Source of the DNA: Thermoanaerobacteraceae bacterium
GTDB lineage: Bacteria; Bacillota; JADQBR01
Assembly: GCA_017656305.1 (NCBI GenBank)
Contig: JACDOG010000002.1
Coordinates: 166,121-230,120, forward strand
Reading direction: 5' to 3'
DNA length: 64,000 nucleotides
The notes under the pieces are model-generated. The model had not been told where the DNA came from, searched no databases, and was given only the letters and a program-made list of their open reading frames with translations. Position 1 is the stretch's first letter. Each line of letters starts with the position of its first letter. Shown here piece after piece: positions 1-64,000 of the stretch. Position numbers and translations under genes: made by a program.

Positions 1-1
1 T

Positions 2-1702
2 TTGGTGCTGGTAACGCTTTTGGTATTGGGTATCTTTTTGACTCAGATGCTGGAAGATTTTTACTACGATCACAAAGAACAGGAAATGGTGCGCAACGGC
101 ATGCGTATTGCCAATGCCATTGCCCGCGGGGATGAATATGCCATTAGCCATTTGGATTTGCTTGAAGAATTTCTCGGGTCTTCGGTGATGGTTGTTAACA
201 ATAATGGGCTGGTTCGCTCCTGTAGCGGCATGATGGGTATGCAGCCCGGCACACGCTTTTACAGCAGTGAGGTGGAGCGGGTACTGCGTGGAGAAATTGT
301 CACTTCGCGCGGCTATCACGAGCGGTTTGACATGGCGATGCTTAATGCTGCGGTGCCCATTAAACGGAGCGGACAGGTTATCGGTGCCGTTTTGATTTAC
401 ATGCCGGTGGAACCTATTAGTCAGACCATTGCTGATATACGGCGGATAGTCATTTTTACCGGTTTTGGAGCGGTGCTCTTGGCCACAGTTTTGGGCTTTT
501 TTACAACTAGGAGATTGTCGCTACCGCTGCTGCAGATGAAGAATATTGCTCACCGTATGGCCAACGGTGATTTTAAGGGACGCGTGAAGGTGGAAACAGA
601 AGACGAAATCGGGCTGCTGGGTAAATCTCTTAATTATATGGCAGCGCAATTGGAAAGTTATACCCAGGCCCTATCGGAGGAAAAGGAAAAGCTTGCCAAC
701 GTGGTGGGTAGTATGTCAGACGGTATTATAACTTTTGAAGCTTCCGGTAACATTATGTTCCTTAACGAACAGGCGAAACGTCTGTTGGACTGGCAGGAAA
801 CTGCTTCACAGGAGAAATTGAAGGGTGAATTTAGTGATTGGGTTCAAAAAGTGCTGGAAAATGGTGCTGCCTTAAAAGAAGAGCTGGCTACGGGAAACAG
901 GGTTATTGCAGTACGCATGTCGCCGCTGGGTGCCCATGACAAACCCAGCGGGGTAGTGGCTATTCTGCAGGATGTGACCAAAGAAAGAGAACTGGAAAGA
1001 CTGCGGAAAGAATTTTTAGCTAGTGTGTCCCATGAACTGCGTACCCCGCTGACGTACCTGCAGGGTTATGCCGAAGCCATGCAGGACGGTTTGGCGGACA
1101 GCCCGGAAGAACGAGAGCAGATTATCAAAATTTTTCTGGACGAAACTCTGCGACTGCGGCGGCTGGTAAATGATCTGATGGATTTGACGCAAATGGAAAA
1201 CGGCCGGTTAAATATGAATATGGATGTCATTGACCTCTGTGCCATTGCCGGACAGGTCAGGGAAAAAATGCAGCCGCTGGCGAGGGAAAAGGGTATCCGG
1301 CTGGAGACGGAAGTGCCCCAGGAGAAAGTCTGGATTGTGGGTGATGCGGACAGGATGCAACAGGTTCTGGTCAATCTGGTGGACAACGCCCTGCGGCATA
1401 CCCCTGCTGGCGGTAGTGTTACGGTAACCGTGTCCAAGGATGAGCAGGCCAGGGTGAGTGTCAGGGATACGGGCTCCGGTATTCCCAAAGAGGAACTGGA
1501 GTATATTTGGGAGCGCTTTTACAAAGTTGACAAAGCGCGTACCCGTCAACACGAGCACAGCGGTACGGGACTGGGCCTGGCCATTGTGAAAAATATTGTT
1601 CAGGCCCACGGTGGTACGGTATCCGTTACCAGTGAACTGGGCCAAGGAACGGAATTTTCCTTCAGCATTCCGCTGGCAGAACGGGAAATGCAGGTCAGCT
1701 AG
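2..1702 (+). CDS. Sensor histidine kinase (ResE/PhoR-like), 5' end cut by the window
   Basis: Membrane sensor kinase that autophosphorylates on histidine and passes the phosphate to a response regulator, presumably encoded just upstream. Seen in order: remains of a first membrane helix (1-16), an extracytoplasmic sensor of about 130 residues, a second helix (about 148-167), HAMP (168-220), a PAS-like segment (228-330), a HisKA box with SVSHELRTP (His344), then the ATPase domain with NLVDNALRH, DTGSGIP and GTGLGLAIV. The TTG at base 2 is only the first possible codon; the true start may lie outside. Downstream genes resemble cytochrome c maturation factors, which would suit a ResE-type redox sensor, but that is inference. 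Confidence 0.9.
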   Translation: MVLVTLLVLGIFLTQMLEDFYYDHKEQEMVRNGMRIANAIARGDEYAISHLDLLEEFLGSSVMVVNNNGLVRSCSGMMGMQPGTRFYSSEVERVLRGEIVTSRGYHERFDMAMLNAAVPIKRSGQVIGAVLIYMPVEPISQTIADIRRIVIFTGFGAVLLATVLGFFTTRRLSLPLLQMKNIAHRMANGDFKGRVKVETEDEIGLLGKSLNYMAAQLESYTQALSEEKEKLANVVGSMSDGIITFEASGNIMFLNEQAKRLLDWQETASQEKLKGEFSDWVQKVLENGAALKEELATGNRVIAVRMSPLGAHDKPSGVVAILQDVTKERELERLRKEFLASVSHELRTPLTYLQGYAEAMQDGLADSPEEREQIIKIFLDETLRLRRLVNDLMDLTQMENGRLNMNMDVIDLCAIAGQVREKMQPLAREKGIRLETEVPQEKVWIVGDADRMQQVLVNLVDNALRHTPAGGSVTVTVSKDEQARVSVRDTGSGIPKEELEYIWERFYKVDKARTRQHEHSGTGLGLAIVKNIVQAHGGTVSVTSELGQGTEFSFSIPLAEREMQVS

Positions 1703-1723
1703 CTTTTACGGTGTGTGCTGATA

Positions 1724-1752
1724 TTGACAGCGTAATTTTTTATTAGTATAAT
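1724..1752 (+). promoter_or_regulatory. Sigma-A type promoter of the MerT-like operon
   Basis: TTGACA at 1724-1729 and TATAAT at 1747-1752 with a 17-base spacer, a perfect match to the vegetative consensus. It lies 32 bases before the ATG of the MerT-like gene and shows that this gene starts its own transcript rather than being a relic. Confidence 0.8.
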
Positions 1753-1783
1753 AAAAAGAAAGCTTTAAGAGGAGTTACTGGTA

Positions 1784-2095
1784 ATGAAGGAAAAATTGGC
1801 GAGTATCGGAGCAGTCGTTGCCGCATTCTTTTCGTGTATAACCTGACTTTTGCCGCTTGTGTTTGCTGCCCTCGGGTTGAGTGGCGCCGGATTGGGTTCG
1901 CTGGCCGTGTTTGCAAAGTACAAGATTGTCTTTGTGGTCTTGACTGTGGTTTTGCTTGGTGTAGCTTATTATTTAATTTATTATAAGTCCAAGACCAGCA
2001 GGCTTAATAAGATGGTTTTTTGGGCATCGGTAATATTAGTTATACTGATGCAGCTTTACGTAAACCGCTATTCGTTCCTGTGGCTGTTTAGCTAG
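1784..2095 (+). CDS. MerT-like small membrane protein with in-frame TGA; candidate selenoprotein
   Basis: Read from ATG 1784 (AGAGGAG at 1768-1774) the frame meets TGA at codon 21 and then continues open to TAG 2095, giving 103 residues if the TGA is selenocysteine. The start of the protein, AAFFSCITULLPLVFAALG (U = TGA), matches the first helix of mercuric-ion transporter MerT proteins, whose vicinal Cys-Cys precedes a Pro; U21 falls on the second of those cysteines and forms C18-x-x-U21. Three membrane helices follow the MerT plan. Bases 1863-1890 fold into a hairpin with loop GGGUU (1874-1878), a bulged U1882, and 27 bases between TGA and loop, as bacterial SECIS elements require. Function in metal or sulfur/selenium transport is inferred. 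The alternative is a nonsense mutation or sequencing error; the TTG at 1850 has no ribosome site. Confidence 0.72.
1847..1890 (+). promoter_or_regulatory. Candidate bacterial SECIS hairpin
   Basis: Stem C1871-G1881, U1872-A1880, C1873-G1879 closes a five-base loop GGGUU. Below a bulged U1882 the stem continues C1870-G1883, C1869-G1884, G1868-C1885, U1867-G1886, one C-C mismatch, then G1865-C1888 and two U-G pairs. A loop opening with GG, a bulged U and 27 bases from UGA to loop are the known hallmarks of SelB-binding elements. Folded by hand only; no energy was calculated. Confidence 0.6.
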
Positions 2096-2121
2096 CGATT
2101 GTAAGACAAAGGGTGAGCTGG

Positions 2122-2502
2122 ATGCGAAAGTTTTTCGGCAAGTTAACGGTACTGGCTACCTTGCTGCTTCTGATCCTGATGGTGGCTGCCTGTGCGGGAA
2201 ATGGCTACCGTAACGTCACTGTGGAAGAAGCAAGAGAGCTGATACAGCAAGGTGCCAAAATCATCGATGTTCGTTCAGAAATAGAGTTCAAGCAGGGGCA
2301 TATACCCGGGTCCATGCATATCCCGTTCAGCGAACTGGCGGAAACTGCCAAGCAGTGGCCCAAAGACCAGAAGATTCTGGTTGTCTGTGCCTCGGGTTCA
2401 CGCAGCGTCCATGCAGCTCAGCTGCTGGTTGAGAAAGGTTATACGGAGGTATACAACTTGGCCGGCGGTGTTTACCAATGGCCTTATGGATTGGTGAAAT
2501 AA
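2122..2502 (+). CDS. Rhodanese-domain lipoprotein
   Basis: Single-domain rhodanese exported as a lipoprotein. The N-terminus is basic, then hydrophobic, ending in a lipobox LMVAAC, so the mature protein should be anchored outside the membrane. The rhodanese core follows: IIDVRSEIEF, GHIPGSMHIP and the active loop VVCASGSRS with the sulfur-accepting cysteine, then NLAGGVYQW. Rhodaneses carry persulfide or selenide-like sulfur; the substrate here is unknown. ATG 2122 is chosen with GGGTGAG just before it; a GTG at 2113 is possible. It follows the MerT-like gene by 26 bases, so an extracellular thiol/sulfur or metal-handling partner of that transporter is a reasonable inference. Confidence 0.88.
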   Translation: MRKFFGKLTVLATLLLLILMVAACAGNGYRNVTVEEARELIQQGAKIIDVRSEIEFKQGHIPGSMHIPFSELAETAKQWPKDQKILVVCASGSRSVHAAQLLVEKGYTEVYNLAGGVYQWPYGLVK

Positions 2503-2529
2503 GCTGGTCTATAATAGGAGGTGAAGCAG

Positions 2530-2727
2530 ATGCCAAACTACGATTTCAAATGCAAGGATTGTGGAGAACTATTTACCAAGCGTGTGTCCTGGCAGGACAA
2601 GGATAAAGTAAGATGCCCCAAATGTAACGGTGAGACCGAGCAGAGATTTACGGGTTTTGGATTGTTAAAAGGCGGTGCTGCCGGCGGTGGCAGCAGCTGC
2701 GGACCTGCAGGTAGTCCGTTTGGTTGA
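2530..2727 (+). CDS. FmdB-family zinc ribbon protein
   Basis: Small protein (65 residues) starting MPNYDFKCKDCG, with a zinc ribbon formed by CKDC and CPKC, typical of the FmdB/CxxC_CxxC_SSSS regulatory family, and a Gly/Ser-rich tail with one further Cys. Members are thought to be regulators, but the biochemical role is not established. Start ATG 2530 behind GGAGGTG. It is the last gene before a strong terminator, so it is co-transcribed with the MerT-like and rhodanese genes. Confidence 0.85.
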   Translation: MPNYDFKCKDCGELFTKRVSWQDKDKVRCPKCNGETEQRFTGFGLLKGGAAGGGSSCGPAGSPFG

Positions 2728-2775
2728 GCTTAAAAATTAAGAAAGCAGTTTGCTTTTCGTAACTTTTTCCATGTC

Positions 2776-2804
2776 AAGGTGGCACTAAAAGTGCCACCTT
2801 TTTT
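2776..2804 (+). terminator. Intrinsic terminator
   Basis: AAGGTGGCAC and GTGCCACCTT arms around a five-base loop, followed by a T run. Ends the MerT-like/rhodanese/FmdB transcript. Confidence 0.9.
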
Positions 2805-2931
2805 GCCTAAATTAACAAAAAATTTACTAAATCTTCCTGTGCCAATGTCAGTGCTTTTATTGACAGGCCTGGTGAACTTGTAATATCATAACGCTGTAGG
2901 CGAATCTGGTAACGGAGAGGGGATTTTTCCT

Positions 2932-3588
2932 ATGATGAAATTTTTCCGCAAAAACAATAAAACCATCTTCCTGATTTTTACACCTCTTTTAGCAGTAGGT
3001 CTTGTGTTATCCTTCACTATCTGGTCCAGCCCTCAGCCGGCAAATAACCAGGGTGGGACTAGCGGTAACACGGCTAGCAGGACTGCTTCGGCACAGCAGA
3101 ATATTATCCAAAAGATGCTCACTGACATTCGCCAGTACGAGCAGGCACTGAAAGCTAATCCCGATAATACTACTATATTGGTTGATCTGGGAAATAAAGC
3201 ATATGATCTTGGGGCGGAATACTTATTTGAACTGCAAAATGTGGAGAAAGGTACCAAGTATTTTAAAAAAGCTACCGAAGCCTATCAAAAGGTTGTGGAA
3301 CTGGGCGCCGCAGACGCCAATGTCATGACGGACCTGGCCACTGCCGCTATGTACAGCGGGCAGAACGAGTTGGCGGAGGAGTTTTTTAAGAAAGCCATCG
3401 AAACCGATGCCGAGCATATCAATTCCAAAGTGAATTACGGGTACTTTCTGGCTTTCGTCAAACAGGAGTATGACAAGGCTCTTGAACAATGGGAAGCTGC
3501 CCTGGCGTTAAATCCGGACCCGGACACTAAAAATAGAATTAACTCCTGGAAACAGGAAATTAAAAACCGTCAACAGAGTAATGAATAA
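2932..3588 (+). CDS. Membrane-anchored TPR protein, CcmI/NrfG-like
   Basis: 218 residues. One N-terminal membrane helix (about 12-31) precedes a Ser/Thr/Asn-rich linker and several tetratricopeptide repeats (from about residue 70: DLGNKAYDLGAEYLF, ATAAMYSGQNELAEEFFKKAIE, VNYGYFLAFVKQEYDKALEQWEAAL). The TPR part should face outside the membrane. TPR proteins such as CcmI and NrfG present apocytochrome c to the haem lyase, and the next gene resembles CcmH, so a role in cytochrome c assembly is inferred from context and architecture, not from a family signature. Two adjacent ATGs (2932, 2935) follow GGAGAGGGG. A TTGACA at 2860 with a TATCAT 18 bases on may be its promoter. Confidence 0.75.
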   Translation: MMKFFRKNNKTIFLIFTPLLAVGLVLSFTIWSSPQPANNQGGTSGNTASRTASAQQNIIQKMLTDIRQYEQALKANPDNTTILVDLGNKAYDLGAEYLFELQNVEKGTKYFKKATEAYQKVVELGAADANVMTDLATAAMYSGQNELAEEFFKKAIETDAEHINSKVNYGYFLAFVKQEYDKALEQWEAALALNPDPDTKNRINSWKQEIKNRQQSNE

Positions 3589-3597
3589 GTTACAACC

Positions 3598-3624
3598 AGG
3601 CCCACGCAGGTGGGCTTCTTTTTT
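3598..3624 (+). terminator. Intrinsic terminator
   Basis: GCCCAC-GCAG-GTGGGC stem-loop followed by CTTCTTTTTT, directly after the TPR gene. Confidence 0.85.
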
Positions 3625-3775
3625 GTGGTTAAGTTATTGGTTCCACGGGTAGCGGGGAATATTTCGTACAGTTTTATTATGGGATTTTTACTGCAACTCT
3701 ATGATTCAAGAAGGGAAATGCATATTTATAGCGAAATGTTTAAACATTAGAGGTTAAACAAGGGGGACGTTGCGT

Positions 3776-4240
3776 GTGAAAAAGGGTATTGTGGTTCTAA
3801 CTTTATTATTAAGCATGCTTGGTTTTAGTACCGCGGCACTGGCCGGGAGTTCCTTTACCGTGGAGGAAGCTTACGGCTGGTTTAAGTCACCGGACTTTTG
3901 CGGGAAGGCACTGGTTGATTGCCCCGAGCCGGAATCCGTTGAAATGCAGGAAGAAATTGCCGCCATGGTGAAGGCGGGGAAAACCAAAGACGAAATTATT
4001 GACCGTTTTGTTGATATTTACGGTTATCAAATTCTGGCAGCGCCTCCGAAAAAGGGATTCTTTCTTGCGGCCTGGATCATGCCCGTTATCGGCATAATTG
4101 TCGGCAGCGGGATTATGGTTGGTTACCTCCAGAAAACCAGGCGGAAATACACGGAAGAACATGGTGACGGTGATGGCGAAGAGTATACAGATAGCCTGTA
4201 TGATGAGGAACTGGATGAGGAAATGAAAAAATACTTCTAG
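3776..4240 (+). CDS. CcmH/NrfF-like cytochrome c maturation protein with altered cysteine spacing
   Basis: A signal peptide (ends near LAG) is followed by a short domain with EMQEEIAAMVKAGKTKDEII and YGYQILAAPP, then a single membrane helix (about 97-120) and an acidic tail. This is the CcmH layout, where the domain reduces apocytochrome c heme-site cysteines through an LRCxxC motif. Here the only two cysteines are spaced differently: C44-x6-C51 (numbered from the upstream TTG 3770). Either the fold tolerates the change or the protein has another job. Start GTG 3776 chosen for spacing from AGGGGGA. The preceding TPR gene supports a cytochrome c assembly setting. Confidence 0.7.
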   Translation: MKKGIVVLTLLLSMLGFSTAALAGSSFTVEEAYGWFKSPDFCGKALVDCPEPESVEMQEEIAAMVKAGKTKDEIIDRFVDIYGYQILAAPPKKGFFLAAWIMPVIGIIVGSGIMVGYLQKTRRKYTEEHGDGDGEEYTDSLYDEELDEEMKKYF

Positions 4241-4250
4241 CGTAAAGGCA

Positions 4251-4290
4251 GGAGGCTGTTAGGAGTTATCTTAACGGCCTCACTTTTTTT
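4251..4290 (+). terminator. Intrinsic terminator
   Basis: GAGGCTGTTA and TAACGGCCTC arms with a short loop, then ACTTTTTTT; follows the CcmH-like gene. Confidence 0.8.
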
Positions 4291-4291
4291 A

Positions 4292-4320
4292 TTGACAGTG
4301 AAAAACAACTCTAGTATAAT
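4292..4320 (+). promoter_or_regulatory. Sigma-A type promoter for the small ferredoxin operon
   Basis: TTGACA 4292-4297, 17-base spacer, TATAAT 4315-4320. It abuts the previous terminator and starts the transcript for the small coiled-coil and ferredoxin genes. Confidence 0.8.
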
Positions 4321-4364
4321 AATACACAGATACCCCGTTTGGGTATGCTTGGGAGGAAGATAAA

Positions 4365-4529
4365 GTGGATATTGAAGAAAAAATTAAGGAAGTTACGGTT
4401 CAGCTGGAGGACTTAAAAAAGCGCCTGCCGGCGCATTCTCTGAAACCCAGTATGTGGGCTCAGTTGGAAGAGTTAGAAGAAGAATTGGAATGCTTGCAAC
4501 AATTAGCCCGCCAAAAGGAGGATCAGTAG
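4365..4529 (+). CDS. Small coiled-coil protein, unknown function
   Basis: 54-residue frame from GTG 4365 behind GGGAGGA to TAG 4529. It is rich in Glu, Lys and Leu (IEEKIKEVTVQLEDLKKR, then QLEELEEELECLQQLA) and should form a short helical hairpin or coiled coil. No family recognised. Its stop overlaps the next start (TAGTG), so it is translationally coupled to the ferredoxin. That coupling, the promoter and the ribosome site are the reasons for calling it. Confidence 0.65.
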   Translation: MDIEEKIKEVTVQLEDLKKRLPAHSLKPSMWAQLEELEEELECLQQLARQKEDQ

Positions 4530-4714
4530 TGGCTACACTTCGTGCTGTCATTGATGGTGACAAGTGCCAGCAGGAGAAAAATTGTCCCCCGATGGAAAAC
4601 TGCCCGGCAAATGCTATTATCGAAGACGAAGGTTTTCGTTTCGTCACCAATGATTGCCGCGGCTGTAAAAAGTGTGTTACCCTATGCAAGTACAATGCAA
4701 TTACAATGGTTTGA
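4529..4714 (+). CDS. Small ferredoxin-like [4Fe-4S] protein
   Basis: 61 residues from GTG 4529, which overlaps the upstream stop by one base. The C-terminal half carries a normal cluster motif CRGCKKCVTLC (C-x2-C-x2-C-x3-C). The N-terminal motif is unusual: C-x5-C-x5-C followed by P (CQQEKNCPPMENCP). It therefore looks like a two-cluster ferredoxin fold in which the first site has drifted. Electron carrier role is inferred from the motif; the partner is unknown. Thioredoxin is encoded next, 59 bases on. Confidence 0.82.
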   Translation: MATLRAVIDGDKCQQEKNCPPMENCPANAIIEDEGFRFVTNDCRGCKKCVTLCKYNAITMV

Positions 4715-4773
4715 CAGGCTAGATGGTCAGCTTGTCTTTGATAACACAAAAAATTTAAAGGAGGAAGATTGTA

Positions 4774-5085
4774 ATGGCAGGTATTGTGGAGTTGACTGAT
4801 GCCAATTTTGATGAGTTTGTGAAGAACGGAAAAGTTCTGGTGGATTTTTGGGCTCCTTGGTGTGGCCCGTGCCGGATGATGGCCCCGGTATTGGAAGAGC
4901 TGGCTCAAGAGACGGATGAAGTGACCATTGCCAAAGTGAACGTGGACGAAAACCCGCAGGTTGCTGCTCGTTTCGGTATTATGAGCATTCCCACGCTGGC
5001 GCTGTTAGCCGATGGCCGGGAGCAGGACAGAATTATTGGGTTTACCGACAAGGAAACCCTTAAAGCCAAATTAAATCTTGCCTAG
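4774..5085 (+). CDS. trxA: Thioredoxin
   Basis: 103-residue classical thioredoxin, a disulfide reductase fed by thioredoxin reductase. It has the active site DFWAPWCGPCRMM (Cys at about 32 and 35), the conserved Asp of the core (KVNVDENPQ) and cis-Pro loop SIPT. Start ATG 4774 with AAAGGAGG upstream. Lies between the ferredoxin gene and a strong terminator. The gene name is by family; the genome may have paralogues. Confidence 0.95.
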   Translation: MAGIVELTDANFDEFVKNGKVLVDFWAPWCGPCRMMAPVLEELAQETDEVTIAKVNVDENPQVAARFGIMSIPTLALLADGREQDRIIGFTDKETLKAKLNLA

Positions 5086-5108
5086 GAAATTGTCAACAAG
5101 CATTTGTT

Positions 5109-5135
5109 AAACCCCGGGAACCCGGGGTTTTTGTT
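5109..5135 (+). terminator. Intrinsic terminator
   Basis: AACCCCGGG-AA-CCCGGGGTT stem followed by TTTGTTTT, after the thioredoxin gene. Confidence 0.9.
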
Positions 5136-5255
5136 TTAAGTAAATTGGTTAATATTATGCTGTTTTTCTGCTAAAATAGCTAGTAAAGTTTTTGATTTTG
5201 GAGAAAAATGTTAGTAGATGGCATAAGTGTATTTTTTAAAAGGTGTTGATTGTAA

Positions 5256-6209
5256 ATGGCTGTTGTAGCTGCTGTGGATTTGGGCGGAACCAGCATAAAA
5301 GGTGCTCTGTTTTCCAAGGACGGCAAGCTGCTTGTCAAAACTTCGCGGCCGACCGAGCGGGACAAGGGATACCGCCACGTGTTGCAGAACATTAAGGAAA
5401 CGGTGGACAATCTCTGCAGGGAGATGGATATTCCTTTGGACCGGGTCCGCAGCGTGGGAATTGGTGTGCCGGCGCTGATGTCGGACGGCGGAAACTTTGT
5501 GGTTTTGGCGCCAAATCTCCACTGGCGGGATAGGGAATTTGTCCGGGACTTTGCTGGCCTCGTCAACAAGCCGGTCTACTGCCACAATGATGCCAATCTG
5601 GCAGCTTTAGGTGAATGGTGGCAGGGCAGTGGCAGAGAGATGCAGAACTTGTTAATGGTCACCATTGGTACGGGCATTGGTTCCGGGTTAATTCTTGATG
5701 GGAAGCTCTACACGGGCCTCAGCGGCATGGCGGTGGAAATTGGCCACATGGTGGTTAAGGCCAATGACGGGCTGGTGTGTTCTTGCGGGCGTTCGGGCTG
5801 TGTGGAAACGCTGACTGCCGCTCCGGGAATTGTACGCGAAGCCAAGCGCCTGGCAGCCCAGCACGAAACCGTTCTCAACAGGAAACAGGAAATTGAAGCC
5901 AAAGACGTGTATCAAGCAGCAGCTGTTGGTGACCGGGTGGCACGGCAGGTGGTAGACCGGGCAGCATATTACCTGGGAGTGGCCGTTGCCAACGTGCTCA
6001 CCGTCCTGGACCTGGAGGGAGTTATTATTGGCGGCGGAGTAGCCAGTGCTGGTGATACGCTTTTAACACCTTTACGCCGGGTAATTCGTGAGCAACTGCT
6101 GTTTTATGACCGGCGTCCGGTAAAGGTTGTGTTAAGCCAACTGGGTAATGAAGCTGGTTTTTACGGAGCGGCAAGATGGGCAATGACGAAGGGAGGTAAA
6201 ACACCTTGA
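5256..6209 (+). CDS. ROK-family sugar kinase (glucokinase-like)
   Basis: 317-residue cytoplasmic ROK protein that phosphorylates a hexose with ATP, most likely glucose. Seen: N-terminal phosphate loop DLGGTSIKG, the sugar-binding GIGVPAL and HNDANLAALGE (catalytic Asp), EIGHMVV, and the ROK zinc motif CSCGRSGCVE. ATP-binding GVIIGGGVA lies near the end. No DNA-binding domain, so it is a kinase rather than a ROK repressor. The stop overlaps the next start by 3 bases (TTGA), giving tight coupling to a MoaD-like gene. Confidence 0.9.
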   Translation: MAVVAAVDLGGTSIKGALFSKDGKLLVKTSRPTERDKGYRHVLQNIKETVDNLCREMDIPLDRVRSVGIGVPALMSDGGNFVVLAPNLHWRDREFVRDFAGLVNKPVYCHNDANLAALGEWWQGSGREMQNLLMVTIGTGIGSGLILDGKLYTGLSGMAVEIGHMVVKANDGLVCSCGRSGCVETLTAAPGIVREAKRLAAQHETVLNRKQEIEAKDVYQAAAVGDRVARQVVDRAAYYLGVAVANVLTVLDLEGVIIGGGVASAGDTLLTPLRRVIREQLLFYDRRPVKVVLSQLGNEAGFYGAARWAMTKGGKTP

Positions 6210-6448
6210 GGGTAAAGGTAAAACTATTTGCCAATTTTCGGGACCTTGCGCCACCTGAGGCTGATAAAGGACAGTGGGAGGCAGAATTGCCCGAAGGTGC
6301 CACGCTGGATGATTTGGTGGCGCAGCTTGGGCTGTCCGGTGAAAAACAAACGGCAATTATCATGATTAACGGCAGGGTGGTCAATGAAGATTACCAGCTC
6401 TGCGAGGGCGATGAAGTTAGCTTTTTCCCGCCGCTGGCGGGAGGTTAA
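6206..6448 (+). CDS. MoaD/ThiS-family sulfur carrier protein
   Basis: 80-residue ubiquitin-like protein ending in PPLAGG, the di-glycine tail that is thiocarboxylated in MoaD and ThiS. It carries sulfur for molybdopterin synthesis or a related pathway. The conserved DEVSFFPPLAGG end fits MoaD better than ThiS. No moa genes sit next to it; neighbours are a ROK kinase and an aldolase, so the partner enzyme is elsewhere. TTG start 6206 overlaps the kinase stop. Confidence 0.85.
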   Translation: MRVKVKLFANFRDLAPPEADKGQWEAELPEGATLDDLVAQLGLSGEKQTAIIMINGRVVNEDYQLCEGDEVSFFPPLAGG

Positions 6449-6459
6449 GGAGGGTCAGC

Positions 6460-7020
6460 ATGCTTGCCAATTTTCAGCAGGTAGGAAGGGACTTGTTTAT
6501 CTCCGGTTTAATCAGTTCCCACGGTGGGAATTTGAGCGTCATCCGCAAGGACCGCATTTTTATCACGCGTTCCGGGGCTATGCTGGGGCGCTTGCAGGAA
6601 GGTGATGTGGTGGAAACAGGCCTGGCGGTTGATGACGGTGATTACGCCCTGGCATCTTCCGAGCTGATTGTGCACCGGGCAATTTACAAACATACCGGGG
6701 CCGGGGCGGTACTGCATGCCCATCCGCCCTATACAGTGGCCTTATCTTTTCAAAACAATGCCATACAGCCGGTGGACTCGGAAGCAAAATACTTGTTGGA
6801 CAGTGTTCCTGTAATTAGTGCGCGGGAAACCATTGGTTCGCCGGAAGTGGCCCGCAAGATTCCCGCAGTGCTTAAAGAGTGTCCGGTAGCCGTTCTCAGG
6901 GGCCACGGGACCTTTGCCATTGGTGACACGCTGGAGCAGGCCCTGCAGTATACCACTTCTTTGGAGCTTGCGTCCAAGATTATCTGGCTGCAGCAGCTCG
7001 GGGGTAAATGCGGTAACTGA
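6460..7020 (+). CDS. Class II aldolase/adducin-family protein
   Basis: 186 residues, the usual size of L-fuculose-1-phosphate aldolase and related enzymes such as methylthioribulose-phosphate dehydratase. Family marks: SSHGGNLSV near the N-terminus (phosphate site), ITRSGAMLG, ASSELIVHRAIY (catalytic Glu), LHAHPPYTVALS (zinc His-x-His) and LRGHGTFAIG (third zinc His). It cleaves or dehydrates a phosphorylated sugar; the exact substrate cannot be read. It follows the MoaD-like gene by 11 bases with GGAGG before ATG 6460, in the same operon as the ROK kinase. Confidence 0.88.
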   Translation: MLANFQQVGRDLFISGLISSHGGNLSVIRKDRIFITRSGAMLGRLQEGDVVETGLAVDDGDYALASSELIVHRAIYKHTGAGAVLHAHPPYTVALSFQNNAIQPVDSEAKYLLDSVPVISARETIGSPEVARKIPAVLKECPVAVLRGHGTFAIGDTLEQALQYTTSLELASKIIWLQQLGGKCGN

Positions 7021-7151
7021 GTGGTATTGGGAACGGGCTTTGCGGATTAACGCTTTAAGATTGCGCATAAACTATGAATGTCAGGGGTTAACTACTGGTA
7101 AGTACATTGTTTTTACACGGGCCGGTGTTTTGCATTTTGGAGGGGATAAAA

Positions 7152-8531
7152 TTGTATGATGTGGTTGTTTTGGGCGGTGGTCCCGGCGGCTATACCGCCG
7201 CCATTCATGCTGCCCACCTGGGTGGTAAGGTAGCCATAGTGGAAAAGGATAACCTGGGCGGTACCTGCTTAAACTGGGGCTGCATCCCGACCAAAGCCCT
7301 GGTTAAATGTGCCGAGGTATGGCGGTCAGTACCGGATATGGAACGGTTTGGCGTGAAAGTGGAAAATGCCCAACTTAATTATGAACGTGTCATTAATCAC
7401 AAGGAACAGGTAGTTGCCGACCTTTTAAACGGCCTGAAACACTTGATGCGGTCCAACAAAATAGACGTTTACTATGGAAAGGGAGAAGTAAAGGATATTC
7501 ACTCGATTGTGGTGAAAAAGGAAAGCGGTGAGCAGGTCGTAAAGGGCAAAAAGATTATCATTGCCACCGGTTCTACCCCCATGAAAATTCCCATTCCCGG
7601 TGCTGAGCTGGATGGAGTGATAACCTCTAACCAGGTGTTAGAGTTGACGGAAGTGCCCGACAGCATGCTGGTGGTGGGCGGCGGTGTCGTAGGCCTGGAA
7701 ATGGCCAGTATTTTTAATACCTTCGGTAGTAAGGTCACCGTGGTGGAAATGGAAAGATACATTTTGCCGTCGGTGGACCAGGAAATATCGCGGCGCCTGA
7801 CCCCGCTGTTGAAAAAGCAGGGTATTACCATATATACCAAGGCCATGGTGGAACGTATCCGGCGGAAGGACAAGTTAATCGTCACGTTACAGGATCGGGA
7901 GGAAGAAATAGCAGTGGATCTGGTATTGCTGGCCACGGGGAGAGTGCCCAACCTGGAAGGGGTGCCCCTGGACAGCTTGGGCCTGCACCATGACGGGCGG
8001 CGCCTGGTTGTGAATGAGCGCATGGAAACCAACGTGCCCGGCATCTACGCCGTAGGTGATGTGGTGGGCGGGACCATGCTGGCGCATGTGGCGGCAGCCG
8101 AAGGGATGGTTGCTGCAGAAAACTGTATGGACCAGCCCAGAGAGTTTGATTTTCGCGCTGTTCCGGCCTGTATTTTTACTTTCCCGGAAGTGGCTACGGT
8201 TGGGATGACGGAAGAAGAGGCAAGAAAAGAATTTGGCGATATCAAAGTGAGCAAATTCTCTTTTGCGGTGAACGGTAAGGCGTTAACCTTGGGTGAAGGA
8301 CACGGCTTAATCAAAATGATTGCCCATAGCAGTACCGGGCTAATACTGGGGGTGCACATTATCGGTCCCCAGGCAACGGAGCTGATTGCAGAGGCGGCAC
8401 TGGCCATAAACGCCCGCTTAACCGCAGAAGAGGTTGCCGATACCATTCATGCGCATCCCACGCTGGCGGAGGTAATTGGTGAAGCGGCACATGGTGTGGA
8501 CGGTTATCCCATTCATGCCATCCGTTGCTGA
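7152..8531 (+). CDS. lpdA: Dihydrolipoamide dehydrogenase
   Basis: 459-residue flavoprotein disulfide reductase that reoxidises dihydrolipoamide with NAD+. FAD site VVLGGGPGGYTAA, redox pair GGTCLNWGCIPTKA, NAD site VVGGGVVGLEMAS, second FAD site GIYAVGDVVGG and the C-terminal catalytic HAHPTLAEVIGEA (His-Glu) are all present. TTG 7152 is chosen because GGAGGGG lies 7 bases before it and the FAD fold then begins directly. No 2-oxoacid dehydrogenase genes adjoin; a lone gcvH is encoded 46 kb on and could supply a lipoyl partner. Confidence 0.93.
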   Translation: MYDVVVLGGGPGGYTAAIHAAHLGGKVAIVEKDNLGGTCLNWGCIPTKALVKCAEVWRSVPDMERFGVKVENAQLNYERVINHKEQVVADLLNGLKHLMRSNKIDVYYGKGEVKDIHSIVVKKESGEQVVKGKKIIIATGSTPMKIPIPGAELDGVITSNQVLELTEVPDSMLVVGGGVVGLEMASIFNTFGSKVTVVEMERYILPSVDQEISRRLTPLLKKQGITIYTKAMVERIRRKDKLIVTLQDREEEIAVDLVLLATGRVPNLEGVPLDSLGLHHDGRRLVVNERMETNVPGIYAVGDVVGGTMLAHVAAAEGMVAAENCMDQPREFDFRAVPACIFTFPEVATVGMTEEEARKEFGDIKVSKFSFAVNGKALTLGEGHGLIKMIAHSSTGLILGVHIIGPQATELIAEAALAINARLTAEEVADTIHAHPTLAEVIGEAAHGVDGYPIHAIRC

Positions 8532-8644
8532 CGGTATGGTTAAAAATTAAACTTGTGAGCCAAAAGGTCAGCAGCAGTCCATTTCTGCAGGCAGAAAGGC
8601 AAGTGATGGAGAAGTGAGTCAAAAATTCAGGGAGGGGAAACATT

Positions 8645-9706
8645 ATGGATGTAAAAGCATATACCGCTACAGCTATTGGCAGTTTGCCTTACCAGGAACC
8701 GGAAAAGGCGCTGCAATTGATTTGGCAATATTTACCTGACATTCCCCACTGGCCGCAGCTGCCCCAGCGGGGTAACCAGGAGCATTTTGTCTACCAGTAC
8801 CTGTACCCTTTGGTAGAACTGGACATTTTAGAACAATCCTCCAACGGTAAAATGCGTCTCAACAGCGGTTCCCCAAAATGGGAGGAGCAGTTAACCTGGT
8901 TTTACTCTCGCTATTTGGAAGCCGAGGAAACTGACGACCTGCAGGTATTTGCCACACCGCGGGAGTCGGCTGCGGGGTTTTACGCCTTTTTAGAGGATAT
9001 TGACAGCAAGGGTACCCGGCAGGCAAAAATGCTAAAAGGACAGATAAGCGGCCCGCTGACAGTTTCCTTGTATCTTTTTGACCAGGACGGCAAACCGGCA
9101 TACTACCAACCGCAGATGCGTGATGTTTTGGTGAAGACCCTGACCATGCAGGCCCGCTGGCAGGCCAGGGAACTGTCCGCCAGGGGATTACCGGCAGTGA
9201 TATTTGTGGATGACCCCGGAGTTTATGCGGTGGGGTCGTCAGCCTTTGTCGCGGTCAACAGGCAGGACGTTATTGACGTATTTACGGAGATGGTCGCAGA
9301 AATTAAAAAAGATGCCCGGATGGTCGGGGTGCATTCCTGTGCAGGAGTTGACTGGTCTATTTTTACCGAAGCTGGATTTGACATTATCAGCTTTGACGCC
9401 GATCTTTATTTTGATTCTTTACTGGTTAACGCCGCCGACATCAAGAAATTTCTGGAACAAGGCGGCTACCTGGCTTGGGGCGGGATACCTACTACGGATA
9501 AAGTATTCACCACGGACAAGTACAGGCTGGCAGACCTTTGGGAAGAACAAAAGCGGAAGCTGGTGAAGCAGGGCATTTCCGAGGACTTGCTGAAGCAGGT
9601 CCTGGTTACTCCCAGTTGCGGTGCCGGTACTTTGTCTTACGAGGCGGCGGAAAGGATTTATGCTTTAAATTACGATTTATCCGGCTATTTGCAAGAGAGC
9701 AACTAG
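8645..9706 (+). CDS. Uroporphyrinogen decarboxylase/methionine synthase II-like protein
   Basis: 353-residue TIM-barrel protein of the UROD/MetE superfamily (AIGSLPYQEPEKAL at the start). Zinc-type ligands seen in MetE-like methyltransferases are suggested by VGVHSCAGVDW and TPSCGAGTLS. Family members move methyl groups between corrinoids, pterins or thiols; the substrate here is not evident. It stands alone after the lpdA gene with GGGAGGGG before ATG 8645. Confidence 0.8.
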   Translation: MDVKAYTATAIGSLPYQEPEKALQLIWQYLPDIPHWPQLPQRGNQEHFVYQYLYPLVELDILEQSSNGKMRLNSGSPKWEEQLTWFYSRYLEAEETDDLQVFATPRESAAGFYAFLEDIDSKGTRQAKMLKGQISGPLTVSLYLFDQDGKPAYYQPQMRDVLVKTLTMQARWQARELSARGLPAVIFVDDPGVYAVGSSAFVAVNRQDVIDVFTEMVAEIKKDARMVGVHSCAGVDWSIFTEAGFDIISFDADLYFDSLLVNAADIKKFLEQGGYLAWGGIPTTDKVFTTDKYRLADLWEEQKRKLVKQGISEDLLKQVLVTPSCGAGTLSYEAAERIYALNYDLSGYLQESN

Positions 9707-9786
9707 GAAGTGCCAAGTCCCTGACGGAACGAGTGCGGCTGGCCAAGCACTTCTCATTTTCGTACCAGAAGTAAGGGGGAGAGGTT

Positions 9787-10347
9787 GTGACAGAGTGGTT
9801 AATTGAGAGCGTCCGGGGCATACCGGTAACCTGGCAGGTATTTTTTTTATCCATGCTGCCCGTTACCGAACTGAGAGCTGCCGTGCCCATTGGCCTGGCC
9901 CAGGGCCTGGCGCCGCTGCCTGCTTTGCTCTTTGGAGTGCTGGGTAATTTAGTGCCGGTGGTGCTGTTGTTGACTTTGTTAGAGCCGGTGAGCCGCTGGT
10001 TAAGTCGTTTCCGGCTGTTCAAAATAGTCTTGGACAGCATTTTTCAGCGCACACGAGCAAAGAGCGATAAAGTAGAGAAATACGGTGCTGTGGGCCTGCT
10101 GCTTTTTGTCGGTATTCCCGCTCCGGGAACTGGTGTTTGGACCGGCAGTCTTCTGGCGTTTTTGCTGGGCATCCCTTTTTGGCGTGCGCTGTGGCCCATC
10201 TGCGCCGGGACGTTTTTGGCAGGCATTCTGGTGACTTTAGTTAGCCTGGGTATAATAGAACTGGTTGTCAGCGGTTTTGGTGTCTTGCTTTTGGTTTTAT
10301 TGGTAGTTTTTGTGTTCTTTATGTACTGGCTTAGGCAGGGGGCGTAG
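9787..10347 (+). CDS. Small multidrug export family membrane protein (COG2426)
   Basis: 186-residue integral membrane protein with about five helices. MLPVTELRAAVPIGLAQGL and FVGIPAPGTGVWTGSLLAFLLGI are characteristic of the PF06695-type family. The family name implies export, but transport has not been well shown. GTG start 9787 follows GGGGGAGAGG. It is followed three bases later by the PHP gene, so the two are likely co-translated. Confidence 0.85.
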   Translation: MTEWLIESVRGIPVTWQVFFLSMLPVTELRAAVPIGLAQGLAPLPALLFGVLGNLVPVVLLLTLLEPVSRWLSRFRLFKIVLDSIFQRTRAKSDKVEKYGAVGLLLFVGIPAPGTGVWTGSLLAFLLGIPFWRALWPICAGTFLAGILVTLVSLGIIELVVSGFGVLLLVLLVVFVFFMYWLRQGA

Positions 10348-10350
10348 ACT

Positions 10351-11400
10351 TTGTTGGATTACGAATATGTGGGAAACTTGCATGTTCACTCAACATATTC
10401 CGATGGTACGGGGGACATAGCTGATATTGTAAAGGCTGCCCGCAAAGCATCAGTAGATTTTATCGGCCTTAACGACCACCATACTCTGGGAGCGTTAAAA
10501 GACGGGTATGAAGGATGGCATGACGGCGTACTGTTGCTGGTGGGTATGGAAAACAATCACAATTACCATCACTACCTTTCCTACGGGGTAACTGAGGAAG
10601 TGCCGGACAATACCGAAAACCCCCAGGAGGTTATAGATCACGTCAATGGCCAGGGAGGCATCGGATTTATCGCTCACCCGTTTGAGAAAGGCAGCAGGCT
10701 GGTGTTTGGCGGACATGCCTACACCTGGAATAATTGGGCCGTAAAGGGTTTTACCGGAATTTGCGTCTGGAATTACAGTTCCCAGTGGCGGGACGGGGCC
10801 ACCAGTTTCCTAAAAGCCCTGTACCAGATATATCTCAACCCCCACTACGCCATAACGGGAGCTTGTCCCCGGGCGCTGGCCAAACTGGATGAGATTGCCC
10901 GGGAGCGCAAGGTTGTGGCCATTGGTGGTACCGATGCCCATGCGGTCAATGTCAAATATGGTCCGTTTACCGCCTGCATCTTTCCCTACGAGTTTTTGTT
11001 CCGCACGGTTAACACGCATGTTTTGCTGGCTGCACCGCTTTCAGGTGACCTGAATAGCGACAAGATAGGTATTTACGGGGCACTGCGCCACGGACATTGC
11101 TTTGTGGCTTTTGATTATTATTTTTCGGCTAACGGATTTCGCTTTTGGGCGGAAAATGGCCGTGAACTTCTGAACATGGGTGATGAGACCCGGTTTACCA
11201 CTGGGTGGCAGCTCAGGGCCAAGCTGCCCGGTGCAGGTGAAATCAGTGTAATACACAATGGGCAGCGGATTCACTCGGAAAAAACCGCAGAACTGACCTT
11301 TGCGGTAAGAGACCCCGGTGTTTATCGTCTGGAAGTGCGCCGGCGTAAGGGAGGTAAAATGATTCCCTGGATTTACAGCAATTTTATTTATTTTCGATAA
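10351..11400 (+). CDS. PHP-domain metal-dependent phosphoesterase
   Basis: 349 residues. The N-terminal PHP domain has NLHVHSTYSDGTG, GLNDHH, an internal AHPFEKG and IGGTDAHAVN, all metal-binding motifs for hydrolysing a phosphomonoester or similar. The last third (from about residue 265) looks like a beta-rich accessory domain. The substrate is unknown. TTG start 10351 with GGGGGCG upstream, immediately after the export-family gene. Confidence 0.88.
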   Translation: MLDYEYVGNLHVHSTYSDGTGDIADIVKAARKASVDFIGLNDHHTLGALKDGYEGWHDGVLLLVGMENNHNYHHYLSYGVTEEVPDNTENPQEVIDHVNGQGGIGFIAHPFEKGSRLVFGGHAYTWNNWAVKGFTGICVWNYSSQWRDGATSFLKALYQIYLNPHYAITGACPRALAKLDEIARERKVVAIGGTDAHAVNVKYGPFTACIFPYEFLFRTVNTHVLLAAPLSGDLNSDKIGIYGALRHGHCFVAFDYYFSANGFRFWAENGRELLNMGDETRFTTGWQLRAKLPGAGEISVIHNGQRIHSEKTAELTFAVRDPGVYRLEVRRRKGGKMIPWIYSNFIYFR

Positions 11401-11406
11401 AGGTCT

Positions 11407-11454
11407 CACCTCCGGCCTGTCCGCCGCATATAATACCGAAAAAGGCCGGAGGTG
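11407..11454 (+). repeat. 12-bp inverted repeat that encloses the next gene's ribosome site
   Basis: CACCTCCGGCCT (11407-11418) and AGGCCGGAGGTG (11443-11454) are perfect complements around 24 bases. The right arm contains the GGAGGTG of the following small membrane protein, so the hairpin would hide its ribosome site. No T run follows, so it is not a normal terminator. A TATAAT at 11429-11434 lies in the loop, without a good -35. Confidence 0.75.
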
Positions 11455-11455
11455 T

Positions 11456-11734
11456 ATGTTAATGTTTGGAGATAAGCCTTATTTTTTGGGAGTTTTTGTG
11501 AGCCTGCTGGTTTTTGCCGCAGCAGTTTTCCTTGGTGTGGGCGTGCAGGTAACAATGGGTAGTGTCATCCTGGGGCGGTCGGTTTTTTTAATTATTTACC
11601 TCCTGGCTGTGCCGGGACTGATTTATTTTTGGTCCGGCAAGCTGCGTCAGGATTACACGAGTAAAATTTTGGTCGGGTATCTGGGTTTGGCTGTGCCCGT
11701 TACTTTTCTGTCGCTGGTAAATCTGCTATTTTAA
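11456..11734 (+). CDS. Small membrane protein, unknown function
   Basis: 92 residues with three predicted membrane helices (about 11-30, 39-58, 70-90) and little else. No family recognised. ATG 11456 lies one base after GGAGGTG; ATG 11462 is better spaced (7 bases). The upstream 12-bp inverted repeat includes that ribosome site, suggesting translational control. Confidence 0.6.
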   Translation: MLMFGDKPYFLGVFVSLLVFAAAVFLGVGVQVTMGSVILGRSVFLIIYLLAVPGLIYFWSGKLRQDYTSKILVGYLGLAVPVTFLSLVNLLF

Positions 11735-11830
11735 GGTTTGGTTCCTAAAGGAGGAAGTAAAACTACTGCTTTGGGCATACTAACCGTAACGGTTGTTAGT
11801 GATAACTACTTAACAAAGGAGGAGTTTTGC

Positions 11831-12019
11831 ATGCTGAACAGGCGAGCGACCAGGATCAACCGCCGCCAGCCCGTTGGCAACAAGATTTCACAGGTTGCCC
11901 AAAGCAAGCGCAGGTCTATGGAAATGGCACATGCCATTACCACCAATTTAGAAAAAATAAACCGCCCGGATTTCAAATTTACCGAGGGCGGGGATGATAA
12001 GTACTTCGGCGGTATTTAA
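11831..12019 (+). CDS. Small basic protein, unknown function
   Basis: 62 residues from ATG 11831 behind AGGAGGAG. The N-terminal half is strongly basic (RRATRINRR), the middle is helical (SKRRSMEMAHAITTNLEKI) and the tail acidic, ending DDKYFGGI. No family recognised. The strong ribosome site and clean stop support it as a gene. Confidence 0.55.
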   Translation: MLNRRATRINRRQPVGNKISQVAQSKRRSMEMAHAITTNLEKINRPDFKFTEGGDDKYFGGI

Positions 12020-12024
12020 TGCAG

Positions 12025-12325
12025 CGGGCTCAGTGCCTGCTTTCAGCCTGTTGAAGAACCCCGACCGATGTTAACACGTGTCGTTATGAGAACTGTGCAA
12101 AGCAGAAACGGACTCTCGCTCGGCTTACGGCAGGTACGAGGCATATGCGACGTCCTGTCGCGGATGCCGCCTCGCGACCTCCTGTCGCTCACCTCGCCAC
12201 CAGCCTCGTGGTCGTCTTGTTCTGCTATATTGCTCGGTTAAAATCCGCCACTGTGTTAACATCGGTCTTTCTTTCATAGTCAGATAGTTTGTCAACAACC
12301 TCGAAGCAGGCTAAGTGCCTGTGTT
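12025..12325. repeat. Nested inverted-repeat element, possibly mobile
   Basis: A 300-base stretch without a convincing gene. ACCGATGTTAACAC (12064-12077) is perfectly inverted at 12253-12266. Between them two 15-mers, GCGACGTCCTGTCGC (12147-12161) and GCGACCTCCTGTCGC (12174-12188), can each form a small hairpin and are near-copies of each other. Outside, the 8-mer AGTGCCTG occurs directly repeated at 12032-12039 and 12314-12321, like a target duplication. This is more GC-rich than its flanks. Interpreted as a non-coding repeat element; no transposase is encoded. Confidence 0.55.
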
Positions 12326-12330
12326 TTTTT

Positions 12331-12540
12331 TTAATCGTAGTACTTTGATTTCCGATGTTTTTCTCTTGCCTCCGCCTTTTTTTCCACTTCCGTAAGAATT
12401 TCCGCTTCCGTCTCATCCATCACTTCAAACAGGGTGGGTTTGGGCAGGGTGGGACTTTTTGCCCAAAAATACAGCCCCCCGAAAAAGATGGCGGCCAAAA
12501 TACCCACAACCCACCAGACTACCTGCATTTCCTGGGACAT
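12331..12540 (-). CDS. Small single-helix membrane protein, unknown function
   Basis: 69 residues on the minus strand. Starts MSQEMQVVWWVVGILAAI, with one membrane helix (about 7-26), then a Pro-rich turn and a charged helical tail (ETEAEILTEVEKKAEAR). ATG 12540 is chosen because GGGGAGGG lies at a normal distance; an ATG 21 bases upstream lies inside that ribosome site. Unknown family. It diverges from mraZ. Confidence 0.6.
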   Translation of the reverse strand: MSQEMQVVWWVVGILAAIFFGGLYFWAKSPTLPKPTLFEVMDETEAEILTEVEKKAEAREKHRKSKYYD

Positions 12541-12644
12541 TGCTGCATCCCTCCCCTTCAAGCATTTCGTTTAGTGACTGCTGTTCTATTGTTAGAGTGA
12601 ACATTTCGTAGCAGAAGTATGCCCTCATAGACGCCACAAGATGT

Positions 12645-12766
12645 AAAAAAAAAAAAAACAAAAATCTCCAATTAGTTAGCAGGAATCTGGTGGTGGGGAC
12701 AGAATATAGGGTGGTAGTAGGTGGTGAAAAGTGGAGGGAATTACCCACAAAGTGGAGTGAAGTGCG
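12645..12766 (+). promoter_or_regulatory. mraZ upstream region with MraZ-type operator repeats
   Basis: AAAGTGGAGG (12728-12737), AAAGTGGAGT (12749-12758) and GAAGTGCGAT (12759-12768) sit just before and into the mraZ start, matching the AAAGTGKNNN repeats reported as MraZ sites in Gram-positive relatives. The second and third are exactly 10 bases apart and cover the ribosome site. Further GGTGG runs lie upstream (12690-12725), and a run of 14 A (12645-12658) may act as an UP element. Autoregulation by MraZ is the inference. Confidence 0.6.
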
Positions 12767-13204
12767 ATGTTCATGGGGGAATATTTACATACAATTGACA
12801 GTAAAGGCCGTCTCATTATTCCCGCCAAGTTTCGTGACGGCCTGGGCGACCACTTTGTGGTAACCAAAGGGCTGGATAACTGCCTGTTTGTCTATCCCTC
12901 TGAAGAATGGAAAGTACTGGAACAGAAATTGAAGGCACTGCCGTTTACCAATAAGGATGCCAGGGCATTTGTAAGATTTTTCTTTTCTGGGGCTACGGAA
13001 TGCGAACTGGACAAGCAGGGAAGAGTTGTGCTTCCTGCTACACTGCGCAACTACGCGAAACTGGAAAAAGAAGTGGTTGTCATAGGCGTGTCCTCCCGGG
13101 TGGAGATTTGGAGCAAGGCAATTTGGGAAGAATACTGTCAGGAAGCGGAAAACGACTATGAGGAAATTGCTGAAAAAATTGTGGATTTGAATATTGACCT
13201 GTAG
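12767..13204 (+). CDS. mraZ: Transcriptional regulator MraZ
   Basis: 145 residues with two AbrB-like swapped-hairpin repeats: [18 protein letters not shown] (first) and [16 protein letters not shown] (second). MraZ binds repeats before its own gene and tunes the dcw cluster, whose first gene it is here. ATG 12767 or ATG 12773 may start it; most homologues begin MF(M)GEY. Operator-like repeats overlap the start region. rsmH follows 30 bases on. Confidence 0.95.
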
Positions 13205-13234
13205 CCTGAAATCCAGAAAAGGACGTGTCTTACC

Positions 13235-14170
13235 GTGGAATTTGTGCATAAACCCATAATGCTTGAAGAATGCATGGAGCTTTTGCAGATAAAGCCTGAT
13301 GGCACCTATGTTGACTGCACTTTGGGCGGGGGGGGTCACAGTGTTGCTATTGCTCGGCGGTTGGGCAACAAAGGCAGGCTCATTGGACTGGACCAGGACC
13401 CCCAGGCCATAGAGGCTGCGGGCAAAAGGCTGCAGCCCTACAAAGATAAGGTTACGCTTATCAGAAGTAATTTTGTCCACCTAAGTGAAGTGTTGCACAA
13501 TTTAGATATTGTCGGTGTTGACGGTGTATTGTTTGATTTGGGCATTTCCTCGCCACAAGTGGATCGGGCCGAACGCGGTTTTAGTTACCAGCAGGATGCC
13601 GAGCTGGATATGCGTATGGACCCGGAGCAAAAGGTGTCAGCTAAAGATTTGGTCAACCAACTGGATGAAAAGGAATTGGCCCGAATTATTAAAAACTATG
13701 GTGAGGAAAAATGGGCCGCCCGTATTGCGCGTTTTATAGTAGAAGCAAGGCGCCGGGAGGAAATCAGAACTACCGGCCAGCTGGTTGACATCATTAAGCA
13801 GGCAATACCCGCAGGGGCTCGGAAAGCCGGTCCCCATCCCGCCAAACGGACTTTCCAAGCCCTGCGGATTGCTGTTAATAGAGAACTGGAGGTTTTGCCT
13901 GAGGCGTTGAACCAGGCAGTAGATTTATTAAACAGCGGCGGGAGAATTGTAGTAATTTCCTTTCATTCTCTGGAAGATCGGATAGTCAAGCAGACTTTTA
14001 AAGAGAGGGCTCAGGATTGTGCCTGTCCACCGGGACTTCCGGTGTGTACATGCAATGCGCGAAAGGAACTGAACATTCTCACGAAAAAACCGCTGGAGCC
14101 CTCCAGGGAGGAAATAGACGCCAATCCTCGTGCCCGCAGCGCCAAGGTAAGGGCAGCGGAAAAGGTTTAA
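13235..14170 (+). CDS. rsmH: 16S rRNA m4C1402 N4-methyltransferase RsmH
   Basis: 311-residue S-adenosylmethionine-dependent methyltransferase (formerly MraW) acting on C1402 of 16S rRNA. Seen: [13 protein letters not shown] at the start, [11 protein letters not shown] (AdoMet loop), [22 protein letters not shown], and the C-terminal [14 protein letters not shown] with a cysteine cluster [15 protein letters not shown] start 13235. Conserved second position of the dcw cluster. Confidence 0.96.
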
Positions 14171-14171
14171 T

Positions 14172-14395
14172 AATAGAATCAGAATACAGAAGACAGAAGT
14201 TAGAAGTAAGAAGTAAGACACCCTTGCCGCAATACGGCTCAAAAATGTATGAAGATTTGATGCTAAGCTAATGGTACCACTTGTCACCGGAGACTTGCGC
14301 GGAGCAACAACGAGCTCCCACTCGGTATCCGCTCGGACTTTTTAAACTTATTTTCAGCCTAGAAAATATTCATTCTGACTTCTGAATTCTACCGA
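14172..14395. repeat. MITE-like intergenic repeat between rsmH and ftsL
   Basis: Left end 14181-14200 (AGAATACAGAAGACAGAAGT) and the reverse complement of right end 14371-14390 agree at 16 of 20 positions. The left end continues as short purine-rich iterations of the AGAAGTA type to 14217. The inside encodes nothing convincing. Terminal inverted repeats about 210 bases apart without an ORF suggest a miniature mobile element; genome copy number would decide. Confidence 0.55.
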
Positions 14396-14427
14396 GATGT
14401 TCTAAACCTGAGAGAAGGTGAATACTC

Positions 14428-14946
14428 TTGATACTGGCTCCGAAACAAGTGGAATATCAACAAACAACCATACATAAACATAATGCAAGCCGTAATTTTG
14501 CCAAACAGGAAAAACCTGTGCCCAAGGTGATGCTGGTATTGATGGTCCTGGTGGCGTTTGTTCTGGGTTTGTTTATGACGGCAAAGCATGCCCAGTTATC
14601 CATGCTGGGCAATGAAGTTAACCAATTACAGAAGGAAATTCATTCTTTAAAAAGAGAAAATGAACGATTACAATTGAAAATAGCCCAGTTAAGTTCTCCG
14701 GAACGAGTTGAAATTATCGCTACTACCAAGCTGGGTATGCAAAAACCGAACCTGCAGCAATTTGAACTGGTAGCGCCGTTCCCTGAATCTATTAACGACA
14801 TTGAGGCATACGCTGTAGCTGCCAACACCGACAGGATGGAAGAGCTGGAGGGAAAAAATACCGAGGCAGGCTTTATAGAAATGATTGCACGTATGGTAGG
14901 CCGTTGGGTTGGCGGCATGCGCCAGGTAGAGGCGTCTCAATTTTAA
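14428..14946 (+). CDS. ftsL: Cell division protein FtsL
   Basis: 172-residue bitopic protein: cytoplasmic tail, one membrane helix (about 33-53) and an extracytoplasmic coiled coil (LGNEVNQLQKEIHSLKREN). Its position between rsmH and the class B PBP identifies it as FtsL, which joins FtsB and FtsQ/DivIB in activating septal synthesis. The C-terminal extension after residue 110 is longer than in the B. subtilis protein. TTG start 14428 behind GAGAAGGTG. Confidence 0.85.
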   Translation: MILAPKQVEYQQTTIHKHNASRNFAKQEKPVPKVMLVLMVLVAFVLGLFMTAKHAQLSMLGNEVNQLQKEIHSLKRENERLQLKIAQLSSPERVEIIATTKLGMQKPNLQQFELVAPFPESINDIEAYAVAANTDRMEELEGKNTEAGFIEMIARMVGRWVGGMRQVEASQF

Positions 14947-14998
14947 TGGAGTACTCGCCTCTGGTTTAAAACATAAAGTCCCTGGGGTGAGATGTGTC

Positions 14999-17146
14999 AT
15001 GAACACAAGGCTGGTAATTCGAAAGCGCACAACGCAGCTTTTTATCGGATTTGCTTGTGTGCTTTTTTTATTGGTATTGCGGCTGGCATGGATTCAATTC
15101 ATTAAGGGAGATGACCTGCGGCAAATGGCTCTGGAAGCTCGCCTGCGAGAAATACCGGTGGAAGCCAAACGTGGTACCATTTACGACCGGAACGGCAACA
15201 AGCTGGCCATAAGTGTTTCCGCCGAATCGGTGTATGCCCTCCCATCCGAAGTGAAACGGGCGGGTAATCCAAGGGAAACAGCACGGAAACTTGCTCAAAT
15301 ACTTGGCATGTCGGAGGATAAGGTTTATGGCATTATTACTAAAGACAGGGCGTTTATGTGGGTAAAACGAAAGGTATCCTTTGAACAGGCTGCGAAAATA
15401 AAGGAGGCTGATTTGCCCGGAATAAAAACGGTTGAAGAAAGTCAGCGCTTTTATCCCAAGGGTAGTCTGGCTGCGCACTTGCTGGGATTTGCCGGTATTG
15501 ACAACCAGGGTTTGGAAGGGCTGGAGGTGATGTATGACAAGGAACTAAGCGGGACACCGGGAAGGATAGTGATTGAATACGATGCCGGTGGAAGGCAGAT
15601 ACCCCAGGCGTTACACAAATACTACCCGCCGGAAGACGGCTTGAGCTTGCAGCTGACAATTGACCAAACCATTCAGTACATTGCTGAAAGAGAACTGGAC
15701 GCATTAATGGCTAGTCCAACCAATCCCAAAAGTGCTACAATAATTGTAATGGACCCGAATACTGGATACATTATGGCGCTGGCCAGCAGACCCAATTACG
15801 ACCCCAATTCCTTCAGGGAATATCCTCCTGAAAACTGGCGTAATATTGCTGTATCAAACGCCTATGAACCTGGCTCCACTTTCAAGATTATTACTGCGGC
15901 TACTGCTTTGGAGGAGGGTGTGGTGTCGCCGGAGGACCGGTTCTATGACCCTGGATATGTCAAGGTGGGCTCGGAGCGAATCAAGTGCTGGCGTTCCTAC
16001 CGCCCTCACGGCAGCCAATCTTTTGTGGAAGGAGTGCAAAACTCCTGCAACCCGGTTTTTGTGGAAGTGGGCCTGAAGGTGGAGGAAAAGCGGGAAGGAC
16101 TTTTTTACCAGTATATAAAGGGTTTCGGCTTTGGCCAGCGTACGGGAATTGACCTGCCGGGAGAGGCAAAAGGTATCATGATTCCCGAAGATAAATTAAA
16201 GAAAATTAACGTGGCTACCATTTCTATCGGTCAGTCCATTGCAGTTACGCCCATTCAACTGATTACTGCCGTTTCTGCTGTGGCTAACGGTGGCAAGTTA
16301 ATGAAACCGCAGCTGGTGCAGGCTATTTTGGACCAGGAAGTCCGTGTGGTCAAAAAGTTTGAACCGAAAGTAATCCGAAAGGTTATTTCCGAAGAGACTG
16401 CCAAAAAACTGGCGTTGATACTGGAAACGGTGGTCAGTCAGGGAACCGGTAAAAATGCTTATATAGAGGGGTACCGGGTTGCCGGAAAAACGGGTACCGC
16501 GCAAAAGGCGGGCCCCGGCGGTTACCAGAAGGGCAAGTACATAGCTTCTTTTATCGGCTTTGCCCCGGCTAATGACCCCAAGTTAGTGGTACTGGTGGTT
16601 GTAGACGAACCGCAGGGCTACCCGTATTATGGCGGTACGGTGGCGGCGCCCATTTTTAAACGAGTGATGGAGGACAGCTTGCGCTACTTGGGAGTACCGC
16701 GTCAGTATCAAGCGGATAAACAGCAAGAGGACGACAGGGAAGAGGATATACATGTGCCTGATGTAACCTATCTCAGCGCCGAGAAGGCTGTTAGGGTATT
16801 GAAGGCCGCAGGATTAACACCAAAAATTTCTGGAGAAGGCAGCGTGGTTGTGGAGCAAATGCCTGCTGCTCATAGTAACGTTAGGCGCGGCAGTCAGGTG
16901 CTGCTGAAGCTGGGAGAGAAAGGTAAGGATGCTCTGGAAACGGCAACAGTAATAGTACCTGATGTTACCGGAAAGAGAATTCCGGAAGCAGCAAGACTGC
17001 TTGAAGCGCTGGGCTTGCTGTTAAAACCGCAGGGAAGCGGTGTTGCTGTGGAACAGCGGCCGATACCCGGAACTGCAGTAGAACCCGGTACTTCGGTGTA
17101 CGTTACTTTTAGGGAGGAGACATCTCCTGCTAATGCTGCGCCTTAA
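14999..17146 (+). CDS. Class B penicillin-binding protein with two PASTA domains (SpoVD/FtsI-like)
   Basis: Septal transpeptidase that cross-links peptidoglycan, 715 residues. An N-terminal membrane helix, a PBP dimer domain (RGTIYDRNGNKLA), then the transpeptidase with EPGSTFK (Ser about 293), NSCN and GKTGTAQ, followed by two C-terminal PASTA repeats starting near VPDVTYLSAEKAV and VPDVTGKRIPEAA. Only one such PBP is in the cluster, whereas B. subtilis has pbpB and spoVD side by side, so this copy may serve vegetative division, sporulation or both. ATG 14999 follows GGGGTGAG at 8 bases. Confidence 0.9.
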   Translation: MNTRLVIRKRTTQLFIGFACVLFLLVLRLAWIQFIKGDDLRQMALEARLREIPVEAKRGTIYDRNGNKLAISVSAESVYALPSEVKRAGNPRETARKLAQILGMSEDKVYGIITKDRAFMWVKRKVSFEQAAKIKEADLPGIKTVEESQRFYPKGSLAAHLLGFAGIDNQGLEGLEVMYDKELSGTPGRIVIEYDAGGRQIPQALHKYYPPEDGLSLQLTIDQTIQYIAERELDALMASPTNPKSATIIVMDPNTGYIMALASRPNYDPNSFREYPPENWRNIAVSNAYEPGSTFKIITAATALEEGVVSPEDRFYDPGYVKVGSERIKCWRSYRPHGSQSFVEGVQNSCNPVFVEVGLKVEEKREGLFYQYIKGFGFGQRTGIDLPGEAKGIMIPEDKLKKINVATISIGQSIAVTPIQLITAVSAVANGGKLMKPQLVQAILDQEVRVVKKFEPKVIRKVISEETAKKLALILETVVSQGTGKNAYIEGYRVAGKTGTAQKAGPGGYQKGKYIASFIGFAPANDPKLVVLVVVDEPQGYPYYGGTVAAPIFKRVMEDSLRYLGVPRQYQADKQQEDDREEDIHVPDVTYLSAEKAVRVLKAAGLTPKISGEGSVVVEQMPAAHSNVRRGSQVLLKLGEKGKDALETATVIVPDVTGKRIPEAARLLEALGLLLKPQGSGVAVEQRPIPGTAVEPGTSVYVTFREETSPANAAP

Positions 17147-17214
17147 GGGAATACGACCGGGAATAAAAGGAAAAAATATAAAAATAGCAATTTGCTGTGG
17201 AAAGGAGAAAAACG

Positions 17215-18684
17215 GTGCGGTTGGCTGAACTGACCAAGGGACTGGATGTTTCTGTTGATGATAACTGGCGGGATATGGAAGTACAGGGCATTGCCTATGA
17301 TTCGCGCCAAGTCAAGCCGGGATACTTGTTTGTAGCTATTCCCGGGTTTAAAGTGGACGGTCATGATTATATCAGCCAGGCGGTTGCCAATGGTGCCGTG
17401 GCGGTTGTTGCGAGCAAACCTACTAACCTCGGAGAACAGGTAGCTGTTATTCAGGTGGAAAACAGCCGCCGGGCCCTAGCACAGCTGGCAGCCAATTTTT
17501 ACAATCACCCGACGAGAAGACTAAAGGTTTTCGGTGTTACCGGCACCAACGGCAAGACGACTACCTGTCACTTACTTGCGGCTATTTTTCGCAGGCAGGG
17601 CCATAAAGTGGGTGTGATTGGAACTATTGGTAACTGGATTGGTGATGAACAGCTGGCAGCTGCCCGGACTACTCCTGAATCTTTGGACTTACAGAGGATT
17701 TTCCATCAAATGCTGGAAGCAGGGGTTACCCATGTGGTGATGGAAGTTTCCTCTCATGCTTTGGAGCTGCACCGTGTGGATGCAACCAGTTTCACCGGAG
17801 CTGTGTTCACTAATCTCAGTCAGGATCACCTGGATTTTCATAATTCTTTGGAGGAATACCTGCAGGCAAAGGGAAAACTATTTGAGCAGCTGGATGCTTC
17901 GCATGCTGCAGCCTACGGTGTTGCCAACATGGATGACAAGCGTAGCTTCCAGTATTTGCAGCAGGTGACGCAGGTACCACTGATAGCTTACGGTCAGGAT
18001 CAAGGCGCGGCAGTACGCGCAGATGATATTTCTCTTTGTGCTGACGGAGTGACTTTCAGAATCTGGCACAAGGACACAAGTTTTTTGCTGTCACTAAAAA
18101 TCCCCGGGATATTTACTGTTTACAATGCCACGGCGGCTGCTGCAGTGGCATTGCAAGAAGGGATAGAGCCGCAAACCATTACTGCAGCCCTGGAAAACGT
18201 GCCAGGGGTGGCGGGCCGCTTTGAACGGGTGGACTGCGGGCAGGATTTTACCGTGATTGTGGACTATGCCCACACTCCAGACAGTTTGGAAAATATCTTG
18301 CAGGCTGCCCGGCAGTTTGTGAAGGGGCGGTTAATTACGGTTTTTGGTTGCGGTGGTGACCGGGACCGCAGCAAGCGTCCGTTGATGGGGGCGGTAGCAG
18401 GGAAACTCAGCGATTATACCGTGGTTACGTCCGATAACCCCCGCAGTGAAGAACCGGACGAAATAATCAATGATATCTTGCCGGGGATCGAAAGACATAC
18501 GAAAAATTACCGGGTACTGGTTGACCGCGGGGAAGCCATTGCCCATGCCCTGCATTATGCCCGGCCGGGCGATACGGTTATCATTGCCGGTAAAGGGCAT
18601 GAAACTTACCAGGAAGTCAAGGGGAAAACGCTACCCTTTGATGACCGGGAAGTGGCAAGAGAAATTTTACGGAGGCTTAAGTGA
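17215..18684 (+). CDS. murE: UDP-MurNAc-tripeptide ligase MurE (meso-diaminopimelate type)
   Basis: 489 residues. ATP-dependent Mur ligase adding the third residue of the stem peptide. P-loop GVTGTNGKTTT, carbamylated-Lys region and the specificity motif SDNPRSEEP; DNPR marks meso-diaminopimelate rather than lysine. GTG 17215 is chosen, with AAAGGAG upstream. Its stop overlaps the murF ATG (TGATG). Confidence 0.96.
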   Translation: MRLAELTKGLDVSVDDNWRDMEVQGIAYDSRQVKPGYLFVAIPGFKVDGHDYISQAVANGAVAVVASKPTNLGEQVAVIQVENSRRALAQLAANFYNHPTRRLKVFGVTGTNGKTTTCHLLAAIFRRQGHKVGVIGTIGNWIGDEQLAAARTTPESLDLQRIFHQMLEAGVTHVVMEVSSHALELHRVDATSFTGAVFTNLSQDHLDFHNSLEEYLQAKGKLFEQLDASHAAAYGVANMDDKRSFQYLQQVTQVPLIAYGQDQGAAVRADDISLCADGVTFRIWHKDTSFLLSLKIPGIFTVYNATAAAAVALQEGIEPQTITAALENVPGVAGRFERVDCGQDFTVIVDYAHTPDSLENILQAARQFVKGRLITVFGCGGDRDRSKRPLMGAVAGKLSDYTVVTSDNPRSEEPDEIINDILPGIERHTKNYRVLVDRGEAIAHALHYARPGDTVIIAGKGHETYQEVKGKTLPFDDREVAREILRRLK

Positions 18685-20048
18685 TGAGACTTGCTGACAT
18701 AGCTAGATACGTTAACGGCAGGCTGTACGGTAAGGAGGACGTTCACGTCGGCGGCATCTCCATTGACACCCGCACGCTTAATGCAGGGGACCTGTTTTTT
18801 GCCCTCAGGGGAGAACGGGATGGACATGATTTTTTGTCCAATGCCTATGAAAAAGGCGCCAGCGGGGCGGTGGTCAGCCGCCTGCACCAGGACCTGCCCT
18901 TACCGCAGATTGTTGTTGCCGATACCTTGGCGGCACTGCAGATCCTGGCCAAAAAACACCGGTTGAAATTTAACATTCCTGTTGTTGCCATAACGGGTAG
19001 TAACGGCAAGACGACGACAAAGGATATGGTTGCTGCGGTGCTGAGTACACAGTACCAAACATTGAAGAATTACGGCAACTTCAATAATGAAATAGGTTTG
19101 CCGTTAACACTGCTAAAACTAAACCACAGCCACCAGGCTGTCGTGGTGGAAATGGCCATGCGGGGAAGAGGCCAAATTGCACAACTGGTGGAAATTGCCC
19201 GGCCGGATTTTGGTATTATCACCAATATTGGTTCCACACATATTGAGCTGTTGGGTTCGATAAAAAACATTGCGGAGGCCAAGGGAGAACTGCTGGAAGG
19301 CTTGCCCTATACGGGAGTTGCCATTTTAAACGGCGACGACAGCTGGTGCCGCAGGCTGGGCAAGAAATTTACAGGCGAGACCATTTATTACGGTCTGGAA
19401 GCAGGGAATGACGTCAGGGCAGTGAATATTGAGCAGAAAGGCTGGGAAACTCACTTTACGGTGCACGGCCTGGGTGATAACAGCCTGCGCTACGAACTGC
19501 CACTGCCCGGCCTGCATAACGTGCAAAATGCCCTGGCAGCGCTAACGGTGGGGTACCGGCTGGGGATTAGCCCGGTTTTGCTGCGGCAGGGACTACAAAA
19601 TGTTTCCCTTTCCGCTATGCGGCTGGAAGTTGGTACGGGTATTAACGGCAGCAGGATTATTAATGATGCGTATAATGCTAACCCGGCTTCCATGGCCGCC
19701 TCGCTGCAGATTCTCAAGGAAATTGCTGCCGGGAGGGCCATTGCCGTATTAGGTGACATGTTTGAACTTGGCGATTATGCCGAGCAGGGCCACAGGGAAA
19801 TTGGACGCAAGGTGGCGGACCTGGGGGTCGATTATCTGGTAACAGTCGGAGATTTGGCCAGTTTAATCGGCAAGGAGGCAGTTGTGCGCGGCATGGCGGA
19901 CTGGCGGGTGTGGCATTATGAAAACATGGAGGAAGCGGCAAAAGCTCTCAAAGAACTGCTTCGGGAAAATGATACGGTGCTGATAAAAGGATCCCGGGGT
20001 ATGGAAATGGAAAAAATAGCTGACAGGCTGATGCAGGCGGAGGATTAG
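18684..20048 (+). CDS. murF: UDP-MurNAc-pentapeptide synthetase MurF
   Basis: 454-residue Mur ligase adding D-Ala-D-Ala to the UDP-MurNAc-tripeptide. P-loop AITGSNGKTTTKDM, NFNNEIGLPLT, NIGSTHIELLGS and DAYNANPASM are the family marks. Start ATG 18684 overlaps the murE stop by one base; a GTG just before it is also in frame. mraY starts 2 bases after its stop. Confidence 0.96.
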   Translation: MRLADIARYVNGRLYGKEDVHVGGISIDTRTLNAGDLFFALRGERDGHDFLSNAYEKGASGAVVSRLHQDLPLPQIVVADTLAALQILAKKHRLKFNIPVVAITGSNGKTTTKDMVAAVLSTQYQTLKNYGNFNNEIGLPLTLLKLNHSHQAVVVEMAMRGRGQIAQLVEIARPDFGIITNIGSTHIELLGSIKNIAEAKGELLEGLPYTGVAILNGDDSWCRRLGKKFTGETIYYGLEAGNDVRAVNIEQKGWETHFTVHGLGDNSLRYELPLPGLHNVQNALAALTVGYRLGISPVLLRQGLQNVSLSAMRLEVGTGINGSRIINDAYNANPASMAASLQILKEIAAGRAIAVLGDMFELGDYAEQGHREIGRKVADLGVDYLVTVGDLASLIGKEAVVRGMADWRVWHYENMEEAAKALKELLRENDTVLIKGSRGMEMEKIADRLMQAED

Positions 20049-20049
20049 C

Positions 20050-21021
20050 ATGAGTAGTAGTCATATACTGTTATGGTCTTTTACAATTTCTCTCGTGGTT
20101 ACAGTTTTATCCGGCCTAGTGTTGATTCCGGTATTTTGCAGGCTGAAATTTGGGCAAACAATCCGTGAGGATGGTCCCAGGGCACACCTGCGTAAAGCCG
20201 GTACGCCTACCATGGGGGGAGTTTTATTTTTAACCGGCATTACTGCGGCGGCTGTCCTGGTGCTACCGTTAAATCTGGAAATAATTGCAGTACTGTTAGT
20301 TACACTGGGGCATGGCCTGCTTGGTTTTGCCGATGATTTTATCAAAATTGTAAGGCGCCGCTCCCTGGGTCTGCGGGCAAGAGACAAGTTGTTGGCCCAG
20401 GTTGTCATGAGTTTGTTTTTAGGTTTCACGGCTGTTAATTTGCTCGGCCAGGATACCAGTTTAACTGTTCCCTTGACCGGGATGCAGTTAAATTTGGGTT
20501 TTTGGTATTACATATTTACCGTCCTGGTGGTGACCGGTACCACAAATGCCGTTAACTTAACCGATGGGCTGGATGGATTGGCTGCCGGTTCCATGGCTTT
20601 CGGCAGTGCGGCCTATGCTGTTATTGCCCTGATGATGGATAAGGTTAATCTGGCTGCCTTTGCCCTTGCCGTCGCCGGGGGATGCCTAGGCTTTTTGTTT
20701 TACAACAGGCACCCGGCAAAAATATTCATGGGCGATACCGGCTCGTTGGCTTTGGGAGCCGGACTGGCGTCTTTGGCCGTGTTGACCGGAACGGAGCTGG
20801 TGCTGCCCGTAGTTGGTGGACTGTTTGTCATGGAAACACTTTCGGTAATTATTCAGGTTATTTCGTTCCGGCTTACAGGCAAGCGTATTTTTCGCATGAG
20901 TCCCCTGCACCATCACTTTGAACTGAAAGGTTGGTCGGAGCGGAAGGTAGTGCATGTTTTTTGGCTGGCTGCAATGGTGGCAGCGGTTGTGGGTATTGGG
21001 CTGATGTATAACTTTGCTTAA
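20050..21021 (+). CDS. mraY: Phospho-MurNAc-pentapeptide transferase MraY
   Basis: 323-residue polytopic membrane enzyme that makes lipid I from UDP-MurNAc-pentapeptide and undecaprenyl phosphate. About ten helices, with GTPTMGG, GFADDFIK (Asp pair), NAVNLTDGLDGLAAG, FMGDTGSLALG and MSPLHHHFELKGWSE. Overlap-like spacing with murF and position before murD are the standard order. Confidence 0.97.
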   Translation: MSSSHILLWSFTISLVVTVLSGLVLIPVFCRLKFGQTIREDGPRAHLRKAGTPTMGGVLFLTGITAAAVLVLPLNLEIIAVLLVTLGHGLLGFADDFIKIVRRRSLGLRARDKLLAQVVMSLFLGFTAVNLLGQDTSLTVPLTGMQLNLGFWYYIFTVLVVTGTTNAVNLTDGLDGLAAGSMAFGSAAYAVIALMMDKVNLAAFALAVAGGCLGFLFYNRHPAKIFMGDTGSLALGAGLASLAVLTGTELVLPVVGGLFVMETLSVIIQVISFRLTGKRIFRMSPLHHHFELKGWSERKVVHVFWLAAMVAAVVGIGLMYNFA

Positions 21022-21064
21022 AAGCATGTTTTTCATTTTTGGCTGGTTGAAGGAGTGTTAATTT

Positions 21065-22414
21065 ATGAACTGGCAGGAACAGAGAGTGTTGGTAGTGGGT
21101 ATGGCACGCAGTGGTGTGGCAGCAGCTTTGGAACTGGCGGAAAGAGGTGCCGTAGTTACTGCTTGCGATTTAAAAAGGGAAGCTGAGCTGACGGAAGCAG
21201 TCGCCAGATTAAGAACAGCCGGTGTCCGGGTGCATGCCGGCGGGTACCCCCGGGTGGCCGGTAACTTCGATTTGGTAATCCCCAGCCCGGGAGTACCGGC
21301 AACGACAGAGCCATTAAGAGAAGCGGTTGCGCACGGTATTCCGGTGTGGAGCGAGCTGGAAGTAGCATACCGTTTCTCCCGGGGGAAAGTGGTGGCGGTG
21401 ACAGGTACCAACGGCAAGACAACTACCACTGCGCTTATCGGTCGGATGTTTTCTGACGCCGGGCTTCCAGTTGTCGTGGCGGGAAATATTGGTGTTCCCC
21501 TCATCAGTGAAGTAAAAAAAACTACTCCGCAACACACGCTGGTTGTGGAAGTCAGCAGTTTCCAGCTGGAGTGGGTGCATAAGTTTCAACCGCGAGTTGC
21601 AGTGATATTGAATATTACTCCCGATCATTTGGACCGGCACGGTACCATTGAAAATTATACGGCGGCCAAAGCAAAGATATTCCAACAGCAGACATCTCTG
21701 GATTATACTGTCCTCAATTACGATGACGAGCGGGTGAAAAAACTTGCTGCCGCTACACCGGGACAGGTGATATTTTTTAGCCGGCAGCATAAGTTAGAAG
21801 CAGGGGTTTTTGTCCGTGACGGTGTGATTACCATCAAGCAGGAACAGGAATTGCCCGTTGTGGCGGCGAAAGAAGTTGCCATTAAGGGCGGGCATAATTT
21901 GGAAAATGCCCTGGCAGCTACTGCAGCGGGCTGGACCATGGGGTTGTCTCCTGAAGAAATCAGGCAGACCCTAAAAACTTTTCCGGGTGTTGAGCACCGG
22001 TTGGAGCACGTGCGGACACTTGACGGAGTTAAGTATATCAATGATTCTAAAGGGACTAACCCCGATGCTTCCATTAAGGCCCTGGAGGCATATCCCAACC
22101 CCGTTATCCTGATTGCCGGCGGTAAAAATAAAGGCAGTGATTTTGGCGAATTTGCCAAAATGGTCAAGCAAAAGGCACGGGAAGTAATCCTTTTGGGAGA
22201 GGCGGCAGGAGAACTGGATGCTGCCCTGCAAAAGGAACAGTTTACCAACATTCACCACGTGGACAATTATCGGGAGGCAGTCTCCCTGGCCCGAAAATTG
22301 GCACGCCCGGGAGACATTGTTTTGCTCTCTCCTGCCTGCGCCAGCTGGGACATGTTTAACAGTTATGAAGAACGGGGAGAATTGTTTAAGCAGCTAGTAA
22401 ATGAACTTACCTGA
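21065..22414 (+). CDS. murD: UDP-MurNAc-L-Ala:D-Glu ligase MurD
   Basis: 449-residue cytoplasmic Mur ligase adding D-glutamate. N-terminal Rossmann-like nucleotide domain (VLVVGMARSGVAAAL), ATP loop AVTGTNGKTTTTA, ITPDHLDRHG and NDSKGTNPDASIKAL. ATG 21065 behind GGAGTG. Next comes an 88-base gap and then the SEDS gene. Confidence 0.96.
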   Translation: MNWQEQRVLVVGMARSGVAAALELAERGAVVTACDLKREAELTEAVARLRTAGVRVHAGGYPRVAGNFDLVIPSPGVPATTEPLREAVAHGIPVWSELEVAYRFSRGKVVAVTGTNGKTTTTALIGRMFSDAGLPVVVAGNIGVPLISEVKKTTPQHTLVVEVSSFQLEWVHKFQPRVAVILNITPDHLDRHGTIENYTAAKAKIFQQQTSLDYTVLNYDDERVKKLAAATPGQVIFFSRQHKLEAGVFVRDGVITIKQEQELPVVAAKEVAIKGGHNLENALAATAAGWTMGLSPEEIRQTLKTFPGVEHRLEHVRTLDGVKYINDSKGTNPDASIKALEAYPNPVILIAGGKNKGSDFGEFAKMVKQKAREVILLGEAAGELDAALQKEQFTNIHHVDNYREAVSLARKLARPGDIVLLSPACASWDMFNSYEERGELFKQLVNELT

Positions 22415-22502
22415 TGCCATTTGGTAACTTCTTATCATCCTACAAGGCGTACTCGGAAGTCTGCTTCATACACGGCGTTGCATTGCAGGGGGGTAACTGC
22501 TT

Positions 22503-23591
22503 TTGGTGAAAAAACAAAAATCACCGGATTTTCTTATCTTTTTTACCACAATTTTATTATTGAGTATTGGTATTATCATGGTTTTCAGCGCCAGTGCCTA
22601 CTCTTCCTATTTGACCTATGGTGATGCCTACTACTATTTGAAAAAGCAGTTGCTCTGGGCGTTACTGGGCGTAATTGCCATGATTGTTACCATGAATATA
22701 GATTACCGGCGTCTGAAAAGGTATGTGGGGGTTATTTTTCTCATTTCCCTAATTCTGCTGGTTTTAGTGCTGGTGGTTGGGCAGGTAAGCCATGGTTCCC
22801 GACGCTGGATTGGCCTGGGAATGATAGGATTTCAGCCTTCGGAAGTCATGAAATTGGCTATCGTGATGTACATGGCAAAAAGTCTTTCGCAATACGGCAA
22901 ACGTATTCAGGATTTTCGCCAGGGTCTGCTGCCCCACTTGTTAATTTTGGCTGTGGTGTGTCTTCTAATTTTAGCGCAGCCTGATTTGGGTACTGCAGTG
23001 GCCATTGCCGGAACGGTTTATTTCTTACTGCTGGTATCGGGGGCGCGCTACAGCCACCTGGGGGTTTTGGCACTACTGGGCATAGCGCTGGTGGGACTGG
23101 CTATTTGGCTGGAGCCTTATCGCATGGAACGGTTTACAGCTTTTCTTTTTCCCTTTAAAAATCCCAGCGATTCCGGATGGCAGATCATCCAGTCCCTGCT
23201 GGCACTGGGTTCTGGCGGTTTTTTCGGCATGGGTTTGGGACGCAGTCGCCAGAAACTTTTTTACCTGCCAGAGCGCCACACGGACTTCATTTTCGCCATT
23301 TTGGGGGAGGAACTGGGGTTTATCGGGGCCTTTATAGTACTGTTGCTGTTTTTTATCTTTATCTGGCGGGGGTTCCGCATTGCGGTCACTGTAAAGGATA
23401 ATTACGGGAGCCTGCTGGTTGCCGGGATTACTTTGATGGTTACCCTGCAGGCGGTGATCAATATTGGCGTGGTTACCGGGTCGCTGCCGGTAACCGGTAT
23501 TACCCTGCCGTTTATCAGTTACGGCGGTTCTTCGTTGTTGTTGAGTCTGGTCGGCGTGGGAATGGTGTTAAACGTGTCGCGGTATGTGTGA
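22503..23591 (+). CDS. SEDS peptidoglycan polymerase (FtsW/SpoVE)
   Basis: 362-residue membrane protein with about ten helices that polymerises lipid II together with a class B PBP. Seen: GIIMVFSASAY, GSRRWIG, FQPSEVMKLA, QPDLGTAV, ERHTDFIFAILGEELGF and PFISYGGSSL. Only one SEDS and one class B PBP occur in the cluster, so they are probable partners. TTG 22503 (9 bases from AGGGGGG) or GTG 22506. Whether vegetative FtsW or sporulation SpoVE cannot be told from sequence alone. Confidence 0.92.
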   Translation: MVKKQKSPDFLIFFTTILLLSIGIIMVFSASAYSSYLTYGDAYYYLKKQLLWALLGVIAMIVTMNIDYRRLKRYVGVIFLISLILLVLVLVVGQVSHGSRRWIGLGMIGFQPSEVMKLAIVMYMAKSLSQYGKRIQDFRQGLLPHLLILAVVCLLILAQPDLGTAVAIAGTVYFLLLVSGARYSHLGVLALLGIALVGLAIWLEPYRMERFTAFLFPFKNPSDSGWQIIQSLLALGSGGFFGMGLGRSRQKLFYLPERHTDFIFAILGEELGFIGAFIVLLLFFIFIWRGFRIAVTVKDNYGSLLVAGITLMVTLQAVINIGVVTGSLPVTGITLPFISYGGSSLLLSLVGVGMVLNVSRYV

Positions 23592-23649
23592 CAAGGTTTA
23601 AACAGGCCGTGCCTGACCGAAATATGACGTGTTGAGGTGTGATTTGCCA

Positions 23650-24759
23650 ATGCGAGTTATCTTATCCGGAGGGGGTACTGGAGGGCACATTTATCCCGCT
23701 TTGGCTATTATCGGCGGTTTAAAGGAAACCTTTCCCGGTGTTGAGGTTCTCTATATTGGGACAAGCCGTGGTTTGGAAGCGGAAATCGTACCGCGAGAGG
23801 ACATACCTTTTGCAACCGTGGATGTATCTGGCATGCGGCGCAGATTGTCCCTGGAAACTTTTTTATGGGCAGGAAAGACCGGTGCGGCGGTGTTGCGAGC
23901 CTTAAGCATTGTCCGGCGTTTTCGCCCGTCTCTGGTTGTGGGTACCGGTGGCTATGTGTGCGCCCCGGTTGTCTTGGCGGCGCACCTGCTGCGCATTCCC
24001 ATCCTGCTCCACGAACAAAACGCTTTTCCGGGTAAGACAAACCGCTGGCTGTCACCCTGGGCCGAGCGGGTAATGGTTACCTTTCCGGAATCTGCAAGAT
24101 ATTTTAAACACAAAGACCGGGTGGTACATACGGGGCTGCCAGTGCGGCGGGAAATTTTCGAAACGTCTCGTGCTACCGGCGCGGGGATTTTAGGCGTGTC
24201 TCCCGACAAACGCACCTTGCTGGTAGTTGGGGGCAGTCAGGGGGCCCACAGTATCAACCAGGCGGTTGTCCCTGTTGCGGAGTATATCAGGGACGATCCC
24301 CGGTACCAGCTAATTTGGGTAACCGGGACGAAAGACTATGACTGGGTAATGGCACAGTTGGACCGCCGGGGAATAAAACCGGATTCGCTGGGGAATATTA
24401 CCATCAAACCGTATTTACATGAAATGGCTGCCGCGTTGGCCGTTGCGGATTTGGTTATTTCCAGGGCAGGAGCGACGTTTCTAGCGGAAATCATGGCCAG
24501 AGGTGTGGCTTCCATTCTTATTCCTTATCCTTATGCCACTGACAACCACCAGGAATACAATGCCAAAAGCCTGACCCAAAAGGGAGCTGCCCTGATGCTT
24601 GCCAATGACGAATTGGCTTCCGGTATTCTGCTGGCAAAAACTCGGCAGTTGTTGAACAATCCCAAAGCATTGTCCGATATGGCCAGGGCTGCCAAAACTT
24701 TGGGCAGGCCGGAAGCGTTAGACAATATTTTAGAGCAGATAAAGAACTGCATTTTCTAG
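23650..24759 (+). CDS. murG: Lipid II synthase MurG
   Basis: 369-residue peripheral glycosyltransferase that adds GlcNAc to lipid I. N-terminal GGGTGGHIYPALA, GTGGYVCAPVV, HEQNAFPGKTN and C-terminal GGSQGAHSIN and SRAGATFLAE are diagnostic. ATG 23650 gives the usual MRVILSGGG start; TTG 23644 is better spaced from GAGGTG and may be used. Confidence 0.96.
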   Translation: MRVILSGGGTGGHIYPALAIIGGLKETFPGVEVLYIGTSRGLEAEIVPREDIPFATVDVSGMRRRLSLETFLWAGKTGAAVLRALSIVRRFRPSLVVGTGGYVCAPVVLAAHLLRIPILLHEQNAFPGKTNRWLSPWAERVMVTFPESARYFKHKDRVVHTGLPVRREIFETSRATGAGILGVSPDKRTLLVVGGSQGAHSINQAVVPVAEYIRDDPRYQLIWVTGTKDYDWVMAQLDRRGIKPDSLGNITIKPYLHEMAAALAVADLVISRAGATFLAEIMARGVASILIPYPYATDNHQEYNAKSLTQKGAALMLANDELASGILLAKTRQLLNNPKALSDMARAAKTLGRPEALDNILEQIKNCIF

Positions 24760-24842
24760 GTCAGTAACACATTTGTAACAGGTGCATAATATGTGGATGT
24801 ACCAGTAAGATGTGTCCTTTCTCGAGAAAGGAGTTGGCAGGA

Positions 24843-26219
24843 TTGACAGCGGAAAAATTTGGCCCGACACATTTTATCGGCATCGGCGGGGCCGGAATGA
24901 GCGGTTTAGCTACTATTTTACTGCAGTTAGGCTATCCGGTATCCGGTTCCGATATCAAAGCGTCGCCCACAACAGCCCGTCTGCAGAGTATGGGCGCTAA
25001 GGTATATATTGGTCATAAAAAAGAACATGTATCTATCGACACGGAGTTGGTGGTGGTTTCAACGGCTATCGCGGAGGATAACCCGGAAGTGCTGGCGGCA
25101 AAGGAACTGAGTATTCCGGTTATTCACCGCGGTGAAATGCTCAGCCGCCTGATGCGCAGGCAGAAAGGCATCGCTGTTTCCGGAGCCCACGGTAAAACTA
25201 CCACCACCGGCATGATTAGTGTTGTGTTAAGTGAACTGGGATTGGACCCTACTGTATACATCGGTGGTTACATGGCTACCTTTGGCAGCAATGCCAGGCT
25301 GGGCCATGGTGACTACTTTGTGGCGGAAGCGGATGAAAGCGATGCTTCCTTTTTAAAACTATACCCGCACATTGCCGTGGTAACCAATGTGGAAAATGAT
25401 CATTTGGACCATTACGGGTCTATGGGGAAAATTCAAATGGCTTTCCGCCAGTTTGTGCGGCAGGTGCCGCAGGAAGGACTGGTGGTACTGTGTAACGATG
25501 ACCCGTTTTTACACCAACTGAAACAGGATTTAAGGACACCGGTTGTCACTTACGGCATTGATACTGATGCTGACGTAACTGCACGCAACATCACCACCAA
25601 TAGCGGCGGTAAGGCGGATATCTGGTACAAAAATTCTCTCCTTGGCACCTTAAAGCTATCCGTTCCCGGAAAGCATAACCTGTTAAACGCGCTGGCAGCA
25701 ATTTGCGTGGCGCTGGAACTGAAGTTGCCCTTTAAGGAAGTTGCGGCGGCTTTGGAAACTTACCGGGGAGTTAACAGGCGTTTTCAAACCATCGGGCGCG
25801 GTAAGGGAATTTGGGTGGTGGATGATTACGCGCACCACCCGACTGAGATAAGGGCAACTATTGCTGCTGCACGCAATACCGGTGCCCAAAGAATAATGAT
25901 AGTTTTCCAGCCCCACCGGTACACCAGAACGAAGCAGCTTTACAAGGAGTTCAGCCAGGCTATTCAGGAGGCAGACCTGGTAGTTCTAGATGAAGTATAT
26001 TCAGCCGGGGAGAAACCTATACCTGGAGTATCCAGCCAACTGATTTATCAGGAAGTGACCGATAAGCAAAAGGTTCGCCTGATACGGGGAAAGGAAGCAA
26101 TAGTGGACTTTTTGACGAAAAATGTTGCACCCGGTGATTTGGTTTTGACACTGGGGGCAGGAAACGTGTGGGAAGTGGCGGAACTGCTTGTCAAACGCAT
26201 GGGGCTCAATGAGGATTGA
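24843..26219 (+). CDS. murC: UDP-MurNAc:L-Ala ligase MurC
   Basis: 458-residue first Mur ligase, joining L-alanine to UDP-MurNAc. HFIGIGGAGMSGLA at the N-terminus, ATP loop VSGAHGKTTTTGM, EADESDASFL and DDYAHHPTEIRAT. TTG 24843 is chosen with AAAGGAG 9 bases before it; an upstream in-frame ATG lacks a ribosome site. The order murG-murC-murB-murA is usual in Clostridia and differs from B. subtilis, where murC is elsewhere. Confidence 0.95.
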   Translation: MTAEKFGPTHFIGIGGAGMSGLATILLQLGYPVSGSDIKASPTTARLQSMGAKVYIGHKKEHVSIDTELVVVSTAIAEDNPEVLAAKELSIPVIHRGEMLSRLMRRQKGIAVSGAHGKTTTTGMISVVLSELGLDPTVYIGGYMATFGSNARLGHGDYFVAEADESDASFLKLYPHIAVVTNVENDHLDHYGSMGKIQMAFRQFVRQVPQEGLVVLCNDDPFLHQLKQDLRTPVVTYGIDTDADVTARNITTNSGGKADIWYKNSLLGTLKLSVPGKHNLLNALAAICVALELKLPFKEVAAALETYRGVNRRFQTIGRGKGIWVVDDYAHHPTEIRATIAAARNTGAQRIMIVFQPHRYTRTKQLYKEFSQAIQEADLVVLDEVYSAGEKPIPGVSSQLIYQEVTDKQKVRLIRGKEAIVDFLTKNVAPGDLVLTLGAGNVWEVAELLVKRMGLNED

Positions 26220-26314
26220 TTAAAGCCTCGATGCTTACGGCAAGGTTGATAGTGCTATTATCATAAACTGCCGTTTTATTACGATTTAGGTCTGTCAGTT
26301 AATGGAGGAGCGCA

Positions 26315-27226
26315 ATGATTGACCAGTTATACAGAAACCTGTCAGCCAAAATTACGGGTAAATGTTTACGTAATGTCTCTTTGGCGCCTTATACCACTTG
26401 GAAAGTGGGGGGGCCTGCTGACCTGTTGGCAGAACCAATAGATGAAAGGGATTTGGCAATTTGCCTGGAATTTGCCTCGCGACATCATTTGCCGGTTACG
26501 GTTCTGGGCAACGGTTCCAATTTACTGGTGCTGGATGGTGGTATCAGGGGCCTGGTGCTGCGCCTGGCCGGCAAGTTTAAGGAAATTCACGTATCAGGGA
26601 CCACGATTTCAGCCGGCGCGGCAGTATTGCTGCCAAGGTTGAGCCGCACGGCAGCGGAACATGGCCTGACGGGACTGGAGTTTGCCGTGGGTATTCCAGC
26701 CAGCGTCGGTGGTGCCGTGGTCATGAACGCCGGGGTGCCGGAAGCTGCCATTGGTGACGTCGTCTCAAAAGTCCAGGTAATGGATCGGCGTGCCCGCAGC
26801 CGGTGTCTGGATGCCGGACAGTTGAGATTCCGTTACCGCGGTTCCGGTATTAAACCAGAACGGGAAATAGTCCTTTGGGTGGAAATGCACCTGGCCAAAG
26901 GTGACCCCAAAAAAATTAAACAGCTAATGGAGGAGCAGTTGCAGAAACGCAAAGCCAGACAACCGCTCAATATGCCCAATGCTGGAAGTGTGTTTAAAAA
27001 CCCGCCGGAATTTGCGGCGGGTTACCTTATCGACAAAGCAGGGCTGAAAGGTATTTCCTGTGGTGGTGCCAAGGTATCTGAAAAACACGCCAATTTCATT
27101 GTCAATACCGGTACTGCCACAGCCAAAGATATTCTATCATTAATCAGGTTGGTACAAAAGGAGGTAGCGGAAATCTTTGACGTTAAGTTGGATACGGAAA
27201 TAAATATTGTCGGAGAGGAGCTTTGA
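26315..27226 (+). CDS. murB: UDP-N-acetylenolpyruvoylglucosamine reductase MurB
   Basis: 303-residue FAD enzyme reducing the enolpyruvyl group with NADPH to give UDP-MurNAc. YTTWKVGGPADL, GNGSNLLVLDGG, GLEFAVGIPASVGGAVVMNAG and NAGSVFKNP (catalytic Ser region) are present; the compact form is the type II MurB of Gram-positives. ATG 26315 with GGAGGAG. Sits 20 bases before murA. Confidence 0.96.
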   Translation: MIDQLYRNLSAKITGKCLRNVSLAPYTTWKVGGPADLLAEPIDERDLAICLEFASRHHLPVTVLGNGSNLLVLDGGIRGLVLRLAGKFKEIHVSGTTISAGAAVLLPRLSRTAAEHGLTGLEFAVGIPASVGGAVVMNAGVPEAAIGDVVSKVQVMDRRARSRCLDAGQLRFRYRGSGIKPEREIVLWVEMHLAKGDPKKIKQLMEEQLQKRKARQPLNMPNAGSVFKNPPEFAAGYLIDKAGLKGISCGGAKVSEKHANFIVNTGTATAKDILSLIRLVQKEVAEIFDVKLDTEINIVGEEL

Positions 27227-27246
27227 CGGCTGGGAGGTAGAGTGAT

Positions 27247-28512
27247 GTGGAAAAACTGGTTGTTGTAGGGGGAACGAAGCTTGAAGGAGAGGTAACTGTA
27301 AGCGGCTCCAAAAATAGTATTTTACCGATTATGGCAGCGACGCTATTATGTGACGGTGAGGCGGTGATTCACCGGGTACCCCGGTTAAAAGACGTGCTGG
27401 TGATGCAGCAGTTGCTGGAATTTTTGGGCGCCAAAACCAAGATGGAAGATAAAACCATGATAATTGATGCGCGCGGGGTAAAGCCGGAAAAGGTCACCGA
27501 AATACTGATGCGGAAACTACGGGCTTCAAATTTGGTTATCGGGCCGCTGTTGGCCAGGTTCGGCGAGGTCCAGGCTGCTTATCCCGGCGGCTGTGCCATT
27601 GGGTCCAGACCCATGGATTTACATGTCAGAGGATTTCAAAAACTGGGAGTTCAGGTGAAGGAAAAGTACGGCTACATTGAAGCAAAGGCAAAAAAGATTG
27701 TGGGAGCGGACATCCACCTGGACTTTCCCAGCGTTGGGGCAACGGAAAATTTGATGATGGCAGCGGCCCTGGGTTCGGGAACGACTATCCTGCGCAATGT
27801 TGCCCGGGAACCGGAGATTCTGGACTTGCAGAACTTTCTCAATTTAATGGGCGCCAAAGTCTCCGGAGCAGGCCTGGACGTAATAAAAATTACGGGCGTC
27901 TCCAAACTGCATTCTGCAGAACATGAAGTAATACCCGACCGGATTGAGACCGGAACGCATATGGTGGCTGCCGCCCTTTCCAGGGGACGAGTAACCGTTG
28001 CCAAAACTATTCCCGAACATGTAGAACCGGTTATGGCCAAACTGAGAGAAGCGGGGGTTACAGTTAATCAGGGCAATGATTATGTGGAGGTTATTGCCAA
28101 AGAGCGGCCGCGCCCGATTGATGTCAAAACTATGCCGTACCCGGGATTTCCCACTGATATGCAGCCGCAGATAATGGTATTGATGTCTATTGCCCGGGGA
28201 ACAAGTATCGTGTCCGAAAGTATTTTTGAAAATCGTTTTAAACATGTTGACGAGTTGCGCCGTCTGGGTGCCCGGATTAAAATAGAGGGCAAGATAGCAG
28301 TTATTAACGGAGTGCCCAAACTAAACGGCGCACTGGTAGAAGCAACGGATTTACGGGCGGGGGCAGCGCTGTTGCTGGCAGGGTTGGTGGCAGAGGATAT
28401 CACTGTGATTGAAAACGTGCACCACCTGGATCGCGGGTATGAAAGCATAGAGCAAAAGTATACGCAACTGGGGGCGCGGGTCGTGCGTGTTAATAATGGT
28501 GTGCGCAGCTGA
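27247..28512 (+). CDS. murA: UDP-N-acetylglucosamine 1-carboxyvinyltransferase MurA
   Basis: 421-residue EPSP-synthase-fold enzyme transferring enolpyruvate from PEP to UDP-GlcNAc. SGSKNSILPIMAA, the loop AYPGGCAIGSRPMDLH with the PEP-reactive cysteine (fosfomycin target), and SVGATENLMMAA. GTG start 27247 behind GGGAGGTAG. Committed step of the same pathway as the preceding genes. Confidence 0.95.
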   Translation: MEKLVVVGGTKLEGEVTVSGSKNSILPIMAATLLCDGEAVIHRVPRLKDVLVMQQLLEFLGAKTKMEDKTMIIDARGVKPEKVTEILMRKLRASNLVIGPLLARFGEVQAAYPGGCAIGSRPMDLHVRGFQKLGVQVKEKYGYIEAKAKKIVGADIHLDFPSVGATENLMMAAALGSGTTILRNVAREPEILDLQNFLNLMGAKVSGAGLDVIKITGVSKLHSAEHEVIPDRIETGTHMVAAALSRGRVTVAKTIPEHVEPVMAKLREAGVTVNQGNDYVEVIAKERPRPIDVKTMPYPGFPTDMQPQIMVLMSIARGTSIVSESIFENRFKHVDELRRLGARIKIEGKIAVINGVPKLNGALVEATDLRAGAALLLAGLVAEDITVIENVHHLDRGYESIEQKYTQLGARVVRVNNGVRS

Positions 28513-28540
28513 AAACAGGCTGTGTTTTTTTAATGCTTTT

Positions 28541-28571
28541 TTGGACAGGTTATCGAGATGTTTGCTATAAT
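28541..28571 (+). promoter_or_regulatory. Promoter before ftsQ
   Basis: TTGGACA at 28541-28547 and TATAAT at 28566-28571, 18 bases between TGGACA and TATAAT. It lies in the gap after murA and would give ftsQ-ftsA-ftsZ a transcript of their own. Confidence 0.6.
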
Positions 28572-28594
28572 GAAGTGGGTGGAGGCGACCGTAT

Positions 28595-29350
28595 ATGAGC
28601 GTAGTGGTAACGAAGAAAATGAATAAGACGAGACGTCCGATACTGCTCCAAGGTATTTTGTTTTTGATGTTATTGCTGGTGGCAGTATATTTTTTTATGA
28701 ATTCTTCGTTTTTTAGCATCAGGGAAATCCAAATCAGCGGGTTGCAGAAGCTGAAAAGAGAAACGGTGCTGGAGTTGGCCGGCGTCAATGTCGGTGCTAA
28801 TCTCATCAAGCTTGACATTGAGCAGGTAAAGAACAATATCGAACTGAGTTCCCTGGTGGAGAGTGTCAGGGTGGAGAGAAGATTTCCCGACCGGCTGTTG
28901 ATACATGTTACCGAAAGAAGACCGGCGGCCCTGGCTGCTTACCGGGACGGTTTTATCCTGCTGGATGAAGCGGGATATTACCTGCAGCTGGTACAGAGAA
29001 TTACCGAGTACTCTCTGCCGCTAATCGATGGGGTGCAGATACCGGAAACGGCAGTTCCCGGGGAAAAAATCTCTGTTCCAGGACTTGCGGAAGGACTAAA
29101 GGTTGTATCCCGGCTGTCGCCGCAGCAGCTGGCGCTTTTTTCGGAAATTAACGTTCAGCCGGGAGACAGGCTGGAGTTATATACTATTGATGGTATTAAA
29201 GTAATCGTTGGTGACAGCAGTGACCTGGCAAGAAAAATCCAGTGGTTTTTAGAAATATACCGCCAGTGGCAGGCGGGAGATAAAGCCCGGCAAATACAGT
29301 ATGTTGACGTGAGTTTTGACGGCCATCCCATAGTAAAATATAAAAACTAG
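28595..29350 (+). CDS. ftsQ: Cell division protein FtsQ/DivIB
   Basis: 251-residue bitopic protein: short basic cytoplasmic tail, one membrane helix (about 15-35), a POTRA domain (SFFSIREIQISGLQKLKRETVLELAGV) and a beta domain. It scaffolds FtsL and FtsB at the septum. RRFPDRLLIHVTERRPAALA is the typical end of POTRA. ATG 28595 behind GGAGGCG. Position before ftsA supports the call. Confidence 0.92.
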   Translation: MSVVVTKKMNKTRRPILLQGILFLMLLLVAVYFFMNSSFFSIREIQISGLQKLKRETVLELAGVNVGANLIKLDIEQVKNNIELSSLVESVRVERRFPDRLLIHVTERRPAALAAYRDGFILLDEAGYYLQLVQRITEYSLPLIDGVQIPETAVPGEKISVPGLAEGLKVVSRLSPQQLALFSEINVQPGDRLELYTIDGIKVIVGDSSDLARKIQWFLEIYRQWQAGDKARQIQYVDVSFDGHPIVKYKN

Positions 29351-29411
29351 CAACTGGTCTGATTTTCAGCCAATATCCGGTAAAAAAACAGGAAAAAAGC
29401 ATTTGCAAAAA

Positions 29412-29441
29412 AAAGGGAAACAATAGACTTTTGTTGAATTG
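29412..29441 (+). promoter_or_regulatory. Candidate sigma-H promoter before ftsA
   Basis: AAAGGGAAA (29412-29420), 12 bases, GTTGAATTG (29433-29441), compared with the sigma-H consensus RNAGGAWWW-N11-12-RNNGAATWW; the single change is AGGG for AGGA. In B. subtilis ftsAZ is boosted by a sigma-H promoter at sporulation onset, so the placement makes sense. Not tested. Confidence 0.45.
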
Positions 29442-29496
29442 TCACCATTATAACGGCAGTTGTCTAGAAGTGCGTTGGTAACTGGAGGTGCAACTT

Positions 29497-30735
29497 TTGG
29501 CCAGGGATAACGTCATTGTTGGCCTTGACCTAGGAACATCCAAGGTAATAGTCACAGTAGCGGAAGTGGACGAGTACGGTCAAATTAACCTGGTAGGCAT
29601 GGGTGAGACCGCTTCTACTGGTTTGCGCAAAGGAATAATTGTGGACATAGACCGTACGGTTAGGGATATTAGAGCGGCGGTAGAAAAAGCTGAACGCATG
29701 AGCGGGGTGGGTATTTCCGGTGTTTGCGTGGGTATCGGCGGGCAGCACATTCAGTCCTTACATAGCAGAGGGGTTGTGGCGGTAGCCAACGCGCAGAAGG
29801 AAATTTCCGTGGAAGATGTGCAGCGGGTACTTCAGGCGTCTAAGGTGATTACGCTGCCTTCCGACCGGAGAATTATCCACTGTCTACCCCGTCAGTATAT
29901 AGTAGATGGTAATGACGGCATTGTGGATCCCGTAGGAATGTCCGGTGAACGGTTGGAGGTAGAGACCGGCATTGTTACCGGCCTGGCTACATCCATCCAA
30001 AATACACTGAAAAGTGTGGAGCTGGCGGGTCTGGAAGTGGTACAGTTGGTTCTAAACCCGTTGGCTTCAGCATATGCTGTCCTGCAGCCGGCAGAAAAAG
30101 AACTGGGTTGTGTGGTGATTGATATTGGTGGCGGCACAACGGAGATAGCGATTTTTGATGCTGGAAGTCTCTGGTGGGCCAGTATCCTGCCTGTAGGTGG
30201 CCACCACATTACCAGCGACTTGGCTGTTGGTTTGCGTGCACCTATAGAAATAGCCGAGAGAATCAAAATAGAACACGGCTGCGTCTTGCCGGACTTGTTG
30301 CCTGATAATGAGTACGTGTCTGTATCCGGGGTGGGTAGTCAGGAGGAACAGCAGGTTTCCAAGAAATTTATCGGCTCCATTATAGAACCCAGAGTACAGG
30401 AGATTCTCGCTCTGGTACGAGAAAGGATTAAGAGTTCCGGTTATCAAGGGATGCTTCCCGGCGGCGTTATTATTACCGGTGGTGTAGCCGGTTTATCGGG
30501 ACTAAAGCAGCTAGCGTCTCAAGAACTGGATTTACCCGTACGCATCGGGCAGCCACAGGGAGTTGGCGGTTTGTCCGATATGACAAAGGATACCAGTTAT
30601 GCCACGGCTGTTGGTTTAATCATATACGGTGCTCAGCAGTTATCGCACCAGGAAGCTGCTGCAAGCAGAGAACCGTTGTTGGGTGGTATTTGGCTCAAGA
30701 TTTCCGATTGGTTTAAAGAAATTTTTGGATTTTAA
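29497..30735 (+). CDS. ftsA: Cell division protein FtsA
   Basis: 412-residue actin-like ATPase that tethers FtsZ to the membrane. [16 protein letters not shown] (phosphate 1), an SHS2-type insertion, [15 protein letters not shown] (phosphate 2), and a C-terminal amphipathic helix ([14 protein letters not shown]) for membrane binding. TTG 29497 sits 6 bases after GGAGGTG; an upstream in-frame GTG lies within the ribosome site. Ends 14 bases before ftsZ. Confidence 0.95.
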
Positions 30736-30749
30736 GAGGAGGTTCTGTC

Positions 30750-31796
30750 ATGCTGGAATTTGAGGAAATGGAAAATACACTGGCAAAAATCAAGGTAATT
30801 GGTGTCGGTGGTGGCGGTAGCAACGCCGTAAACCGCATGATTGTTGCCGGTCTGCAAGGAGTAGAATTTATCGCGGTAAATACTGATTTTCAGGCGTTAA
30901 AACTATCCAAGGCCGAACAAAAGCTGCAAATTGGGGCCAAACTTACCAAAGGACTTGGTGCCGGCGCCGACCCGGAAATAGGCAAAAAAGCTGCTGAAGA
31001 GAGTAAGGAGGAGATTGTGCAGGCAGTTCAGGGAGCGGATATGGTCTTTGTAACTGCCGGTATGGGTGGCGGTACCGGTACCGGTGCGGCCCCGGTAGTT
31101 GCAGAGATTGCCCGTCAGTCAGGCGCTCTAACCGTAGGTGTTGTGACTCGCCCGTTTACGTTTGAGGGCCGCAAGCGACAGCGGCAGGCGGATGAAGGTA
31201 TCGAGGAGTTACGAGCCCAGGTGGATACCCTAATTACTATTCCCAATGATAAGCTGCTGCAGGTTGTAGACAAGAAAACCTCAATTACCGAAGCGTTTCG
31301 TGTAGCAGACGATGTGCTCCGTCAGGGTGTTCAGGGCATTTCCGACTTGATTGCCGTCCCGGGCTTGATTAATTTGGATTTTGCCGATGTGAAAACAATT
31401 ATGGTTAATACCGGATCCGCATTAATGGGTATTGGCCGGGCTTCCGGGGATAAGAGGGCTACTGAGGCTGCCAAAATGGCTATTTCCAGCCCGCTGCTGG
31501 AAACTTCCATTGAAGGAGCCAAAGGTGTGCTTATGAATATTACCGGTGGCAATAATTTGGGATTATTTGAAGTGAATGAAGCTGCAGAAATTATAGCCAA
31601 TGCTGCCGACCCGGATGCCAATATTATCTTTGGTGCCGTCATTGACGAAAACCTGGAGGATGAAATCCGGATTACCGTAATTGCCACAGGATTTAACCAG
31701 GAAAGTGATAAGGATAAGATACTGGACGATCTTACTACAGTAAGGCCTTTCAGTGACGAAGACCTGGAGATACCTGCATTTTTACGGCGTAAGTAA
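30750..31796 (+). CDS. ftsZ: Cell division GTPase FtsZ
   Basis: 348-residue tubulin homologue forming the Z ring. [13 protein letters not shown] at the N-terminus, tubulin signature GGGTGTG at 106-112, T7 loop NLDFADVK, a short variable linker and the conserved C-terminal peptide [12 protein letters not shown] for FtsA and SepF binding. ATG 30750 after AGAGGAGG. Last gene of the dcw cluster. Confidence 0.98.
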
Positions 31797-31927
31797 ACAT
31801 TTTTACCTGTTTCGTGCATAAGTGTTTTATTATAAACTGTTGCTAGATTGACCGGGGGTTACGGTATTATCCAATGGGTTTGCACAGGGAAGCATGGTAC
31901 CCATTGGGGCGCGTAGGGGGTTATCCT

Positions 31928-32140
31928 ATGGCTTGGTTATTTGGTATTGGTCTGGTACTGGTCCTTATATTCAGTATTAGTGTCAGTCTTTATATCATTA
32001 ATTATAAACTATCCGTAAAAGGTAACTTTACGAAGACCTTGCTGTTTCTCATATTCAGTACCGTTACATTTGGTGTGGTGTCCGGCCTGGTTATTTTCCT
32101 GGTATGGCCACCGCATATCTGGGACCTAATTTCTTTTTAA
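31928..32140 (+). CDS. Small two-helix membrane protein, unknown function
   Basis: 70 residues from ATG 31928 behind AGGGGG. Two hydrophobic helices (MAWLFGIGLVLVLIFSIS and a second near LLFLIFSTVTFGVV) joined by a short basic loop. No family recognised. Sits between ftsZ and a strong terminator, so it may ride on the ftsZ transcript. Confidence 0.6.
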   Translation: MAWLFGIGLVLVLIFSISVSLYIINYKLSVKGNFTKTLLFLIFSTVTFGVVSGLVIFLVWPPHIWDLISF

Positions 32141-32208
32141 AACGTGAATACTTTTTCAGGGTATCTGCAAAATTTCCCTTAAGCTAAATCAATGTACAAA
32201 ATTCACAT

Positions 32209-32248
32209 GGGTTGTTGCTTTTTCCGGGTAACAACCTTTTTTCTTTTT
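32209..32248 (+). terminator. Intrinsic terminator
   Basis: GGTTGTT (32210-32216) and AACAACC (32230-32236) arms, then TTTTTTCTTTTT. Closes the ftsZ region. Confidence 0.85.
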
Positions 32249-32368
32249 CCAGCATCAAATACCTTTTGGAATGCATTCTCTTTGTACGGTATTATGCCTT
32301 TATTTTTTCATCTGGCTGATAACCCGTAAAAAAACTGATCTTAATTACTATTAGATTTAAGCCCTGCT

Positions 32369-32910
32369 TTGATACTTTATGGCGTACTGGAGTTATCGCT
32401 GGTACTCTCAACAGAAAAGACTTTGAAAAATGAATTAAACGAAAGCATGGAAGCATTGCGGCTTATCTGGAGCCGCCCTGCCGGTGGCATCTATTTCTTG
32501 GATGGGCTTTGGGAAAAGCTTGGTATCAAAGACGTCCTGCAAAAACTTTTAATGAACCGGAAATTTGGTACTCTCGTAGAAAGGACTATCTTTGCCATGG
32601 TGGCAAACCGGGCTTTAAATCCCAAAAACAAACTGGCTGTTGAGTATTGGGTCAAGACAAAAGACCGGACCTTCCGCAAGCAGTGATTGGCCTGGCGGTT
32701 ACCCGTGAAGGGATACCCGTATGCTGCCTGGTGCGGCCGGGTAACAGCTCGGATATGTCCGTGGTGGACCAGGTGAAAAAATACCTGACCGGCTGGAAGT
32801 TGGGAGGGGTAATCTCTGTAGTAGACCGTGGTTTTGTCAGCGAAGACAACTTAAGGATACTGCAGCATGCCGGCGGGCATTACATTGCCGGGGAAAAACT
32901 CCTCGCTTGA
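32369..32910 (+). pseudogene. Decayed IS4/IS1634-type transposase
   Basis: Two frames that overlap at 32647-32686 carry separate pieces of one DDE transposase. The first has LVERTIFAMVANRALNPKNKLAVEYWV; the second has PQAVIGLAVTREGIPV, LVRPGNSSDMSVVDQV and VVDRGFVSEDNLRIL, then stops at HYIAGEKLLA. Compared with intact members there is a deletion between the two pieces, a frame change and a missing C-terminal third. It cannot be active. No terminal inverted repeats were found around it. Confidence 0.8.
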
Positions 32911-33230
32911 TTTTTACTTTGCCGTCTTGTTCCTATATGTCTATATCCTGGGAGATGATTTGAGCCAAAAGGTTTTTCAGTTTTGTTCTTCGCATGTTAA
33001 TTCCGGAGAGGCTGTGTAGTTTGTTTAACAGTCTCCTAGTGGCAGGTAATTATGGCTTGAGATCGTTGAGTTCCATATTGTGGTTCACCGTTTGACTAAT
33101 AAAAAAGTGCAGAGTTAATTCACAAAAATTTTGACTTTTTTACTAACCGATTTGGCTTTCCCTCCGTCTAAATTAATGAAGTGACCTAAGCGTCACCGGA
33201 TTTTTACGATAGAAAGGGGGGATTACAAGG
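32911..33230. other. Gene-free stretch after the transposase remnant
   Basis: No credible gene, RNA or clear repeat. AT-rich. It may contain more decayed insertion-sequence material: a short minus-strand frame near 32935-33000 begins MRRTKLKNLLAQ but stops quickly. No promoter of good quality before the DoxX gene was identified. Confidence 0.4.
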
Positions 33231-33704
33231 ATGCCTGAAGGTACTATGCTCAAAAAGCTCTTCCGGGTTTCTTCCCAGCAGGCCGACCTCATTTTGCGGA
33301 TTGCGCTAGGTATCGTATTTTTTGCCCATGGAGCGCAAAAGCTTCTAGGCTGGTTCGGTGGTTTCGGTTGGAAGGGAACCATTGGCTATTTCGTCCAGGC
33401 TTTAAATATACCTGCGCCCGTAGCAGCGCTGGTGATACTGGTTGAATTCTTCGGTGGCCTCGCCATTATTTTAGGTCTTTTGACCCGCCCTGCCGCTCTG
33501 GGATTAGCTTTAACTATGCTGGGGGCTGCTTTCAAGGTCCATTTGGCTAACGGCTTCTTCCTGGATTTGCAAGGACCTGCAGATGGTGTGGAATATGTTT
33601 TCGTTCTATCTCTTCTTTCTTTATATTTCGTAGTAAAAGGAGCAGGTGTCGTTTCCGTAGATAAAATTATTTTCGATAAATTAAACGGGAAACAAGCGGA
33701 ATAG
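33231..33704 (+). CDS. DoxX-family membrane protein
   Basis: 157 residues with four membrane helices: LILRIALGIVFFAHGAQKLLGWFGG, then VAALVILVEFFGGLAIILGLLTRPAALGL in the usual DoxX pattern. DoxX proteins are linked to quinone and thiosulfate oxidation or to oxidative stress; the role here is uncertain. ATG 33231 behind GGGGGG. The next gene encodes an NAD(P)H quinone reductase-like flavoprotein, an association that fits quinone redox work. Confidence 0.88.
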   Translation: MPEGTMLKKLFRVSSQQADLILRIALGIVFFAHGAQKLLGWFGGFGWKGTIGYFVQALNIPAPVAALVILVEFFGGLAIILGLLTRPAALGLALTMLGAAFKVHLANGFFLDLQGPADGVEYVFVLSLLSLYFVVKGAGVVSVDKIIFDKLNGKQAE

Positions 33705-33763
33705 TAATTCATCTTTTTCATCATGATATAACAAAATTAACTTGTTCCCAAGGAGGATGTTAA

Positions 33764-34342
33764 ATGAAGGTTTTAACGATTTTTGCTCACCCTAACCCTA
33801 AAAGTTTTAACAGGGCCGTGTTGGATACGGTCACCGGGGAGTTGCGAAAGAAAAATGCTGAGGTGCGGGTTAAAGATTTATATGCTATGAACTTTAACCC
33901 CATCTTAAGTGGCAGTGATTTTGAACAACTCCTGGCGGGGAAAGTTCCGGAAGATATCGCAGCAGAACAAGCTGACGTAACGTGGGCCGACGTGCTAATT
34001 TTCATTTATCCTATTTGGTGGATAGGACAACCGGCTATACTGAAAGGTTGGCTGGACCGGGTTTTCTGCCACGGTTTTGCATACAAAACTACCGATGAGG
34101 GTGTTGTCGGTTTGCTCAAGGGTAAGAAGGCTCTGCTAATTACTACTTCTGGATCAGACGAAGCCGCCTGGAAACAGATCGGGGTAATGGAAGCTATCAA
34201 AACAGTCATGGTTACCGGTACCCTCAATTTCAGTGGTATTACTGATGTGACTTATAAAAATCTATATGGTGTGCCTTACGTATCCGACGCTCAGCGCAAG
34301 GGCATGCTGGAAGAAGTGAAAAAAATAATCAGTGACTTATAA
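33764..34342 (+). CDS. Flavodoxin-fold NAD(P)H quinone oxidoreductase (KefF/YwrO type)
   Basis: 192 residues. Flavin phosphate loop AHPNPKSFNRAVLD, then DLYAMNFNPILSG, the hallmark YPIWWIGQPAILKGWLDRVF and ITTSGSDEAAW. Members reduce quinones or other electrophiles by two electrons, using FMN or FAD, in the cytoplasm. ATG 33764 after AAGGAGG. Probably co-transcribed with the DoxX gene 59 bases upstream. Confidence 0.9.
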   Translation: MKVLTIFAHPNPKSFNRAVLDTVTGELRKKNAEVRVKDLYAMNFNPILSGSDFEQLLAGKVPEDIAAEQADVTWADVLIFIYPIWWIGQPAILKGWLDRVFCHGFAYKTTDEGVVGLLKGKKALLITTSGSDEAAWKQIGVMEAIKTVMVTGTLNFSGITDVTYKNLYGVPYVSDAQRKGMLEEVKKIISDL

Positions 34343-34371
34343 GATAAGCCCCAGTAACTGGGGTTTATCTT
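34341..34371 (+). terminator. Long perfect hairpin, probable terminator
   Basis: AAGATAAGCCCCAG and CTGGGGTTTATCTT form a 14-base stem around TAA, starting in the stop codon of the quinone reductase gene. The T run after it is weak, so termination is likely but not certain. Confidence 0.55.
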
Positions 34372-34445
34372 ATAAACAAAAAAATTTATAATTTCTTGCT
34401 TGCTATAGTCACCTAAAAAATGAATAATATAAAAAAGAGGGTGAT

Positions 34446-34793
34446 ATGATGCACATAAGAGGAAATCTATATGGTCCTGATGCCTTTGAAAATGATTCTT
34501 CTTTCGAGGAAGCATTTGCCCAGAATGAGAAAAAAATATTAAATTTAATCTACGGGATGTTGGGTGATTATCACCTGGCTCAAGATCTCACCCAAGAAAC
34601 CTTTATGAAAGCCTTTATGGCCAGAAAAAGTTTTAACGGTAAATCGAAATTTTCCACCTGGCTGTATCGCATCGCGGTCAATGTTGCCATTGACCATCAG
34701 CGAAAAAGCAGCGTTCGCAGAGAAGTTACCACAGAGAAGATCAAATCTGATCTTCCCGGTGGCAGCACCTGTTCAGACCCTGACCATGTGTGA
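34446..34793 (+). CDS. ECF sigma factor, region 2 half (split gene)
   Basis: 115 residues with the sigma-70 region 2 of an ECF factor: ILNLIYGMLGDYHLAQDLTQETFMKAF and FSTWLYRIAVNVAIDHQRK, which bind core polymerase and the -10 element. It stops with TGA at 34793 inside GTGTGA, where a second frame opens that carries region 4. Together they total about a normal ECF length. Either a frameshift in a single gene, or two subunits made by overlapping start and stop. ATG 34446/34449 behind AAGAGGGTGA. Confidence 0.75.
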   Translation: MMHIRGNLYGPDAFENDSSFEEAFAQNEKKILNLIYGMLGDYHLAQDLTQETFMKAFMARKSFNGKSKFSTWLYRIAVNVAIDHQRKSSVRREVTTEKIKSDLPGGSTCSDPDHV

Positions 34794-35041
34794 AAAGGGC
34801 TATTAAGGATATTTTATTTAATGCTATCGCCCGCCTGCCTGAACAACAGCGGGAAGTTTTCATCCTCAGGGAAATTAATGGTTGTTCCACTAAAGAAGTT
34901 GCCGAAATTCTGGGATGCTCTACGGAGCTAGTAAAGTGGCGATTGCATAAAGCCCGTTCTTCTCTGCGTAAAATTTTGCAGGGCAATAACCAGTACAAGA
35001 ATACGGGTACGTATACCTTAAGCGGGTTTGGAATAGAGTGA
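34790..35041 (+). CDS. ECF sigma factor, region 4 half (split gene)
   Basis: 83 residues starting at GTG 34790, overlapping the previous stop by 4 bases. It contains region 4: RLPEQQREVFILREINGCSTKEVAEILGCSTELVKWRLHKARSSL in continuous fold, the helix-turn-helix that reads the -35 element. Without region 2 it could not act alone, but it could pair with the upstream half, as SigO and RsoA do in B. subtilis. A frameshift mutation explains the arrangement equally well. Confidence 0.72.
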   Translation: MKRAIKDILFNAIARLPEQQREVFILREINGCSTKEVAEILGCSTELVKWRLHKARSSLRKILQGNNQYKNTGTYTLSGFGIE

Positions 35042-35343
35042 TGTCCCAAGTACGGTCGGAACGGTTGTGGCCAGGGATGAAATTGCTGCCAGCCTGTGTA
35101 TGTAGTTATTCGGGATGGCAGGAATTTGTTGGTACTTTATCGAAAAGGAGTAAACTAACAGCGCTAATATCCGGAGATGAAAGTATATATATGAAAAACC
35201 CCTCCATCCTGATAGCAGGACAGTTAAGCATTTTAATGATGATGACTTGGGACCCGAAACCTGAAACCCTTGACCTCGTTGGATATATTTTGATAGCCCA
35301 CCTGATGAGTGGTGGGTATTTTTTTATGCGGTACAGAAAATGA
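35038..35343 (+). CDS. Possible small protein downstream of the split sigma factor
   Basis: 101 residues from GTG 35038, overlapping the previous stop by 4 bases. The first half has low complexity; the second (from MKNPSILIAGQLSIL) looks like two short membrane helices ending GGYFFMRYRK. No anti-sigma family was recognised. Base order in another frame suggests decayed coding material, so this may not be a real gene. Confidence 0.3.
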   Translation: MMSQVRSERLWPGMKLLPACVCSYSGWQEFVGTLSKRSKLTALISGDESIYMKNPSILIAGQLSILMMMTWDPKPETLDLVGYILIAHLMSGGYFFMRYRK

Positions 35344-35395
35344 CAAGTTTTTGGTGGTGCAAAGAATATAATTATACTTGGAAACAACTTGTCAT

Positions 35396-35449
35396 TAAGG
35401 GTGATGTTGTTTCATATACTTTTAAGGGTGATGTTGATACATATACTTT
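35396..35449. repeat. Tandem direct repeat before spoIIGA
   Basis: Two near-identical 26-27 base copies, each TAAGGGTGATGTTG followed by (T)TTCATATACTT or ATACATATACTT (35396-35422 and 35423-35449). A partial third start, AAGAGGTGTTGG, follows. They lie 40-90 bases before the spoIIGA start and may be part of its control region. Confidence 0.6.
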
Positions 35450-35487
35450 AAGAGGTGTTGGGACAATCGATATCAGGGGGGGAGCCG

Positions 35488-36429
35488 GTGGGTCGGGGAG
35501 AAATTGTTTATTTGGACATAGTTTTCATTATCAATTTTCTCATGGATTACGTAATACTTTGGACTACGGCAAAATTTGCTCAGGCAAAGTCCGTTGCTAC
35601 CAGGCTTTTGGCAGGGGCTGTCACCGGCGCCTTATTTTCAATGCTGATTTTTTACCTGCTGTACATGGTTCCCGGTTCCTTGGATACGATTAAGCTTTTT
35701 GTCTTGAAAGTTGTGGTCTCAGTAATAATGGTGATGGTGGCTTTTCCCTGGCAGGGTGTCAAAAAATTTCTCAATATAATGATGAATCTGTATTTGGTTG
35801 CCTTTGCCATGGGCGGGGCCATGCTTGGCTCCATTTACCTGTTTCAGAATAACCCTGCTGCTTATACTACCATGAACGGGCTGGTTATCTTTTTGGTCAA
35901 CGTTCGCTACACCTGGCTGGTTGCTGCCCTGGCGGTGGCGGTACTGGTGGGCAGGTGGGGCAGGACTTTTGTGCGCAGGAATATTCTGCGTTCCATGCTG
36001 CGGGTGCCGGTAGTAGTGAGGTTTGGCAACCGCCGTCTGGCGTTGAACGCACTGGTGGATACGGGTAATAATCTTCGGGACCCGCTGACGTACAAACCGG
36101 TTATCATTGCCGAATACAAGGCGCTGCAAAAAGTATTGCCGGAGAGTTTGCGTGCCGCTTTTGAGACCGAAAACAGTAGTTTGGACGAAATAGTCAAAGC
36201 TTTGGAGAAGGATGCCAGTTGGGGTTTTAGAGTCAGGCTCATACCGTTTTCCTCAATAGGTAAAAGCAGGGGAATGTTGCTGGGATTGCGTCCGGACGAT
36301 GTGATTGTAGTTACTGACGAAAGGCTGATAAAGGTGAAAGACGTAGTCGTGGCAATTTGTGACCGCAGGCTTTCTCCCAAAGGGGAATATAAAGCACTGC
36401 TGCATCCTGATCTATTAGAGGTGGCTTAA
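35488..36429 (+). CDS. spoIIGA: Sigma-E processing protease SpoIIGA
   Basis: 313 residues: five membrane helices in the first 150, then an aspartic-protease-like domain with ALVDTGNNLRDPLT (catalytic Asp). In the mother cell septum it cleaves pro-sigma-E when signalled by SpoIIR. GTG 35488 is chosen, with GGGGGGAG 5 bases upstream; a longer in-frame start lacks this. Followed directly by sigE, and spoIIR is 2 kb on, so all three parts of the pathway are here. Confidence 0.93.
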   Translation: MGRGEIVYLDIVFIINFLMDYVILWTTAKFAQAKSVATRLLAGAVTGALFSMLIFYLLYMVPGSLDTIKLFVLKVVVSVIMVMVAFPWQGVKKFLNIMMNLYLVAFAMGGAMLGSIYLFQNNPAAYTTMNGLVIFLVNVRYTWLVAALAVAVLVGRWGRTFVRRNILRSMLRVPVVVRFGNRRLALNALVDTGNNLRDPLTYKPVIIAEYKALQKVLPESLRAAFETENSSLDEIVKALEKDASWGFRVRLIPFSSIGKSRGMLLGLRPDDVIVVTDERLIKVKDVVVAICDRRLSPKGEYKALLHPDLLEVA

Positions 36430-36522
36430 AGTCAATTCATGCCAACCATAACGGTAAAACTGCCCTTTAAGCTAACGTGACCCAACATGATTTTAAAATC
36501 CCATGGGATTAGAGGTGATAGT

Positions 36523-37254
36523 TTGTTGTTACGCCTGAAAGATTTGCGGGTCAGGTTGCTGGTTTTAAAAAGAAAATTGGCATTTTTAATCAAGCATACG
36601 GGTTCTATTTATTATGTTGGCAGCAGTGAAGCATTGCCCCCACCGTTATCCAGCGAGGAAGAAAAACGACTGCTGGAGAGACTTGAACAAAACGATACGG
36701 CAGCAAAAAGTATTCTCATAGAACGCAACTTACGGTTAGTGGTGTATATTGCACGCAAGTTTGAAAATACAAACGTCGGTATTGAGGACCTAGTATCCAT
36801 CGGCACCATCGGCCTGATAAAGGCAGTGGATACCTTTAAACCGCAGAAAAAGATCAAGCTGGCCACCTATGCTAGCCGCTGTATCGAAAACGAGATACTG
36901 ATGCACCTGCGGCGCAACAGTAAAACCAGAATAGAAGTATCTTTTGATGAACCGCTCAATGTTGACTGGGATGGTAATGAATTGCTGTTGTCCGATGTCC
37001 TAGGCACCGATGAAGATATTATCTACAAGGAAATTGAAGAAGAGGTGGACAAAAAACTGCTCCGGGCGGCAATTAAGAAACTGACGCCGCGGGAGAAAAA
37101 AATTATGGAGTCCCGGTTTGGGCTGTCCGAAGACGGGCAGGAAAAAACCCAGAAGGAGGTAGCGGACCAGTTAGGGATTTCCCAATCGTATATTTCCCGC
37201 CTGGAAAAGCGCATCATTAAACGGCTACGCAAGGAAATCAGCCGCATGGAATAA
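36523..37254 (+). CDS. sigE: Sporulation sigma factor SigE (pro-sigma-E)
   Basis: 243 residues, early mother-cell sigma factor. The N-terminal pro-segment ([17 protein letters not shown]) is hydrophobic/basic and is removed by SpoIIGA near [16 protein letters not shown]. Regions 2 ([27 protein letters not shown]) and 4 ([19 protein letters not shown]) are nearly identical to the B. subtilis protein. TTG 36523 follows AGAGGTGA at 5 bases; the ATG at 36487 has no ribosome site. Confidence 0.96.
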
Positions 37255-37290
37255 TAGCATACTTTATCTTTGGTCACAAAAAAATTGAGG

Positions 37291-37328
37291 AAAACTTCGG
37301 CTAAAATTGCCGAAGTTTTTTCTTTTTT
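37291..37328 (+). terminator. Intrinsic terminator
   Basis: AAAACTTCGGC and GCCGAAGTTTT arms around a short loop, then TTCTTTTTTT. Separates sigE from sigG. Confidence 0.92.
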
Positions 37329-37461
37329 TGCATGTTAAAACGTGACTTCCCCAACGGATAATTTCCAGCATCGACTTGCGGCATGCCGGTATAAAAGCAC
37401 AGGTGCTTGGTAATACTTTGAAATGAAGTCAAGCCTGTTGCAAAAAAAGGAGGGTCTCTTG

Positions 37462-38235
37462 GTGAAGGCCAACAAGGTAGAAATCTGCGGTGTCAACACT
37501 TCTAAGCTGCCTGTGCTATCCAATGAAGAAATGCGCAGGTTATTTAAGGCCATGCAGAACGGCGACGAAAAATCACGCGAGAAACTGGTCAACGGCAATT
37601 TGCGCTTGGTCTTAAGCGTTATCCAGCGGTTTACCAATAGAGGTGAATATGTTGATGACCTGTTTCAGGTAGGGTGTATCGGTTTGCTGAAGGCCATCGA
37701 TAACTTTGATTTGGACCAGAATGTCAAGTTTTCTACCTATGCTGTTCCCATGATTATTGGCGAAATCAGGAGATACCTTAGAGATAACAACCCCATTCGC
37801 GTCAGCCGGTCCCTGCGGGATATTGCCTACAAGGCACTGCAGGTAAGAGATACCTTGGTTAACAAGCACTCTCGCGAGCCGACCATCAGTGAAATAGCCA
37901 AGGAGTTAGATATGCAGCAGGAAGACATTATTTTTGCTTTGGATGCCATCCAAGAGCCCATCTCCTTGTTTGAACCCATCTACCACGATGGCGGTGACCC
38001 TATTTTTGTCATGGACCAGATAGGTGATGAAAAGCACTTGGACACAAACTGGCTGGAGGATATTTCCGTACGCGAAGCACTGCGTAAGTTAAATGACAGG
38101 GAAAAGCTTATTTTAACCCTGCGGTTCTTCGAAGGGAAAACGCAGATGGAAGTGGCTGATGAGATCGGCATCTCCCAGGCACAGGTTTCGCGGCTGGAAA
38201 AGGCGGCGCTGATGCACATGAGAAAGTACGTTTGA
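37462..38235 (+). CDS. sigG: Sporulation sigma factor SigG
   Basis: 257 residues, late forespore sigma factor. NKVEICGVNTSKLPVLSNEEM at the start, then NLRLVLSVIQRFTNRGEYVDDLFQVG, KFSTYAVPMIIGEIRRYLRD and EIGISQAQVSRLEKAAL; these match the SigF/SigG group and the N-terminus is that of SigG. GTG 37462, 7 bases after AGGAGGG (TTG 37459 possible). Placed right after sigE as in most spore formers. Confidence 0.95.
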   Translation: MKANKVEICGVNTSKLPVLSNEEMRRLFKAMQNGDEKSREKLVNGNLRLVLSVIQRFTNRGEYVDDLFQVGCIGLLKAIDNFDLDQNVKFSTYAVPMIIGEIRRYLRDNNPIRVSRSLRDIAYKALQVRDTLVNKHSREPTISEIAKELDMQQEDIIFALDAIQEPISLFEPIYHDGGDPIFVMDQIGDEKHLDTNWLEDISVREALRKLNDREKLILTLRFFEGKTQMEVADEIGISQAQVSRLEKAALMHMRKYV

Positions 38236-38254
38236 GTTGCAGACGGGGAGGGAT

Positions 38255-38884
38255 ATGATGAAGCGCTATTTAATGCTTTTGGTTATTTTAGCGGCAGTAT
38301 TCAGTTTGTTTGTGACTGGATATTTTAACCTGGGCCGGCCGCTGCCGCAATATGACAATTTGCTGCGCTTTCATGTGATTGCCAACAGTGATACGGAGGC
38401 GGACCAGGCATTAAAACGTGATGTCAGGGATAGAATCCTGGTGGAATTCGGAGACATGCTGGCTACTGCGGACAGTTTTGCCAAATCAAAAGAACTGGTG
38501 GCACGGAATTTATCACGGATTGAAGCGGTGGCCAGGGATGAGGTCAGGCAACAGGGGTTTGACTACCCGGTTAAGGCTATGCTGGGCAGATTTGAATTTC
38601 CTATTAAATCGTACGGCAATATGACCTTGCCTGCCGGAAATTACGAGGCTTTGCGGGTGGTTATTGGTTCCGGCAAGGGGCAGAACTGGTGGTGTGTACT
38701 GTTTCCACCGCTCTGTTTTGTGGATATATCTAACAGCATTGCAAGCGATACCGCTAACCCTGCGGTGCCCACGCTTACAGGAAAGAAACCGGAACAGAAG
38801 GTTAAGGTAGGGTTTAAAATAATTGAACTGCTGGCGAGAAACCGCAACCATAGATTGAGCCAGTACGAACGGCTGAAAAAATAG
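38255..38884 (+). CDS. spoIIR: Sporulation signal protein SpoIIR
   Basis: 209-residue secreted forespore protein that triggers SpoIIGA to cleave pro-sigma-E. Signal/anchor helix near the start (LMLLVILAAVFSLFVTG), then LLRFHVIANSDTEADQALKRDVRD and WWCVLFPPLCFVD, typical of the family. ATG 38255 or 38258 after GGGGAGGG. In B. subtilis spoIIR is elsewhere; here it follows sigG by 19 bases, which would place it under forespore control. Confidence 0.93.
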   Translation: MMKRYLMLLVILAAVFSLFVTGYFNLGRPLPQYDNLLRFHVIANSDTEADQALKRDVRDRILVEFGDMLATADSFAKSKELVARNLSRIEAVARDEVRQQGFDYPVKAMLGRFEFPIKSYGNMTLPAGNYEALRVVIGSGKGQNWWCVLFPPLCFVDISNSIASDTANPAVPTLTGKKPEQKVKVGFKIIELLARNRNHRLSQYERLKK

Positions 38885-38896
38885 ACCATTCATTAA

Positions 38897-38927
38897 AGGT
38901 AGGCCATCTAGGCCTGCCTCAATTTTT
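38897..38927 (+). terminator. Intrinsic terminator
   Basis: AGGTAGGCC and GGCCTGCCT arms (one G-U pair) around ATCTA, then CAATTTTT; follows spoIIR. Confidence 0.75.
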
Positions 38928-38952
38928 GGTAAGGATGGTACGTGTGGCTAAA

Positions 38953-39053
38953 CCTGGCACTCAGTTATCAAGATAGCAGGTACGCTTTTTGCGCCAAAAT
39001 TCAATTACTAAAATTTTTTCCCGGTATATCTATGGCTGAGTGCCGGGTAATTT
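38953..39053. repeat. Widely spaced inverted repeat with T run before ylmC
   Basis: CCTGGCACTCAG (38953-38964) and CTGAGTGCCGGG (39036-39047) pair over 12 bases (one G-U), 71 bases apart, and a T run follows at 39050-39056. It could be an attenuator-like leader or a terminator with a large structured loop. Function unknown. Confidence 0.5.
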
Positions 39054-39114
39054 TTTATGCACAAAAAGCGAGAAAAAACATATAAATATGGTATAGGGAC
39101 GAGGAGGTGACTGT

Positions 39115-39384
39115 ATGGTTAAAGTTTCCGATTTGAAGGTCCGGGATGTGATTAATATAGCGGACGGCAAGAGTTTGGGGTTTATCAAGGATATCGAGCT
39201 TGATTTGGAAAACGGTCGGGTAAAAGCTTTGGTACTGCCCGGTACGGGAAAGCTTAGAGCCTTTTTCCGCCGGAACGAAGATATGGTCATTGGCTGGGAA
39301 AACATCGTTAAAATAGGTGTGGATGTGATTTTGGTGGAGGTGCAGAGTTTTACCAGCCCCAAACATGAAGAGAAGGGTTACTAG
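39115..39384 (+). CDS. ylmC: YlmC/YmxH-family PRC-barrel protein
   Basis: 89-residue PRC-barrel protein of the sporulation-associated YlmC/YmxH family. It starts MVKVSDLKVRDVINIADGKSLGF and carries LVLPGTGKLRAFFRRNEDMVIGW. The biochemical role is not known. ATG 39115 behind GAGGAGGTGA. Located after the sigE/sigG/spoIIR block as in many relatives. Confidence 0.9.
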   Translation: MVKVSDLKVRDVINIADGKSLGFIKDIELDLENGRVKALVLPGTGKLRAFFRRNEDMVIGWENIVKIGVDVILVEVQSFTSPKHEEKGY

Positions 39385-39490
39385 TAAGTAAAATTTGAGA
39401 AGAAACAGAAAACAAAACAATTCGACACAAACGGGAAATTTTTTGCGGGCGCAGGCTGGCGGGTTGAAAGGACAATCAAAAAGCGGGCTG

Positions 39491-39521
39491 AATAGTACCT
39501 TGGGAAAAGGTGCTATTTTTT
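39491..39521 (+). terminator. Intrinsic terminator
   Basis: AATAGTACCTT and AAGGTGCTATT arms followed by TTTTTATT. It stands just before the nrdR promoter and isolates it from ylmC. Confidence 0.9.
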
Positions 39522-39522
39522 A

Positions 39523-39573
39523 TTGACAACTCTACATATTGTGCCATATAATTACCTATAGTACAAGATATAG
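39523..39573 (+). promoter_or_regulatory. nrdR promoter with two phased NrdR boxes
   Basis: TTGACA (39523-39528), 18 bases, TATAAT (39547-39552). Two sequences match the core CWATATATWG of NrdR boxes at 9 of 10 positions: CTACATATTG (39532-39541), inside the spacer, and CAAGATATAG (39564-39573), at the start site. They are 32 bases apart, about three helical turns, the known spacing of tandem NrdR boxes. NrdR bound here would block the polymerase, repressing nrdR-nrdD-nrdG. Confidence 0.75.
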
Positions 39574-39766
39574 TATTTGAAGATGATTTTAGCAAATTGT
39601 TAAGTGCCAGGCTTTTTACTATTCAATATACCGGGTTAAATTTCCTGCTTCTGCTGTGTCATTTTTGGTAAAAAATTTGTCTAAAAGTTGCCAGAAAGTG
39701 ACAAAAAATAACATATCCTGACAGGAAAAACTGGGTGGGATAAGAAAATAGTTGGGGGGGTTGTCG

Positions 39767-40222
39767 GTGCAATGCCCTTATTGCGGCTACGCGGATACGA
39801 AAGTGCTGGATTCCCGGCCGGCGGAAGAAGGTAGTGCCATCAGGCGCCGCAGGGAATGTCTGGACTGCAGCAGGCGTTTTACTACGTACGAGCGCGTAGA
39901 GGCCGTGCCACTGGTAGTGGTAAAGAAGGATGGCCGCCGGGAAATGTTTGACCGGGGGAAGCTGTTGGGTGGTATTATCAAGGCTTGTGAAAAGAGGTCG
40001 ATACCTACCAAGGAGCTGGAGAAGGCCGTAGATGATATTGAGCGCCAGCTGGTTAACAATATGGAGCGGGAAGTATCCAGCAAAATAATTGGCGAGCTGG
40101 TTATGGACAAGCTTAAGGAACTGGACGAGGTGGCTTACGTTCGCTTTGCTTCCGTATACAGGCAGTTTAAGGACATACAGACGTTTATGAAAGAATTGGA
40201 AGCACTGCTTAAAAACAAATAA
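39767..40222 (+). CDS. nrdR: Transcriptional repressor NrdR
   Basis: 151 residues. N-terminal zinc ribbon ([17 protein letters not shown] and [15 protein letters not shown]) and an ATP-cone domain ([21 protein letters not shown]) that senses ATP/dATP and controls ribonucleotide reductase genes. GTG 39767 is chosen with GGGGGGG 6 bases before; the protein then begins MQCPYCG as usual. Operon with nrdD and nrdG, preceded by its own boxes. Confidence 0.96.
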
Positions 40223-40239
40223 TTTCCGGGAGGGGTATT

Positions 40240-42252
40240 ATGTTTGACAGGATTATGAAAAGGGATGGCAGGATAGTAGATTTTGATGAAGGGAAGATTA
40301 CCGATGCCATCTTTAAAGCGGCCAAGGCAGTTGGTGGCGAAGACCGGGAACTGGCCATGGAGCTAACCTTAAAAGTACTCAAACTTTTGAAACAAAAGTT
40401 TAACGGGGATATTTTTACGGTGGAAGATGTTCAGGACGCAGTGGAAAAGGTGCTGATTGAAGAGGGACATGCCAAAACTGCCAAGGCTTATATTCTTTAC
40501 CGGGACAAGCGTACCCGCATCAGGGATGCCAAGTCCGAATTAATGGACGCCGTGGAGGAAATTTTACGGGAAACCAGCAGGGAAAACGCCAACATCAGTA
40601 ACTCTCCATCGGCTAAAATGCTGCAGATAGCCAGTGCTGCCAGCAAGACCTATTATCTCAGCCGCTTGATACCGGAAGAATTTTCTTCTGCCCATATACG
40701 TGGCGATATACATATTCACGATTTGGACTTTTACGGTAAGACACTGACCTGTGTGCAAATTCCTCTGGGCGAGCTGCTGAGAAACGGGTTTAACAACGGG
40801 CACGGCTACATTCGCCCGCCGAAGCGCCCGTCATCGGCTACGGCATTGGCGGCCATTATTTTGCAAAGCTCGCAGAATGACATGCACGGTGGCCAGTCCT
40901 TCCCGTATTTTGACCGGGATATGGCACCGTTTGTAGCCGATGCTACTGAGGATGAGACTTACCAGGCTATGGAAGCACTGATTTATAATTTAAACTCCAT
41001 GCACAGTCGGGCAGGGGCCCAGGTTCCGTTCAGCAGCATCAACTTGGGTTGTGATACCTCGGAAGCAGGACGTAAGGTCACCAGGAACTTGCTGCTGGCA
41101 TATGAAAGGGGTTTGGGTCGCGGGGAAAACCCCATATTTCCCAACATAATCTTTAGATTGAAAAAGGGAGTAAACTTTGACAAGGGTGACCCCAATTATG
41201 ACCTGTTCCAGTTAGCCATCAGGGTTGCTTCCAAGAGGATGAATCCTACTTTCAGTTTTATGGACTCTTCATTCAACAGTCCTTACGGCGACCAGGCAAG
41301 TTATATGGGCTGCCGCACGCGGGTACAGTCCAACCTGGTTGGACCGGAAATTGCTGAAAAGAGAGGAAATTTGTCCTTTACCTCCATCAACCTGCCGCGG
41401 CTAGCTATCAAGGCGAAAGGGAATATCGACAAGTTTTACCAGGGTCTAGATAAAATGATTGACCTGGCTGTACGTCAGCTTTACCAGCGGTACCGGGTAC
41501 AGGCCAATTTAAGGGTGAAGGACATGCCTTTCCTGATGGGGCAAAATCTGTACCTGGATTCGGAAAATTTAGGTCCCGAAGATACCATCGAACCGGCTAT
41601 TAAGCACGGTACTTTATCCGTCGGATTTATCGGCCTGGCAGAAACTCTGACCAGTCTCATAGGAGAGCATCACGGTCAGTCTGATGAGGCGCAAAAATTG
41701 GGTCTGGAAATTGTCAAACACATGCGCCAGCGGGTGGATGAAGCGGCAGAAAGCTACCAGTTGAACTACAGCCTGCTGGCCACGCCGGCTGAAGGACTGT
41801 CGGGGCGGTTTGTTGCGATTGACAGGGAAGAGTACGGTGTGATTCCGGGGGTAACGGATAAGGAGTACTATACCAATTCATTCCATATTCCAGTTTCCTT
41901 CCCCATAAGCATGTACGACAAGGTTGCCAAAGAGGGGCCTTATCACAAGTATACCACCGCGGGACATATCAGCTATGTGGAAATGGAAGCGCCGCCCGTG
42001 CACAACCCGGAAGCAGTGGAGTCAATTATCAGGCACATGGCTGCCTGTGATATGGGTTATGCCGGCATCAATTTCCCCATCGATTTCTGTATGGGCTGCA
42101 ATCATCTTGGTGTTATTAATGAAGATAATTGCCCGATGTGCGGTTCCTCGGCCATCAAGCGTGTCAGACGCATCACCGGATATCTCAGCGTTGACGAAAA
42201 CTTTAACGATGCCAAACGTGCTGAACTGCGCGATAGAGTGGTACACGTCTAG
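40240..42252 (+). CDS. nrdD: Anaerobic ribonucleoside-triphosphate reductase NrdD
   Basis: 670-residue class III reductase that makes dNTPs without oxygen. N-terminal ATP cone (RIMKRDGRIVDFDEGKI, residues 1-90), then the ten-stranded barrel. The C-terminus has a Cys4 zinc site (CMGCNHLG and CPMCGSS) and RITGYLSV, whose Gly carries the radical. ATG 40240 behind GGGAGGGG. Needs the NrdG activase encoded 12 bases downstream. Confidence 0.96.
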   Translation: MFDRIMKRDGRIVDFDEGKITDAIFKAAKAVGGEDRELAMELTLKVLKLLKQKFNGDIFTVEDVQDAVEKVLIEEGHAKTAKAYILYRDKRTRIRDAKSELMDAVEEILRETSRENANISNSPSAKMLQIASAASKTYYLSRLIPEEFSSAHIRGDIHIHDLDFYGKTLTCVQIPLGELLRNGFNNGHGYIRPPKRPSSATALAAIILQSSQNDMHGGQSFPYFDRDMAPFVADATEDETYQAMEALIYNLNSMHSRAGAQVPFSSINLGCDTSEAGRKVTRNLLLAYERGLGRGENPIFPNIIFRLKKGVNFDKGDPNYDLFQLAIRVASKRMNPTFSFMDSSFNSPYGDQASYMGCRTRVQSNLVGPEIAEKRGNLSFTSINLPRLAIKAKGNIDKFYQGLDKMIDLAVRQLYQRYRVQANLRVKDMPFLMGQNLYLDSENLGPEDTIEPAIKHGTLSVGFIGLAETLTSLIGEHHGQSDEAQKLGLEIVKHMRQRVDEAAESYQLNYSLLATPAEGLSGRFVAIDREEYGVIPGVTDKEYYTNSFHIPVSFPISMYDKVAKEGPYHKYTTAGHISYVEMEAPPVHNPEAVESIIRHMAACDMGYAGINFPIDFCMGCNHLGVINEDNCPMCGSSAIKRVRRITGYLSVDENFNDAKRAELRDRVVHV

Positions 42253-42264
42253 GGGGCTTTGCCG

Positions 42265-42771
42265 GTGGAAGTCAGAATAGCAGGAGTGGTACGTGAAAGT
42301 GTGGTGGACGGCCCGGGCATCAGGTTGGTTATTTTTGCCCAAGGCTGTCCTCACCGGTGTCCTGACTGTCATAACCCCGAGACCCATGACCCGGATGGTG
42401 GCAAACTGGAAACCGTTGATAACCTGCTGGAAATGGTGAAGTCCACCTTATTAATCAAGGGTGTCACTTTCTCCGGCGGCGAACCTTTTTATCAGGCCAA
42501 GGCTTTTGCCGCTTTAGGTGAACGAATCAAGGCTCTGGGCAAGGGATATGATATCGTTACGTATACCGGTTATATCTTTGAGGAACTGCTGGCACTAAGC
42601 GAGATTAACGAGGATTATTACCGGCTGCTGCAGGTTACTGACCTGCTGGTGGATGGGCCCTTTATCAGGGAAGAAAAGGATTTAAGCCTGGCGTTTCGCG
42701 GGTCACGCAACCAGAGACTGATAGACGTTTCCAAGTCTTTACAGGCAGGAAAGGCAGTACTTATCTCCTGA
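42265..42771 (+). CDS. nrdG: Anaerobic RNR activating protein NrdG
   Basis: 168-residue radical-SAM enzyme that installs the glycyl radical on NrdD. Cluster motif CPHRCPDCHNP (C-x3-C-x2-C), VVDGPGIRLVIFAQG before it and VTFSGGEPF after. GTG 42265 lies 8 bases from AGGGGG; TTG 42259 is an alternative. Last gene of the nrd operon, with a terminator reaching into its end. Confidence 0.94.
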   Translation: MEVRIAGVVRESVVDGPGIRLVIFAQGCPHRCPDCHNPETHDPDGGKLETVDNLLEMVKSTLLIKGVTFSGGEPFYQAKAFAALGERIKALGKGYDIVTYTGYIFEELLALSEINEDYYRLLQVTDLLVDGPFIREEKDLSLAFRGSRNQRLIDVSKSLQAGKAVLIS

Positions 42772-42788
42772 TGAGTACTGTCTTTTTT
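42753..42788 (+). terminator. Intrinsic terminator overlapping the nrdG end
   Basis: GGCAGTACT (42753-42761) and AGTACTGTC (42774-42782), then TTTTTT. The nrdG stop codon lies in the loop. Confidence 0.8.
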
Positions 42789-42878
42789 CTGCTGCCAATT
42801 CTAAATATTCTGTAATTTAGGACTAAAGTCACTGTATTTTGGGACATTTGTCCTGTGTTATTTTGTTACGGCACAAGA

Positions 42879-43030
42879 TATAATGTAATAGGAATTGAGG
42901 AACCCAAAGGCAAAGCCCTGTGAGGCTTCAGGCCTGGAGAGTAAGCTGGAGGACATAACCCCAGGAGGTAGGATCCCCGAGCTTAATTTCGCTAACAAAG
43001 GCTGCGTCCATGGCGTAGCTATTTATTTTT
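42879..43030 (+). ncRNA. Candidate small structured RNA with own promoter and terminator
   Basis: A TATAAT at 42879-42884 opens a stretch with no reading frame. It contains hairpin AAGCC/GGCUU (42913-42928), a longer CCUGG/CCAGG helix (42933-42965) and a terminator, GCTGCG/CGTAGC (43001-43019) followed by ATTTATTTTTTTT. The RNA would be about 130 bases. Several exposed GGA motifs (GAGGAAC, TGGAGGAC, AGGAGGTAGGAT) resemble CsrA targets. Nothing on the + strand follows for 2 kb, so it is not an ordinary leader. No known RNA family was recognised, and a clear -35 is lacking. Confidence 0.4.
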
Positions 43031-43681
43031 TTTACTGGAAAGATTACTGACAAACAGGACTGCTTCGGCCCGGTTTTTCAGGTTCAATTTGCGGTAAATA
43101 TTACTGACATAGTTGCGGACGGTTTTTTCGCTTAAGTAAAGTTGCTCTGCAATTTCACGGTTGGTTTTGGCCTCGGCCAACAGGTGTAAAACCTTTTTTT
43201 CCTGGTCTGTCAGCTGGTCCAGCCCGCCGGCTGAGTTTTCCTTTGTCTTGGCTATGGATTTAAACTTTGCTAGTACCCTGGTTGTTACTTCCGAGTCTAG
43301 CAGTGATTCTCCTTGAGCTACCTTACGGATGGAGGTAACCAGGTCATCGCTCCAAATCTTTTTCAGCACGTACCCTTCAGCACCGGCCATGATTGACCCG
43401 AACAGAGCTTCATCATCGGCAAAGGAAGTCAGCATCACCACTTTTATATCGGGATTATCCTGGCGAATCTGCCGGCAGGCATCAATGCCCGTTCCGTCAG
43501 GCAGGCGGACGTCCATAATGATGATATCGGGAGCCAGTGTTTTTGCCTTGGAAATAGCTTCCGCTACGGTTCCGGCTTCGCCCACCACCTGGAAGAAGTC
43601 CGAATGACTGTCAAACAATGTTTTCAGGCCCAGACGCACCACCTGGTGGTCATCCACTATTAACAAACGACTTACTGTCAC
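43019..43681 (-). CDS. NarL/LuxR-family response regulator
   Basis: 220 residues on the minus strand. Receiver domain with LLIVDDHQVVRLGL and phospho-acceptor IIMDVRLPDGTG (about Asp57), switch residue in VVMLTSFAD, then a LuxR helix-turn-helix (LTDQEKKVLHLLAEAKTNREIAEQL, SEKTVRNYVSNIYRKL). Its start overlaps the end of the partner kinase by 32 bases, so they are one unit. It converges with nrdG. The target genes are unknown. Confidence 0.93.
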   Translation of the reverse strand: MTVSRLLIVDDHQVVRLGLKTLFDSHSDFFQVVGEAGTVAEAISKAKTLAPDIIIMDVRLPDGTGIDACRQIRQDNPDIKVVMLTSFADDEALFGSIMAGAEGYVLKKIWSDDLVTSIRKVAQGESLLDSEVTTRVLAKFKSIAKTKENSAGGLDQLTDQEKKVLHLLAEAKTNREIAEQLYLSEKTVRNYVSNIYRKLNLKNRAEAVLFVSNLSSKKNK

Positions 43682-45092
43682 TTTCCTTACCTCCCCACGG
43701 GATAGTTACTTTTATTGTCGTACCCCGGTTTTTCTTGCTATCGATTTTCAAAGTACCTCCCAGTTGGTCTGCCCGTTCTTTAATGTTTTTCAGCCCCCGT
43801 TGCATGTTGCTTATTTTTGCTTGAGGCTGCATACCGATGCCGTCATCGACAATGGAAAAGACTAGCTGCTCGGGTCGGGCATCAAAGATTAATTTAAGCT
43901 CGGAAGCCCGGGCATGTTTTGCCGCGTTGGACAGTGTCTCCTGGACGATGTGATAAATATTGTCAATCTGGTAGGGAGTAAGCCGGTGTTCGTAATCTCC
44001 CCGCCAAACCACGTTTACTGCCAGGTTCGTGTGCGAAGCCAAATCCTGGCTGAGAGCGCTGATGGCCTCGCGTAAGGTGTATGTATGCTTTTCTACCGGG
44101 CTCAGGCCCTGGATATACTGCCTGATAGCTTCAATGGTTTCTTGAAGTTTTTCCATCACCGGCTTTACCTGGGAATTTATTTGTGCTGTGGTCAAATTGG
44201 GTTTTTTGAGAGTGGTTTCCAGGCTGAGGCCAATACCGTATAATGATTGGATGACGCCGTCATGCAGGTCTCTACTGATACGGTTTCGTTCTTCCAGAAT
44301 GGCCTGAGTGATCCTGGCCAGTTCCAGTTTTTTGTTGTTCTCAAAATTAAATATCTGCATAATTCTCAGTATGAAGAAAGCCATACCGATGCCGCAGACG
44401 GCGCGAAAAAACTGCAATAACGGGGGGTCGGTAAAAATGGGGGTATTGGTAGTAATACCTACCAATAATTTATTCCAGCTGGGCAGCAGTGCACCGGCGG
44501 AGATGGCGTAACAGAAGAATGACCCGGTTGCCCCGTAAACGGCGTAGAAAAGTTTGGAAATGTTCAGTTTGGCAAAATCCTTGATTTGCGTGACCAGTGC
44601 CAGGGATACTAATATTGCACCGGGAAAGGCTAATATAATGTATAACCACATTCTTCCTTCATACAGCCACAATTGCTGTCCCCGCGGGTAAGACAGCAGA
44701 AAAATAACAACCCACAGCAGGAATATGACTGGAGCGGTGTATCGTAAGCGATAATAGCGCTTAAAAGTGCTTACCAATAGTTCTACCCCGAACAGGTAGA
44801 GGAAAATAAAGGAGACCGCAGAAATGATAACGGAAAACAAGTGCCCCAAAAACAGGGTTTCCTGCGGTAAGTTGTCAAAAACAAATAACAGGAAAAAATT
44901 CAGCCACTTGGTTATGCCAAAAAATAACCCGAACAGAGACAGCAGCCAGACGGAGGAAACTATCTTCAGGCTACTACTTTGATAATACTGTAAGTACTGT
45001 AATAAAATAACAAAACCCATTAAAAAAAAGATAAGGCCGCCTAAAAAGTCAATACAGGGCAGGTAATATTTTGAAAAGATGTTTTCAAACAT
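43650..45092 (-). CDS. Membrane sensor histidine kinase, NarX/DesK (HisKA_3) type
   Basis: 480 residues on the minus strand. About seven to eight membrane helices in the first 260 residues form a sensor with almost no outer domain, then the HisKA_3 dimer with RNRISRDLHDGVIQSLYGIG (phospho-His) and the ATPase domain (VQETLSNAAKHARA, DDGIGMQ, GGTLKIDS). Partner of the adjacent response regulator. ATG 45092 is chosen with AGGATGG upstream; ATG 45101 lies inside that site. A membrane-embedded signal such as lipid state or redox is only a guess. Confidence 0.9.
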   Translation of the reverse strand: MFENIFSKYYLPCIDFLGGLIFFLMGFVILLQYLQYYQSSSLKIVSSVWLLSLFGLFFGITKWLNFFLLFVFDNLPQETLFLGHLFSVIISAVSFIFLYLFGVELLVSTFKRYYRLRYTAPVIFLLWVVIFLLSYPRGQQLWLYEGRMWLYIILAFPGAILVSLALVTQIKDFAKLNISKLFYAVYGATGSFFCYAISAGALLPSWNKLLVGITTNTPIFTDPPLLQFFRAVCGIGMAFFILRIMQIFNFENNKKLELARITQAILEERNRISRDLHDGVIQSLYGIGLSLETTLKKPNLTTAQINSQVKPVMEKLQETIEAIRQYIQGLSPVEKHTYTLREAISALSQDLASHTNLAVNVVWRGDYEHRLTPYQIDNIYHIVQETLSNAAKHARASELKLIFDARPEQLVFSIVDDGIGMQPQAKISNMQRGLKNIKERADQLGGTLKIDSKKNRGTTIKVTIPWGGKESDSKSFVNSG

Positions 45093-45199
45093 AATAACCA
45101 TCCTAAAAATTGTTTCCGGTTTGCCTGGTTGTATTTTCCTTAAATTTACTTAAATATCAACAGTACTTTCCGTCAAGTCTGTTTAGGAGGGATGATGTA

Positions 45200-46012
45200 T
45201 TGTTACAATACCGGATTGAGGAAGCAGGCGGTGTGAAATACATTGCTTATAAAGGATTTCAAAAGGTGCGTGCAGTATTTTCTACAAGGATAGGCGGGGT
45301 TAGCAGTTCGCCATTTGCTTCATTAAATCTGGGCCTGCACACTGGTGATGACCGTCAGGCAGTGTTGCAAAACAGGACATTGTTTGCAGGTGCTGTGGGC
45401 ACAGCGGTTTCACGCTGGGTGACGGCGCAACAAGTTCATGGCTCGCACGTAATGTCTGTACATAACGAGCATGCCGGCAGGGGACACAGGGAACAAGCAG
45501 ATGCCATACCATGTAGTGACGGAATGGTAACCGGTGAACGCCAGCTTCCTTTGGTAACATTTTATGCAGATTGTGTACCAGTATATCTTGTAGATGAAAC
45601 TAAACCTGCGGTAGCCCTGGTACATGCGGGGTGGAAGGGTACCGTAGCCCGCATTGCGGCCAACGGGGTGCAAAAAATGATTGAAGAATACGGCTGTAGT
45701 GCAGATAGGATCAAAGCCATCATTGGTCCATCCATAGGCCCATGCTGTTATCAAGTGGATCGGCCGGTGATAGATAAGTTTACTGCTGTGTTTGGGGACA
45801 CTGGTGATTTATTGTCTCCCCAGGGAGAGGGTTACGCGCTGCTGGATTTGTGGCAGGCAAACAGCAGGGTACTGCAGGAAGCCGGTATCAGTCTTGAGAA
45901 TATATATATTACCGGGTTGTGTACTTGCTGTCATAAAGAATTGTTTTACTCCTACCGCAGGGACCGGGGCAAAACCGGTCGCATGGCCGCTTTAATAATG
46001 ATTTTGAGCTGA
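45200..46012 (+). CDS. pgeF: Purine nucleoside phosphorylase/laccase-domain protein YlmD (PgeF)
   Basis: 270-residue YfiH/YlmD-fold protein. Seen: STRIGGVSSSPFASLNLGLHTGDD, TAQQVHGSHV, VTFYADCVPV and ALVHAGWKGTVA (zinc Cys and His), then GPSIGPCCYQV. Family members act as purine nucleoside phosphorylase/adenosine deaminase and in peptidoglycan editing. TTG 45200 lies 9 bases from AGGAGG; earlier in-frame codons have no ribosome site. First gene of the ylm block. Confidence 0.92.
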   Translation: MLQYRIEEAGGVKYIAYKGFQKVRAVFSTRIGGVSSSPFASLNLGLHTGDDRQAVLQNRTLFAGAVGTAVSRWVTAQQVHGSHVMSVHNEHAGRGHREQADAIPCSDGMVTGERQLPLVTFYADCVPVYLVDETKPAVALVHAGWKGTVARIAANGVQKMIEEYGCSADRIKAIIGPSIGPCCYQVDRPVIDKFTAVFGDTGDLLSPQGEGYALLDLWQANSRVLQEAGISLENIYITGLCTCCHKELFYSYRRDRGKTGRMAALIMILS

Positions 46013-46050
46013 AGGGGTTGCAGCTGTTTTGTTTTTGGGGAGTGGTGGGC

Positions 46051-46482
46051 TTGCAGTATACTTTACAACATGTTTTTTTAATGAGTTGGTTGATTTTGTT
46101 TCCCCATTTGAACCGGGAGCAGCAGCTGCATAATTTGCTTTTCTTGCTGGAAACGGCAGCGCTGGCGAAACTTGACAAAATAACAGCTGCGGGTTTTACA
46201 GATTTTGTACGCGAGGGCAAGGGAGTGTACAGCGCGTCTCTGGATAAAGTGTTGCGGGATCTGCGCAAACACAACCTTGTCCAGGGATTTTCGCTGACCG
46301 AACAGGGCAAGGAAGTTTTTCGCAACATATCCTCCCTGCTGTTATACGATGGGCTGTACCAAAACTGCCTTGCCGTTTCCGAACGCTTCGAGCGGGACTT
46401 ATCTTTAATCGACAAGGATATTGCTGACAATCTGCTGGTGAGGCGCAGCAAGCCGGGCGAAAGGATTAAGTTGGAGCTATAG
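46051..46482 (+). CDS. Unknown protein in the ylm block
   Basis: 143 residues from TTG 46051 (GGAGTGGTGGG upstream; a GTG-less longer frame begins at 46018). Soluble and helical; the middle part (LDKVLRDLRKHNLVQGFSLTEQGKEVFRNIS) resembles a winged helix, while no domain can be named. It sits between pgeF and an HlyD-like gene where B. subtilis has nothing, so it is probably specific to this clostridial lineage. Confidence 0.6.
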   Translation: MQYTLQHVFLMSWLILFPHLNREQQLHNLLFLLETAALAKLDKITAAGFTDFVREGKGVYSASLDKVLRDLRKHNLVQGFSLTEQGKEVFRNISSLLLYDGLYQNCLAVSERFERDLSLIDKDIADNLLVRRSKPGERIKLEL

Positions 46483-46502
46483 ACCGGGGGTGGGTGTGAA
46501 AA

Positions 46503-47435
46503 TTGTATTGGGACAAGCCAGTGACCAGGCACAAAAAACCCAAAACCAGAGTGAAGTCGAGAGTGTTTTTGACCTTTATCATCTTCGTGGCGGTAGTTAG
46601 CTACGCGGCAACCAGTGTTATCGAGAAACACTTGCTTCACGTGGAGCCGGTTACTGCAGGAGTGCTGGAGGAAAGCATTTACGTGCCGGCAAAGATTTTT
46701 GTCAACGGCGAAAAAATAGTTGCGCCCGTTTCGGGAGAAGTTGAGTATCTGGTGGAAGATGGGAAACGGATACCCGTAGGCCGGGTAATAGCCAGGGTGA
46801 ATGCAGTCGGTACTGATAATGACGGCAACCGGGTGACCTGGGAAATCAAATCACCGGTGGCAGGTATAGTGGACTTATCTTCTCCGGAAGCTGCAATTCC
46901 GCTGAATACGGAAGTTGTATTCCAAATGGACCTGCGGGAACTGTATTCCTTGGGCGCGGAAGCGCGGCAGGTTTCCGGTGTAGTGCGTCAGGGACAAACC
47001 ATCGCCAGAATTATTAATAATCTGCAGCCGGCGCTAGTTGTTGTTAAGCTAACCCCCGAATTTTATCCCGGTTTAAAACAAGGGGACAAAATAATAGTCA
47101 TTCACCGGGGAATCCAAGATTTTGCCGTTGTCAAAAGAATGCAAACCGTCCAGGGTGAGCGATTGGCTCTGTTACAGGTTCCGGCCAGTTTGGTCAGCGG
47201 CGATGTCAACACGTCGCTGGTTCTTAAGGGCAGGAATTTCCGGGGATTTATTATTCCCAAAACGGCTTTGGGTAGAAAGAACGGTGGTGCCGGTGTCTAT
47301 GTGGTCCATGAGGGTACCCTGCGCTGGCACCCGGTGGAGATTGTCGGTGAGCTGGACAGTAAGGTTGCTGTTACCGGTTTGGAGGAAAAAATGGAAGTTG
47401 TGCAGGATATTACACTGGTCGATGGTAAGAATTAA
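46503..47435 (+). CDS. HlyD-like membrane fusion protein
   Basis: 310 residues: basic tail, one membrane helix (about 21-42), then an outer barrel-sandwich part with VNGEKIVAPVSGEVEYLVEDGKRI (lipoyl-like hairpin) and a C-terminal beta domain (IPKTALGRKNGGAGVYVVHEG). This is the layout of periplasmic adaptor proteins, yet no exporter gene adjoins and the long coiled coil is missing. Placed between pgeF and ylmE, next to sepF, so a link to division or the envelope is possible but unproven. TTG start 46503. Confidence 0.75.
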   Translation: MYWDKPVTRHKKPKTRVKSRVFLTFIIFVAVVSYAATSVIEKHLLHVEPVTAGVLEESIYVPAKIFVNGEKIVAPVSGEVEYLVEDGKRIPVGRVIARVNAVGTDNDGNRVTWEIKSPVAGIVDLSSPEAAIPLNTEVVFQMDLRELYSLGAEARQVSGVVRQGQTIARIINNLQPALVVVKLTPEFYPGLKQGDKIIVIHRGIQDFAVVKRMQTVQGERLALLQVPASLVSGDVNTSLVLKGRNFRGFIIPKTALGRKNGGAGVYVVHEGTLRWHPVEIVGELDSKVAVTGLEEKMEVVQDITLVDGKN

Positions 47436-47493
47436 GCAATTTGCAGGGAAAAGTTGGTGCGACATAGAAACTTTAAATGGAGGGAGGAAGCAT

Positions 47494-48186
47494 ATGTCAC
47501 TTGCCGACAGGTTGCAGCAAGTACTGGAAAACATTGCCCGGGCGGCAGAGAAGTCCGGCCGTAGGCCCGAGGATGTGCAACTGGTTGCAGTTACAAAAAC
47601 CATGCCGGTACCGGTTATCAAAGAAGCTATCGGTCTGGGTGTTACCCGGATTGGTGAAAATAAGGTCCAGGAGATCAGGGAAAAGTATGACCAAATTGAT
47701 GAAGACGTAGAATGGCATATGATAGGCCATCTCCAGTCCAATAAGGTAAAGTATATTCTGGATAAGGTAGCACTGATTCATTCTCTGGACAGGATGTCCC
47801 TGGCCTGGGAACTGGAAAAAAAAGCAGCAAAAAAAGGTGTGCAGGTGCCGGTTCTAGTACAGGTAAATGTGGCTGAAGAAGAAAGCAAGTTCGGGCTGCG
47901 TGTGCCCGAGGTGCTGCCGTTTCTTGAAAAACTGGCAGACTTCCCGCACATTGCAGTCAAGGGATTGATGACCATGGCACCTTATGTGTCTGATCCGGAG
48001 CAGACCAGACCGGTATTCAGCGGTCTAAGGGAACTGCGGGATAAGATTGCGGCACAAAAATACGAGCACGTGAGGATGGAAATACTATCCATGGGGATGA
48101 CCAACGATTACCAGGTGGCCATTGAGGAAGGGGCTACCATGGTCCGCATCGGCAGTGCAATTTTTGGTGAGCGCCGCTATACATAA
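47494..48186 (+). CDS. ylmE: YggS/YlmE-family PLP homeostasis protein
   Basis: 230 residues, single-domain alanine-racemase-like barrel binding pyridoxal phosphate. QLVAVTKTMPV contains the PLP lysine; GENKVQEIREKYD, WHMIGHLQSNKVKYI and LSMGMTNDYQVAIEEGATMVRIGSAIFG are diagnostic. It buffers PLP and affects amino-acid metabolism; it is not a known racemase. ATG 47494 behind GGAGGGAGG, although the frame is open further upstream. sepF follows 12 bases on. Confidence 0.95.
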   Translation: MSLADRLQQVLENIARAAEKSGRRPEDVQLVAVTKTMPVPVIKEAIGLGVTRIGENKVQEIREKYDQIDEDVEWHMIGHLQSNKVKYILDKVALIHSLDRMSLAWELEKKAAKKGVQVPVLVQVNVAEEESKFGLRVPEVLPFLEKLADFPHIAVKGLMTMAPYVSDPEQTRPVFSGLRELRDKIAAQKYEHVRMEILSMGMTNDYQVAIEEGATMVRIGSAIFGERRYT

Positions 48187-48198
48187 GGAGGATGTCTA

Positions 48199-48648
48199 AT
48201 GGGTAAAAGAATGGTGGACAAGATATTGTCTTTTCTGGGGTTTGAGGTGGAGGAAATTGAGGATTACCCCGATGCAGAAATGGAGAATGTGGCCCAGGAT
48301 TGGCATGAGGTGAAGCGCAATCCCAAGTCCAATATTATCAGCCTCCAGAGTGCTCAGAGGACCACAAAGATGGTCCTGTTAAGACCGGAGACTTTTGAGC
48401 AGGTGCAGGAAGTGGCCGATCACCTGAAAAACAGGCGGCCGGTTATCATCAACCTGGAGCAGACGGAAAAAGAGGTGGCGCGGAGAATTATTGATTTTCT
48501 CAGCGGTTCCACATATGCTCTGGGCGGCAGCATGCAGAAGATATCAGCGGCCATTTTCCTATTTGTACCCAGCAATGTGGATGTTATGGGCCAGCTTAGC
48601 GAAGAAATGACAGGTAAAGGAACCTTTGACTTTATCAAAAACCTGTAA
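48199..48648 (+). CDS. sepF: Cell division protein SepF
   Basis: 149 residues. N-terminal amphipathic membrane-binding helix (VDKILSFLGF), an acidic linker, and the SepF domain with VLLRPETFEQVQEVADHLKNRRPVI and GSMQKISAAIFLFVPSNV. It anchors FtsZ to the membrane in Gram-positives and complements FtsA. ATG 48199 behind AAGGAGG. Usual place between ylmE and proC/ylmG. Confidence 0.95.
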   Translation: MGKRMVDKILSFLGFEVEEIEDYPDAEMENVAQDWHEVKRNPKSNIISLQSAQRTTKMVLLRPETFEQVQEVADHLKNRRPVIINLEQTEKEVARRIIDFLSGSTYALGGSMQKISAAIFLFVPSNVDVMGQLSEEMTGKGTFDFIKNL

Positions 48649-48691
48649 CGGGTTGCTCATATATTGAGACTTGGAAAAGGGGGGGGACTTG

Positions 48692-49501
48692 TTGTCTTAT
48701 TCTATCGGTTTTATTGGCGGCGGGAAAATGGCCGAAGCTATTATTAGTGGTTTGGTTTCCAGTGAACTGGTACCGCGGGGGAAAATTCAGGTTAGCGATA
48801 TCGACGACAGCAGGCTGAATTACCTGCGGGATAAATATGGTGTCGGGGTTGTAAAGGGAAATGAAAAGGTGGTGGCTGGTTCGGACGTTGTGGTGTTAGC
48901 GGTGAAACCCCAGGTGTTACAAGAGGTGGTCCTGCCGTTAAGAGAGGTTTTTACCGCCGGCCAGCTGGTAATTTCCATTGCTGCCGGAATCACCATCAAC
49001 AAGTTGAGCAGCTGGCTGCCTGACGGCCAACCCATAGTGCGGGTTATGCCCAATACCCCTTGCTTGATTGGTGAGGGAATTTCCGCCATTGCATGCGGAA
49101 AGGCGGTGTCGGAGGACCAGGCGGAAAGGGCCCGGGAAATTCTTGCCTCGGTGGGTGAGGTTATTGTCATTGAGGAAAAATATTTAAATGCGGTGACCGG
49201 TTTAAGCGGAAGCGGCCCGGCGTATATATACTTAATAATAGAAGCCCTGGCAGATGCCGGTGTCATGGTCGGGCTGGACCGAGCTACGGCGTTGAAACTG
49301 GCGGTACAGACAGTAATTGGTAGTGCACGGATGGTGCAGGAGACCGGCCAGCACCCGGCGCAGTTGAGGGAAGCTGTTACTTCACCGGGCGGGACAACTA
49401 TTGCAGCTCTGCACACGCTGGAACATGGACGCCTGCGCGGCGTATTAATGGATGCGGTGCTGGTTGCCACGAGCAGGGCTGTCGAACTAAGTGGGGAGTG
49501 A
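48692..49501 (+). CDS. proC: Pyrroline-5-carboxylate reductase
   Basis: 269 residues. NAD(P)H-dependent last step of proline synthesis. Rossmann start IGFIGGGKMAEAIISGL, VLAVKPQVL, VRVMPNTPCLIGEGISAI and the C-terminal TGLSGSGPAYIYLIIEALADAGV and AVTSPGGTTIAALH. TTG 48692 (or 48689) after GGGGGGG. Its presence inside the ylm block is common in clostridia. Confidence 0.95.
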   Translation: MSYSIGFIGGGKMAEAIISGLVSSELVPRGKIQVSDIDDSRLNYLRDKYGVGVVKGNEKVVAGSDVVVLAVKPQVLQEVVLPLREVFTAGQLVISIAAGITINKLSSWLPDGQPIVRVMPNTPCLIGEGISAIACGKAVSEDQAERAREILASVGEVIVIEEKYLNAVTGLSGSGPAYIYLIIEALADAGVMVGLDRATALKLAVQTVIGSARMVQETGQHPAQLREAVTSPGGTTIAALHTLEHGRLRGVLMDAVLVATSRAVELSGE

Positions 49502-49507
49502 TGAATA

Positions 49508-49759
49508 TTGCTGCTGAGAGAAGTTATTGATATAGCCTTTGACGTACTGGAGTGGCTGATAATTGCCCGGGTATTGCTTTCCTGGTTTCGCCTGGATCCT
49601 TATCATCCTATTGTGCGGTTCATTTATGAAACCACCGAACCCATTTTGGCCCCTTTTAGGCGGATGATGCCCAGGGGAACCATGCCTCTGGATTTTTCTC
49701 CTATTGTTGCTATTTTAGCCTTGTATTTTATTAAAGCTATCATTTTACAGCTGCTGTAA
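49508..49759 (+). CDS. ylmG: YggT/YlmG-family membrane protein
   Basis: 83 residues, two hydrophobic segments flanking the family core LLSWFRLDPYHPIVRFIYETTEPILAPFRRMMP. Linked to division and envelope biology; molecular role unknown. TTG start 49508, six bases after proC. Usual neighbour of sepF and ylmH. Confidence 0.92.
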   Translation: MLLREVIDIAFDVLEWLIIARVLLSWFRLDPYHPIVRFIYETTEPILAPFRRMMPRGTMPLDFSPIVAILALYFIKAIILQLL

Positions 49760-49806
49760 AAGTGACGAAATTTTTGACGCAGCATTGACAGCTTGTGGGT
49801 GATACG

Positions 49807-50595
49807 GTGTTGGACAAGGACTTTCTCCTATCACATGTCAATGACAAAGAGGCGCGGGAAGTACTGACCCACCTGTTGGATTTGGTTGATATCAGTTTGG
49901 AACAGCATAGAGAACAGGTTTCAGATTTCTTAGACCCCTATCATGCCAGTTTGGCTGAAGGGGTTTTAAGAGGTATTGGCGGTATTACGTACCTGTTTTC
50001 CGGCGGTTATCCCGGTGCTGAACGGAAACGGCTGGTGGTGGCGCCGGACTACCTTACGCAGGAACAGTTGGACCCGGAAATAGTTTATCTTTGGATTACC
50101 GGAAATTTCACTTTTAGGTCCCTGAGCCACCGTGATTATTTGGGTGCCATAATGAGCCTGGGCATTAAGCGGGAAAAGGTGGGAGATTTACTGGTTCTCA
50201 ATGAAGGCTGCCAGGCCATTATGGACCGGAATATTGCCCAGTATGCCCAGCTGCACCTGACAAAAATCAACCAGGTTTCCGTAACTGTGGAAGTACGGGA
50301 ACTGGACAGCCTGTGTATCCCCCCGGTCAGGACCAAAGTGGTTCAGGCTACTGTCGCTTCACTGCGTTTGGACAGCGTGGCTGCAGCCGGTTTTGGGGTG
50401 TCCCGCAACAAGATGAGCAGCGAAATCAAGGCGCAGCGGCTGCGGGTAAACTGGAAACCGGAAACCAATGCTGCTGCTGCTGTAACCGAGGGTGATATTA
50501 TTTCCTGTAGAGGAAGGGGACGAGTAATTGTGAAAAAGATCGGCGGTAAAAGCAAAAAGGGCCGTTATCATGTTCTCCTGGAGCGTTTGATATAA
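49807..50595 (+). CDS. ylmH: S4-domain RNA-binding protein YlmH
   Basis: 262 residues. An N-terminal YlmH fold (GITYLFSGGYPGAERKRLVVAP) and a C-terminal S4 RNA-binding domain (LRLDSVAAAGFGVSRNKMSSEI, VTEGDIISCRGRGRVIV). Family proteins bind ribosome-associated RNA and have been linked to rescue of stalled ribosomes. GTG 49807 is preferred; GTG 49795 is in frame but poorly placed. Confidence 0.92.
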   Translation: MLDKDFLLSHVNDKEAREVLTHLLDLVDISLEQHREQVSDFLDPYHASLAEGVLRGIGGITYLFSGGYPGAERKRLVVAPDYLTQEQLDPEIVYLWITGNFTFRSLSHRDYLGAIMSLGIKREKVGDLLVLNEGCQAIMDRNIAQYAQLHLTKINQVSVTVEVRELDSLCIPPVRTKVVQATVASLRLDSVAAAGFGVSRNKMSSEIKAQRLRVNWKPETNAAAAVTEGDIISCRGRGRVIVKKIGGKSKKGRYHVLLERLI

Positions 50596-50704
50596 TTTTG
50601 AAAGGCGGAAGGCTGTGCACCATGGGGGAAATTTTAATATACATTAAAGGAAATTTTGATTAAATGTCGAAAAGTATGGAAAAGAATATATGGGAGGAAA
50701 CATT

Positions 50705-51181
50705 ATGTTAACCCCGCTAGATATCAGCGATAAGGAGTTTGGGCGGGCTCTTCGCGGATATAATCCCGATGAAGTGGATGAATTTTTGGACCAGGTAATA
50801 AAGGATTACGAACGCCTTTACAAGGAAAACATGCAGTTGAAGGAACAGTTGCAGGAATTGGGAAACAGGCTGCAGCAGTACCGGAACCTGGAGGAAACGT
50901 TGAATAAAACCCTGGTTACAGCTCAGGAAGCGGCCGAGCAAGTCCGCAAGAATGCCGAGAAAGAAGCGGAAATGGTGTATCGCGAGGCAAAAATTCAAGG
51001 AGAAAAGCTGATAGCCGAAGCCAAGGAGGAAGTAAAGCGGCTGCAGGAGCAAAAAAGGGAGCTGGAGCGTCAGGTAAAAGAATTTACCGCAAGACTGCGG
51101 GCCCAGTTAATGAGCCAACTGCAGCTTTTGGAAGAAGAACACCTGGCAGAAGGCGGAGAACAAGGGAATTTGGAGGAATAA
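50705..51181 (+). CDS. divIVA: DivIVA-family protein
   Basis: 158 residues. N-terminal membrane-curvature domain [31 protein letters not shown] followed by a long coiled coil (residues 35-140). It gathers at the septum and poles and directs division and chromosome placement. ATG 50705 after GGGAGG. Ends the ylm block before yggU. Confidence 0.95.
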
Positions 51182-51183
51182 CT

Positions 51184-51468
51184 TTGTTTGCTGTTGAAGA
51201 GATTGGTTCCGGGGTGAGGTTTAAGATCCGCGTGCAGCCGCGAGCGGCAAAAAATGAAATATCCGGCATTTACCAGGATGCGTTAAAGGTAAGGCTGACG
51301 GCTCCGCCGGTAGAGGGTGAGGCCAACAAGGAGTGTGTTAAGTTTTTTGCTAAAGTCCTGGGCGTACCCAAAAGTAACGTGCGCATTGTCAGCGGTGAAA
51401 AAGGACGAAATAAAACGCTGGAAGTAGTAGGGGTGACCGCTCAGCAGGTGCGCCAGTTGGCTGAGTGA
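51184..51468 (+). CDS. yggU: YggU/DUF167-family protein
   Basis: 94 residues with the family core RFKIRVQPRAAKNEI, VRLTAPPVEGEANKECVKFFAKVLGVPKSNVRIVSGEKGRNKTLEV in continuous fold. Function unknown despite wide spread. TTG start 51184, two bases after the divIVA stop, so it belongs to the same transcript. Confidence 0.92.
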   Translation: MFAVEEIGSGVRFKIRVQPRAAKNEISGIYQDALKVRLTAPPVEGEANKECVKFFAKVLGVPKSNVRIVSGEKGRNKTLEVVGVTAQQVRQLAE

Positions 51469-51469
51469 T

Positions 51470-51498
51470 TTGACTTCTATTTTTTTTGCATGTATAAT
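51470..51498 (+). promoter_or_regulatory. Promoter of the ileS T-box leader
   Basis: TTGACT 51470-51475, 17 bases, TATAAT 51493-51498. Overlaps the end of the yggU stop region and starts the T-box RNA near base 51505. Confidence 0.8.
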
Positions 51499-51510
51499 GA
51501 AAATTAATTT

Positions 51511-51770
51511 TGACAGGGAAACAGCCAAATATGGAAAAAAGCAATGAAAGAGACGAGTACCCGGCATCACTGTTTTTAGCGAGTTCGGGATGGTGGGAGC
51601 CGAGCACATATGCCAGGGGAAAATCACTCTGGAGCTGGACCCTGAAATAGTGATAAAGTAGGGGTTTTCGGTTGGCACCGTTATCAGCCTGCAAGCGACA
51701 GGTATATTACCTGTAATTAAGGTGGTACCGCGGGAATCTCTCGTCCTTTACGACGGGAGTTTTTTATTTA
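51511..51770 (+). promoter_or_regulatory. T-box riboswitch before ileS
   Basis: Leader that reads the charge of tRNA-Ile. Seen: AGTA-type stem I (GACGAGTACC at 51553-51562), the conserved GGATGGTGGGAGCCGAG block, GGGGAAAATCACTCTGGAGC, and the T-box proper AAGGTGGTACCGCGGGA (51719-51735), followed by terminator CTCTCGTC/GACGGGAG with T run (51738-51766). Uncharged tRNA pairs with the T-box and favours antitermination. The isoleucine specifier triplet was not assigned with confidence; ATC in AAAATCAC is one candidate. Confidence 0.9.
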
Positions 51771-51841
51771 TATATATAAGGGTGTTCGTGAAATTTTCAT
51801 AGACCGGTAAATTTAAAGATTTACATGAGGGGTGATGGCTA

Positions 51842-54619
51842 ATGGGCTACAATGAAACCTTAAACCTGCCGCAAACGGACTTTCCCATGAGAGCAAAGCT
51901 GCCCAAACGGGAACCGGAGATCTTGAGCTTTTGGGAAAAAGAAAACATTTACCAAAAGGTGCAGGAGAAATCTCAGGGAAAACCCAAATTTATCTTGCAT
52001 GATGGTCCACCGTATGCCAACGGCGATATTCACCTGGGGCATACTTTAAACAAAGTGTTAAAGGATATGGTGGTTAAATACCGCTCCATGAAAGGGTACG
52101 ATGCACCCTACGTTCCCGGGTGGGATACGCACGGTCTGCCTATTGAACAGCAGGCCATAAAAAATTTGGGACTGGATCGGGAAAAGACCAATATTGTGGA
52201 GTTTCGCAACCAGTGTGCCGAGTATGCCATGAAATACGTGGAGATTCAAAAAGAACAGTTCAAGCGGTTAGGTGTGCGCGGCGATTGGGATAATCCTTAC
52301 GTGACCCTGGCGCCGGAATTTGAAGCGGTACAAATCGGTGTTTTTGGCGAAATGGCTAAAAAAGGCTTCATCTACAAAGGTCTGAAACCCGTTTACTGGT
52401 GTGCGGACTGCGGTACGGCCCTGGCTGAGGCGGAAGTGGAATACCAGGATAAAAAGTCGCCTTCAATTTATGTTAAGTTTAAGGTGAAAGATGCTAAAGG
52501 ACTGTTTGATGAGGAAAATGCCTACGTGGTTATTTGGACCACCACTCCCTGGACCATTCCGGCCAACCTGGCCATTGCGGTGCACCCGCAATTTGAGTAC
52601 GTGCTGCTGGACACCGGGGAAGGCAAACTGCTGGTAGCCAGGGAGTTGCAAAAGCAGGTTATGGAGCAGATCGGTATTGATGATTATTCTGAAGTGGCCA
52701 GCTTTACCGGTAGTGAACTGGAACACGTAATATGCAGGCATCCCTTGTACGACCGGGATTCTGTGGTGATTCTCGGTGACCACGTAACACTGGAACAGGG
52801 TACCGGTTGTGTGCATACTGCCCCCGGTCACGGTTTGGAAGACTTCGAGGTGGGCAGAAAGTATGACCTGGATGTTTTGTCTCCGTTGGATGATGCGGGA
52901 CGGTTCACCGAGGAGGCCGGTGAGCGGTTTGCCGGTTTAAAATATGACGAAGGCAACAAAGCGGTTACCCAGGCGCTGGATGAAGTTGGTGCCTTGCTGG
53001 ATTTTTCTTTCATTCAGCACCAGTATCCTCACTGCTGGCGTTGCAAGCACCCGGTAATTTTCCGCGCGACCGAGCAGTGGTTTGCCTCCATTGACGGGTT
53101 CCGTCAGGAAGCCTTAAAAGAAATAGAAAATGTCCGGTGGATTCCTGCCTGGGGTAAAGACCGTATTTACAACATGGTAGCCGAGCGGGGAGACTGGTGT
53201 ATCTCCCGCCAGCGCACCTGGGGCGTACCCATTCCCATCTTCTACTGCGACCAGTGCGGTAAGGAAATCATCAACGATGAAACCATCAGGCACATTCAGG
53301 AATTGTTCCGGAAACACGGGTCCAATATTTGGTTTGCCAAAGAGGCTGACGAACTGGTTCCAGAAGGACTTGCCTGTGAGGAATGCGGTCACCGGAAATT
53401 TCGTAAGGAAACGGACATTATGGACGTCTGGTTTGACTCCGGTTCCAGCCACTTTGCCGTACTAGAGCAGCGGCCGGAATTGTCCTGGCCGGCTGACCTG
53501 TACCTGGAAGGCAGCGACCAGCACCGCGGGTGGTTTAATTCTTCTCTGTCCACTGCCGTCGCTGTCAAAGGAAAGGCACCATATAAGGCCGTGCTGACTC
53601 ACGGTTTTCTGGTGGATGAACAGGGCAGGAAAATGTCTAAATCACTGGGAAACGGCATTGACCCCATGGAAGTTATCGAACAGATGGGTGCAGACATCCT
53701 GCGCCTGTGGGTGAGCTCCGCCGATTATAAGCGGGATGTTGCGGCATCGCCCAACATCATGAAGCAGATGACGGAAGCTTACCGGAAAATCCGCAACACC
53801 TGCCGTTTCATTTTAGGCAACCTGTATGATTTTAAACCAGAGAAAGATATGGTGGCAGACGGCCAGCTCACCGAGCTGGACCGCTGGGCGTTGATGCGCC
53901 TCAATAAGCTGGTGCGCCGTGTTACCGATGCTTACGAGAACTACGAGTTCCACATCGTGTATCACGCGATTCATAACTTCTGTGTTGTCGATATGAGTGC
54001 CTTTTACCTGGATATCATCAAAGATCGTCTTTACTGTTCTGAGCCCGACGACACCGCCAGAAGGGCGGCACAGACGGTAATCTACAAGATCATTGACGCG
54101 CTGGTGAGAATGCTGACGCCGATTTTGGCGTTTACCAGCGAGGAAATTTGGCAGCACATGCCCAAGACGGAGGAACTGGTCAGTGTACAGCTGGCTTCCT
54201 GGCCGGAAGTGGAAGAAAAGTACCTGGATGAGGCACTGGAAGAAAAGTGGGCCCGCATCATAGATGTACGTGAAGAAGTGGCGAAAGCTCTGGAACTGGC
54301 CCGCCAGCAGAAAGTAATCGGGCATTCTCTTAATGCCCAGGTGGTGATTTATGCCGACGAGAAGCTCTATGAATTCTTGGAGCCTTTGAAAAACCAGCTG
54401 GCTGCTATTTTCATCGTCTCCGACGTTCAACTCAGGAAAGCAGCCGAGGCACCGGAAGACGCTTATGCCAGTGAAGAAATTGACGGCTTGTTCATTAAAG
54501 CCGCTCAAGCACCGGGCGAAAAATGCGAGCGCTGCTGGCAGTTCAGCGAGTACGTGGGCCAGGATGCCGATCATCCCACACTGTGCCGGCGCTGCGCCAC
54601 CGTGGTCAAAAACCTCTAA
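51842..54619 (+). CDS. ileS: Isoleucyl-tRNA synthetase
   Basis: 925-residue class I synthetase. [12 protein letters not shown] (HIGH motif, 64-67), the editing domain with [16 protein letters not shown] and [25 protein letters not shown] (KMSKS), anticodon-binding helices and a C-terminal zinc finger CERCW and CRRC. The type with a C-terminal zinc finger is usual for bacteria of this group. ATG 51842 after GAGGGGTGA. Regulated by the T-box upstream. Confidence 0.97.
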
Positions 54620-54650
54620 TTCACATTGGGGACGGTTCTAAATGTGAATT
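54618..54650. repeat. REP-like palindromic unit
   Basis: AATTCACATT (54618-54627) and AATGTGAATT (54641-54650) are perfect inverted arms around GGGGACGGTTCTA. Its left arm includes the last bases of the ileS stop codon. From memory the GGGGACGGTTCT loop recurs near IS200/RAYT-type transposases in Firmicutes, which would make it a REP unit; that is not checked. Confidence 0.5.
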
Positions 54651-54651
54651 G

Positions 54652-54688
54652 GAGCCCTATCAGATTACTGGTAGGGCTCATTTATTAA
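54652..54688 (+). terminator. Terminator after ileS
   Basis: GAGCCCTATCAG-ATTA-CTGGTAGGGCTC, a 12-base stem with one G-U pair, followed by a weak ATTTATTA. Likely end of the ileS transcript. Confidence 0.7.
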
Positions 54689-54804
54689 AAACTGGCTAAA
54701 AATTTTGCAACAAGACAAAATAATAATAAGTTGAATTTGAGAATATGTTAGTAAAAACTGCTGCCAACGCTCGCGTTGAATTACAAGTAAGGGAGGACGG
54801 CCTA

Positions 54805-55188
54805 ATGTATCCTGAGGACCTTAAATATTCCAAAGATCACGAGTGGGTAAAACTGGACGGTAATATTGCCACGGTTGGGATTACCCATTATGCCCAGGAC
54901 CAGTTGGGTGATGTGGTATTTGTGGAACTGCCCATGGAAGGTGACAGCTTTGAAGCGGGAAACGGCTTTGGTGTGGTAGAGTCGGTAAAAGCGGTTTCCG
55001 ACGTATATGCGCCGGTTAGCGGCACCGTCATAGAGGTCAACGAAAAATTGCTGGAATCACCGGAACTTGTCAACGAAGACCCGTACGGTGATGGATGGAT
55101 GATCAAGCTGGAAGTAGCGGGTGAAAGTGAGGTTGACCGGTTAATGGACGCCAGGGAGTACGAGGCATTTATTGAAGAAGAGAACTGA
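54805..55188 (+). CDS. gcvH: Glycine cleavage system H protein
   Basis: 127 residues. Lipoyl carrier with DHEWVKLDGNIATVGITHYAQDQLGDVVFVELP in the usual fold and the lipoylated Lys in VVESVKAVSDVY. It shuttles aminomethyl between GcvP and GcvT, or in Firmicutes serves lipoyl relay. No gcvT or gcvP adjoins. ATG 54805 after GGGAGGACGG; the frame is open 60 bases further upstream but without a start signal. Confidence 0.94.
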   Translation: MYPEDLKYSKDHEWVKLDGNIATVGITHYAQDQLGDVVFVELPMEGDSFEAGNGFGVVESVKAVSDVYAPVSGTVIEVNEKLLESPELVNEDPYGDGWMIKLEVAGESEVDRLMDAREYEAFIEEEN

Positions 55189-55214
55189 GGATAGCCCACG
55201 AAAATTTTTCAAAA

Positions 55215-55265
55215 ATGTTGTATTGCAGGTAAATCTAAAGCTGTCAACCATCATTTATACAACAT
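55215..55265. repeat. Inverted repeat before pduL
   Basis: ATGTTGTAT (55215-55223) and ATACAACAT (55257-55265) are perfect complements 33 bases apart, in the 140-base gap before pduL. Could be an operator or a leader hairpin; no regulator can be named. Confidence 0.4.
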
Positions 55266-55328
55266 GTGGCTACTTAACTTCAGGCATAATAACTGTAAAG
55301 ATGCTGTCAAACAGGAGGTAAAAAAATT

Positions 55329-55952
55329 ATGCCTGAATTGGGGCCGCAGTATGATCCTGTTGAAACGTGCTATAACTATGTGGATGTACCCATTCCCGTC
55401 GGTGTATCCAATCGTCATATACATCTCATGCAGGAAGACCTGGAAATGCTGTTTGGTGAAGGTTACGAGTTAACCAATATTAAGGACCTGGGACAGCCTG
55501 GTGAGTTTGCAGCCAAAGAGGTGCTAACCGTTGTTGGCCCCAGGGGAGTAATTGAGGGAGTAAGAATTCTTGGGCCGCCGCGGAAAGTTACCCAGGTTGA
55601 AATATCCATGACTGATGCCTACCGGTTAGGCTTACGGCCACCGGTACGGGACTCCGGAAACATTAAAGGTACTCCCGGCATAGCGGTGGTCGGGCCCAAA
55701 GGAGTTGTTGCCCTGGAAGAGGGTGTGATTCTGGCTGCCAGACACATTCATATGCACCCGGATGATGCAGCAAAAATTGGCGTCAAGGATAAGGACCGGG
55801 TAAGAGTGCACGTGCCGGGAGAACGGGCTCAGGTGATGGAGAACGTGCTGGTGAGGGTTAGTCCCAAGTACCGGTTGGAAATGCATGTGGATACCGATGA
55901 AGCCAATGCTGCATTGTTAAAAAACGGCGATACGGTTAAGATAATACATTAG
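55329..55952 (+). CDS. pduL: Phosphate propanoyltransferase PduL
   Basis: 207 residues. PduL-type phosphotransacylase, converting acyl-CoA and phosphate to acyl phosphate and CoA, unrelated to Pta. Two zinc-binding repeats: VGVSNRHIHLMQEDLEMLFG and ARHIHMHPDDAAKIGV, with GPRGVIEGVRILGPPRK. No microcompartment targeting helix is evident and no shell genes are near, so it probably serves acetate formation in the cytoplasm. ATG 55329 behind CAGGAGG. Confidence 0.94.
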   Translation: MPELGPQYDPVETCYNYVDVPIPVGVSNRHIHLMQEDLEMLFGEGYELTNIKDLGQPGEFAAKEVLTVVGPRGVIEGVRILGPPRKVTQVEISMTDAYRLGLRPPVRDSGNIKGTPGIAVVGPKGVVALEEGVILAARHIHMHPDDAAKIGVKDKDRVRVHVPGERAQVMENVLVRVSPKYRLEMHVDTDEANAALLKNGDTVKIIH

Positions 55953-55956
55953 CGTC

Positions 55957-55985
55957 AAAACCCCGGGTAACGTCGGGGTTTTTTG
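55957..55985 (+). terminator. Intrinsic terminator
   Basis: AAAACCCCG and CGGGGTTTT arms then further T, straight after pduL. Confidence 0.9.
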
Positions 55986-56054
55986 CCTGCCTGGACAAAT
56001 GGGTTAAAATATGATAAAGAATGAATAAGATATCATCTAGTGGAGGTTTGGAAT

Positions 56055-56333
56055 ATGAACTGGCTTGGCCGAGTTTTTACTCTGTTGCTGGACCCGCGAG
56101 TACCCTACCAGAAAAAACTGTTATTCCTATTCCTGGTGATTTTCTACTGGCTGGCGTTGGACCTGATGCCCTTTGTGCCGCTGGACGATTTGCTGGTAAC
56201 GCTGTTAGGCGGGTGGCTCTTTGTCCAATCGGCCAGTAAGGATGTGGCAGGTCACCGTCCAGGCGCTTCTTCCTGGAATTCGGACACGCAGGGTGCTATC
56301 GATGTGGAGGGCAGGTTTGTTGATGAGGACTAG
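56055..56333 (+). CDS. DUF1232-like small membrane protein
   Basis: 92 residues. Starts MNWLGRVFTLLLDPRVPYQKKLLFLFLVIFYWL, with the DUF1232-like LALDLMPFVPLDDLLVTLLGG; two helices, then a polar tail. Function unknown. ATG 56055 behind TGGAGG; a longer start lacks a site. Confidence 0.75.
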   Translation: MNWLGRVFTLLLDPRVPYQKKLLFLFLVIFYWLALDLMPFVPLDDLLVTLLGGWLFVQSASKDVAGHRPGASSWNSDTQGAIDVEGRFVDED

Positions 56334-56451
56334 CATATTCAGAATATTTCTTCGGAGGATTTTATCAATTCGTTGCGAATAAGTATCACTATTTAGCAAC
56401 GGGGCTTACGGCGATAGCACCGATGTTAATTATTGGGAAAGGAGATTGAAC

Positions 56452-56733
56452 ATGGACAATGAAAATCGCATTATCATCACAGTTTTAGGAAAGGATAAAG
56501 TGGGAATAATTGCCGGAGTTACTGCAGTGCTTGCGGAAGCCAATGCTAATATTTTAGACATCAGCCAAACGGTACTGCAGGAGTTTCTCACCATGATTTT
56601 AGTGGTGGATCTATCGGAATGCAAAATAGAGTTTGACGAACTGTGCGAACGGTTAAATGAAGCGGGTAAGAAAATCGGCGTACAGATTAATGCCCAGCAT
56701 GAATCAGTATTTAAATATATGCATCGCATATAG
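56452..56733 (+). CDS. ACT-domain protein (UPF0237)
   Basis: 93 residues: one ACT domain (IIITVLGKDKVGIIAGVTAVLAEANANILDISQTVL). Such stand-alone ACT proteins bind amino acids or act as regulatory subunits. ATG 56452 after AAAGGAGA. Twelve bases before the UPF0210 gene; the pair is conserved in many anaerobes and archaea, suggesting that they work together. Confidence 0.9.
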   Translation: MDNENRIIITVLGKDKVGIIAGVTAVLAEANANILDISQTVLQEFLTMILVVDLSECKIEFDELCERLNEAGKKIGVQINAQHESVFKYMHRI

Positions 56734-56745
56734 GAGGAAGCAACT

Positions 56746-58113
56746 ATGCCAATTACTATTCACCCGGATGAGATACTGGAGACAATCAGAATGGTAGAAT
56801 TGGAAAATCTGGATATCCGCACAATTACTATGGGCATCAGTCTCAGGGACTGTGCCGATAGCGACGGTAAAAAAATTGCCGACAAAGTATACGACAAGAT
56901 TACTACTAAAGCCCGGCGGCTGGTATCGGTGGGTGAAGAAATTCAAAGAGAACTGGGCTTACCCATTATTAACAAGCGCATTTCCGTTACTCCCGTATCA
57001 CTTATTGGTGGCTTAAAATCCGAGGAGGATTTTTACCAGGTTGCCAAAAGTCTGGATAAGGCTGCCAAAGAAGTAGGGGTGGACTTTTTAGGCGGTTTTT
57101 CTGCGTTGGTACATAAAGGTATTACCCCTGAAGAGGAAAATTTAATGGCTGTCATCCCCGGGGCACTGGCAGATACGGAACGGGTTTGCTCTTCGGTGAA
57201 TGTAGCCAGCACCAAGGCCGGAATTAATATGGATGCGGTTCTGACCATGGGTAAGGCAATCAAGGAAGCGGCCCGTCTCACCCAAGACCAGGACAGTATT
57301 GCCTGTGCCAAACTGGTGGTTTTTTGCAATGTGCCGGAAGACAATCCCTTCATGGCAGGAGCTTTTCACGGCGTGGGCGAGCCGGACACTGTTATCAACA
57401 TTGGGGTCAGCGGTCCCGGGGTGGTCTTAAACGCGGTGAAAAAGCATCCTGATGTTGATTTCGGTACGCTGGCGGAAATTGTTAAGAAAACCGCCTTTAA
57501 GATAACACGCATGGGGGAACTGGTAGGACGGGTAGCCTCCAGGAAACTAAACGTTCCTTTCGGTATTGTAGACCTGTCCCTGGCACCAACACCGGCGGCC
57601 GGCGACAGTGTGGCGGAAATTCTGGAAGCCTTCGGTTTGGAGCGGTGCGGTACTCACGGGACTACGGCAGCATTGGCGCTACTTAATGATGCTGTCAAGA
57701 AAGGCGGCTCTATGGCTTCTTCCTATGTGGGCGGTCTGAGCGGTGCTTTTATTCCCGTCAGTGAAGATGCCGGCATGATTCGGGCTGTTGAGGAAGGAGC
57801 ACTTACTATTGAAAAATTGGAGGCCATGACCTGCGTCTGCTCCGTAGGCCTGGACATGATAGCGGTACCGGGAGACACGCCCGAAGAAACCATAGCGGCT
57901 ATCATTGCCGATGAAATGGCTATTGGCATGATAAATAACAAGACAACCGCCGTGAGAATTATACCTGCCTGGGGTAAAAAAGCAGGTGACCACGTATATT
58001 TTGGCGGTTTATTGGGCAGCGCACCGGTGATGGATCTTAACAAATACGGCAGTAAAAAATTCGTTTCCCGCGGCGGCAGAATCCCGGCCCCCATTCAAGC
58101 ATTGACTAACTGA
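56746..58113 (+). CDS. UPF0210 (PFL_N/DUF711) family protein
   Basis: 455-residue member of the family annotated UPF0210/DUF711, distantly related in fold to glycyl-radical enzymes. Typical stretches: [88 protein letters not shown]. No radical Gly motif is seen and the reaction is unknown. Partner of the ACT gene. ATG 56746 after AGGAGG. Confidence 0.92.
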
Positions 58114-58133
58114 TTTTTCAGTTAGTCTTTTTT
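58104..58133 (+). terminator. Intrinsic terminator overlapping the UPF0210 stop codon
   Basis: GACTAACTGA and TCAGTTAGTC arms around a T loop, then TTTTTT. The stop TGA is part of the left arm. Confidence 0.9.
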
Positions 58134-58265
58134 GACATTATCTTGAAGTCATTGACCGCTTTATTTCTTAAAAAAACACGGTATATTCGTTAGTTATTTC
58201 TTAGTGTGTTAAAGGAGCTGAATTTGGGAAGATTAATTAATGCAATGCCTTTAGGAGGAAACCGC

Positions 58266-58550
58266 ATGCGGGAAAATGAGGAAAAAATGGCCGAGCATCT
58301 GCAGGAGCTGGTGGTTCATCTGGAAAGGATGAACATCGGGGAATACGTGCAGATGCTGCAGGATAGCAAAAAAGTGATTTATATTAATTTTATTGCCGGC
58401 CTGGCCCGGGGGATCGGAATGGCTGTAGGTTTTACCATTTTAGGTGCGCTTGTGGTTTACATGCTCAAGCAGATAGTATTATTGAACCTTCCCATTATTA
58501 GTGAATTTATTGCCAATATAGTACGGATGGTTACAGAACGTTATTACTAG
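58266..58550 (+). CDS. DUF5665-like small membrane protein
   Basis: 94 residues from ATG 58266 behind TAGGAGG. A helical head (ENEEKMAEHLQELVVHLERMNIGEYVQML) leads into INFIAGLARGIGMAVGFTILGALVVYML, a single membrane helix, as in the DUF5665 group. Function unknown. Confidence 0.72.
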   Translation: MRENEEKMAEHLQELVVHLERMNIGEYVQMLQDSKKVIYINFIAGLARGIGMAVGFTILGALVVYMLKQIVLLNLPIISEFIANIVRMVTERYY

Positions 58551-58603
58551 CGGGCATGCAGTGCAGGTATGCCTTTAATACATATTTTGAAGAGGTGGTA
58601 GTC

Positions 58604-59128
58604 ATGACCAAGGATGTAATTGCCGCAATTCTTGAGAGAAGAACGGTACGTAAGTTTACGGACCGGGCAGTACCCGAGGCGACCATTGGTCGCCTGCTGG
58701 ATGCGGCCAGGATGGCGCCGTCTGCGGGTAACGTGCAGCCCTGGCACTTTTATGTTGTGCTAAACAAAAAGCGTATGCAGGAATTAAAGCAGGCCAGCCT
58801 GGGGCAACCGTCGGTGGGCCGGGCGGCAGCAGCCATAGTGGTCTGTGCTATCCCGTCCTTGGCCCGGGAAAGATATGGCGACCGCGGTGAACAGCTGTAC
58901 TGTATTCAGGATACGGCGGCTGCGGTACAGAATATTCTCCTGGCGGCCACGGGGTACGGCCTGGCCAGTTGCTGGATTGGTGCCTTTGACGAAGCTGCCG
59001 TCAGGCAGGCGGTGGATATTCCGGAAGAACACCGGCCTGTGGCCATTGTACTTCTAGGTTATGCTGAAACCGAAGCCAAAACACCACCCAAAAAGTCTAT
59101 CGAAGAAATTTTTACTATCGTGCGCTAA
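58604..59128 (+). CDS. Nitroreductase-family flavoprotein
   Basis: 174 residues. FMN-binding, NAD(P)H-dependent reductase fold: AILERRTVRKFTDRAVPE, AARMAPSAGNVQPWHFYVV and ATGYGLASCWIGAF. Substrate not predictable (nitro compounds, quinones, flavin). ATG 58604 behind AGAGGTGG. No fused ferredoxin domain. Separate from the later OYE-type gene. Confidence 0.9.
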   Translation: MTKDVIAAILERRTVRKFTDRAVPEATIGRLLDAARMAPSAGNVQPWHFYVVLNKKRMQELKQASLGQPSVGRAAAAIVVCAIPSLARERYGDRGEQLYCIQDTAAAVQNILLAATGYGLASCWIGAFDEAAVRQAVDIPEEHRPVAIVLLGYAETEAKTPPKKSIEEIFTIVR

Positions 59129-59143
59129 GGAGGACTGTTATCA

Positions 59144-59854
59144 ATGCAGCAAGGGACAGAGTATTACAGACGGAAGTTGCTGGCGAAAAAGGCGGATTTA
59201 CTGGAACAGGTTGCGGATATTGAGGAGACGGGTTTATCCTACCCTTTGCAGGATACCATCAGTGAACTATCCAGTTACGACAACCATCCCGCGGACATTG
59301 GTTCGGAGGTTTTTGAGCGCAGCAAAGACCTGGCTCTGAAAGATAACGCCATGGTCGGTTTGACTAAGATTGACCGGGCGCTGGAGAAAATTGAAGAGGG
59401 AACCTACGGAACATGCGATTGGTGCGGTACATCTATCAGCGAGGAGCGACTGCAGGTTGAACCGGAAACCAACCTGTGTATGGTGTGTCGCAAAGAGTTT
59501 GAGGGCCGAGGTAACCGGCACGTCCGTCCGATTGAAGAACAGGTAGTGACCATGCCTTACGGGGAGCCGCCGGGGCAACATATTTACCGGGAAGACCGGG
59601 TAGAATACGACGGCGAAGACGCCTGGCAGGATGCGGCACAAAATACCGACCATGCCGAGCATGCCAGGGCTGGTTCTTATTACGGCGGCATCAATAAAGA
59701 CGAAGACCTTATCAGTGAAGTCTCTGATTTGGACGAAATTCCCTATTTTCGGGGTGCTGACGGGATGTTGTATAAAGACGTCTACGGCGAAGATGATGAA
59801 GAAGCCCCGGGAGAGACCGTTCGCGGCGACCGGGGTTGGGATGAGAAAAATTAG
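59144..59854 (+). CDS. TraR/DksA-type zinc-finger protein, YteA family
   Basis: 236 residues. N-terminal coiled coil (YYRRKLLAKKADLLEQVADIEE), central alpha-helix, then the DksA-type zinc finger CDWCG and CMVCR (about 93-121), and a long acidic tail characteristic of sporulation-associated YteA. Role in transcription is likely but unproven. ATG 59144 after AAGGAGG. Confidence 0.88.
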   Translation: MQQGTEYYRRKLLAKKADLLEQVADIEETGLSYPLQDTISELSSYDNHPADIGSEVFERSKDLALKDNAMVGLTKIDRALEKIEEGTYGTCDWCGTSISEERLQVEPETNLCMVCRKEFEGRGNRHVRPIEEQVVTMPYGEPPGQHIYREDRVEYDGEDAWQDAAQNTDHAEHARAGSYYGGINKDEDLISEVSDLDEIPYFRGADGMLYKDVYGEDDEEAPGETVRGDRGWDEKN

Positions 59855-59870
59855 CGCTGAGGTTTGTTGA

Positions 59871-60062
59871 CTAATACCTGTCCGGGGTGTCGTCGGGTTT
59901 GCCGAAGGAAAACACCAGGGTAGTATCATCTTCAGCCAGCTGGCGGTAGAAGTCACCGCAGTCGGTGTTCAGCCCGCGCTGGGTAATGGTGATTTCCTCA
60001 AGACTGCATTCACCGTCGTCGTTATAAACGCAGCTTAGTGCTTCGCAGTTAACTTTGTCCAC
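59871..60062 (-). CDS. DUF1540 cysteine-rich protein
   Basis: 63 residues on the minus strand from GTG 60062 behind AAGGAGGTG. Cysteines in NCEALSCVYNDDGECSLEEITI and DCGDFY follow the DUF1540 pattern, likely binding a metal. Expressed in spores in some relatives; role unknown. Sits between yteA-like and lspA, opposite in direction. Confidence 0.82.
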   Translation of the reverse strand: MDKVNCEALSCVYNDDGECSLEEITITQRGLNTDCGDFYRQLAEDDTTLVFSFGKPDDTPDRY

Positions 60063-60229
60063 GGGTTACACCTCCTTACCAGTAGTATGCACGTCAAGCG
60101 GAAAAAGATTACTACCCCAGTACCGTTTATTTACTTGTAGTTGACGAAATGGTATTATAAAAAAGAGTAGTTTCGCCGTAACAGTCCTGTTGCGGCGTTT
60201 ACTATAAAATTTACAGGTGGAGGAAGGGA

Positions 60230-60679
60230 ATGTATTTATTTTTAATTGTAGCTGCGGTTTTATTGCTGGATCAGATTACCAAATACGTCGTCAGTATCAA
60301 CTTCGAGCAGGGACAAACACTTCCGGTAATTAAAAATATTTTTCATCTTACATACGTGCAGAACCCCGGTGCCGCTTTTGGCATGCTGGCCTACTGGACC
60401 ACTTTTTTTATCGCCGTTACCCTGGTAGTTATCTTGATTATTTTATTTGTCTACCGCAAGGTGCCTGCCAGCAGGTATTTGCTGCGTATCGGGCTCAGCC
60501 TGCAGCTGGCCGGAGCACTGGGCAATCTCATTGACCGGCTGCGTTTCGGCTATGTCGTTGACTTTTTGGATTTTCGCATTTGGCCAGTATTTAACTTTGC
60601 CGATGTTGCCATTGTTGTCGGGGTGGGCCTGCTGGCTCTGGATATTATAAGAACGCCGGAGGAAAGAAAGGAAGTTTGA
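60230..60679 (+). CDS. lspA: Lipoprotein signal peptidase LspA
   Basis: 149-residue membrane aspartic protease (four helices) that cleaves prolipoprotein signal peptides. DQITKYVV near the start, NPGAAFGML, and catalytic Asp pair in GNLIDRLRFG and FNFADVAI. ATG 60230 behind GGAGGAAGGG. It would process the rhodanese lipoprotein at 2.1 kb among others. rluD begins at the next base. Confidence 0.96.
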   Translation: MYLFLIVAAVLLLDQITKYVVSINFEQGQTLPVIKNIFHLTYVQNPGAAFGMLAYWTTFFIAVTLVVILIILFVYRKVPASRYLLRIGLSLQLAGALGNLIDRLRFGYVVDFLDFRIWPVFNFADVAIVVGVGLLALDIIRTPEERKEV

Positions 60680-61612
60680 ATGGTGACGGAACAAGTGGAA
60701 GTATTTGTGGTTGAGCCTGAATACCAGGGAAAAAGAATAGATGTTTATTTAAGTGGGAAAATAAATGACCTGTCCCGTAGCCGGATTCAGGGCTTGATTA
60801 AAGAGGGCGAGGTTACGGTTAACGGGGAAGAGGTCAAGCCAAATTACCGGCTGCAGGTGGATGATGAGGTGGAGATTGTGATTCCTCCGCCGGAGGAACT
60901 GCAGGTGGAGCCGGAAAATATACCGCTGGATATAGTGTATGAAGACGCACACCTGCTGGTAGTCAATAAACCGCAGGGTATGGTAGTTCACCCGGCGGCG
61001 GGAAACTATCACGGCACGCTGGTTAATGCACTGCTGTATCACTGTAAGGATTTATCCGGTATTAATGGCGTGCTGCGACCCGGGATAGTTCACCGCATAG
61101 ATAAAGATACCTCGGGTCTGCTGGTGGTGGCAAAAGATGACAAAACTCACCGGGGGTTGGCGGAGCAGATCAAGGAGCACAGCATTACCAGGGTTTATAA
61201 AACCCTAGTACACGGCAGCGTGCCTGAACCAAGAGGAATTATCCGTGCCGCTATTGGCAGGGATCCTAAGAACAGAAAACGCATGGCCGTGGTGGCCAGG
61301 GGAAAAATGGCCGTAACCCATTATCAGGTAATTGAGAGATTTGGAGAGTTTACCTTAATAGAAGCCCGGCTGGAAACCGGACGGACTCATCAAATCAGGG
61401 TGCACATGGCATACCTGGGGTACCCGGTGGTCGGAGACCCCAAGTACGGGCCGCGAAAGAATCCCTTTGACTTGCAGGGACAGGCATTACACGCGGCAGT
61501 GCTGGGTTTTAAACATCCCGTTACCGGTGAGTACCTGGAATTTGAGGCTCCCTTGCCGGAATATTTTCGGGAAATCCTCCATGAGCTGCGGCGGCGTGAA
61601 GGGAGAAACTAG
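60680..61612 (+). CDS. rluD: RluD-family pseudouridine synthase
   Basis: 310 residues. S4 RNA-binding domain (RSRIQGLIKEGEVTVNGEEV) and the pseudouridine synthase core with HRIDKDTSGLLVVAKDD (catalytic Asp) and RTHQIRVHMAYLGYPVVGDPKYG. Acts on 23S rRNA uridines; the exact sites in this organism are unknown. Follows lspA without a gap (TGAATG), the usual pairing. Confidence 0.94.
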   Translation: MVTEQVEVFVVEPEYQGKRIDVYLSGKINDLSRSRIQGLIKEGEVTVNGEEVKPNYRLQVDDEVEIVIPPPEELQVEPENIPLDIVYEDAHLLVVNKPQGMVVHPAAGNYHGTLVNALLYHCKDLSGINGVLRPGIVHRIDKDTSGLLVVAKDDKTHRGLAEQIKEHSITRVYKTLVHGSVPEPRGIIRAAIGRDPKNRKRMAVVARGKMAVTHYQVIERFGEFTLIEARLETGRTHQIRVHMAYLGYPVVGDPKYGPRKNPFDLQGQALHAAVLGFKHPVTGEYLEFEAPLPEYFREILHELRRREGRN

Positions 61613-61613
61613 C

Positions 61614-61844
61614 ATGAACAGGGAACGGTGGAAGAAACTCTATCAAACGGGGAATCCGTTGGAAAGGGAAGTTATTATCAGCCTGCTGCGTAGTGAAAAT
61701 GTTCCTGTCAAAGAGCGGGGGGAGGCTCTGGGAAAGATTTACGTCTTTAACGCCGGTCCCCTGGCCCAGGTGACTCTATACGTGCCTGAAAGCCAGTGGG
61801 AACGGGCAAGAGAATTAATTGACGCTGCAATTGAAAATCTTTAG
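61614..61844 (+). CDS. Small DUF2007-like protein
   Basis: 76 residues from ATG 61614, one base after the rluD stop. WKKLYQTGNPLEREVIISLLRSENVPV and LYVPESQWERARELI match the DUF2007 type, thought to be a signal transduction accessory. The frame is open far upstream inside rluD, but only this start fits. Confidence 0.75.
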   Translation: MNRERWKKLYQTGNPLEREVIISLLRSENVPVKERGEALGKIYVFNAGPLAQVTLYVPESQWERARELIDAAIENL

Positions 61845-61862
61845 GCAATGGGAGGAGAAACA

Positions 61863-62558
61863 GTGAAGGCGCTGTTATTGGATTTGGATGGTACGCTGTC
61901 TCACATGGATGTGGACCGGTTTTTGCAGACTTACCTGGCTGCACTGGCGCAAAAATTTACCAGGTGGCTGGAACCGAAGGTATTTATCAAGCAGGTGATG
62001 GCGTCAACTGTGGTAATGGTAAATAACAACCAGCCGGAGAAAACTAATAAGGACGTATTTCTGGATGACTTTTTCCGGGCTACCGGGTTGGAACGGGATT
62101 TTCTCTGGCAGGAATTTTACAAATTTTATGCGGAGGAATTCAGCCAGTTCCGCAGGCTGGTAACCACCAATCCCCTGGGAAAAGAATTGGTTGCCACAGC
62201 CAGAGAAAAAGGATGGAAAGTAGTTATTGCCAGTAACCCGGTACAGCCCAAAGTTGCCATGGAGGAAAGAATTCGCTGGGGCGGATTGGACCCGGAAGAG
62301 GTGGATTTCATACCCTCCCTTGAAGAGATGCATTTCTGTAAGCCCAACCCCAGGTACTTTTTGGAACTGGCGGAAAGAGCGGGTGTGCATCCGCAGGACT
62401 GCCTCATGGTGGGAAATGATGAAAGGGAGGACCTGGCTGCGGCAAAAGCGGGCATGCGTACTTTCCTGATAACCGAAGAGCCGGATAAAAATACTGAAGC
62501 GGACTACTGTGGTCAGTTGGAAGACTTACTGGCAATGATAAAAACGGGAGAAATTTAA
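61863..62558 (+). CDS. HAD-family hydrolase
   Basis: 231 residues. Catalytic motif LLLDLDGTLSHMD (nucleophile Asp), motif II in VVIASNPVQP, and GNDEREDLAAAKAGM (motif IV region). Dephosphorylates an unidentified phosphate ester. GTG 61863 is chosen because the ATG at 61848 lies within GGGAGG. Confidence 0.9.
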   Translation: MKALLLDLDGTLSHMDVDRFLQTYLAALAQKFTRWLEPKVFIKQVMASTVVMVNNNQPEKTNKDVFLDDFFRATGLERDFLWQEFYKFYAEEFSQFRRLVTTNPLGKELVATAREKGWKVVIASNPVQPKVAMEERIRWGGLDPEEVDFIPSLEEMHFCKPNPRYFLELAERAGVHPQDCLMVGNDEREDLAAAKAGMRTFLITEEPDKNTEADYCGQLEDLLAMIKTGEI

Positions 62559-62588
62559 GATTATTTTTAACCAAAAGGAGGAGATGGG

Positions 62589-63584
62589 ATGGCAAGCTTG
62601 TTATCCCCCATAACCATCAACGGCCTGACATTGAAGAACCGTATTGTCATGCCGCCCATGGCAACCAACAGTTCCACTCTTGAAGGGGAACTTACCGAGG
62701 AAGGCATCAAGCATTACCTGGATAGAACCGAGGGGGTAGGCCTGGTAATAGCCGAACATGCCTACATAACACTGCAGGGCCGTTTTACCGAAAGACAGCT
62801 GGGGATTTATGACGACAGCCTGCTGCCGCCGCTGACTGAACTTGTGGAAAAAGTACACCAGAAAGGAGCGAAAATCGGCATTCAAATTACCCATGCTGGC
62901 AGCAGGGCAAAATCGGAAATTATCGGGGAAAGACCGGTTGCCCCTTCCCCCGTGGTACATCCCATGGGAGGGGAACCGCCTGTGGAGTTATCAGAAGATG
63001 ATTTAAACAGGCTGCAGGAGTTATTTGTCCGGGCAGCGGTTCGGGCGAAAAAAGCAGGTTTTGATATGGTGGAAATTCACGGGGCCCACGGGTATTTGCT
63101 GGGCCAGTTTATATCACCTTTGACCAACAAGCGTCAGGACCGGTACGGTGGCGACCTGGACGGCCGCTGCCGCTTTCCGGTGGCCGTGGTGCAAGCTGTG
63201 CGGCAGGCGTTGGGGGAAGATTTCCCTCTCTTTTACCGCTTAGGTGCCGATGACCGTATGGAGGGTGGACTGACACCCGCGGAGGCTGCAGAGGTAGCGG
63301 TCAGGTTGGTCCAGGCGGGAGTTGACTGCATCGACCTATCCGGCAATCATTGTGGCTATCTGGTAGATGGTGAGCAGGGTTATTTCGTCTATCTGGCGGA
63401 AGCAGTCAAGCCAAAGGTAAGTGTCCCGGTTCTGGTGACCGGGGGTATTTATGACCCGTATTTTGCCGATGAGCTTGTGCGGCAGGGAAAAACCGATTTG
63501 GTAGGAGTGGGCAGAACCATGCTGCGGGAGCCCAACTGGGCCCAGCAGGCGGTTTCCAAACTGGCAGGTGACAGCGATGGGTGA
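62589..63584 (+). CDS. NADH:flavin oxidoreductase, Old Yellow Enzyme family
   Basis: 331-residue FMN TIM barrel. [13 protein letters not shown] at the start, [10 protein letters not shown] (substrate His), [28 protein letters not shown] and [10 protein letters not shown] near the end. No C-terminal Fe-S or FAD domains, so it is a simple OYE rather than a dienoyl-CoA reductase. Reduces activated double bonds with NAD(P)H. ATG 62589 after AAGGAGGAG. Its end overlaps hslO. Confidence 0.92.
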
Positions 63585-64000
63585 CCATTTGCTGCGCGCT
63601 ACGGCCCAGGGTCAAATTAGAATGCTGGCGGCGGTGACCACTGACCTGGTTAATGAGGCCCAGCGGCGCCACAAAACATTACCCACGGCCACTGCTGCTC
63701 TGGGTAGGGTGCTGACGGCGGCAGTGATGATGGGGGCCACCTTAAAAGGAGAGGAAACGCTGACCCTGCGCGTCATGGGTGACGGGCCCCTGGGAACTCT
63801 GGTGGCTGTGGCTAATGCCCGTGGCAGGGTGAAGGGATATGTGCAGAATCCCCGGGTTCACCTGCCCCTGCGGGAAACGGACGGGAAATTGGATGTGGGC
63901 CGGGCAGTGGGTAAAAACGGCATGCTGCATGTTGCCAAGGATTTATCTCTGAAAGAGCCGTATACCGGCAGCGTGCCCCTGGTAAGCGGGGAAATAGGTG
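63577..64000 (+). CDS. hslO: Hsp33 redox chaperone, 3' end beyond the window
   Basis: First 141 residues: [58 protein letters not shown] and [18 protein letters not shown] are typical of the Hsp33 N-terminal domain. This chaperone is switched on by oxidation of C-terminal zinc cysteines, which lie outside the window. ATG 63577 overlaps the OYE stop by 8 bases. Confidence 0.93.

Follow-up and report, generated by a model that had tools for sequence, protein, structure and literature searches.

The window, a stretch of 64,000 nucleotides, contains a short intergenic region, lying between an anaerobic ribonucleotide reductase gene and a convergent two-component system, that an earlier note had singled out as the candidate source of a free, orphan small RNA. 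The genes and predicted elements of this locus, with G001 and G002 denoting two other genomes of the same family, are as follows:

42259..42771, plus strand: upstream neighbour, placed by synteny, which we take to be nrdG (anaerobic ribonucleotide reductase activase), a name based on its sequence and on the title of the earlier note
42841..42853, plus strand: palindrome GGGACATTTGTCC, matched exactly, retained in G001 and G002 and enriched near homologues of the response regulator
42879..42884, plus strand: -10 box TATAAT, at a similar spacing from the palindrome in G001 and G002
42891..43032, plus strand: predicted non-coding transcript of about 142 nt, its start placed from the -10 box and its end from the U-run
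42891..42980, plus strand: conserved 5' part of the RNA, homologous to a small-protein leader in G001 and G002 by three-way identity and by comparison with model R1
43000..43033, plus strand: intrinsic terminator (hairpin 43000-43020 and U-run), recognized from sequence and folding; this 3' part is not conserved
43019..43681, minus strand: convergent NarL/FixJ-type response regulator (RR) gene, with Response_reg and GerE domains
43650..45101, minus strand: sensor histidine kinase (HK) gene adjoining the RR gene, with HisKA_3 and HATPase_c domains and a hydrophobic N-terminus

The -10 box claimed for this region is present, and the transcript predicted from it ends, as had also been claimed, at a proper terminator with no sense gene after it: a 9-bp hairpin (-11.6 kcal/mol) is followed by ATTTATTTTTTTT, and the next gene is the convergent RR gene, the stop codon of which (43019-43021) shares the final bases of the hairpin. 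One long open frame in the RNA begins with a TTG at 42895 and runs through the terminator; it is without a Shine-Dalgarno sequence and, compared by eye, bears no likeness to the small protein of the relatives described below, and no start codon preceded by a Shine-Dalgarno sequence was found in 42891-43045. The "at least two helices" of the earlier note are indeed predicted, but stand as a prediction only because folding of the whole RNA (-43.9 kcal/mol) is within the range of chance (z = -1.11, with 28 of 200 shuffles as stable), and whole-RNA stability was accordingly set aside as uninformative on structure. The Rfam search that had been proposed matched no known class, leader classes included: no family in Rfam 15 reached its gathering score for the RNA, a permissive scan of 42772-43060 returned best E-values of 2.8 and 7.2, and the loci of the relatives (L120 and L121) yielded nothing near a gathering score, ruling out a known RNA class. 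The only family recovered from the entire window was a T-box leader (RF00230, 139.3 bits) at 51535-51751.

With the final T of TATAAT numbered -7, the centre of the palindrome falls at about -43.5. There is no recognizable -35 element, the hexamer 17 nt upstream of the -10 box being TGTTAT, unlike TTGACA, and a sigma-70 scan of 42000-44000 did not list the TATAAT site; by inspection, a good -10 box with no -35 element points to an activator-type promoter. The box GGACANNTGTCC was matched 14 times in 12 of 80 loci bearing RR homologues (0.5 Mb), whereas 29 permuted cores averaged 0.59 matches in the same loci and never exceeded 4. Looser patterns place the box past the RR 3' end in most box-bearing loci and, in others, about 2.1-2.4 kb before that end, ahead of the kinase gene. 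Boxes near RR homologues are also found in Chloroflexi and other phyla, and because of this enrichment beside homologues in other phyla the palindrome is probably the operator of the RR itself. With such a box in promoter position, we consider it likely that the RNA is under the control of the RR, whose best NCBIfam matches are MadR/NarL/MctR-like with scores below the cut-offs. Genome-wide, the box showed no enrichment over a reversed-pattern control in eight genomes; the window genome has two exact sites, namely the RNA promoter and one inside an ORF that appears Fur-like by eye, the latter being taken as a chance occurrence. In the portions of the literature accessible to a search with four spellings of the palindrome, matches were confined to apparently unrelated papers.

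At six loci (L044, L052, L101, L146, L153 and L154) boxes are situated between NarL-type RR/kinase genes and genes for cytochrome, 4Fe-4S or Rieske-like proteins, which suggests a respiratory regulon across phyla. Six box-adjacent proteins comprise four multihaem cytochromes, one 4Fe-4S protein and one Rieske protein; as they were picked by eye, "six of six" is not a rate. We infer that the two-component system is respiratory.

The best RR matches are those of G001 and G002, which are 77% and 73% identical to it in the matched portion. The gene order nrdD-nrdG, followed by the box, promoter and RNA and then by the convergent RR and HK genes, is common to the window, G001 and G002, with the G001 locus also carried by contig L038, itself recovered as an RR match; the palindrome, the -10 box and the RNA align across all three. 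Downstream of the RNA, G001 and G002 have AAGGAGG and then a 49-aa ORF (counted from a conserved MDV-type start; 52 aa from the first start codon called), which ends directly at the RR 3' end.

A search of 398 genomes of the phylum with the G002 protein gave five matches, and an HMM built from those five recovered 8 of the 398 genomes at E 0.01. One match (G234) was dropped, as it lies inside a 792-aa frame and not in a small ORF, and a weak one (G076, E 0.005) was kept because it adjoins an RR homologue; the seven small-protein genomes counted are G001, G002, G043, G083, G111, G284 and G076. Their proteins (at L132, L131, L135, L134, L133, L140 and L142, respectively) are 48-54 aa long, share the pattern MDV..M.G.A..AE..G and reach a best 19-residue Kyte-Doolittle mean of 2.02-2.36, and the two members tested had no match above chance in Pfam or NCBIfam. 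In all seven genomes the small ORF is positioned tail-to-tail with a NarL-type RR. The HMM found no member of the family in the window genome, which is 99.95% complete, and the Shine-Dalgarno sequence and small ORF downstream of the leader are missing there.

The small-protein gene is preceded in each of the seven genomes by a leader of about 120-170 nt, upstream of which six have a GGAC-N4-GTC(C)-like palindrome; in the exception, G284, its place is taken by ACAAATGTCC, which reads GGACATTTGT on the opposite strand, and there is a further GGACA. These leaders repeat GAG-based modules, the last of which, GAGTC..GRCC, abuts the Shine-Dalgarno sequence. Instances of GAGYC-N3-7-GRCC number 15 in eight RNAs (none of them in the window RNA) versus 0.34 in shuffles, an enrichment that is post hoc because it was counted on the sequences in which the module was found. 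The pattern of the Shine-Dalgarno-proximal module occurs at six places in the 398 genomes, five of which are small-protein leaders and the sixth of which (G263) is within a gene. As to the covariation with relatives that the earlier note had recommended examining, the first 90 nt are conserved, but pairing within the modules is unsupported: the 17 instances comprise U-A (6), U-G (5), C-G (5) and C-A (1), which is not significant (Fisher p 0.30). RNAalifold on three sequences predicted 20 pairs, four with two-sided change, with a weak covariation term (+0.23).

Model R1, built solely from the RNAs of the window, G001 and G002, scored the distant leaders of G111, G284, G083 and G043 at 17.9, 17.7, 15.2 and 12.7 bits, in each case at the correct place and on the correct strand, and missed that of G076. 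Over the 80 loci (0.5 Mb), only the G001-type copy scores above the two distant leaders included, and the highest score of any unrelated match is 11.2 bits. A whole-genome scan at E 0.05 recovered one copy each in the window genome (G000), G001 and G002 together with one probable chance match, and none of the distant leaders. Based on the R1 scores, the window RNA, which occupies the same position 3' of the RR box, seems to form a single family with the distant leaders, the case being weak for G043 and not made for G076. In the searches made here this putative leader family was not found described. A direct DNA search of 61 genomes with the RNA gave the window's own copy as the only convincing match; a 41-nt match at L009 (G054:C1:21124-21164; 83%, E 2.3e-4) covers query positions 122-161, that is, the terminator and RR-end region. 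In G284, a further locus (L143 1500-1790, G284:C29:13269) displays a GGGACATTTGTCCC box followed by repeat-rich GAGCC/GGCCAA sequence, away from the RR and with no obvious small ORF; it was considered as a free paralogue of the RNA and rejected, its R1 score of just 10.3 bits being within the chance range.

Comparison of the three family members indicates what changed in the window lineage. In the 5' 90 nt of the RNA, 44 positions are identical in the window, G001 and G002, versus 21.8 +- 4.5 (maximum 33) in 150 shuffles of the window RNA, whereas the last 45 nt, which include the terminator, have 16 identical positions versus 14.9 in shuffles, not above chance. Identity at fourfold sites of the RR and nrdG genes is about 28-36%, close to saturation, and the three RR proteins differ from one another to much the same degree (0.74, 0.72 and 0.71). 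In the first alignment the window RNA has 30 lineage-specific changes, against 15 and 17 in the relatives, and two other alignments gave 30 and 31 against 14-23. This roughly twofold excess, together with the other conservation counts, is therefore read to mean that the ORF and the 3' leader disappeared, as judged from one lineage in a family of three genomes, that the 5' leader was long constrained and that this constraint is now partly relaxed; the terminator occupies the former position of the 3' leader.

We accordingly regard descent of the window RNA from such a leader as very probable, and on balance favor the fuller reading that the feature derives from a conserved leader RNA belonging to a NarL-type two-component system and has lost the ORF. 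The claim of a free orphan RNA is thereby divided: a terminated RNA of about 140 nt is predicted from the sequence, but it would not be an orphan, having a common ancestry with the small-protein leader. In mechanistic terms, the phosphorylated neighbouring RR would bind the palindrome at -43.5 and recruit RNA polymerase. In the relatives, the transcript would pass through the 120-170-nt leader of GAG..GRCC modules into the gene for the membrane protein of about 50 aa, translation of which the leader probably gates, and this protein in turn probably feeds back on the kinase or on a respiratory complex. In the window, with the 3' leader and the ORF gone, the RNA would stop at its own terminator, retaining the 5' part of the leader. 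Less easily reconciled with derivation from the leader are the lack of any strict GAGYC-N3-7-GRCC module in the window copy and the near doubling of its lineage-specific changes, the latter being as expected of relaxed constraint. Whether the RNA is still functional today is close to an even question, leaning slightly toward the negative, and a role in titrating a factor that binds the leader appears doubtful. TRAP and PyrR were considered as putative binding proteins.

At least as likely as such titration, although itself on the unlikely side, is that the locus is a decaying relic, in which what was left after deletion of the ORF, namely the promoter and leader, is still transcribed but no longer serves any function. 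The doubled rate of change, the chance-level identity of the last 45 nt, the loss of strict modules and the missing small protein in a nearly complete genome are all consistent with decay. However, the box, the -10 element and 90 nt of the RNA are still conserved, with the RNA well above shuffles despite the near-saturation of fourfold sites, and a strong terminator is in place. Alternatively, the RNA might act in trans by base pairing, as an sRNA serving a respiratory two-component system in the way that RoxS serves ResD. Probable control by the RR, the position of RR boxes beside genes for cytochromes, Fe-S and Rieske proteins, and the C-rich stretches AACCCC and ATCCCC, which by their sequence could pair with Shine-Dalgarno sequences, would be compatible with this role; yet no Rfam family was matched and the relatives use the homologous region as an mRNA leader, which together render it rather improbable. 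The earlier note had further noticed that the terminator overlaps the end of the RR gene, and this is correct, the overlap being about 14 nt; the antisense effects that it held possible are not indicated. Antisense control exerted on the RR gene where the 3' ends overlap is highly improbable, as just the terminator tail is involved, at the 3' end of the gene, which is ordinary for convergent genes, and the small ORF of G001 and G002 does no more than adjoin the RR gene.

CsrB/RsmZ-type sRNAs are driven by UvrY/GacA, and the window RNA resembles them in that a predicted box for a NarL/FixJ-family RR precedes an untranslated RNA bearing GGA motifs in a genome encoding CsrA (G000:C2:94467-94622, 79.5 bits). 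A CsrA-sequestering sRNA activated by the adjoining NarL/FixJ-type regulator, much as GacA activates RsmZ and UvrY activates CsrB, can hence be envisaged. The repetition of GGA pointed out in the earlier note is genuine, with seven in 42891-43032 versus 3.7 expected (13 of 1000 dinucleotide shuffles reach seven); AGGA occurs four times versus 1.4 expected (41 of 1000 shuffles), the eight leaders together have 48 GGA versus 33.3 (0 of 300 shuffles), and CsrA was found in seven of the eight genomes tested. Nevertheless, only one of the seven GGA motifs in the window (42951) is common to the three family members (alignment A5, by eye), and it is predicted to be paired (unpaired probability 0.02), so that GGA motifs both conserved and exposed in hairpin loops are wanting. 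Moreover, the window RNA has no ANGGA, the conserved core is (C)URGAG with GGA and AGA alternating (by eye) and is GAG-based rather than GGA-based, G083 has the leader with no CsrA found (93% complete, 450 contigs), and the RNA of the relatives, unlike CsrB/RsmZ, is an mRNA leader. CsrA may bind, although the support for this is poor, and a sponge function seems quite improbable.

Returning to the favored derivation from a leader, certain parallels with known systems may be drawn. RoxS/RsaE of Firmicutes is, according to PMC4409812 and PMC7430163 (Table 2), a short terminated sRNA linked to respiration through the ResD two-component system; the window RNA is likewise predicted to be short and terminated and to answer to a two-component system with a probable respiratory role, but it differs in the regulator family and in matching no Rfam model. 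PMC7430163 also presents SR1 of Bacillus subtilis as a dual-function sRNA with a 39-aa protein, comparable to the RNA of the relatives in its long untranslated part and very small ORF, whereas the window copy is without such an ORF, has no Rfam match and lies under a different regulator. The small protein absent from the window genome may be likened to MgrB, which PMC2789325 and PMC8404706 describe as a 47-aa membrane inhibitor of PhoQ: the membrane protein of the relatives is probably RR-controlled and kinase-linked, an analogy in mode of action.

That this is a new Bacillota RNA family, a NarL-switched small-protein leader that gave rise to a free, titrating regulatory RNA once the ORF had been lost and a terminator acquired, is speculative and, taken in its entirety, unlikely; if true, it would show an sRNA emerging from an mRNA leader. 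The window copy can in any case be viewed as a natural experiment on the fate of a leader RNA once its gene is lost, and the likely operator of an RR subfamily across several phyla renders its regulon predictable. Of higher interest than the window feature itself is the unit in the relatives: an RR box, a repeat-bearing leader, a membrane protein of about 50 aa and a NarL-type RR and kinase constitute an uncharacterised assembly, whose RNA and protein are without matches in Rfam and in Pfam/NCBIfam, respectively. The small-protein gene and the RR are separated in both G043 and G083 by a second small ORF, the frame that follows the small-protein gene at L135 1729-1896 (G043) and L134 1736-1894 (G083) being hydrophobic and about 52-55 aa long.
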